Shown piece after piece: positions 1 to 31,000 of a stretch of 31,000 nt of DNA. The DNA is taken from positions 1 to 31,000 of the IMG/VR virus record IMGVR_UViG_3300040801_002856; one strand, given 5' to 3'. Below the pieces are notes generated by a model that searched no databases, was not told where the DNA came from, and saw nothing but the letters and a program-made list of their open reading frames with translations. Both the position numbers and the translations under genes were made by a program. Origin of the DNA: a virus. The stretch's first letter is position 1. Each line of letters begins with the position of its first letter.

Positions 1-756
1 CAAACAGTAACGCCAACAGTTACCCCAACAGTCACGCCCACTACAACGGTGACACCAACAGGTACAGTGACACCTACGCCAACAGTGACACCAACAGTGA
101 CACCAACAGTGACACCAACAATATCATTGACGCCAACAGTTACCCCTACGCCAACAACTACGGTAACGGTTACGCCGACAGTAACTCCACCACCAACGGT
201 TACACCAACTATTTCTGTAACCCCATCAGTGACTCCAACAAGACCATTCCCGTCACCGACATTGGAAGTTACCGCGACCCCGACACCAACGGTTACGCCC
301 ACGGCTACAGTGACACCAACTGCTACCGCAACGGTGACCCCAACAGTAACTCCAACCTCTACAGTAACGCCAACGGTAACAGTAACGCCAACGCCAACGC
401 CAACGCTCACGGCTACAGTTACGCCTACGGCTACAGTTACGCCTACTGTAACTCCGACACAGACAGTGACCCCTACAGTTACGCCTACGGCTACAGTGAC
501 CCCTACAGTTACGCCTACGGCTACAGTGACACCAACAGTTACCCCAACAGTCACGCCCACTACAACGGTGACGCCAACAGTTACGCCTACGGCTACAGTT
601 ACGCCTACTGTCACGCCGACAGCGACTGTAACGCCTACTGTAACTCCGACACAGACAGTTACCCCTACAGTTACGCCTACGGCCACAGTGACCCCGACAG
701 TTACCCCTACGCCAACGGTTACGCCAACAGTGACTACGACAGTTACACCTACGCCA
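1..756 (+). repeat. Degenerate tandem array coding for Thr/Pro/Val pentapeptides
   Basis: Short repeats built from variants of acagttacgcctacggct run from the window edge to about 756. They keep frame throughout and encode TVTPT and TPT units. Longer blocks recur almost unchanged around 420-530 and 590-700, which suggests growth by unequal exchange or slippage. The array is coding and is not CRISPR: there are no unique spacers. Confidence 0.9.
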
Positions 757-1371
757 AGTGCTTCATTGCTACCATTCTTAGCAGGGTATGAGGAGTATGT
801 ACAAAATGTTACATCATCAACATTTACCTTATCTGCCCCGGTAGTATCGGCTGGTCAAGTTTTAATTGCTGTACTGTTCAGTGATGCGGCATCATCTACC
901 CCTTATTGGTCAAACGAAACATCTGGGTGGACCAAACTTAAAGATGTTGGTAACGCAGCAAATAAAATGGCTGGTGTATGGACTAAGGTGTCTGATGGTA
1001 CAGAAACCCAATTCCAAGTTACCGGGAGTACATCAAATCAGGCAGTCGGGTACTTTATAGCTATAGGAAATGCATCAAGTGTAGATGATGTTAACGATAC
1101 ATTACATGCATCATCAACATCTTATAACTTATCCGATGTCCCTGTAAACAGGACGTTGGCATTAGCAATTACTGGAAGTGATGACGAATCAGCTAGTATG
1201 ACGATTGATAATTCATTTGTTAAAGATTCTGAAATTGCTAATGTAGCATCCGGAATATCTGCGGTGCTGGCTACTAGAACTTTCCCTGAAGCTTCAGGAA
1301 ATACAGGAGCAACTACTGTAACTTCGGATGTAATCGACACGGCTATAAGCTTTATGATTGGCGTTTCATAA
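1..1371 (+). CDS. Fibre-like virion protein with a long Thr/Pro stalk (5' partial)
   Basis: The reading frame is open from the first base, so the true start lies outside the window; a GTG at 49 is only an internal codon. About 250 readable residues are Thr/Pro/Val repeats of the TVTPT type, interrupted once by [13 protein letters not shown]. The last ~200 residues are a non-repetitive, beta-rich, Ser/Thr/Asn-rich domain beginning at LLPFLAGYEEYVQ and ending MIGVS. This stalk-plus-tip layout is typical of phage appendage proteins, with the C-terminal domain probably surface-exposed and possibly receptor-binding; that role is inference. It lies 12 bases upstream of a second gene with the same kind of stalk and an AGGGG ribosome site, so the two are probably co-transcribed. 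No enzymatic motif was recognised. Confidence 0.75.
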   Translation, partial: QTVTPTVTPTVTPTTTVTPTGTVTPTPTVTPTVTPTVTPTISLTPTVTPTPTTTVTVTPTVTPPPTVTPTISVTPSVTPTRPFPSPTLEVTATPTPTVTPTATVTPTATATVTPTVTPTSTVTPTVTVTPTPTPTLTATVTPTATVTPTVTPTQTVTPTVTPTATVTPTVTPTATVTPTVTPTVTPTTTVTPTVTPTATVTPTVTPTATVTPTVTPTQTVTPTVTPTATVTPTVTPTPTVTPTVTTTVTPTPSASLLPFLAGYEEYVQNVTSSTFTLSAPVVSAGQVLIAVLFSDAASSTPYWSNETSGWTKLKDVGNAANKMAGVWTKVSDGTETQFQVTGSTSNQAVGYFIAIGNASSVDDVNDTLHASSTSYNLSDVPVNRTLALAITGSDDESASMTIDNSFVKDSEIANVASGISAVLATRTFPEASGNTGATTVTSDVIDTAISFMIGVS

Positions 1372-1383
1372 ATAAGGGGAATC

Positions 1384-2808
1384 ATGGAATCAATTTCTAC
1401 ACTTAAGTCCTTACAATATGACTCACTAACTGGTGATGTTGTTTTAGTTGATGGGAAAGACTGTTCTTGTATTGGGACATCTTTTGCTGTGGAAAATCCG
1501 GGGAAAGTATATACTCTTAATTTTAGTAGAACAGTTGAAGCTGCCACGGTCCAAATTCACTTACTGGGAGAAAAAACTAAGTTGATATTTCCCGAGAGTA
1601 TTGAATATACAAGTAATTCGGCAATAATAACATTTCACAAGGAAATGACTGATCCCATCAGATTAACTGCAATATACGCTTGTGAGATAGAGTCTGGTAA
1701 TTTACCAAACCCAACACCAACACAGACTCCAACACAAACCCCAGCACAAACACCAACCAATACGCCTACGCCTACGCCAACTGCTACGGTTACACCTACC
1801 CCCACGGTTACTCCCACTAGGCCGTTCCCGTCACCGACATTGGAAGTTACCGCCACCCCAACCCCTACAATAGGAGTGACCGCCACCCCAACCGCCACAG
1901 TCACGCCTACGCCCACAGTCACGCCTACGGTGACCCCTACTGGTACTGACTTAGGAATTACCCCATCGCCCACACCAACACTAACACCTACACCTACGTC
2001 AATTGATACTGGAGAAAATATAGCTGGGCTGACCGTGCACCTTGATGCGTCTAATACAGATAAAATGCTTCAGGCAGGTGATATACCACTGGGCCCCAAT
2101 CCTGTGTCCGGTACTGAATTTATAAAGTGGGCGGATAATAATGACTCTTCTATAGGGGAATATTTCAAAAAAGCTACGCAGTCATATGTAGTGTTATATG
2201 ATAATGACGGCAATAGACGAATTCGAATATCATCTAGCGCCCAAGATGAAGAGGGAGTTTATTATAATTCTTCAGATACCCCTGTACGTGCAGTTACCCA
2301 AGATGAGGTAACAATATTCGCGGTGGCCGCTGGGGGCGCTGGCTTTGGTACATCATTTAGGCCGGTTTTTTCAACATCTGACAGTAATTTTGGGGGAGGC
2401 TATGGAGTCGCAGTTTCATCATCTTCTGTCCCGCAAACCCTAGCTAATGCAATTACCACTACGAACGTATCAACGTCACTAGTTGAGAGTTCAGCAACGG
2501 GTGAATTTTTAGGGTTTGTGTCTCCGAGTATCACACCGTTAATAGTATCAATGAGGGCTACAGGCAGTAGTGGAGTGGCTGAGATGTGGAAGGACACAGT
2601 GCTTGATGACACCGAACCACTAACTGTTGGTAACTACTATAATGCCATTTCAGGGGCCAGTATACTTGGTAGAATTTTTGATTTTAACTCTCCCGGAACG
2701 GATGTTTATCTTTACAAATTATATGTTTATGATAGGGCATTAACCGATCCTGAAATGGCGACAGTCCACAATGAATTACTATTTAAATACGGGGATATAA
2801 TCGCTTAA
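1384..2808 (+). CDS. Fibre-like virion protein: N-terminal domain, Thr/Pro stalk, lectin-like C-terminal domain
   Basis: 474 residues in three parts. Residues 1-108 form a compact domain starting [18 protein letters not shown]. Residues ~108-207 are a [12 protein letters not shown] linker containing [13 protein letters not shown], the same insert as in the upstream protein. Residues ~210-474 start [14 protein letters not shown] and end [20 protein letters not shown], a pattern common in concanavalin A/LamG-like jelly-roll domains of phage and marine bacterial proteins. A sugar-binding, receptor-recognition role is inferred from that pattern. The ATG is preceded by AGGGGA. A CATAAATA string at 1367-1374 overlaps the previous stop codon and may be chance. 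Confidence 0.75.
1704..2003 (+). repeat. Thr/Pro-coding repeat array, second copy
   Basis: In-frame Thr/Pro linker of the 474-residue protein. It shares a 29-base block (1825-1853) that is identical to 247-275 in the preceding gene. This points to recombination or copying between the two arrays. Confidence 0.85.
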
Positions 2809-2809
2809 C

Positions 2810-2817
2810 TATAAATA
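2810..2817 (+). promoter_or_regulatory. T4-type late promoter box TATAAATA
   Basis: An exact match to the T4 late promoter core recognised by gp55-type sigma factors. It lies 27 bases before the ATG at 2845, which has an AAAGGA ribosome site. It sits just after the stop of the previous gene. Confidence 0.65.
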
Positions 2818-2844
2818 GTGAATAGAGTTTAAAGGATATTTAAT

Positions 2845-3633
2845 ATGAAAGTAGGTGGAGTAGAATTAGCGGGTGGTAAAATTGTCGATCTTACAATTGA
2901 CTCCGTAAGCATACCCCCAACATTTGATCCTAGTGATAAGGGGGAGTTCACTCTTAGCGATAGTGACGGAGTTCTGCGTTTTAATACAGGCTCAGGACTT
3001 GTCTCATTAACCAGTAGTGTATCAGAAAACCCAAACCTAATAGAATCACTCGGCTCAGAATGGCTCAATAGTGATTTATCATTTAACCCAGTACCATTTA
3101 ATTCTCTACCTATTTTATCGGGCTTAACTAACACCGATAGTCTTTATAATGTAATAGTGCAAATTACTGAAGCTATTGAAGATCAAAGTACCGTGGATAC
3201 AACTCAATTGCTTGCTCCACCCGGAACGGCTGACTTAAACGTTCTAGCCCATCTTGGTGGTGATGTTTTATTCCTCCCGTTCGAAGTTATTGTTGCTGGT
3301 AGTTCGATAACATTGGATTTTAATAACTTAGAAGGATTTGATATTGGCAGAAATGACGATATTCAGGGGAATATGTTAGTGTTTAATGACGTAGGTAATC
3401 TGGTTTCGGTCAATGTTAGTTACACTTACACTAATTTCACAGCTAACGCGACGCACGTAGTGAATCACAACTTAAATGAAAAGTATGTTTCTGTGTTCTG
3501 TATTGATCCAAGCACGGACGAATGGATTCAGCCTGACTCAATATCCTATATTACTGAGAATCAATTGCTAATAACACTGGATTCATCCAGACCATTAATA
3601 GCTAATGTTACAAACTTCAGCCACGATTCTTAA
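2845..3633 (+). CDS. Putative virion appendage protein
   Basis: 262 residues, not assigned to a family. The N-terminal half is Ser/Asp-rich and beta-like (KVGGVELAGGKIVDLTID). The C-terminal ~75 residues contain THVVNHNLNEKYVSVFCIDP and end near SRPLIANVTNF. A His-Asn-Leu strand motif followed by a V.V.D segment recurs in C-terminal domains of marine phage fibre and appendage proteins. It is the third of three consecutive plus-strand fibre-like genes but has its own late promoter. Its stop codon overlaps the thyA stop by the palindrome TTAA (3630-3633). No membrane segment or catalytic motif is visible. Confidence 0.6.
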   Translation: MKVGGVELAGGKIVDLTIDSVSIPPTFDPSDKGEFTLSDSDGVLRFNTGSGLVSLTSSVSENPNLIESLGSEWLNSDLSFNPVPFNSLPILSGLTNTDSLYNVIVQITEAIEDQSTVDTTQLLAPPGTADLNVLAHLGGDVLFLPFEVIVAGSSITLDFNNLEGFDIGRNDDIQGNMLVFNDVGNLVSVNVSYTYTNFTANATHVVNHNLNEKYVSVFCIDPSTDEWIQPDSISYITENQLLITLDSSRPLIANVTNFSHDS

Positions 3634-4493
3634 GCAGAAAATGGGAATTTTATAGCTGGGTGATGGTCGTAGTTCACGATCTCAAAATCTTCATGGGTAA
3701 CCCAAGTCTCTATATCCTCTAATGTTTTTATGTTTTTATTCATCACTAGTCGCGGAGGATTGTACGGCTCCCGCTTTATCTGCTCCTTAATGAGATCGAT
3801 CTGGTCTTCGTAAATATGAGCGTCCACCATAAAATGGGTTAGCACTCCGGGAGACATTCCGGTTATTTGACAGACAATTAGTAATAACAAGGAGTAACTG
3901 GCTATGTTCATAGGAGTCCCGAGAGGTAAATCGTTTGACCGCTGATCCATTGTCAAATCAAGATATTCTCCGCGAATACTAAACTGGTATTTTGTGTGAC
4001 ATGGGGGTAGGGCCATCTCATCTAACTCGCCCGGATTCCAGTGATTAACAATTAAGCGTCTATTGTCATCTCTTTCAGATATTTTATCCAAAACATTCTT
4101 CAGTTGATCCACAACCTCACCATCCTTACTGACCCATGACCTAGCTTGTACCCCGTAAATCCGCCCTAAATCATCTTCACCCTTACGATTTGGGTTTTCC
4201 AGCCAATGCTTTGATGTATTGGCATTTTCGTTCCAAAAATTACAACCTAATTCCCTAAAATCCTTCGCATTATCTACACCCCTAATGAATCCTAGAAGCT
4301 CCCCGATCATGGGCTTAATAAGTAATTTTTTAGTGGTCAGGGCAGGGAATTCTCCGTATGATAGGTTGTACTTAGCCATTGCCCCATGAAGGGTTAGACA
4401 TCCCTTACCTGTTCTCTTATTATATTTCATAAATCCATTATCTAGGACATCACGAACTAGACCTGAATAGGTCTCATCGAAAGGATTCTTCAT
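3630..4493 (-). CDS. thyA: Thymidylate synthase (ThyA/Td)
   Basis: 287 residues; makes dTMP from dUMP using methylene-tetrahydrofolate. The active-site motif ALPPCHTKYQF carries the nucleophile Cys165. QRSNDLPLGTPMNIASY carries Asn196, which reads the dUMP base; dCMP hydroxymethylases usually have Asp here, so dUMP is the expected substrate. DAHIYEDQ gives the His/Tyr pair that binds the nucleotide sugar, DDNRRLIVNHWNPGEL fits the phosphate-binding and conserved Trp regions, and the C-terminus HHPAIKFPFSA matches the family's closing tail. The usual QWR after YG is QAR here. The ATG has an AAGGA site inside the end of the preceding frame, so it is probably translated with the small membrane-protein gene upstream. 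Confidence 0.96.
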   Translation of the reverse strand: MKNPFDETYSGLVRDVLDNGFMKYNKRTGKGCLTLHGAMAKYNLSYGEFPALTTKKLLIKPMIGELLGFIRGVDNAKDFRELGCNFWNENANTSKHWLENPNRKGEDDLGRIYGVQARSWVSKDGEVVDQLKNVLDKISERDDNRRLIVNHWNPGELDEMALPPCHTKYQFSIRGEYLDLTMDQRSNDLPLGTPMNIASYSLLLLIVCQITGMSPGVLTHFMVDAHIYEDQIDLIKEQIKREPYNPPRLVMNKNIKTLEDIETWVTHEDFEIVNYDHHPAIKFPFSA

Positions 4494-4496
4494 TAA

Positions 4497-4810
4497 TTAT
4501 TCCTTGTTTTTAAAATTATAATTTTCTCTACCGACAAGGTAGTAGTCCATCTGGGATAATTCCCTTACACATTCTTCTTCAAGTTCCGGACAATGGCGCT
4601 TAACTTCTTGAACGCATTTTTCATCACCGTCAGGACATAATTCTGACAGCGCCCCATTATCCGAAGTTATTTTGGGTCGTTGCCCTCATCGTACTTGTCT
4701 TTCCAGAACATTACAAAATTTCTGAATCCATCAAGTCCACGCTTAAATGTTTCAGGGAAAAATACAGCGACAGCTAAAGTGGCCGCAACACCAAGTAAAA
4801 AGTTTAACAT
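4497..4810 (-). CDS. Predicted -1 frameshift fusion: small membrane protein plus Cys-rich acidic extension
   Basis: The zero-frame ORF (4810 to 4667) has ATG with GGAG and encodes 47 residues: an N-terminal membrane helix (LNFLLGVAATLAVAVFF) and an amphipathic tail ending GNDPK. Its last sense codons form CCCAAAA (4676-4670), a canonical X XXY YYZ slippery site directly before the TAA stop. Slipping back one base opens a frame to 4497 that adds 57 residues (start ITSDNG), with four Cys spaced 6, 7 and 6 apart (LCPDGDEKC and HCPELEEEC), giving 104 residues. The added frame has no ATG before residue 41 of its 57 and ends 3 bases before thyA. Alternatives are a single-base sequencing or assembly error, or a natural mutation. 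Function is unknown. Confidence 0.5.
4627..4676 (-). promoter_or_regulatory. Candidate frameshift signal: CCCAAAA plus downstream stem-loop
   Basis: Slippery heptamer at 4676-4670 in the correct phase (GAC CCA AAA TAA). A 7-bp stem follows, CTGTCAG (4649-4643) with CTGACGG (4633-4627), around a 9-base loop; two further outer pairs are possible. The spacer is 18-20 bases, longer than the usual 5-9, so the stem may not be the stimulator. Confidence 0.4.
4667..4810 (-). CDS. Small single-pass membrane protein (zero-frame product)
   Basis: 47 residues, MLNFLLGVAATL at the start and KDKYDEGNDPK at the end. One hydrophobic helix covers residues ~2-18; the rest is a basic/aromatic amphipathic stretch (TFKRGLDGFRNFVMFWKDKY). 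The ATG at 4810-4808 has GGAG about 7 bases upstream and a TATAAATA late box at 4840-4847. This is the product made without frameshifting. Its size and location next to late genes would also fit a small lysis or envelope protein, but no family was recognised. Confidence 0.65.
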   Translation of the reverse strand: MLNFLLGVAATLAVAVFFPETFKRGLDGFRNFVMFWKDKYDEGNDPK

Positions 4811-4839
4811 GTTAAATCTCCATAGTAAAGGTTCAAGAT

Positions 4840-4847
4840 TATTTATA
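4840..4847 (-). promoter_or_regulatory. T4-type late promoter box TATAAATA
   Basis: Exact late-promoter core on the minus strand, about 30 bases upstream of the small membrane-protein ATG. It probably drives that gene and thyA. Confidence 0.6.
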
Positions 4848-4890
4848 AGATAATTGGCTCAATGTATATTAATCACATTGTTTATTTTCG

Positions 4891-4898
4891 CATAAATA
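4891..4898 (+). promoter_or_regulatory. Late promoter box variant CATAAATA
   Basis: One base off the T4 late consensus, 48 bases before the ATG at 4947. Together with the minus-strand box at 4840-4847 it makes this intergenic stretch a divergent promoter region. Confidence 0.5.
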
Positions 4899-4946
4899 TT
4901 CTAAGATGTAAACTATAATAAATACTGAATATAATAGGAGTTTTCA

Positions 4947-6137
4947 ATGAGTTCAGCCAGTGGCCCAAATGACACAATGAATGTTCAAGTAAAAGGACAT
5001 GTATTGGTTCGTGATGAAACCAATGATAAAGTATTGCTAGATAAAGATAATGCCATACATCCACAGAATATGGCAAGAATTTTAGCTAGAGGATTAGCAA
5101 ATGAAGATAATTCAACAATATTCCGCATGGCATTTGGGAATGGGGGTACGTTTGTTGATGCTGGCTCTAATATTGTATTTAACCCACCTAATGATGGTTC
5201 AATTTCTGGGTGGGAATCTAGACTGTATAATGAAATATACTCCGAAATAGTGGACGAAACCGATCCAGATTTCGGCATAGACCCCGGTTCATCGGGCCCT
5301 AACGTTATACGACCCGGTGGGGGCAGTTCCCCCGGCAATGACCCCGGTGGCGGAGGCGTTGTTTCTCAGGAGGTTGGTTTAAAGTCCAACACTATAGTTA
5401 CCGTTTTCCTAAACGAAAGTGAACCTTCAGGACAAGATTCAAGCATCTTAGACCCATCAGATAATACTTTCATCTTTGATGAAATTGGACTGTATAGTCC
5501 GGGCAAAAATGCTGTTCCTACTGCCGGGGTTACCAGTATTAACGTTGGTGATAAAGATTCGGAGGATCAATCCCCATTAACCCCAAGCAGCAATTTGGTT
5601 ATAGGGCTAACGGTAGACGGGTCTACGTATGGTGCCACAATATCCATCCCCGCTTCGGGTACTGGAGCCTTAGGTCAGATTACATATGGTGATCTTTGTG
5701 AGGGAATCAATACCGGCTCATGGATTACTTCTGGTGATCCTATAAACGATTTTATATACCTTTACATTACTGACCGGTCTGGGGGGTCTTATCCTAGTAT
5801 AACCGGCAGGCAGTCATTTGGCCTATTGACATTCCAGAGTAAGACTGTTGGTTCCGATTCAAGTGTTTCGGTAGATTGCGATAGTGGTAACCTTACCGAT
5901 TTTGGTAACGTATTAAGTGAGGGTATTTGTGCTAACGTAAATGTTTCTCAAGTAGACGGGGATATTGCGGGCTCTCAAAATGATATAAGTAATACTACCA
6001 ATGAAAGGGAGCGACTACTTAGTCATATAATCTTTGCGCCAATTCCTAAAGCACAAGACGTAGCACTATCAATTACTTATACCTTAACTATTTCGGTATG
6101 CACTACATCTGATGCTATAGTTGACGTTATAAATTAA
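4947..6137 (+). CDS. Putative virion structural protein with Gly/Pro hinge
   Basis: 396 residues, family not named. The N-terminal ~110 residues (VQVKGHVLVRDETNDKVLL, NMARILARGLANEDN, FRMAFGNGGTFVD) look like a compact attachment domain. Residues ~112-140 form a flexible Gly/Pro/Ser hinge (PGSSGPNVIRPGGGSS and DPGGGGVVSQ). The rest is beta-rich and ends with a hydrophobic strand (SITYTLTISVCTTSDAIV). No catalytic motif is visible. The ATG has AGGAG about 7 bases upstream and a late-promoter variant further up. It converges on the glycosyltransferase operon, sharing TTAA at 6134-6137. A baseplate or fibre role is inferred from neighbours and composition only. Confidence 0.55.
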   Translation: MSSASGPNDTMNVQVKGHVLVRDETNDKVLLDKDNAIHPQNMARILARGLANEDNSTIFRMAFGNGGTFVDAGSNIVFNPPNDGSISGWESRLYNEIYSEIVDETDPDFGIDPGSSGPNVIRPGGGSSPGNDPGGGGVVSQEVGLKSNTIVTVFLNESEPSGQDSSILDPSDNTFIFDEIGLYSPGKNAVPTAGVTSINVGDKDSEDQSPLTPSSNLVIGLTVDGSTYGATISIPASGTGALGQITYGDLCEGINTGSWITSGDPINDFIYLYITDRSGGSYPSITGRQSFGLLTFQSKTVGSDSSVSVDCDSGNLTDFGNVLSEGICANVNVSQVDGDIAGSQNDISNTTNERERLLSHIIFAPIPKAQDVALSITYTLTISVCTTSDAIVDVIN

Positions 6138-7783
6138 TTATATTCGTTTTCTTTTCTGTTTTCTTTGCCGTAATGATAGCGACGATAATGGGTGATGGGA
6201 CTGGCAAGGAGGCACCCGGCTTTAACTTTACCCTTCCTCATAAGTTCCATAACAAAACTCATCCATGTCTGTTCGTACTTGTGCTCAAATTTTGTATCTA
6301 GAAACACCTTTCTATTGCCCTCATGGTTGAACAAAATGGGCCAATTACAATAGTGATACTCACCTACTGCGTAAGATGTTTTATTATATGAACCAGTGTA
6401 AAATATCTCCACCTTTTTAGGATCACTGCGTTTATCAGTTGGCTGGAACCACCTCTCCTTCTTATCCTGTGGAACATTATACCATGCCCAATTGTCATGG
6501 TTATCGCCAAAATACTCAGAAAAGCAAAGTTTTAAATAATCCAATGCCTCGGATTGCATTATATCCATTGACTGCTGAAACAATGCCGGGAGATACATGT
6601 TCATTCCATTTTTACACAGTTTCCCTTTAGAATCACTACATGATAACAACATATCATCTTCAAAAAACACCATATATCTATTTGAGCTTTCGGCAAAATG
6701 TTCGGCAGCAAATTGTCTTGCCCCACAAATTCCAATGTTATCAAACTTTATTTCTTCAAAACCATAAGTTTCAAATAACTTAGCGTATTCTTCTTCTACC
6801 TCTGGATCGTTCGAATTATTAATAACATATTTTGATACATTATCTTTCATACCCTCCTCTAAATTAGATTCAAACTTATCCACCCAAATTTTGAATTGTT
6901 TAGGGAGATTATATGTTAACACATAAATCGCTAAATCCTTTTCATATGTTTTAATCTCCATATTCTGCAATTCTTCTAAAAATTTGTAAACCAGACCATT
7001 AGGTTCAATCATATGCTTAGTGCAAAGATTAGGGTTTGTGTAAGTAATAAGAGTGAATATGGACTCTTCTGTGCCCATATAGCCCGAAGCTAGTGTGTCA
7101 TTAAGGGTAGTATAATAAACATTGTTTATATTGCACAGGGCATCTTTACTGCCACCAAATATACCTCCTCTCGCTACATATTCCGTCTTCTGGCCAGCGG
7201 CACGGTAAAACGCTTCCTTTTCAAACCCGTGAATCTCAGTGGCAGGCTCGTAGGGAAAACACAGATAGTGCATTCGGTTATCCGAAAAAATTTCCGCTAT
7301 CTTTTCACCGAAGTGCTCATCCATATATCCGGGAGGGTCGCCTATGGTGTTAGCTATACCGGCATCAATCCACATAAAATATTTTGTATCGAAGAAGTTA
7401 TGAATTGAAGCATCGTTCATGAAGAACTGTTTGCTCATAACTAGCGGATTATACAATTCAAGTTTAGCCTGTGGACTTTCCGCCAACCAAGTTGCTCTAC
7501 TGTACCATTCTTCATTAGTCCTTAATTGTTGCACTTTGTCGTAAAATGGAAATTGTTTAAGATCATCCAGTTCCTTCGTTATGATTCGGGTTTTTTTACC
7601 CAATCTCCTATCATTTATGAACCCGGTAAGCTCAGCAGGAGCGAATATCACCATGGGATAATCTACTTTTAGTAATTTATCAAAACATTCAAGATAATGG
7701 TCGAACCCTCGACTAAAGCCATCATCTAGGTCCCCGCGACCTAAATCAAAAAGCGCTGTAACTAGTGTAAGTTGATCTTTCAT
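6134..7783 (-). CDS. Two-domain protein: HtrL/YibB-like N-terminus, GT-A-like glycosyltransferase C-terminus
   Basis: 549 residues. Residues 1-270 match the HtrL/YibB pattern: LTLVTALFDLGRGD at the start, YNPLVMSKQFFMND (~111-124) and FMWIDAGIAN (~136-145), the WIDAG block being the family hallmark. Residues ~285-549 start DLAIYVLTYNLPKQF and contain MVFFEDDMLL (~371-380), an acidic D.D-type motif like the metal/nucleotide-sugar site of GT-A enzymes; the remainder has many Trp, Tyr and His. Transfer of a sugar is inferred; donor and acceptor are unknown. The start ATGA overlaps the stop of the upstream gene by 4 bases, so translation is coupled. It is last in a three-gene operon. Confidence 0.7.
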   Translation of the reverse strand: MKDQLTLVTALFDLGRGDLDDGFSRGFDHYLECFDKLLKVDYPMVIFAPAELTGFINDRRLGKKTRIITKELDDLKQFPFYDKVQQLRTNEEWYSRATWLAESPQAKLELYNPLVMSKQFFMNDASIHNFFDTKYFMWIDAGIANTIGDPPGYMDEHFGEKIAEIFSDNRMHYLCFPYEPATEIHGFEKEAFYRAAGQKTEYVARGGIFGGSKDALCNINNVYYTTLNDTLASGYMGTEESIFTLITYTNPNLCTKHMIEPNGLVYKFLEELQNMEIKTYEKDLAIYVLTYNLPKQFKIWVDKFESNLEEGMKDNVSKYVINNSNDPEVEEEYAKLFETYGFEEIKFDNIGICGARQFAAEHFAESSNRYMVFFEDDMLLSCSDSKGKLCKNGMNMYLPALFQQSMDIMQSEALDYLKLCFSEYFGDNHDNWAWYNVPQDKKERWFQPTDKRSDPKKVEIFYTGSYNKTSYAVGEYHYCNWPILFNHEGNRKVFLDTKFEHKYEQTWMSFVMELMRKGKVKAGCLLASPITHYRRYHYGKENRKENEYN

Positions 7784-8676
7784 CGTCTTGGATTAATCTC
7801 GTCAAAAAAGTCGCAAAAACTTATAAAGTTATAATTTGAATAATATCCCCTATCCCAGTCAGGGTGATACCATGTATCGAATCTGTACTCGGTTAAGGGG
7901 AATTCCCCCTCATTTAATAACTGAGTCATTATTTGCTCTTCCTTATATAATGATCCCTCGTTAGTGTATTTCTCAAAAAGAGATATAACCGCGTCACAGT
8001 AATCATTCATAAGTTCAACATTACCGCCAAATAACCCACCCACTACTGATCCTTTAAATGGATGATCTGGTGATATTCTCTGATGCTGTAAGTTATTATT
8101 GACTATATTTAGTATTCCATCATTACCAGTAAATTTTACTAAATTTTTAGTAAAATCTGAATTAAAAATTAGATCATTTTTTGCTGATAAGTCTAGCGTA
8201 TTAGGTTGTAGGTCCATAATAAAGTTAACATTGTGACTATAATGCGGGTTAAATCTACTATGAATTATACCGGAATGGGATAGTCCTGCGTCTATCCAGT
8301 AAATGTGGTCCAAGTCGGGAGAGTCTTTTATGATATCTTTTATTTTTAAGAATTTACCCCACATAATCTCTACGCAACGGAACATCCACACATGGGAGTT
8401 CCTATAATGATCCGGGTTAGAGTCTCTTATGTTGTTAACATCTTGGTGAAAGTAATAACTATCTAATTCTTTACTTCTGAATTCAATATTACCCATATCC
8501 GAAAATTCTTTAACGAGTCCCGGAAGCTCCCTTTCGGATGTATAACACACTATAGGTGATTCAATTTGGGCTATAGTCTTAAGAGAGTTTCTAAATACTC
8601 CACCGCGATTACTTCTACCGCAAAACTTACTTTTAAAAAGCCCGTCGTACAAGCAACTGACAAACTTTACCCTCAT
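7780..8676 (-). CDS. HtrL/YibB-like protein, probable glycosyltransferase
   Basis: 298 residues. Starts MRVKFVSCLYDGLF and contains HIYWIDAGLSHSG (~124-136), the same WIDAG core as the N-terminal domain of the next gene. It also has a GGLFGGN segment like that gene's GGIFGGS. The two are therefore divergent relatives side by side. HtrL/YibB proteins are linked to cell-surface polysaccharide loci, but their chemistry is poorly defined. It starts 6 bases after the stop of the upstream glycosyltransferase and overlaps the downstream gene by 4 bases. No signal peptide or membrane helix is visible, so it should act in the cytoplasm. Confidence 0.65.
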   Translation of the reverse strand: MRVKFVSCLYDGLFKSKFCGRSNRGGVFRNSLKTIAQIESPIVCYTSERELPGLVKEFSDMGNIEFRSKELDSYYFHQDVNNIRDSNPDHYRNSHVWMFRCVEIMWGKFLKIKDIIKDSPDLDHIYWIDAGLSHSGIIHSRFNPHYSHNVNFIMDLQPNTLDLSAKNDLIFNSDFTKNLVKFTGNDGILNIVNNNLQHQRISPDHPFKGSVVGGLFGGNVELMNDYCDAVISLFEKYTNEGSLYKEEQIMTQLLNEGEFPLTEYRFDTWYHPDWDRGYYSNYNFISFCDFFDEINPRR

Positions 8677-8682
8677 TTATCT

Positions 8683-10056
8683 TTACTCCACGACTTTTGT
8701 AATTTTATTTAGCCATCCTTTAGATGTACTGTGGGGCCATACTGTGAATGTTTTCGGTATTCTATTTGATAAGAATATCAAACGGTAATCAACCCATTCA
8801 TTCTTTAGATGGTTCTTAAGCTCACTACCTGATAAATCCTTCCGATAAATTTCATCATCACTATCATCATGTGCTCCAACATAACAAAAATCATAGTCAT
8901 CAACTTCTTCCGTTATTTCGTTCTTATGGAATATAATTCTTACGTCATTGGACCTACAAAATGACTCTCTCCACTCTTCTTCGTTTTCATATTCGTAGTT
9001 ATTTGGTGGCGGCTCTCTATCCAGCGTCTTCTGCTGTACTCCTCTATATTTAAAACTGATTCCCGCATATTCTTCATATTCACGAAGAGTTCTTTCCGTT
9101 CCGAAACCATATTTTCCGAAATCGATTTGATTGGGGTCTTCCCCATCCATCCCAAAAAGAATTCTGTTTCTTCGATGGCACAAGTCATTACGCTCAACCC
9201 AGTCAAGTTTAACATTTCCTTTATTCTTCTCTGGGGTGGTATGATCATCCCAAATCTTAGTTCTACCCTTTCTGGTATATTCATGCCATGCAATAACTTT
9301 ATGAGGGTGGAATAAGTCGTATCCGTGAGTGAACGCCCGTACAGCTAATGATATTTCTTCACCATGGAAAAAATATTCCGGATCATGCTGTACATTTACA
9401 GCAAAGTCTCCGTCTACAAAACAAAAATGTGCCGAGAAAAATCTAGCGGGTAATGGTTCTTGTCTATCTTCCCAGTCCTCCATGGTTGAAGGAAGGAAGA
9501 ATACCGCACCCTCGGGAATGAACCGGTCAAAGTCCATTTTCCAAGGAACTCTTACTCGGGCCTTTGGATCATTTTCGGGATCAAATGAAGGTATATACCC
9601 CGTCAATAGCGGTTTGGGATATTCTTCGGACCTTATACCCTCTAGCATATTAACACAAAGAGCGTCCCAATCAGGTACAAACCTGTGATGAGAATCTAAC
9701 TGTAAAGTGTAGTCTTCCCCATCATACATTTGCTGAATGAGATGCCGTGCCCAACAAGCTCCCTTTGTATTGTTAAAGTGAACGTCAAGTATGGTAATTC
9801 TTGCCCCACCCTTGGTCGCATTAATAATAGATGTTACATGTTCATGGTCATATAATTCAGAATAATCTTCCTCAAATCCCAGAACGTCGAATCCATCATC
9901 CAAAAATTGCTCTAGAGTCTCATCATCGCCGTGCTGCCATGCAATGCATACATGTAACCCTTCAGGATTTTTAGCATGGTTAATAAGATCATTAACGGTA
10001 TTGAGTAATTCAGGGTCCCTATAGCTTGCTATTTGCACAAATATGCTGTACATCAA
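8683..10056 (-). CDS. GlcNAc-type glycosyltransferase (PF11397-like)
   Basis: 457 residues. The N-terminus IFVQIASYRDPELLNTVNDL is the typical opening of this family, related to Skp1 GlcNAc-transferases. YTLQLDSHHRFVPDWD (~116-131) has the expected D.H metal/nucleotide-sugar motif, and FFHGEEISLAVRAFTHGYDL and VIAWHEY follow as in relatives. The C-terminal ~100 residues are less conserved. Expected role: transfer of an N-acetylhexosamine-like sugar, with acceptor unknown (virion protein, DNA or host polysaccharide). It is first in the three-gene operon, with AAGGAG about 8 bases before the ATG; no late-promoter box is seen, only a TATAAT-like string near 10077-10084 just downstream of the previous gene's terminator. 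Confidence 0.75.
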   Translation of the reverse strand: MMYSIFVQIASYRDPELLNTVNDLINHAKNPEGLHVCIAWQHGDDETLEQFLDDGFDVLGFEEDYSELYDHEHVTSIINATKGGARITILDVHFNNTKGACWARHLIQQMYDGEDYTLQLDSHHRFVPDWDALCVNMLEGIRSEEYPKPLLTGYIPSFDPENDPKARVRVPWKMDFDRFIPEGAVFFLPSTMEDWEDRQEPLPARFFSAHFCFVDGDFAVNVQHDPEYFFHGEEISLAVRAFTHGYDLFHPHKVIAWHEYTRKGRTKIWDDHTTPEKNKGNVKLDWVERNDLCHRRNRILFGMDGEDPNQIDFGKYGFGTERTLREYEEYAGISFKYRGVQQKTLDREPPPNNYEYENEEEWRESFCRSNDVRIIFHKNEITEEVDDYDFCYVGAHDDSDDEIYRKDLSGSELKNHLKNEWVDYRLIFLSNRIPKTFTVWPHSTSKGWLNKITKVVE

Positions 10057-10083
10057 CTTCTCCTTATTGTTTTAATTATATTA

Positions 10084-10114
10084 AAAAGCTTCTGGTCGAT
10101 AGCTCGACCAGAAG
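10084..10114 (-). terminator. Rho-independent terminator
   Basis: A perfect 11-bp stem, CTTCTGGTCGA (10089-10099) with TCGACCAGAAG (10104-10114), and a 4-base loop. On the minus strand it is followed by a run of T. It lies 2 bases past the stop of the 123-residue gene and separates it from the glycosyltransferase operon. Confidence 0.85.
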
Positions 10115-10116
10115 TC

Positions 10117-10488
10117 TTATGCGTACTCTGACCCAGTTGCAACCACACCACCTGAACGTCCAATTCGTGGGCGTTCGATTGCTCCCGATGGGTAACGAAT
10201 TCTGACGTACTGGTGGAAATAATCGAGTGCGTTCTGGCCATTTCCTAGGGTGACCTGAGCCATAGTCTCAAAAAGTGGCTGAAAGTCATTAACTTTAGCA
10301 CTTCTCTGGAGAACATTTAAAAGCCTTTTTTGGTCAATTGCATCTAGTTCTTCATTTTTGATGAACCAAAGCTCGTACTGATCATTACCTTCAGCATCTC
10401 TACCATGTTCCACAACTTTCAAAAGTGTCACTTCGGTAAGAACTCCGTTCCCTGCAATATCTAACTGTTTTACAAATTTAGTTTCCAT
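10117..10488 (-). CDS. Small conserved-looking phage protein, unknown function
   Basis: 123 residues with no recognised family. It begins METKFVKQLDIAGNGVLTEV and ends with a basic Gly-rich tail (RPRIGRSGGVVATGSEYA). The ATG has AAGGAG about 7 bases upstream and an AATAAATA late-type box at 10528-10535; a strong terminator follows the stop directly. A single-gene unit with its own late promoter and terminator suggests a product needed in quantity, perhaps a structural or assembly protein; that is inference from architecture only. Confidence 0.6.
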   Translation of the reverse strand: METKFVKQLDIAGNGVLTEVTLLKVVEHGRDAEGNDQYELWFIKNEELDAIDQKRLLNVLQRSAKVNDFQPLFETMAQVTLGNGQNALDYFHQYVRIRYPSGAIERPRIGRSGGVVATGSEYA

Positions 10489-10498
10489 TTTAAACTCC

Positions 10499-10540
10499 TT
10501 GATAAATAATATTGTAGTTGTTACTACTATTTATTATCAA
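10499..10540. promoter_or_regulatory. Divergent late-type promoter pair in a near-palindrome
   Basis: The stretch starts TTGATAAATAAT and ends ATTTATTATCAA, an imperfect inverted repeat. It offers GATAAATA (10501-10508) on the plus strand toward the Nudix gene and AATAAATA (10528-10535) on the minus strand toward the 123-residue gene. The minus-strand box and its downstream bases are part of an 18-base string (10518-10535) repeated exactly at 27983-28000. Confidence 0.5.
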
Positions 10541-10558
10541 AAAAATGGGGTGTCTTAG

Positions 10559-10987
10559 TTGACCAATAAAGTAGAAAAAGCTGGTATCATTCCATTCTAC
10601 ATGGAAGATGACGGATTAACAATGATGTTCATGAAACCATCCGATAAAAATTATGGTGGTAAGAAATTCCAAATAGCCAAGGGACATATTGATCCGGGAG
10701 AAAATCCTCTTGAAGCTGCCGTAAGGGAATGTTATGAAGAATTAGGTCTTCTGGAAAATAATATTATTTGGCTTGAAAAATGTGGGATTTTTCTTACTAA
10801 CCATCACATCTTCATAGCCCAAGTAAAGGACAATTCCCCAAAAGCATTTACTGACTATACTGATGAAACTGAAGATACTGCGTGGTTAGGCTTGGATGAA
10901 TTCTTATCGGTCGGTAGAGGGAAGCATGGGGATATTGTTGAAAGGTGCGTGGCTCACTTTAACTATTCTGTGAAGAAACGCGGTTAA
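10559..10987 (+). CDS. Nudix hydrolase
   Basis: 142 residues. The Nudix box is complete: GHIDPGENPLEAAVRE followed by CYEELGL, fitting G.....E.......RE..EE.G. with the metal-binding glutamates intact. Nudix enzymes split X-linked nucleoside diphosphates; KNYGGKKFQIAKGHIDPGE resembles dinucleoside-tetraphosphate pyrophosphatase and MutT-like relatives. The substrate cannot be assigned, with a modified dNTP, ApnA or an RNA cap all possible. The start is TTG at 10559: the nearby ATG at 10545 runs out of frame into TGA, and GGGG lies about 9 bases before the TTG. It converges on and overlaps the repeat-protein gene by 29 bases. Confidence 0.9.
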   Translation: MTNKVEKAGIIPFYMEDDGLTMMFMKPSDKNYGGKKFQIAKGHIDPGENPLEAAVRECYEELGLLENNIIWLEKCGIFLTNHHIFIAQVKDNSPKAFTDYTDETEDTAWLGLDEFLSVGRGKHGDIVERCVAHFNYSVKKRG

Positions 10988-11678
10988 ACTCCATTGAAAG
11001 TTTAGACATAAGACCTATCATGTTTACTATATGAAAATAGTCTTTGTACTCATAATGTTCATTTATGCCCAAATCTTCCATGAATTTTTTATACTGAAAC
11101 GTATCGGGTACATGATAAGCTGCCACTAGTTTACCATTAACCTTCATTAGATAGTCTCTTATTGAGCTAATTCCACCGGCAGTCATACCGCACTTATAGT
11201 AATCCCTATCGGCTTTGGGGTTATGCATAATAAAGAACATAAATGTTGCTTCCATTAAATTTCTAGACTTTTCTCTGATATTGATTCCCAAAAAGTTACC
11301 CCATGATATCCATTCATCTTTATCTCGATAATATAGATCAGGTCTCTTTGGTATATCTTCCACCATATCATTAGACCCAGCAAAGTTAAGCCACTCATTT
11401 TTTGTACTAAGACGCAATGACTGTGCGAAAGCTCTTGCCTCATCAAACGGTCTATATTTTTTGGGCTTGCATGGGAAGGGAGTATTGTTCCCTAGGAAAT
11501 CATTCCATGTTATAAAATCATTCTTATATGCCCTATCAGGTCTTCTTGGTAGACCGGCAGGCTTATTTAGGTCATGCCACTTTATATACTGAGCAACTGA
11601 TCCTATGTTTTCACTTCTGGCCACATCCCTTGCCTCTTCAAAGGGGAGATTTTTTCTGGGCCTACCGCGTTTAGCCAT
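10959..11678 (-). CDS. Putative DNA-binding protein with AT-hook-like tail and two integrase-type repeats
   Basis: 239 residues. The N-terminus MAKRGRPRK is an AT-hook-like GRP core. Two ~50-residue repeats follow: LPFEEARDVARSENI ... AYKNDFITWNDFLG, and RPFDEARAFAQSLRL ... YYRDKDEWISWGNFLG. This FxEAR ... P.RPD..Y ... W.WG.FLG unit matches the phage-integrase repeat found in marine phage and giant-virus proteins. The C-terminal ~95 residues contain DYYKCGMTAGGISSIRDYL, which faintly recalls the GIY-YIG/T5orf172 nuclease pattern; no catalytic set can be confirmed. An exact TATAAATA at 11715-11722 lies 36 bases upstream. It may bind or cut DNA, or be a mobile-gene relic. Confidence 0.6.
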   Translation of the reverse strand: MAKRGRPRKNLPFEEARDVARSENIGSVAQYIKWHDLNKPAGLPRRPDRAYKNDFITWNDFLGNNTPFPCKPKKYRPFDEARAFAQSLRLSTKNEWLNFAGSNDMVEDIPKRPDLYYRDKDEWISWGNFLGINIREKSRNLMEATFMFFIMHNPKADRDYYKCGMTAGGISSIRDYLMKVNGKLVAAYHVPDTFQYKKFMEDLGINEHYEYKDYFHIVNMIGLMSKLSMEFNRVSSQNS

Positions 11679-11708
11679 ATCGTAATTTACCTTAAGTTAT
11701 TCAATTTC

Positions 11709-11722
11709 AATAAATATTTATA
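11709..11722. promoter_or_regulatory. Overlapping divergent late promoter boxes
   Basis: The minus strand has an exact TATAAATA (11715-11722) toward the repeat-protein gene. The plus strand has AATAAATA (11709-11716) toward the membrane-protein gene, ending 5 bases before its ATG at 11722. Confidence 0.5.
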
Positions 11723-12369
11723 TGTTAAATTTAAAAGATGTTCTCCTGAGAACTGCGGAAATATTTGATGCTTGGAGGGTAATACCTCGTATTGTATTGG
11801 TGCTATACTCTTCGTTAGTATTCAGCCTATATCTGTGGTACAGGTCTATACCAACCTATGTTCAGGAGCAATGTGATGGTGCCCTCATGCAGACGCTTCT
11901 TGATAGGGGAATGGAACTGGAGGCAGTAGAGGCAGTTGCATGTACCGTAGTGGATATTGTGGGTGGACCCACAATGGCCCAATCCACCTTCGTTACTACA
12001 ATAATAGGTCTTTCTACTGGTATATTTGGATTATATGTTGCGACTGGAAGAAAATGGGACAAGTTTGGTTATTATGACAGGTTCCCTCACCCATCATTTC
12101 CCGATAATGGAGACAATGGATGGGGATGGGGGAGAAGACCGGGCAGAGGGCCCGGATATGGACCTTACCCTCCGTATGGACCGTATGGGCCCCCATACGC
12201 GCCGTTTGCCGAAGGCGAGGAGGATGCTGAGGTAGCTAATGTGGTTGGGCCTGACGGCCCATCTGGGCCCGAATTCAAACCATCTGATAATGGACCTAAG
12301 TGGGAGAATCCTTTCGGAGATGATGAAACATCATCTCCCCCAACTCATCCAGACCCAGATGTTAAATAG
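11722..12369 (+). CDS. Two-helix membrane protein with Pro/Gly-rich tail
   Basis: 215 residues. Helix 1 is about residues 24-41 (IVLVLYSSLVFSLYLWYR). Between the helices lies an acidic loop with two Cys (EQCDGALMQ, VACTVVDIVGG). Helix 2 is about residues 89-108 (TFVTTIIGLSTGIFGLYVAT). The tail is low complexity: GPGYGPYPPYGPYGPPYAPF, then acidic and Pro-rich to PDPDVK. Two helices and small size could suit a holin-like or envelope protein, but the long tail is unusual and no family was recognised. No Shine-Dalgarno is visible before the ATG and a late-type box ends only 5 bases upstream. The 3' end overlaps the RNase H gene by 25 bases. Confidence 0.6.
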   Translation: MLNLKDVLLRTAEIFDAWRVIPRIVLVLYSSLVFSLYLWYRSIPTYVQEQCDGALMQTLLDRGMELEAVEAVACTVVDIVGGPTMAQSTFVTTIIGLSTGIFGLYVATGRKWDKFGYYDRFPHPSFPDNGDNGWGWGRRPGRGPGYGPYPPYGPYGPPYAPFAEGEEDAEVANVVGPDGPSGPEFKPSDNGPKWENPFGDDETSSPPTHPDPDVK

Positions 12370-13319
12370 CGAGAAGATATAAAGTCAAAATACTGCTCTT
12401 TATCTACAAGTATTTGAGACATCCCGAATCTTTTGGTGAATGCTATAAAGTCAAAAAGATAAAAACTACCCCTATTCTCGTTACTTTCTTTTATGGTCTT
12501 ATCTATAATATTACGGATATATTTGGGCTGGCGCTTAAGGTCAATTAAAAGCTTATTTTCTTCAAATAAATCTCTCGTAACATAATTATGTTCGATTGGC
12601 TCATGTTCACCAACCTCTTCAACTACAAAAGTATGCTCCATTAGGTTATTAAAGTGATAATCATCTTCGTATGCCTTGAATATTTCAGTTTTACGAAGTC
12701 TAGGGTAAGCGCTTTGTATGTTGTCCTTGCCAAAACCTTCACCCCTGAAAAATTTTTCAAACAAAAATAACTCAGGGTCATTATTCCATTCATCCAATGA
12801 GCGTTCCTCAAACTTAACCGGCTCCACTAAGGTAACTTTACCCCCCACACTATTAATTAGCTGCATAAAATCCTTATCCGAACTAAAAATAATATGGTCA
12901 TCTTCTGGATGGGCCTGCACATATCCGGCAATAAGGTCATCAGCCTCAAGGTAGTCGGCCTGTAAACAAAGAATATTAGTTTGGGTCTTAAAAAACTCAA
13001 CGAAATCGCTAAAATTATCGGTGAATTCTTTCAATTTCTGTTTCTTGGATTCACTAAGGCTCCGGTTTCTTCCGTCTTTATATAATCTATGTGTAACTTT
13101 GTCTTTATTTTTATCACTGGTATAGACTTTTCTCCAAGAATCATTTTTGCAGTCAAAGGCGATAATGACATCATCAGGCTTATATCTATCCTTTAATGCC
13201 TGACCCTTAGCCATTAATTTGAGGATTGCTGTAGCCGTTATTGTATCGACATCTTCATTAATATTACTGAAGAAATATCGGTATGACTGCGCGTTGCCGT
13301 CTATTATTAAATGCTTCAT
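12345..13319 (-). CDS. rnh: RNase H, T4 Rnh-type 5'-3' exonuclease of the FEN-1 family
   Basis: 324 residues from the ATG at 13319; a TTG at 13328 is possible but would overlap the upstream stop. Removes RNA primers and flaps from lagging-strand fragments. MKHLIIDGNAQSYRYFF carries the first metal ligand Asp7; DVIIAFDCKNDSWRK, LQADYLEADDLIAGYV and HIIFSSDKDFMQLI supply the other acidic clusters of the flap-nuclease core. Length is close to T4 RNase H (305). It is the last gene of the minus-strand replication run and starts one base after the upstream stop. Its 3' end overlaps the convergent membrane-protein gene by 25 bases. Confidence 0.88.
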   Translation of the reverse strand: MKHLIIDGNAQSYRYFFSNINEDVDTITATAILKLMAKGQALKDRYKPDDVIIAFDCKNDSWRKVYTSDKNKDKVTHRLYKDGRNRSLSESKKQKLKEFTDNFSDFVEFFKTQTNILCLQADYLEADDLIAGYVQAHPEDDHIIFSSDKDFMQLINSVGGKVTLVEPVKFEERSLDEWNNDPELFLFEKFFRGEGFGKDNIQSAYPRLRKTEIFKAYEDDYHFNNLMEHTFVVEEVGEHEPIEHNYVTRDLFEENKLLIDLKRQPKYIRNIIDKTIKESNENRGSFYLFDFIAFTKRFGMSQILVDKEQYFDFISSRYLTSGSG

Positions 13320-13320
13320 A

Positions 13321-13719
13321 TTACTCAATAGTTCTAACCGAAAACTCCAACCATTGTTGGATCATTTGCTCCTTTGGTCCTCTTGGAATTCCAGATTTTT
13401 CAATTTCATCAAGAAAGGCTGAGTTACAAGCCATCTTCATTGGGAATCCTCTTTCTTCATCAGGAACATCACATATAGCCAATTCAAACCATGGAGTTGT
13501 CTGATTTTCCATTTCAATTTCTTTACCTTCTAGCTCGTCCACGAGATGTTCAAATTCTCTAGTAAGCCTTTGTGCCTTAGCAACATCAAGACTCTTCTCT
13601 AATGCCTTAAGCTTTTTTGGGTTAGATACTATTGTATCAAAATATGTAGTTATAATTTCGGGGCTATCTATGAGGGTTTCCAGTATTAGCTTTTTAAGTT
13701 TTTCTTTTCTGTTGAACAT
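13321..13719 (-). CDS. Unknown small protein between rnh and the putative clamp gene
   Basis: 132 residues. The N-terminal two thirds are helical and charged (MFNRKEKLKKLILETLID, KLKALEKSLDVAKAQR); the C-terminal part, PWFELAICDVPDEERGF to QWLEFSVRTIE, looks more folded. In T4 the small late regulators DsbA and gp33 lie near rnh, so a transcription or replication accessory role is possible, but no diagnostic motif of gp33 or gp59 was seen. It starts 2 bases after the stop of the upstream gene and is followed directly by the rnh ATG, so it is translated as part of that operon. Confidence 0.55.
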   Translation of the reverse strand: MFNRKEKLKKLILETLIDSPEIITTYFDTIVSNPKKLKALEKSLDVAKAQRLTREFEHLVDELEGKEIEMENQTTPWFELAICDVPDEERGFPMKMACNSAFLDEIEKSGIPRGPKEQMIQQWLEFSVRTIE

Positions 13720-13721
13720 AA

Positions 13722-14462
13722 TTATCTCCCATCTGTTTCTGGAAATACGATTGCGGTTAAGCCTTTAATATCCACAAGCAAGCAACCCCTCTCGGTTATT
13801 GTGAACTTTGTTAGTTGGCCATTTTGTATAAGGGGGACAATTTTATTGTGCTTATAGGTATACGAAAAATTATAATCTTCAGTATAGAATTCCGGAGTTT
13901 TTGTAATTAAATGTAACGCAGAATCTCCTTCATTATCAGCAATCTCTAAAAATATATTCCCCTTTATCCCCTTGATATTTATTGTGTTATTTTTGTTACG
14001 TACAACTCTACCGAGACCGGATATTACTTTAGCAGTACTATCCTCCATGACAAATGATACGATATTTTTATCCTTAATGCCCGATGGTAGCTTATATAAT
14101 GAGCCATTAGCACAGCTAACTTCCACCCCCGTTCTGGGTCCATCAATGCGTATCTTCTTGGCAATTTTATCACCTGAATCAAGTTCTTTATGTTCAGGTA
14201 TTCTTAGTGAATAAGATTCACCCTCATCCTCTGCTAATTTTTTGATGAAGGAAAGCCTAGAGTTAAGCTCTTGGATTTTGTTAACGCAAATAGAGTCAAC
14301 TTCAAGCCACGGCATCTCCTTTTCCATAACAATAAAAATATAAAGTTCTTGAGATTTGGCTTTAATGCCATTTTTATCCATTATGAATACATCAAGATTT
14401 AACCTCTTGCTTATCTCGGTTATTAGCTCAATATATCCTAAAGTTTTAGCTCCTAATTTCAT
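13722..14462 (-). CDS. Possible divergent sliding clamp (gp45/PCNA-like)
   Basis: 246 residues, near the 228 of T4 gp45. No signature motif is decisive. In favour: alternating strands throughout, and a C-terminal pattern of YTYKHNKIVPLIQNGQLTKF then ITERGCLLVDIKGLTAIVFP, which resembles the last domain of PCNA-type clamps (helix, strand, strand ending at a Pro). It also sits immediately after the DNA polymerase gene with a TAATG stop-start overlap, and that polymerase ends in ADELLVF, a plausible clamp-binding tail. Against: in T4, gene 45 lies with the clamp-loader genes, not next to gene 43 in this way. It could instead be an unrelated replication accessory protein. Confidence 0.35.
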   Translation of the reverse strand: MKLGAKTLGYIELITEISKRLNLDVFIMDKNGIKAKSQELYIFIVMEKEMPWLEVDSICVNKIQELNSRLSFIKKLAEDEGESYSLRIPEHKELDSGDKIAKKIRIDGPRTGVEVSCANGSLYKLPSGIKDKNIVSFVMEDSTAKVISGLGRVVRNKNNTINIKGIKGNIFLEIADNEGDSALHLITKTPEFYTEDYNFSYTYKHNKIVPLIQNGQLTKFTITERGCLLVDIKGLTAIVFPETDGR

Positions 14463-17080
14463 TAAAACACCAATAATTCATCAGCCATTACGGCTTTTTG
14501 GGTTGGAATTTGTTTTCCTATTGCATCACAAATATTGGTCAATGTCAAATTCACTAATTTATCCACCTGAACATCTCTATCAATTATAGGCATTATAGCG
14601 TCTTTGAACCATTCGGGTAACTGCATCAAATCAGCAGGTACCGCAATAGTTTGGAATCTCCCTATCTTCTTGGTCAAGTTATAAACTCTCACTGATGTAC
14701 CTGACGTTATTCTCATTGATTCTTTATCCTCATACTTATCCAGAAGTATGTTCCAAAGCATTGCAGCAGCCTGACCGCCGCTTATTCTACATGTAGGGTC
14801 TTCTTCATAATCCTTTTCATACTTTTCAACTTTGTTGACCTTTTTAGGTAGTCCATAGTCTTCAAACACATCAGTAGTTCTAATCTTATGTTTAAAATCA
14901 ACTACTCTTTTGAGGAACTGGCTCCAATCATGGGTAATAAAATACTCTTCAATTGAAGCTTTCAATTCATTCTTAATAGTTTTAGGTAGCCCAGTTTTTT
15001 TAATTGCATGCCCCATTATCTTAACTTCATCACAATCATCGCCATCTTTGACTAGAAGATGCATAAGATATATCTTAGGTTTAACGAATATACTAATATC
15101 CGATATTACCTCATTCTCAACGCGAACTCTTTTCGCAACACTATGATCAGAGAAAAAGTATTTTTCCATAAAGGGCCCAAAGCTTTTATTGATGACCCTT
15201 TCAATGTAATCGCATATTAATCTTGCTTCTTTTAAATTTTCGGCATTTGTTTTGAAATAGCATGAATCTGTATCTCCATAAACAACCATTTTATTGGGGT
15301 ACTTATAGCCATCATTAAACTCTTCCCCGATTTTTCGTGCCATATGGAGTAAAATTTCTCTACCCGTTTTCGTTGTACTTTCGGCAAGCCTTACATCGAA
15401 AAATTTGAAAAACTTATTACCCATGCACCCATAAAGTGAATTAAGCTGAATCTTTTTAATGTATTGAAACCTATTATAGTGTTCGACCTTGGCTTTTGTT
15501 TTGGCATAATCGGGGTCATCAACATTTAGTGTTTTTAGCTTTTCCTTGTATCTACCCAAATGACCTTTATATTTCTTTCGTTCATCAAACCAGTTTTCCA
15601 AGATAGCGGGGATAAAACCTTTCTGGTTTTGGTTAAAGACGGTACCGAATCCACTAATAGTGTAGTTTTGTTCCTTGAAATATTTGCGCCACTGTTCAGT
15701 ACTTCTAGTTTCTTCCATACCATTTTCATAAACCAGAGTAATGTCATCATCTGTTGCATGATACATAGCCTCAAAGTCTTTATTATCGCGGGAAAACTGT
15801 CCGATTATAGTTTCAGGACTCACATTTGCGCATATGATACTGGTAGGGTATAGCGATTCAACATCAATTGACCCAACCCATTTATGTTCGCCTCGCATAC
15901 AGTCAAGTACGAAAGCGCCGCCGTATTTTCCAAAGAAATCATGACGCTGAGAATCAGGCACCCTCATATCAAGCTCGTAATGGCAATGGTTAATGATTGC
16001 CAACTCAGCCAACTTAATTGTACCATAAACGCTCGTTAGCTGGCCGGTAGCCATGTGTGTTAAGTCTAACGTAAGTCTAAAGTAGCTAAGCTTCTTCTCC
16101 AACTCTACCATGATTTCAGTATCAATCATGTTGTACTCTAGGTAGTAGCTAAAATCTTCTCGATATAAATCATATAAAGAACCGTCATATTCTAACTTAT
16201 CCAGTTCAAGATTTTCTTCATCAGCAATATATGCTAATGCATAAGACGCCTTGTTCCCCATTGTAAACTTCTTGTACAAAGTCTGATAGTCAACACTAGC
16301 CCTACCATACAATGTTACCTGCTCTTCTTCCACTCTAAAGTTTGGGGATATTTCTCGTTCAATAGTTTTTATGGTGGGAGCCTTGGCATCACGAAAACTC
16401 AACCTAGACAAGGCGCGTTTACCCAATACCTCGATTATTCTTTTATAGATATAAGGTACGTCGAATCCATCACTATTCCATCCACTAATAACATCTGTAT
16501 TTTCTATGGCTTCAAGGAATAAATTCAGCAATTCACGTTCGCTACTACATAAGGTAACCTTTGCATAGTTTAAAACATTTTCACTAATATCTTCTATACT
16601 GTATTCCCTCTCACTAGGTTCCCATGGACTATGCTGTGGCGGAAGGGCAAGAATTATTCTCTCGCCAGTATATGCATGATAAAGTGATATTGAGCTTATG
16701 GGAGCATAAGCATCCTTTGCTCCAAAGAATCCACGATTTTTATCGTAGTCAACTTCGATGTCGAAAAATGTTAAATTTAAATCCTTAACAGGCTTCTCGT
16801 AATAATGCTTAGCTAAAACCTTCTGTTCTACGGAAATGTCGGATTCGTACATTTTTATACCTTGAGAACGATAATTCTTTCTAGCTTTGGAATAATCTGA
16901 AAAATTATCAAACTCCAGTTTAGCTAGAGGATTACCGTAAATATCCTGATACTCCCCGTCCCTTTGCTGGATGAAGAAGTATAACTCAAGAGGATATTCT
17001 TTTCTTTTTCTAGTTTTACCAGTTCTCTCCCAGACAAAAACTTTGTCATATTTGGGAGAGAGCATTGCCGAAATGTACAT
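14462..17080 (-). CDS. 43: DNA polymerase, family B (gp43)
   Basis: 872 residues, T4 gp43 being 898. Replicative polymerase with proofreading. Exonuclease motifs: FFDIEVDYD (Asp107, Glu109), GWNSDGFDVPY (~200-210) and YLEYNMID (Tyr316, Asp320). Polymerase motifs: A, SIDVESLYPTSI (Asp406); B, KKIQLNSLYG (~542-551); C, YGDTDS (601-606) with both catalytic Asp. All catalytic residues are present, so the enzyme should be active. The C-terminus ADELLVF resembles a clamp-binding peptide. It starts 3 bases after the DsbA-like gene and overlaps the downstream gene by one base (TAATG). No intein or homing insertion is present in this copy. Confidence 0.97.
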   Translation of the reverse strand: MYISAMLSPKYDKVFVWERTGKTRKRKEYPLELYFFIQQRDGEYQDIYGNPLAKLEFDNFSDYSKARKNYRSQGIKMYESDISVEQKVLAKHYYEKPVKDLNLTFFDIEVDYDKNRGFFGAKDAYAPISSISLYHAYTGERIILALPPQHSPWEPSEREYSIEDISENVLNYAKVTLCSSERELLNLFLEAIENTDVISGWNSDGFDVPYIYKRIIEVLGKRALSRLSFRDAKAPTIKTIEREISPNFRVEEEQVTLYGRASVDYQTLYKKFTMGNKASYALAYIADEENLELDKLEYDGSLYDLYREDFSYYLEYNMIDTEIMVELEKKLSYFRLTLDLTHMATGQLTSVYGTIKLAELAIINHCHYELDMRVPDSQRHDFFGKYGGAFVLDCMRGEHKWVGSIDVESLYPTSIICANVSPETIIGQFSRDNKDFEAMYHATDDDITLVYENGMEETRSTEQWRKYFKEQNYTISGFGTVFNQNQKGFIPAILENWFDERKKYKGHLGRYKEKLKTLNVDDPDYAKTKAKVEHYNRFQYIKKIQLNSLYGCMGNKFFKFFDVRLAESTTKTGREILLHMARKIGEEFNDGYKYPNKMVVYGDTDSCYFKTNAENLKEARLICDYIERVINKSFGPFMEKYFFSDHSVAKRVRVENEVISDISIFVKPKIYLMHLLVKDGDDCDEVKIMGHAIKKTGLPKTIKNELKASIEEYFITHDWSQFLKRVVDFKHKIRTTDVFEDYGLPKKVNKVEKYEKDYEEDPTCRISGGQAAAMLWNILLDKYEDKESMRITSGTSVRVYNLTKKIGRFQTIAVPADLMQLPEWFKDAIMPIIDRDVQVDKLVNLTLTNICDAIGKQIPTQKAVMADELLVF

Positions 17081-17083
17081 TAA

Positions 17084-17371
17084 TTACGTATCATCCTCAA
17101 CCTTAAACAAAGTTTCATAAACGACCTCAAATACAGTATTTGTACGAGATACATCAATGTAATTGTCTTTGAAGTGCGTATTAATCATCTGACGCCCAAT
17201 CTTTTTGGGAATTTCAAATTCGGAATGAAGGTAGTCAACGACATCTTTAATCTGTTCATTTTTGTCTTTAACAATCTGCTTTAATCCGCAAGCTTCAATA
17301 ACTGCGTCACGTACTCGTTTACGATCATCTTCACTTGAAGGTAGGAAATCAGTATCTAATAATTCAGCCAT
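17084..17371 (-). CDS. dsbA: DsbA-like double-stranded DNA-binding protein, late transcription
   Basis: 95 residues, T4 DsbA being 89. The segment IKDVVDYLHSEFEIPKKIGRQ followed by the NTHFKDNYIDV ... VVYETLF pattern lines up with T4 DsbA (IKDIRIRAKDELGVDGKMF ... YHKDN ... VVELYDTVF): a helical protein that binds late promoters and enhances late transcription. In T4, dsbA neighbours rnh; here both are in the same minus-strand run. AAGGAG precedes the ATG. A twice-repeated 12-mer lies in the 63-base leader. The match is from memory of the family, so moderate confidence. Confidence 0.6.
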   Translation of the reverse strand: MAELLDTDFLPSSEDDRKRVRDAVIEACGLKQIVKDKNEQIKDVVDYLHSEFEIPKKIGRQMINTHFKDNYIDVSRTNTVFEVVYETLFKVEDDT

Positions 17372-17389
17372 AATATGTCTCCTTAGTTT

Positions 17390-17425
17390 TATGGTTTATA
17401 GTTTATTGTGTTGTATGGTTTATAG
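17390..17425. repeat. Short direct repeat in the dsbA leader
   Basis: TATGGTTTATAG occurs at 17390-17401 and again at 17414-17425, 24 bases apart, between the oxygenase stop and the dsbA ribosome site. It could be a protein-binding site or a slippage product. Confidence 0.5.
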
Positions 17426-17434
17426 GTTATTACA

Positions 17435-18046
17435 TCAAAACCAAGTCCGGTAATCTCCGGGGAATTCCTGCATATTATACTCATATGGATCATGAGTTGC
17501 AACATGGAATCTAATTAATGTGGATTCTCCTGCGTGAACAGCAGAAACATGATTGGCAAAATTAGGAGCACCGGGGAATAATACTAATGTCCCACGAACC
17601 GGGTTAAAAGAAAACTCGTGCGTGGGGAATTCTAGACTGCCGCCATACACTTCAAATTCATCATCAAACGGGGTTTTGTCGTTATAATCATTAAGAAATA
17701 TTACCCCAGTAAAGTCATGATCGTTAATTCTTTGCCAACTTCCATTAATACGGGAAGAATTTTCATATCTTAACTTGCCGGTACCCTCATATCCTGCCGG
17801 ATACCATTCAAATTCAAACTCAGTTATACCCTTTACCTCTACATTATAATGAGATTCTACTTTAGGTACAACTATATCGGCAATTTGGGGAGTTAGTCTA
17901 ACTTCGGCAAACTTGTTGTAAAAAAATAAGGGTTGTATTTTGCCCTGCTTATCATAGTTAGGAAAGTTGTTATCGTTTCCTATAACAATTTCTTCGCATT
18001 GAAGGGGCGATATAAATTCTTCGAAAATTAAAAATGGTGATCTCAT
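17435..18046 (-). CDS. 2OG-Fe(II) oxygenase-like protein
   Basis: 203 residues. The core DFTGVIFLNDYNDKTPFD, then VYGGSLEFP, then PVRGTLVLFPG and NHVSAVHAGESTLIRFHV follows the double-stranded beta-helix layout of prolyl-4-hydroxylase-like oxygenases that are frequent in marine myoviruses. The distal iron ligand is probably His166 and the 2-oxoglutarate-binding residue Arg179. The proximal HxD is not clear: NDHD (108-111) lies right before the strand, so the iron site may be modified. The substrate (protein residue, nucleic acid or sugar) is unknown. AGGAG precedes the ATG; the gene lies 17 bases after the 146-residue gene. Confidence 0.75.
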   Translation of the reverse strand: MRSPFLIFEEFISPLQCEEIVIGNDNNFPNYDKQGKIQPLFFYNKFAEVRLTPQIADIVVPKVESHYNVEVKGITEFEFEWYPAGYEGTGKLRYENSSRINGSWQRINDHDFTGVIFLNDYNDKTPFDDEFEVYGGSLEFPTHEFSFNPVRGTLVLFPGAPNFANHVSAVHAGESTLIRFHVATHDPYEYNMQEFPGDYRTWF

Positions 18047-18063
18047 TTATGACTCCTGTATGC

Positions 18064-18504
18064 TTATGCACTAAGAATCATATCATACTCTACATCCTGT
18101 TCGCAACGCTTTTTCAATTTAAACGTTATATTCTTCAGTTCTCCATCAGTTTCACATAGAAGTGTTGCGCGTACAGTTCCTCTGTCCTCACATACATTCA
18201 TTAACAACAATGATCCATTGAATTTAACCTCGCATGTGCCACATGCCCCCTCAATAAATTCAAAATCATCCACAAACCAAGTGTTTTCATCATAATCGCT
18301 ATTTTCGTAAAGAGCTATTGTTGGCCTGTTTACAAGTGATTTTACATTGAATACGGATTCGTCTAAAACCGTAACGCTCTCTTCCTTTTCAATGGAACAT
18401 TCCTCGGATTCATTTAGAGCTATTGTTATATTAAGGTCAGATATAAACACCCCAGTTTCATCAAGCCATTCACTTAGCTGATCAATAGTCTCAAATGTAG
18501 CCAT
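18064..18504 (-). CDS. Unknown acidic protein with six Cys
   Basis: 146 residues. The N-terminus has a short helix (FETIDQLSEWLDETG), then beta-like acidic sequence. Cys occur in ESEECSIEK, EGACGTCEVK, NVCEDRG, LLCETDG and KRCEQDVE. No family was recognised, and the Cys spacing does not match a standard zinc ribbon. The start overlaps the stop of the 660-residue structural gene by one base (TAATG), so translation is coupled to it, which suggests a virion-assembly role; that is inference. Confidence 0.55.
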   Translation of the reverse strand: MATFETIDQLSEWLDETGVFISDLNITIALNESEECSIEKEESVTVLDESVFNVKSLVNRPTIALYENSDYDENTWFVDDFEFIEGACGTCEVKFNGSLLLMNVCEDRGTVRATLLCETDGELKNITFKLKKRCEQDVEYDMILSA

Positions 18505-20486
18505 TACCTATTACCTCTGAGATTCTTATTCATGCGCACAAGTCTCAGTGATGGTGACTTTTTCTTGGCCAATTTAGTCTTTCTCACTCTCTGGCCTTTC
18601 TTCATTCGCGAGGCACGTTTTCCCTGCCTAACTTTAAACGGGTCTTTTCTTTTCCCGCAGTCTGACATTTTTGTGACCATGCGTCCACTCTTAGGACCAC
18701 CATAACATCTAAACTTGCGCACGAACTTATTTCCATAACGCTTAAACTGACGCTTAGCCGCTTCTTCTAAAAGTTCATACTCTTCTTCTGAAATTTCTTC
18801 AGTTATATATTGCTCGGAAATGTTTCTTTGACCGGGCTCAAGTTGACTACTCTGATTTTGATCTTCTTTGTCATTTTCGGATTTCGCTCTTGCTTCCTGT
18901 TCTTCACGCCTAGCATCTGCTTCTTGCCTCTTAATTTGATGCTTGCGTTGTAACGCCGTCATTTGCTTCTGAAGGGCCGCTCTGGTGTCAGGGTCAGTAG
19001 CATCAGCCAATTTCTTTCTAAGGGCCTGTAGCTCGGCCTGATAGACCCTACGAAGCATTACTGGGTCATCAATGGTTTCAGCTTCACTTAGAGTAGGATT
19101 TTGATACTTTTTAGCTAATTTGTAAGATGCAATATACTTACCATTGCGCAAACGCTCCCAGTCCATACCCTTAGATAGTTTACCCATTAATTCATGGCCA
19201 ATACCCTCATAACTTTCAGGAGGCTCCCCTACACTAACGGGCGTGGTTTCTACAAATATGACAGGCCCCCAATCAGTAACTAGTACATCACCATCTTTAA
19301 TTTCATCTTCAGATTGGGTAAGATTAAATACCTGATCTCCACCCAGTCCTCTCATATCATGTAGTTCTGGGGTTCTCTTATTAAATGCTTCTTCGAAAAG
19401 AGCGTCTAGTAGCAGGCTATCATCCTCAAACCATTCAAAAGTAGCAGAAGCATCATCTACCATATCATTAGCCTTTTTGTATCTATAAGTGGCTAGGTCG
19501 GCCTGTTTTTTGGCTTCTTTTTCTCTCTTTTTCTGCTTATCTTTCTCGGCTTGCATTGCAACAAGTTCTTCTTTATTGGCTAGGGTTGCATCAACTGCTC
19601 TTGCTGTATATTCTGCCTGTTCTGCTCTAGCCTTTTCAGCTTCAGCTTCAGCCTGTGCCTTTTCTTTTTCGGCAGTCTTACTTAGCATATCCAGAACCCC
19701 CATAAGGAGTGACTGCATGGTTGTCTCGCCGCCAGTTTCTTCGAAATCCTCTACTGACTCATCGTCCGAGAATTCGTCACCAAATTCTTCCTCGCCTTCA
19801 CCTTCCATATCAAGATCAAGGTCCAAATCACCCCCATCTTCCATATCGGCATCAACGTTCAGTTCATCTTCATCGCCCATTTCCATATCAGCATCTCCCA
19901 TATCAAGATCATCCTCTACTGGAATGTCTTCTATATTTTCGGATGCTTCATCGGCATTATAAACAATATCATCTGGGATGTTTGGAAATTCCACGTCGCG
20001 AATATCAAAAAGGTCTTTAAGTTTATACAATAATTCAGCAAGTGATATTTCTTCGAGATCAACACCCTGATTGTCAAAATCCTTAAGAGTTGATAGGTAG
20101 GCCGAGATGTAAGCTTCAAAATCTTCAGCTTGTGTATTAAGAATAGTAACCTTCATTAGGTTACCCTTGTCATCCTCTACGCCGTAAGTGGTTACTTCGC
20201 CATCTTCTACGGAATTTTGGTTTTCAAAATTACTTAGCTGTGCAAATACGCTGTCGATGTTAAAGTTCTCATTAACCGCCTTAACAACCTCCACTTTCTT
20301 ATCAGTATCAAGCTTGTAAAGGTTAACGGGGAACAGATGTAGTCTATTTGAAAGTTTCTTATAATAGTCCGTCATAAAGCTTTTTAGCTTTCTAGTTTTT
20401 ACTGCACCCATTCTAGAAGGCGCTGTCGCTATTGCTCCTGCTCCTACTGATCCTGCTGCTGCGGTTTCTTTAATTTTGTCGTTCAT
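18504..20486 (-). CDS. Large segmented virion-associated protein: acidic stretch, coiled coil, very basic C-terminus
   Basis: 660 residues. Residues 1-30 are Ala/Gly-rich; 30-170 look folded (FMTDYYKKLSNRLHLFPV). Residues ~175-255 are highly acidic Asp/Glu/Met/Gly repeats (DMGDADMEMGDEDELNVDAD). Residues ~265-340 are a long Ala/Glu/Lys coiled coil, then a folded region to ~460 (DEIKDGDVLVTDWGPVIFVE), and a second coil to ~540. Residues ~575-660 are strongly basic with GNKFVRKFRCYGGPKSGRMV and many Arg/Lys, resembling basic tails seen in marine T4-like virion proteins. A role in head filling or DNA binding is inferred. It has an exact TATAAATA box at 20512-20519 and GGAG before the ATG. Confidence 0.65.
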   Translation of the reverse strand: MNDKIKETAAAGSVGAGAIATAPSRMGAVKTRKLKSFMTDYYKKLSNRLHLFPVNLYKLDTDKKVEVVKAVNENFNIDSVFAQLSNFENQNSVEDGEVTTYGVEDDKGNLMKVTILNTQAEDFEAYISAYLSTLKDFDNQGVDLEEISLAELLYKLKDLFDIRDVEFPNIPDDIVYNADEASENIEDIPVEDDLDMGDADMEMGDEDELNVDADMEDGGDLDLDLDMEGEGEEEFGDEFSDDESVEDFEETGGETTMQSLLMGVLDMLSKTAEKEKAQAEAEAEKARAEQAEYTARAVDATLANKEELVAMQAEKDKQKKREKEAKKQADLATYRYKKANDMVDDASATFEWFEDDSLLLDALFEEAFNKRTPELHDMRGLGGDQVFNLTQSEDEIKDGDVLVTDWGPVIFVETTPVSVGEPPESYEGIGHELMGKLSKGMDWERLRNGKYIASYKLAKKYQNPTLSEAETIDDPVMLRRVYQAELQALRKKLADATDPDTRAALQKQMTALQRKHQIKRQEADARREEQEARAKSENDKEDQNQSSQLEPGQRNISEQYITEEISEEEYELLEEAAKRQFKRYGNKFVRKFRCYGGPKSGRMVTKMSDCGKRKDPFKVRQGKRASRMKKGQRVRKTKLAKKKSPSLRLVRMNKNLRGNR

Positions 20487-20511
20487 GTATAAACTCCAGA
20501 TATCCTTGTAG

Positions 20512-20519
20512 TATTTATA
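20512..20519 (-). promoter_or_regulatory. T4-type late promoter box TATAAATA
   Basis: Exact late core, 25 bases before the ATG of the 660-residue protein, in the 36-base gap after gp4. Confidence 0.65.
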
Positions 20520-20522
20520 AAA

Positions 20523-20987
20523 CTACTGTCTTTTTGATCTATTTCCAAACATTTCTCGTTCAGTTGATAATACAAATTCTATATTACGTACCCTGCACCA
20601 TTCTTTTGCCGCTGACCACTTTAATTCATTAATCATCCAAGTATATTCTTCATATATCCTAGTTGTGGTTTTTCTAGACCTTGGTTTAACTGTTTGCTTA
20701 TATGGCTTTATTTCTATAAGCTTTTTATTTACTTTGCCATTGTTTTGTGTAACGACATAGAGATCGGGCTTGTATATTCTATTACGCTGTCCTCCATTTT
20801 GTGTTGGGGCCACGTAAGGTATATCTATTATCTCATACCCCCATTCAAGAACATTGGGGTTATTATCACATACCTTAAAGGCATCTTGTTCCCATGAAGA
20901 CTTGAATAATAACTTCTTCGGATCGCCTAGATATTTATGCGGATTTTTTAGGGCGTAAGGCTTCTTTGCCTGCTTCCAATTGTTCAA
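20523..20987 (-). CDS. 4: Head completion nuclease (gp4-like)
   Basis: 154 residues, T4 gp4 being 150. The layout matches this TnsA-like nuclease family: KYLGDPKKLLFKSSWEQDAF at the N-terminus (Glu in SSWE), the central NRIYKPDLYVVTQNNGKVNK and KLIEIKPYKQT (PD ... EIK catalytic signature), then KWSAAKEWCRVRNIEFVLST. It completes packaged heads before tail joining. The start is TTG at 20987, 2 bases after the upstream stop, with GAGGAG about 12 bases before it; no in-frame ATG gives the SSWE region. Co-transcribed with the tube-initiator gene. Confidence 0.75.
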   Translation of the reverse strand: MNNWKQAKKPYALKNPHKYLGDPKKLLFKSSWEQDAFKVCDNNPNVLEWGYEIIDIPYVAPTQNGGQRNRIYKPDLYVVTQNNGKVNKKLIEIKPYKQTVKPRSRKTTTRIYEEYTWMINELKWSAAKEWCRVRNIEFVLSTEREMFGNRSKRQ

Positions 20988-20989
20988 TT

Positions 20990-21826
20990 TCAGACGCTCC
21001 TCTTAATTGATCCGTCCGGTGCTCTATACAAACCAAGTCCACTATCAGTTCTGGGATTCTGTAATATCCCGCCCTGTATAGCTGTTTGTCTTCGGATTCT
21101 TTCTAGGTCTTCGGATGGATCGCTACCAACATCTGATGTTCTGCTGGGCGGTAGCCCCTCATCCCCATCATAATCTCCACCAGCTACTGATTCATTGGTT
21201 ACCTTGTAACTATCATAGAGGAAAGTGAAACTTATGGTATTAACATCGGATTGTGTCATATCCAATTCATCTAACGCTACGTTTTGTATTTTAGGGTTAA
21301 GGTAATCATAAATGACTTTACTACCATATTGATCGACAAAGTGAGTTACCCTAATGCTTTTAATTGGTCCATTCGTAGCATCAGAAGTCAATGGGCCAAT
21401 AGATGCTGATGTAGACTGCCCTGCCCTATGGAGTAATTGTGCCGCCCCCCTCTCGTTATTGGCAAGAGGGCTAACTGATTCTATGTAGTTTTTGAAAATA
21501 TTATGAGCTTTGTTATTTCTATCGTCGTATAGTGTGACGGTAGTCACGCCAAAATCCATTTTAGTTGCGACTTTGGTCATAAAATTATAATAGTTAACGT
21601 CTTCGTAAATTATATTAGGGTTTGGCCTAGTTATTTGCTTTACACCAAATGATATTGAATAAGGGTCATCATCCCCTGCGTAAGCAGTGAACATATCAGT
21701 ATAATCAAAGCTAATTGTAAAATTAAATTTTAATTTTGGTGCATCTTTCCCGCCAAAATCATCAGCGATATCTCGATCAGACCCGGATAAAAATATACCT
21801 AATTTAGTTCGTTCACCTAGTGCCAC
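20990..21826 (-). CDS. Baseplate/tail tube initiator, gp19-fold (gp54/gp48-like)
   Basis: 278 residues. The middle, ISFGVKQITRPNPNIIYEDV ... DFGVTTVTLYDDRNN ... IFKNYIESVSP, and the late segment YLNPKIQNVALDELDMTQSD ... ISFTFLYDSYKV follow the tail-tube fold shared by gp19, gp48 and gp54 (a strand with Rpx...E, a D-x-N turn, then a target 'P.I.nv.l..ldy...' strand pair). T4 gp54 (320 residues) has this order, so gp54 is the better guess and gp48 the alternative. It overlaps the upstream 185-residue gene by 14 bases and precedes gp4 by 2 bases. Confidence 0.6.
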   Translation of the reverse strand: MALGERTKLGIFLSGSDRDIADDFGGKDAPKLKFNFTISFDYTDMFTAYAGDDDPYSISFGVKQITRPNPNIIYEDVNYYNFMTKVATKMDFGVTTVTLYDDRNNKAHNIFKNYIESVSPLANNERGAAQLLHRAGQSTSASIGPLTSDATNGPIKSIRVTHFVDQYGSKVIYDYLNPKIQNVALDELDMTQSDVNTISFTFLYDSYKVTNESVAGGDYDGDEGLPPSRTSDVGSDPSEDLERIRRQTAIQGGILQNPRTDSGLGLYRAPDGSIKRSV

Positions 21827-22370
21827 TGTTTACCCACTCCTTTACCGCTTCCCTGCCTTTGGATTTAACCTCACTTATGAATGTCTGGTAAATTTCACCA
21901 CCGCGTTTTAATTCCTGAGCAATTGACTTACTAAGGTTATTAAACTCTATTGCATTATTTAAACCCTTACGCATACCCTCAATTACCGGAGTAGTCATTT
22001 CAAGTGTTTCCAATATGAACGGAATAAGTTCGTCGGCGGTGGATTTTTCTATTTTCGATACTGTTATATTTGGAAGCTCATTAAAGCTTGAAATACCTAG
22101 CGCACTTTTTCCAGATACAACCTTTGACATTGAGTTTAACTGCTTTAGTCCGTAGTCTAAGGGGTTACCATTATCGGAATAAACTATATATTTGGAGTTA
22201 GTTATATCACTCTTATCTTCAAAATCGAGAGTAGTTTCCTCTATCCCTGCCCGATTCGAATTCCGCAAAGAACTTTGAATAAACTGAGTGACTGCACTTT
22301 TATTTACCTGTGCGTCATCCGAGGCGTCCACGGTTTGTACTCCGTTGAGTGATTTTTTAATAGTGTTCAT
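21813..22370 (-). CDS. Unknown protein in the baseplate/tail cluster, candidate leaderless mRNA
   Basis: 185 residues, not recognised. Mostly polar N-terminus (NGVQTVDASDDAQVNKSAV), then helices (ELIPFILETLEMTTPVIEGM, NNLSKSIAQELKRGGEIYQ). Located between the tail tube gene and the tube-initiator gene, so a baseplate or tail assembly role is likely by context. Its exact late box TATAAATA (22376-22383) ends 5 bases before the ATG and there is no Shine-Dalgarno, so transcription from it would start at about the ATG. It overlaps the downstream gene by 14 bases. Confidence 0.6.
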   Translation of the reverse strand: MNTIKKSLNGVQTVDASDDAQVNKSAVTQFIQSSLRNSNRAGIEETTLDFEDKSDITNSKYIVYSDNGNPLDYGLKQLNSMSKVVSGKSALGISSFNELPNITVSKIEKSTADELIPFILETLEMTTPVIEGMRKGLNNAIEFNNLSKSIAQELKRGGEIYQTFISEVKSKGREAVKEWVNSGTR

Positions 22371-22375
22371 ATTTC

Positions 22376-22383
22376 TATTTATA
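22376..22383 (-). promoter_or_regulatory. T4-type late promoter box TATAAATA, abutting the ATG
   Basis: Exact late core placed directly after the gp19 terminator's T tract and 5 bases before the ATG at 22370. Confidence 0.6.
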
Positions 22384-22413
22384 AAAAAAACGGCTTCCCG
22401 TGGAAGCCGTTTT
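22383..22413 (-). terminator. Rho-independent terminator of the tail tube gene
   Basis: A 12-bp stem, AAAACGGCTTCC (22387-22398) with GGAAGCCGTTTT (22402-22413), and a 3-base loop, followed on the minus strand by eight T. It lies 23 bases past the gp19 stop. Confidence 0.9.
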
Positions 22414-22435
22414 AAGAGTGGTAATATTGTTAGTA

Positions 22436-23002
22436 TTATGCCCCGCCGGTAGCTTTTGCTCCTGAGCGGAATCCTGTTACTAACTGGGTTGCATGGTCAT
22501 AACTAATTACACATACAATTTTAACAGTCTCGCTTGCTGAATAGTCCAGATCGCCGTAGTCAAGATTCTCAAAATAACAACCCTGTAAGTACCATTCCTC
22601 AAGTAGGGCCTGATCACCATCAAGCATTTCCATTCTTAATGCAAATTTTAAGTCCTGACCTGCCGCAGCGGCTGGAAGTCTTGGTGCAGCAAAAGGAGCG
22701 ATTAGTTGCTGCTGACGCTCAACCTGTGCCTGCAACTGAAGTGGGACTTGTCCGCCAATGTCGGCTTCAAAAGTAAGGTTGATAGGTGAGAAGGTATACT
22801 TTCCGGGGGTGTATGCCCTAGAATTGTAACGATCAAGCGGTATTTTTTCAAATTCTAATTTTGGACGATCTGCTGTAATTGCCTGAACTCTCAATGGATA
22901 TCCTCCACCGGGCAGTCCATTAAACTCAATTGCCCAACGATTTTTATGCTGTGGTGCAAGGATTCCAGAACCATCAACACCAAGATCACTAATTAATCCC
23001 AT
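22436..23002 (-). CDS. 19: Tail tube protein (gp19)
   Basis: 188 residues, T4 gp19 being 163. It starts MGLISDLGVDGSGILAPQHK and has the tube-fold hallmarks NRWAIEFNGLPGG, VQAITADRPKLEFEKIPLDR and YTFSPINLTFEADIGG, then LEEWYLQGCYFENLDYGDLD and a final strand VKIVCVISYDHATQLV. A Pro/Ala/Gln-rich insert (~95-118) enlarges it relative to T4. Hexamer stacks form the inner tube for DNA passage. It is a monocistronic unit: CATAAATA late box at 23047-23054, AAGGAG site, strong terminator. In T4, genes 18 and 19 are adjacent; here two genes separate them. Confidence 0.85.
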   Translation of the reverse strand: MGLISDLGVDGSGILAPQHKNRWAIEFNGLPGGGYPLRVQAITADRPKLEFEKIPLDRYNSRAYTPGKYTFSPINLTFEADIGGQVPLQLQAQVERQQQLIAPFAAPRLPAAAAGQDLKFALRMEMLDGDQALLEEWYLQGCYFENLDYGDLDYSASETVKIVCVISYDHATQLVTGFRSGAKATGGA

Positions 23003-23020
23003 TTTATTTCACTCCTTAAA

Positions 23021-23028
23021 GATAAATA
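23021..23028 (+). promoter_or_regulatory. Late promoter box variant GATAAATA
   Basis: Plus-strand variant, 66 bases before the ATG at 23095. Weaker than the exact matches and may be chance. Confidence 0.3.
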
Positions 23029-23046
23029 CGTATGTACGATTACTTA

Positions 23047-23054
23047 TATTTATG
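23047..23054 (-). promoter_or_regulatory. Late promoter box variant CATAAATA
   Basis: Minus-strand late box 44 bases before the tail tube ATG. Confidence 0.55.
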
Positions 23055-23094
23055 GTAAGTCTACAACATTTTGAAAAAAAATTAGGACACTATT

Positions 23095-23814
23095 ATGAGA
23101 TTCAAAGAGTATTTACTTGAAAAAGTTGACAATTTTGTAAATGAAGCTGATGTAGTACTACATCAAATAATTAGTAACGTTGACGATTCGCACGTTGACT
23201 ACTCAAAAGAGCGGCTAGATTTTAATGTCGGGACTATGGTAAAGCGTTCGGATTACTTCCGTCTTTACCTCACAATCCTAAATGGGGAATCTTATGATTG
23301 TAGATTAGCGCGTAACAATCAACGCGATGGTTTCACTATTGTTATAACCACTGATTCATTTCCTGCCAGAAAAGAAATAGATTCATTTTTATCCACTAAA
23401 AATGTTTACGGGGATGTTAAAGAGCATATCATAAAATATGTTTCGGAATATAAAGAAGATGTGGAGGGCATTTACACGACTTACGAAGAAGTTAAATCTA
23501 TCAATACTCCTGAAAAGTTTGATGATGTATATGATGAAGCCGTGGCCGAAATTAAAAAACGAATTGAAGAATTCAATGAAATATCTGCCGACATGGAAGA
23601 AAAAATGGAAACCACCGCAAATGAAGTGGAGCGTGAGTCTCTTGTTCGCGGTGTTGAAAAACTAAAGGATGAATACTTCGGAACAACCTTTAAGAAGTTC
23701 AAGCGCATCGTAGCTGATATAGTAGATATCGACTTAACCCGATTCGATAAAGAGTATAAACGTAAGTGGGATGCTAGACTTGAAGACTTCTATGAAAATA
23801 TCGTCAAGCTTTAA
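23095..23814 (+). CDS. Unknown helical protein inserted between tube and sheath genes
   Basis: 239 residues, no recognised family. The N-terminus MRFKEYLLEKVDNFVNEA resembles the 'M..FkEyLlE' opening seen in many T4-like virion proteins, sometimes a head-targeting or cleaved leader; that link is tentative. Residues ~45-115 are mixed, and ~130-239 are long charged helices (DEAVAEIKKRIEEFNEISAD, VERESLVRGVEKLKDEYF), probably coiled coil. It lies on the opposite strand from its tail-gene neighbours. Its stop overlaps that of the homing endonuclease by TTAA (23811-23814). Confidence 0.6.
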   Translation: MRFKEYLLEKVDNFVNEADVVLHQIISNVDDSHVDYSKERLDFNVGTMVKRSDYFRLYLTILNGESYDCRLARNNQRDGFTIVITTDSFPARKEIDSFLSTKNVYGDVKEHIIKYVSEYKEDVEGIYTTYEEVKSINTPEKFDDVYDEAVAEIKKRIEEFNEISADMEEKMETTANEVERESLVRGVEKLKDEYFGTTFKKFKRIVADIVDIDLTRFDKEYKRKWDARLEDFYENIVKL

Positions 23815-25415
23815 GGGGTATAAATCCATTTAGTTGATCCACAATCCCAGATTCTAAGGTACCCTTCTTTAAGCCTATTCTCATACTCGGTTAGGTTGGG
23901 GTCATCGTTATCATTTTTCCTCAAACTGTAACGATGAATTCTTTTCAGTTCGTTACAGTAGAAGTACCAATAATTGGGGGGAGTTTGGTGGGAAAAATCA
24001 AATCCCAAAGTTTTATATAGATTGCCGTCACTCCATCTACAATCGGCATAAGATATAACCGACTTAGGATTAACGTCATTCAAAAATTTTTTAAAAAGTT
24101 TGGAGGCACCCCCAACAACAGTATGGTCTAATTTGTGGCAGAATCGGTTTATTTCCCAACCTAAGATATTTCTAGATTTATTTTCCTTTGAAAAAGTCAT
24201 AACCGAAATCAATTTTCCCTCATAAAACAGACCAAGTCTATAATTACTACGGCCTGATCCCTGTATGTGGTTTTCTTTTAAGAATTTATTGGCTTTTTTA
24301 CTTGAAGTTTCTAAAATTTCACAATTTCTTGCATATACCCGCTTAGGACATTTACCCAGTATGTTTCTGATTCTACTCTTAACTATTTCTTTATTATTGA
24401 TCCACTCGTCTTCGAAAATTATGTAAAGTTTGACCCCGGCCTCTCTCGCCATTTTCATTTTATAATTATCAAAGGCTTTATGCCTACCCACAGCTTTATT
24501 TTGTTCTTCGCTGTGCCAATACAGTCCGGAGTACTCGAATCCAATGTTTTCATCTGGTAGGTAAACGTCGATTTCAAGTGGGTAAATCTTTGTTCTATTA
24601 TTCGGTATTGCGGACGGACACAATTCATTTATAAACTCATAAAGTTCATTTTCCCCCTTTGATCTTGTTATTTTCTTAGGGTAACATGTTGGACACATTT
24701 CTTCGGAATATTTACAGTCATTAAAATATTGCCTGCTAATGGCAAATTCGATATGGCATTTGTTACATTTTAATTTTAGTTTATTTTCATAAACATCATT
24801 TAAAAGTGTTAAATTAGTTTCCTCAATTAGCTTGGATACTCGTTGTGCTGCAACTATTGATCTTCGTTTATTTTCCTTTCGCAGTGCCTCCGCTTGCCTT
24901 TTTCTACCTTCTTCGGTTTTGGGGCCGCTGAGATGATCTAAGCTATAACCATTTTTCGCCTTTGTTATCCAAGATTTTTTTGCGCGAGCGGAAAGTTCTT
25001 CGTGATTTTTTTCAGCATAAGCCTTAACCGATTCAGATATTTTATTTTTAGTATCCTCATCAACTGGGCCATATTCCCTTCTTTCTAGTTTCCCTGAATT
25101 ATATTTTTCTTCTCTTCTTTTAACAGCTTCACGTATTGACTCCAATCCTTCTTTTGAATATTCCCCAACTCTGCCTTGAATACCTTTACGATTTTCAGAA
25201 ATTTTTTTCTTTACATCCTCACTATGCCTTTTTCCATACATGTGATTATTTTTTCCCGATCTTTTTTTAGATAATGCTTCTCTGTATTCAATTGATGTAA
25301 GGGCGTCTTCACCGAACCTTTTCTTGTATTCGGCAGTAGTACTCCCGTGTACCTTCAAGTGTGAATTGGTTATTTGTGTTTTAAATTCTCTTTTACAGAT
25401 TTGACATTTAATCAT
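23811..25415 (-). CDS. Free-standing homing endonuclease (EDxHD/Vsr-like) with zinc finger and NUMOD-like repeats
   Basis: 534 residues. N-terminal C2H2 finger: Cys4, Cys7, His19, His23 (IKCQICKREF ... HLKVHG). NUMOD3-like DNA-binding unit GKNNHMYGKRHSEDVKKKIS (~54-73). Lys/Glu-rich linker to ~190. Zinc ribbon: Cys217, 220, 241, 244. Nuclease: YPLEIDVYLPDENIGFEYSG then LYWHSEEQ (Glu281, Asp283, Glu294, His301), the pattern of EDxHD homing enzymes related to Vsr. The C-terminal part (RLGLFYEGKLISVMTFSK) is also typical of this group. It should cut an intronless allele of a neighbouring gene and spread by repair. Located between gp18 and gp19 with its own sigma70-type promoter. Intact and probably functional. 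Confidence 0.85.
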   Translation of the reverse strand: MIKCQICKREFKTQITNSHLKVHGSTTAEYKKRFGEDALTSIEYREALSKKRSGKNNHMYGKRHSEDVKKKISENRKGIQGRVGEYSKEGLESIREAVKRREEKYNSGKLERREYGPVDEDTKNKISESVKAYAEKNHEELSARAKKSWITKAKNGYSLDHLSGPKTEEGRKRQAEALRKENKRRSIVAAQRVSKLIEETNLTLLNDVYENKLKLKCNKCHIEFAISRQYFNDCKYSEEMCPTCYPKKITRSKGENELYEFINELCPSAIPNNRTKIYPLEIDVYLPDENIGFEYSGLYWHSEEQNKAVGRHKAFDNYKMKMAREAGVKLYIIFEDEWINNKEIVKSRIRNILGKCPKRVYARNCEILETSSKKANKFLKENHIQGSGRSNYRLGLFYEGKLISVMTFSKENKSRNILGWEINRFCHKLDHTVVGGASKLFKKFLNDVNPKSVISYADCRWSDGNLYKTLGFDFSHQTPPNYWYFYCNELKRIHRYSLRKNDNDDPNLTEYENRLKEGYLRIWDCGSTKWIYTP

Positions 25416-25447
25416 GGATAGATATTTCTCTCATATCATTAAATTCT

Positions 25448-25456
25448 ATTATACCA
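25448..25456 (-). promoter_or_regulatory. Sigma70-type extended -10 promoter of the endonuclease gene
   Basis: TGGTATAAT on the minus strand (perfect TATAAT with an upstream TG), 32 bases before the ATG. No good -35 is seen. It differs from the late boxes of the flanking genes. Confidence 0.5.
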
Positions 25457-25472
25457 TATATTTAGGGCACAA

Positions 25473-25496
25473 AAAAGCCCTCGGATGAGGGCTTTT
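25473..25496 (-). terminator. Rho-independent terminator of the tail sheath gene
   Basis: A 10-bp stem, AAAAGCCCTC (25473-25482) with GAGGGCTTTT (25487-25496), and a 4-base loop, followed by T residues on the minus strand. It is 20 bases past the sheath stop. Confidence 0.9.
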
Positions 25497-25516
25497 CTTT
25501 TCTTGTTGAGATTAGT

Positions 25517-27658
25517 TTAGAAGGAAACGTCATCCCTCCCACCAATCTCCGCACCAGTAGCTACGACCCTGATGGGTACGTAAATAAATTCAACTGCTTT
25601 TACTGGCTTAATTGCAATGTCTATCCAAAGTTCGTTACGATCAATCCTATCCGGAGTGTTGTTAGACTCATCACAAACCGTAGCAAAGTCGTACAAGCCC
25701 CTACGATCCACTAGAGATACTAAGAAACTATCCACGGTGGATTTAACGTTAGCTCGCGTGTAACGATCATTCGGCTCAAACAAGTACGCAAATAGTGCTT
25801 TCCTAAGTTCGCGCTTGATGAATTTAACAAGTCTTGACACGTTAACCCTATCAAGTGCTGAAGTGTTAGGATTCGTTGTCTTCTGTCCGAGAACCAAGAT
25901 ACCTTCCCCTTCAATGAATGGGATTGGGTTGATTTGCTTAGGCTCTTCGTATAGTGAATCCCTAGTTCCGGTATCCAAATACTCCTCAACAAAGGTCGTT
26001 GGCCCACCTAGTGCGCCGGTTACATAACCTACGTTAGTTAGGTGAGGGCACAGACCTCTGGTGGTGCCCGCTGGAGCAAACCACTGTTCACCAACCAAGT
26101 CATTGAATGCATATACTCTTAGTGCAGTAGATGCGGAGGTTGTCATGATGTTGGTTCCATCAATATTGGAGGAAATACCGTGTCCGTAATAGTAAGCAGT
26201 ACTATAACTGGTCACTCTGGCGGTACTTGATGCCCAGTTAACAATACTATTTGGTCCCACTGGAGGCTTATCAAATGGAACGTCACCGATTACAAATACT
26301 TCTTCGTAAATGTCCTGTGATAGCCTTAGCAGTTCATCAGTAACTTCAAAATATCCGGGGGCCAACACTAGGTTGTACACGTAACGCTCACCTCTTACAC
26401 CAGTATTTGGGTCATTGACTACTGCTTGTAGACGTTCCACAATTTCTGCACGTCTTGCTGCGTCATTAGAGCCAAGGGATGTACTGTTTAGGAATTCCTT
26501 GGTATTATCAAAATCGGCTGCTGCTGCAATGACTAGACCTTCGGATTCCGCTGGCGTAAATTCGTCAGCAGTAATCGATCCCGTCGTCCATCCATCAATA
26601 AGCGCATCCAGACCATCATAAGTTGACACTGCGGTATCAAATGCGTCATTGTATACGACTAATGGCGCGGCACCCTTACCTGCAACCGCAGCATCTACCG
26701 ACTGATAGAGGCTTAGGTTGGAGAATAGCGGCAAATAACCACTTGGTCCGTCAGCTAAGATATCAACTTCCGATGTTACTCCGTCTAGCGTACTGGTGAT
26801 TCTTAAGTTACCAGCAATAAGCTCTGCGGTAGCTTCTCCACCAAAAACACTGTTCATCTGTGTTAGAAGTGCACTGAATGTCTGAACTGTTGATCCTTGG
26901 AAATAAAGATTGTAGGTAACCGTTCCTGCACCAGATACAACTTCAACATCCGCACCATAAAGTGTACTGTCGTTTTGTAATCCAGTTACATCAGTTCCCT
27001 GTAGAAATCCACGAGAGGTATCAAATAGAACTTCCTGATAACCGGGCTGGTCAACAGTATGGTCCTGAACATATCCTTCTTCGAACTCTCTACTACTAAA
27101 TGAGTACTTTTGGAATGTGTCGGAGAATGCCTCGGGAATTAAGGATTTAAGCTCTGCTGCTGTTACTGTTTCTTTGAAAGCTGGATCAGCAGGTACAAGG
27201 CCGTTAGTTACGTTGAATTCTTCAATGAAATCAGCAACCAATTGGTTTAAGTAGTCAGCAGAATCAGTGACACTATTCGTCCACTGAGTCTTGACGTTAT
27301 CATAACTGTCATCCAGATTCACATTAGCCCTTACTACAATCGCCCTGTTACCAATCTCAAGGAACTTGTTTAGAGCATCGAGGCCATATTCATTTCGGGC
27401 ATCACCATGATGTGGTTCGCCGCTAGCGCTTTCAATAAAGCGAGGTACGCCATAAAGCTCTAAGCTTTGACGGATTGAAGTTACTTCTCTTACTACTCCG
27501 TACTCGTATGTACCAAGTGCCGGGGTTACCCCATCCGCTTGGGTCTTTTCATCTGCCGTAGCGATAAAAATTAAAGGTACAGTTGTAGCTCTGCCGGGAA
27601 CGTAAAAGCTCTCGTCAATGATTGTTACTTCTACATTTGGGCTGATTAAACTGGGCAT
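25517..27658 (-). CDS. 18: Tail sheath protein (gp18)
   Basis: 713 residues, T4 gp18 being 659. Forms the contractile sheath. The N-terminus MPSLISPNVEVTIIDESFYV is the family's usual opening strand. VPLIFIATADEKT, VTSIRQSLELYGVPRF and NEYGLDALNKFLEIGNRAIV follow the conserved N-terminal domain. The C-terminal domain, NPIPFIEGEGILVLGQKTTN ... VSRLVKFIKRELRKALFAYL ... FEPNDRYTRANVKSTVDSFL ... AVEFIYVPIRVV, is the sheath core that joins neighbouring subunits. The middle is a long variable, surface-exposed insert. AGGAG lies before the ATG, with a GATAAATA late box at 27709-27716 and a strong terminator. It is a single-gene unit, as expected for an abundant protein. Confidence 0.95.
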   Translation of the reverse strand: MPSLISPNVEVTIIDESFYVPGRATTVPLIFIATADEKTQADGVTPALGTYEYGVVREVTSIRQSLELYGVPRFIESASGEPHHGDARNEYGLDALNKFLEIGNRAIVVRANVNLDDSYDNVKTQWTNSVTDSADYLNQLVADFIEEFNVTNGLVPADPAFKETVTAAELKSLIPEAFSDTFQKYSFSSREFEEGYVQDHTVDQPGYQEVLFDTSRGFLQGTDVTGLQNDSTLYGADVEVVSGAGTVTYNLYFQGSTVQTFSALLTQMNSVFGGEATAELIAGNLRITSTLDGVTSEVDILADGPSGYLPLFSNLSLYQSVDAAVAGKGAAPLVVYNDAFDTAVSTYDGLDALIDGWTTGSITADEFTPAESEGLVIAAAADFDNTKEFLNSTSLGSNDAARRAEIVERLQAVVNDPNTGVRGERYVYNLVLAPGYFEVTDELLRLSQDIYEEVFVIGDVPFDKPPVGPNSIVNWASSTARVTSYSTAYYYGHGISSNIDGTNIMTTSASTALRVYAFNDLVGEQWFAPAGTTRGLCPHLTNVGYVTGALGGPTTFVEEYLDTGTRDSLYEEPKQINPIPFIEGEGILVLGQKTTNPNTSALDRVNVSRLVKFIKRELRKALFAYLFEPNDRYTRANVKSTVDSFLVSLVDRRGLYDFATVCDESNNTPDRIDRNELWIDIAIKPVKAVEFIYVPIRVVATGAEIGGRDDVSF

Positions 27659-27708
27659 AATTTTATCTCCTATTAATACCTAAAAAAATAGTTTTAATTG
27701 TCGTTAAC

Positions 27709-27716
27709 TATTTATC
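27709..27716 (-). promoter_or_regulatory. Late promoter box variant GATAAATA
   Basis: One base from the T4 late core, about 50 bases upstream of the tail sheath ATG. Confidence 0.5.
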
Positions 27717-27758
27717 GGCGTTGTATAAAATTATGTCTATTTTTAATTTTTTTTTGAA

Positions 27759-27965
27759 TTATTCGCTATCTGATTCTAATTCTGTTTGTTCGGGTTGTGG
27801 CTCAGGTTGGGGGATATCACCTTCTGGTGAACCCGTATTGATACCTAGTTTTTCTGCCGTTTTCGGAACAAGAACATTTTTAATTGCTAATTCCTGAGCA
27901 GCTTCATCGCCATTTATTGTTGCGTTGACAAAATCACCGATAAAATCTTTAGTAGTCTTACTCAT
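27759..27965 (-). CDS. Small acidic phage protein, unknown
   Basis: 68 residues. A short helical N-terminal half (MSKTTKDFIGDFVNATINGD, then EAAQELAIKNVLVPK) is followed by a disordered, acidic Pro/Glu tail (GDIPQPEPQPEQTELESDSE). Small acidic proteins with a 'kTlkDFv..v..gd' opening occur among T4-like head or core genes, so an assembly role is possible. AAGGAG precedes the ATG, and an AATAAATA box lies at 27993-28000. It sits between gp15 and gp18. Confidence 0.6.
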   Translation of the reverse strand: MSKTTKDFIGDFVNATINGDEAAQELAIKNVLVPKTAEKLGINTGSPEGDIPQPEPQPEQTELESDSE

Positions 27966-27992
27966 TTAAATAACTCCTTAAATTGTTACTAC

Positions 27993-28000
27993 TATTTATT
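27993..28000 (-). promoter_or_regulatory. Late promoter box variant AATAAATA
   Basis: Part of an 18-base string (27983-28000) identical to 10518-10535 upstream of another small gene; box and downstream bases are both conserved. Confidence 0.5.
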
Positions 28001-28001
28001 G

Positions 28002-28787
28002 TTAATTTTCGGGTATGTTCAAATCATCCGCATCTATGATGATTTCGCCACTATTCTGGGAATTATTCAGGTCAACAACTGCTTGCTGTACGGGGGAGGA
28101 AGATATTGCATCCAGTCTTAAGTGTATTGAATTAACGAAAGATTCCTTGAGATCAATCGGGGCCCTAAACATTGCCTTAACGTTAAACGTGTAGTTATCA
28201 ACCATTAAATTACGCTCATTACCTATAGGGTAACTGTCTTCAAAATCTATAGTTAGAAGTTCCGCAATAGTTACTTTATAGTGATCAGCGTAATCATCGG
28301 AAGTGAACAACTGAAGGTCAGGATCAAACAAAGTGGTTATTTGTTCCAAGATTTCAAACCTATTTTTCAAATTTGAAGTGAATACAGATAATTCCATATT
28401 CATGCGACAGGGGTTTGGTTGAACTTGACGAATAACTTTTAAGTCATCAGGTAAAACTCCACCTCTGGGAAGATTTGTTCTTGCTGACTCCTGCCTCATA
28501 CCTTTCCTTAGTTCAGGGGCCAGTTCCATTCCAGTTATTCGAGTAGCCATTACTGGAACCCTTAATGGTTTATTCTGAGTCTGACTGGAGAGAATCCATT
28601 CTACAGTTCTGTCATTAGCTCCGTATCTTATTGGAACATAAATTAAACTAGGCTCATTATTATAACTATTCTTACCGACAGATACCTGAATACCCGAAAA
28701 TATAGTCATAAACTGAACCAAATACTGATATATTTGTTCGCCGCTGTAAAAATCCTTAAAAGGTTTATTAGGATAAGTATCTGACAT
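28002..28787 (-). CDS. 15: Tail sheath stabiliser and completion protein (gp15-like)
   Basis: 261 residues, T4 gp15 being 272. The order of segments matches: FYSGEQIYQYLVQFMTIFSG at the N-terminus (T4: FRRYATLMGDLFSNIQI), LIYVPIRYG, then NPCRMNMELSVFTSNLKNRF and ILEQITTLFDPDLQL (T4: PIKMIYELSIFTRYEDDMFQIVEQILPYFQP). The C-terminal region, GNERNLMVDNYTFNVKAMFR with APIDL, matches the T4 'WSLTFEVNGWMYPPVD' zone. It caps the tail end that joins the head. It begins 2 bases after the stop of the upstream fibre-like gene, so it is co-transcribed with it. Confidence 0.8.
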   Translation of the reverse strand: MSDTYPNKPFKDFYSGEQIYQYLVQFMTIFSGIQVSVGKNSYNNEPSLIYVPIRYGANDRTVEWILSSQTQNKPLRVPVMATRITGMELAPELRKGMRQESARTNLPRGGVLPDDLKVIRQVQPNPCRMNMELSVFTSNLKNRFEILEQITTLFDPDLQLFTSDDYADHYKVTIAELLTIDFEDSYPIGNERNLMVDNYTFNVKAMFRAPIDLKESFVNSIHLRLDAISSSPVQQAVVDLNNSQNSGEIIIDADDLNIPEN

Positions 28788-28789
28788 TG

Positions 28790-30151
28790 TTAGAATATCT
28801 GTTCGGTTGAAGCTTCTAATTCAACAACTTTTGTGACTTCAGCTTCGGGTACTCCATCATTTCTTCGTATATCCACGTACCACTGCGCCTGTGCGAGTTC
28901 AAAACTACCATTAGGTCCTGATGCATTTACGGTTATCTCCCATATTGCTGAAACGTCCAAATCATGCCAAGTACTTAGTGCTGGGCCACCCGGATCAGGG
29001 GGTGAGCCTGATATATATCTTAACCTGACCTGATAATTTTCAGGATCATTAGCGGTGGGGGCTCCTGAGTGCCAATTTTCTGAAATTTGAACAGAGAACC
29101 CTCCCGTATTGGCCGCAAACGTGGCCCCCTCACCGACACCATTATTTAGTATTCTCACAATGGCCTTGGATTGAGCGTTGGCCCCAAAATCTGTAGAAGT
29201 TACTGCCCAGAATGCCCCTGTCCATACGTTCTGTGATGGTGGCGTAGATGTTGGGGTTGTTGACGGCGCAGGAGTTGCCGTAAGTGTGGTTGTTGTGGAT
29301 GGTGTTGGTGTTGGTGTTTGGCTCTGTGAGGCATCCGGGGTCCTTGTTGGAGTCCTCGTTGGAGTCCTTGTTGGAGTCCTTGTTGGAGTCCTTGTTGGGG
29401 TGCTTGCCGGGGTTCCGGAGTTAGATGGGGTTGGGGTTGGCGTTAACCCGGCAGTCGCAGTAGTGCTAGGTGCTGGCGTTTCAGATGGTGTCTGGCTAGG
29501 TGTTGGTGATGGTGTTAGTGTCGGTGCTGCTGGTGTTGGTGTTGGCGTTGGCGCTGCGCCTCCCTGCTGTGTGTTGTTTCTGATGCCTATTATTAGGTAG
29601 TTGGCGGCACCAAAAATAGTATTACCACCAACATCGTATGTCATTGTAACTTCGGACGTTGTGGGGTCACTTTCGCAGGTCATAGCGCCGAATGTTCCGG
29701 GATATGATGAAGGCGCAACGGACCATATGCATTCCGAATAGGGGAATATGTACCCCGTTGTAGGGCTTACCGGTCTAGGTAGCTGCTCCCCATGAGCGAC
29801 ACTACCCCAATTAGCGGCAACGTCATCCCCTCTCCTTAATGGAATCCAATATGTCCCATCCCAATAATGTATAGTTCCCGTCGTGGAATTATGCCATAAC
29901 TGACCCAATACAGGACGTTCTAGTAATTCACTAAATGCTCTGGATATATCGGGAGTATTGGGTGTTCCGGTACTTTCGGGGCATGAAAAGTTTTCTAGAA
30001 TATGAAGTAAATTTTCATTGAGTAGCTCACCATACTCTAGTCTAGTTCTACCAAACAAAGCAATATCGGTGGAAGTAACATTTAAGTCGCCTTCCAAGAT
30101 AGATACCGGAGTAGTGTTAACATCAGTAAAATTTACAACGTAAGTGGTCAT
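28790..30151 (-). CDS. Fibre-like protein: conserved N-terminal module, Thr/Pro/Arg stalk, C-terminal domain
   Basis: 453 residues. Residues ~1-200 (IALFGRTRLEYGELLNENLL, LENFSCPE, VLGQLWHNSTTGTIHYWDG, SVAHGEQLPRPVS) form the 'Gr..leYGEl.nEN.l.lLEnFa...GQLWynst' module frequent in marine T4-like fibres. Residues ~200-303 are a stalk of TPTPTP and TPTR repeats. Residues ~304-453 are a beta-rich domain (NVWTGAFWAVTSTDFG ... QAQWYVDIRRNDG). The upstream gene encodes the same N-terminal module without stalk or tip, so this gene looks like a duplicate that gained them. A CATAAATA box (30174-30181) overlaps the end of the upstream gene. Confidence 0.75.
   Translation of the reverse strand: MTTYVVNFTDVNTTPVSILEGDLNVTSTDIALFGRTRLEYGELLNENLLHILENFSCPESTGTPNTPDISRAFSELLERPVLGQLWHNSTTGTIHYWDGTYWIPLRRGDDVAANWGSVAHGEQLPRPVSPTTGYIFPYSECIWSVAPSSYPGTFGAMTCESDPTTSEVTMTYDVGGNTIFGAANYLIIGIRNNTQQGGAAPTPTPTPAAPTLTPSPTPSQTPSETPAPSTTATAGLTPTPTPSNSGTPASTPTRTPTRTPTRTPTRTPTRTPDASQSQTPTPTPSTTTTLTATPAPSTTPTSTPPSQNVWTGAFWAVTSTDFGANAQSKAIVRILNNGVGEGATFAANTGGFSVQISENWHSGAPTANDPENYQVRLRYISGSPPDPGGPALSTWHDLDVSAIWEITVNASGPNGSFELAQAQWYVDIRRNDGVPEAEVTKVVELEASTEQIF
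29337..29408. repeat. 12-base tandem repeat coding TPTR
   Basis: Six head-to-tail units of about ggagtccttgtt (plus-strand view), four nearly identical, encoding Thr-Pro-Thr-Arg on the minus strand. Likely to vary in copy number by slippage. Confidence 0.9.
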
Positions 30152-30173
30152 TTATTTTCCTTTAATTTAAGTA

Positions 30174-30181
30174 TATTTATG
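30174..30181 (-). promoter_or_regulatory. Late promoter box variant CATAAATA
   Basis: 23 bases upstream of the 453-residue fibre gene, overlapping the stop of the preceding gene. Confidence 0.45.
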
Positions 30182-30788
30182 ACGCACTAAGGTCGCCTAA
30201 ATTATTGTTGTTCCTTATAGCTACTATCATATAATTTACCACCCCATCTATAAGTGTAGAGCTTCCAATATATCTATACTGGTGAGTTACTGTTGAGTCA
30301 TTTGGATCGGTGGTACATACCATCAATGATATTCTATCCGGGTAATTTCTAGGGGCAACCAACCACGCACATTCTTCATAAGAAAATGTATATCCTGTAC
30401 TGGAAACGGGCAGGGGTAGCTGTTCTCCATGAGAAACAGAGCCAAAATTAGCAGATACTTCCCCATCTAATGCTATAGCTACCCAGAGGCCATTGTCTCT
30501 AATATATAAAAGCTCATCAGTTGAATTATACCAAAGCTGCCCCTCTACTGGGTTGGAAAGTGTGTAATCTAATGCTTTAGTTAGATCAGGGTTCCCCGGA
30601 TTCGAATCATCTTCAGGACATGCAAAATTTTCCAATAAGTGAAGAATATTTTCATTCATTAACTCTCCATATTCCAATTTCTCCCTGCCAAATATAGCTA
30701 TAGGGAACGAAGATTGATCAACTGTTTTGGGGTCCACCAATGTTGGAGCTTTGTCATTGTCCGTTTGGTTAATTACATAAGTTACCAT
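30177..30788 (-). CDS. Short paralogue of the fibre N-terminal module
   Basis: 203 residues that align along their whole length with residues ~1-200 of the next gene: AIFGREKLEYGELMNENILH, LLENFACPED, PVEGQLWYNSTDELLYI, GSVSHGEQLPLPVSST and NYMIVAIRNNNNLGD. It stops where the partner enters its Thr/Pro stalk. It may be an attachment subunit or a mixed-oligomer partner; function is inferred from the shared module. The start overlaps the stop of the preceding 53-residue gene by one base (TAATG). Confidence 0.7.
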   Translation of the reverse strand: MVTYVINQTDNDKAPTLVDPKTVDQSSFPIAIFGREKLEYGELMNENILHLLENFACPEDDSNPGNPDLTKALDYTLSNPVEGQLWYNSTDELLYIRDNGLWVAIALDGEVSANFGSVSHGEQLPLPVSSTGYTFSYEECAWLVAPRNYPDRISLMVCTTDPNDSTVTHQYRYIGSSTLIDGVVNYMIVAIRNNNNLGDLSAS

Positions 30789-30949
30789 TATTCGACCTCA
30801 TCATATCCTTCAAGTATGGAATTTATCATTTCGGGCTCAAATTCACCATCATTAATCTCGTACAGCGTTATCCCCTCATTCTCTACTAGTTTTTGAGAGG
30901 TACCCACAATGATTTCTTCGCCATCTATATTTTTAACTAGTAAGTACAT
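30788..30949 (-). CDS. Small acidic protein, unknown
   Basis: 53 residues, MYLLVKNIDGEEIIVG at the start and ILEGYDEVE at the end. Beta-hairpin-like N-terminus, helical acidic C-terminus; no family recognised. It is held in the operon by TAATG overlaps on both sides (30949 and 30788), which support it as a real translated gene. Confidence 0.55.
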   Translation of the reverse strand: MYLLVKNIDGEEIIVGTSQKLVENEGITLYEINDGEFEPEMINSILEGYDEVE

Positions 30950-31000
30950 TAAGGATCAATCCCCGGATCGCTGGGCCCACCAATGGGATTGGTGTTGTAA
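30949..31000 (-). CDS. 3' end of a gene entering from the right (partial)
   Basis: Only 16 codons are visible, reading YNTNPIGGPSDPGIDP before TAA. The Gly/Pro/Asp composition fits the tail of a structural protein. Its stop overlaps the next ATG by one base (TAATG). Confidence 0.45.
   Translation of the reverse strand, partial: YNTNPIGGPSDPGIDP

Follow-up and report, generated by a model that had tools for sequence, protein, structure and literature searches.

The question raised by positions 4497 to 4810 of the window (by which we mean the whole 31,000-nucleotide stretch of IMG/VR record IMGVR_UViG_3300040801_002856 analysed here) is whether a short membrane-protein frame, ORF1, and the open frame that follows it, ORF2, both on the minus strand just upstream of thyA, are one gene or two. 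A first-pass annotation had proposed that a programmed -1 ribosomal frameshift joins them. Our analysis supports this reading through a conserved slip site, the relation of the two frames, the coding character of ORF2 and RNA structure, and we put at about 0.88 the probability that ORF1 and ORF2 form a single gene decoded by programmed -1 frameshifting, as judged from sequence.

Gene order and source phage

The window represents part of a jumbo phage genome. Xanthomonas phage XacN1 and Stenotrophomonas phages RAS14 and CM1 are relatives, the tail sheath comparing at 60-64% and the DNA polymerase at about 41%. In these phages the divergent neighbour genes are present and the thyA cassette is absent from this place, their ThyA being encoded elsewhere and distant. 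A tail-sheath alignment provided 80 IMG/VR loci, whose records were searched for ORF2; it was found directly 5' of thyA in G035 (IMGVR_UViG_3300040801_002079, 316.8 kb), and a third lineage, G052/G053, was found with a DNA pattern for QMDYYLVG. The order ORF1-ORF2-thyA is shared by these three divergent lineages, and the same two genes flank the cassette on either side in the window, G035 and G052.

ORF1 (4667..4810, minus strand, as are all features below unless stated) is the 0-frame gene of a 47-residue membrane protein with a single transmembrane (TM) segment, and has homologues in G035 and G052. The hydrophobic segment covers residues 2-18 (4757..4807; Kyte-Doolittle, 17-residue window), with a hydropathy peak of 2.3-2.5 at residue 2 in the window, G035 and G052. 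A Shine-Dalgarno (SD) sequence, GGAG, is found at normal spacing (4818..4821; best anti-SD pairing -6.4 kcal/mol) and, 29 nt 5' of ORF1, a box resembling the T4 late promoter, TATAAATA (4840..4847), whose distance from the ATG of ORF1 is 26-29 nt in each of the three lineages. The window contains five copies of TATAAATA for 3.7 expected, so that only the conserved position is informative; the other T4 late promoter-like boxes are at 2810 (plus strand), 11715, 20512 and 22376 (minus strand). Late-type transcription from such boxes is established for T4, and by analogy the box before ORF1 suggests transcription of the same type.

Downstream, thyA (3630..4493) encodes a thymidylate synthase of 287 residues (Pfam PF00303, E 5.4e-87; phrog_160, E 7.7e-101). 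Its SD sequence, AAGGA (4501..4505; -5.4 kcal/mol, normal spacing), is embedded in the end of ORF2, and only the triplet TTA separates the ORF2 stop from the thyA ATG at 4493.

Other genes of the window include a 474-residue protein with a long Thr-Pro repeat (TPTPTPT...) and no Pfam match (1384-2808, plus strand), and an HNH/homing endonuclease gene immediately 3' of the tail sheath gene (23811-25415, minus strand). An HtrL_YibB-like protein (6134-7783) and a GlcNAc glycosyltransferase (8683-10056), both on the minus strand, have at the matching place in XacN1 a similar run that includes annotated glycosyl- and carbamoyltransferases.

The junction between the two frames

ORF1 ends with GAC CCA AAA TAA, and the heptamer CCCAAAA (4676..4670) stands in the phase C_CCA_AAA, abutting the TAA at 4667-4669. 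As the first-pass annotation had described, the -1 frame past this heptamer is open for 57 codons, to a TAA at 4499..4497; this frame, ORF2 (4497..4670), encodes two cysteine pairs spaced CX6C-X7-CX6C and a SQMDYYLVGREN domain. It has no early start of its own, ATG, GTG and TTG all being absent before codon 41, which is itself inside the SQMDYYLVG segment.

An open -1 frame is in itself common, since 9 of 26 window genes have one extending at least 54 codons beyond their stop, and the case for ORF2 therefore rests on its coding signal and its conservation. Measured against the codon usage of the phage, ORF2 reaches 0.22 bits/codon in the -1 frame, all five remaining frames being negative, and ORF1 reaches 0.27 bits/codon in its own frame. 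The heptamer is far less commonplace. Among 641 gene ends, taken from ORFs of at least 150 residues in the same phage group, none has XXXAAAA before the stop and a single one has any XXXYYYZ motif there. Where a gene ends with an in-frame AAA, X_XXA precedes it in only 2-3% of cases, per lineage. The window was picked for its motif, and the independent tests are the G035 and G052 lineages, whose two junctions would arise together by chance with a probability of about 6e-4 (the product of the per-lineage chances). Slippage of the transcribing polymerase was considered as well and ruled out, the longest homopolymer at the slip site being 4 A for about 8 or more needed for polymerase realignment.

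Conservation of the split in relatives

Both other lineages that bear ORF1 are split in the same manner, ORF2 again occupying the -1 frame, and each keeps a slippery heptamer in the right phase at the stop, built from other nucleotides: the 49-residue ORF1 of G035 ends with TCG GGA AAA TAG (G_GGA_AAA), the 44-residue ORF1 of G052/G053 with GAT TTA AAA TAA (T_TTA_AAA). The ORF1 proteins have in common M1, G7, P19, F22, V33, K37 and the final Lys. The ORF2 products of the relatives are 53-58% identical to that of the window, with the four cysteines and LSQMDYYLVGRENYN invariant, and the distance from the slip site to the first cysteine is equal in all three lineages, with no indel. Furthermore, in G052 the sequence TTT AAA is flanked immediately 5' by a TGA in the -1 frame and immediately 3' by the 0-frame TAA, so any -1 shift there must fall on the heptamer. 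Read in the -1 frame, ORF2 has an excess of substitutions in the third codon position: the figures for positions 1/2/3 are 17/12/31 when the window is compared with G035, and 22/12/29 and 16/11/26 in further counts. By these comparisons ORF2 is under coding constraint in the -1 frame.

A single metagenomic record such as the window could hold a sequencing or assembly error in CCCAAAA, or the split could be that of a decaying gene. These explanations have a negligible probability: the same split occurs with different nucleotides in G035 and G052/G053, ORF2 retains its codon bias and third-position excess, and an error would need to have recurred identically in three independently assembled lineages.

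In G052/G053 (L129:2334-3380, minus strand), ORF2 continues in frame through ThyA, the two making one frame of 349 codons behind ORF1 and T_TTA_AAA followed by TAA. From its sequence, this frame could possibly be expressed by frameshifting as a membrane-anchored thymidylate synthase.

Searches beyond these lineages returned no further case. No related sequence was found among isolated phages by tblastn with the 104-residue fusion, ORF1 or ORF2; 8-mer searches of IMG/VR with the fusion and the DNA polymerase gave no matches; and neither a wider ThyA search nor a scan for the cysteine pattern added any ORF1-ORF2 pair. A family of small phage proteins of unknown function, phrog_28977, matches ORF2 with E 0.0096 over 24 residues only. 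Several candidates were discarded: a match in AhaSv, apparently a small helix-turn-helix-type protein, devoid of the Cys pairs and of QMDYYLVG, was set aside as a coincidence; a locus retrieved with the QMDYYLVG DNA pattern (L126) was out of context; a Pseudomonas contig, the lone match in the genome collection, was attributed to chance; and so were ORF1 profile matches in G026, XacN1, RAS14 and G043 (E 0.02-0.1).

RNA elements around the slip site

The first-pass annotation had noticed a stem-loop at a long spacing of 18-20 nt from the heptamer. The stem-loop is present, and folding places it at 4626..4652; its spacer, however, fits this inner hairpin only, which is enclosed by an outer stem starting 4-5 nt past the heptamer. 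The 5' arm of the outer stem (4654..4665, beginning 4 nt past the heptamer, core pairs 4664-4655) pairs with a 3' arm located in the codons for R-H-C-P-E (4585..4596, pairing with 4665-4654), and the whole forms a branched structure (4585..4665) with a consensus shared with G035. For the 93 nt that follow the heptamer, the folding energy is -31.8 kcal/mol (z -4.25) for the window and, for G035, -39.1 kcal/mol (z -6.23), in each case the lowest of 130 folding windows within +/-600 nt. Permuting synonymous codons gave an equally good fold in 11 of 500 trials for the window and in 0 of 500 for G035. The ten core pairs of the outer stem have probabilities of 0.94-1.00 in contexts of up to 400 nt.

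The stem is in the same register in the window and G035 (columns 6-15 with 75-84), with 10/10 pairs kept through two double changes (C-G to G-C and A-U to G-C) and two one-sided ones (both U-G to C-G), while sliding the stem partner leaves 30-50% paired. A pair-shuffle control gave 117/500, a comparison of two sequences only and thus of little power. In G052 the outer stem was sought by folding and is absent.

On the 5' side, an SD-like GAGG (4684..4687; -6.1 kcal/mol with the anti-SD) precedes the second base of the motif by 8 nt. In known bacterial -1 signals, an SD-like element lies 6-17 nt upstream of the motif and a hairpin, either simple or branched, begins 4-10 nt past it (PMC4066793); the GAGG falls within the first of these ranges. 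G052 has an SD-like AAGGA about 12 nt upstream of its heptamer, its AGGA preceding the second base of the motif by 13 nt, and for G035 anti-SD pairing revealed none at 6-17 nt upstream of the motif. At least one stimulator fits the published rules in every lineage, the stem in the window and G035 and the SD-like sequence in the window and G052.

A strong stem between ORF1 and a thyA gene that has its own SD might instead serve mRNA stability, attenuation of thyA or termination, leaving frameshifting a minor role. This is very improbable: the stem lies within the coding ORF2 at a position fixed relative to the heptamer, and Rfam recognised no family on the minus strand, its sole match (E 0.11) falling beyond the stem and on the opposite, plus strand.

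The same region bears on whether ORF2 is a separate cistron, translated by coupled reinitiation after termination of ORF1, with the heptamer incidental. The start codon would then be ATG in the case of G052 and TTG in that of G035, with the window using CTG or some other non-AUG codon. The ATG of G052 is indeed 4 nt past the stop, the TTG of G035 has a weak GGGG SD (-5.0 kcal/mol), and relatives without ORF1 begin the domain at an ATG of its own. Against this, the window has no ATG, GTG or TTG to offer, just a CTG touched by an SD-like run, and the region sits within the stem with a pairing probability of about 1; in both the window and G035, the nearest ATGs past the stop belong to the 0 frame and would give short, unrelated peptides. 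Moreover, reinitiation leaves unexplained the three slippery heptamers and the indel-free spacing. Since G052 has no stem and an ATG 4 nt after the stop, reinitiation is possible there; we hold it to be credible in G052 and not credible in the window, and improbable as the explanation of the locus as a whole.

Proposed decoding

We favour programmed frameshifting, in which most ribosomes would stop at the TAA and release the 47-residue single-TM peptide, and a fraction would slip into the -1 frame, the pairing changing from C_CCA_AAA to CCC_AAA. The branched stem, beginning 4-5 nt further on, would hold the ribosome during the slip, possibly aided by the upstream GAGG, and shifted ribosomes would read 57 more codons to make a protein of 104 residues, in which a membrane anchor is joined to an acidic domain with the cysteines and QMDYYLVG. 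In the window, the residues that follow the TM segment of ORF1 are basic, so this domain would be cytoplasmic by the positive-inside rule. Both the occurrence and the frequency of slippage are what we infer, and the evidence comes from three known lineages, the stem being common to two of them only. A passage of PMC4066793 citing earlier work gives G_GGA_AAA as inefficient in E. coli, so frameshifting efficiency may be low.

Possible relationship with thymidylate synthase

Elsewhere among relatives of the jumbo phage group, the Cys/QMDYYLVG domain occurs without ORF1, as an N-terminal fusion to ThyA (G011 at locus L122, G022/G023/G027 at L125, G030 at L120, G021 at L121, and L132). This Cys-rich QMDYYLVG[RKQ]E extension of phage ThyA is beyond Pfam coverage and was seen only in relatives of the group. 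A short ORF found 5' of thyA in L117 (G014), MNRVSPKYLLHKYCEGDPDCERF..., has a Cys pair close to its beginning and may be a diverged form of ORF2 that starts at an ATG of its own and has no ORF1.

Gene fusion in relatives suggests a functional partnership. We tentatively propose, at somewhat less than an even chance, that the ORF2 domain is a partner of ThyA and that ThyA, or a complex containing it, is anchored at the membrane through the long form. More speculatively still, the phage might set the membrane-anchored fraction of ThyA, or of its companion domain, through a slip abutting the stop, the shift in G052 giving a TM-Cys domain-ThyA enzyme. It could equally be, again short of even odds, that frameshifting is real and yields a long product with no relation to ThyA, a protein of the virion or of membrane redox reactions, thyA being merely the next gene of a late operon. 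The late-type TATAAATA box upstream in three lineages, the richness of the domain in cysteine and the conservation of the adjoining divergent genes without thyA in XacN1 and RAS14 are in keeping with such a role; against it stands the fusion of this domain to ThyA in several relatives. The structure model of ORF2 is of low confidence (pLDDT 65) and had no match in the PDB, and in an ORF2-ThyA model the N-terminal part is poorly ordered, so that no docking is claimed.

Significance and comparison with known systems

The mechanism is known in kind; the gene family was not found in the databases searched or in our literature library, and neither was a frameshift-made anchor beside a ThyA-fused domain. 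Standard gene callers would report a 47-residue orphan and miss the remainder. With a slippery triplet that varies by lineage (CCC, GGG, TTT) and a stem that has changed with compensation, the locus lets one ask, as a clean natural experiment, which features of a bacterial -1 signal located at a stop codon are maintained by selection. Should the long form bind ThyA, the locus would provide a direct and testable example of a dNTP-synthesis enzyme that a phage tethers to the membrane.

A close likeness in signal is to the -1 frameshifting of the bacterial IS3 family, and especially of IS911 (PMC4066793, PMC5009743), whose signal comprises an SD, a heptamer and a three-way-junction stem (PMC5009743). 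Common to both are an X_XXZ_ZZN heptamer, a branched stem a few nucleotides downstream and an SD-like sequence upstream, the latter here in two of three lineages. Unlike in these elements, no transposase is encoded here, the slip abuts the stop, a domain is added to a membrane peptide and X varies by lineage. In dnaX, a minority of bacteria have a 0-frame stop directly after the shift site (PMC5009743), and the arrangement is alike in having a heptamer beside a termination signal, stem and SD stimulators, and two products with a common N terminus; the proteins are unrelated, however, and the E. coli dnaX shift yields the shorter form.

The lambda G/GT tail assembly chaperone is likewise a phage gene with a minor -1 product carrying an extra C-terminal domain. 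The present gene is not a tail gene, no Pfam or PHROG tail match being found at ORF1/ORF2, and it adjoins thyA upstream instead of lying between the major tail protein and the tape measure. Among annotated frameshift genes of SEA-PHAGES, 2397 of 2476 are tail chaperones (PMC10885494). The frameshift proposed here, which is conserved and affects the gene of a small membrane protein with a link to nucleotide metabolism, would depart from this overwhelming majority. Finally, the ThyA proteins with an N-terminal Cys/QMDYYLVG extension (G011, G022, G030, G021 and L132) contain the homologous domain and are encoded at the same locus beside the same divergent neighbour gene, but in one continuous frame, with neither membrane anchor nor frameshift.
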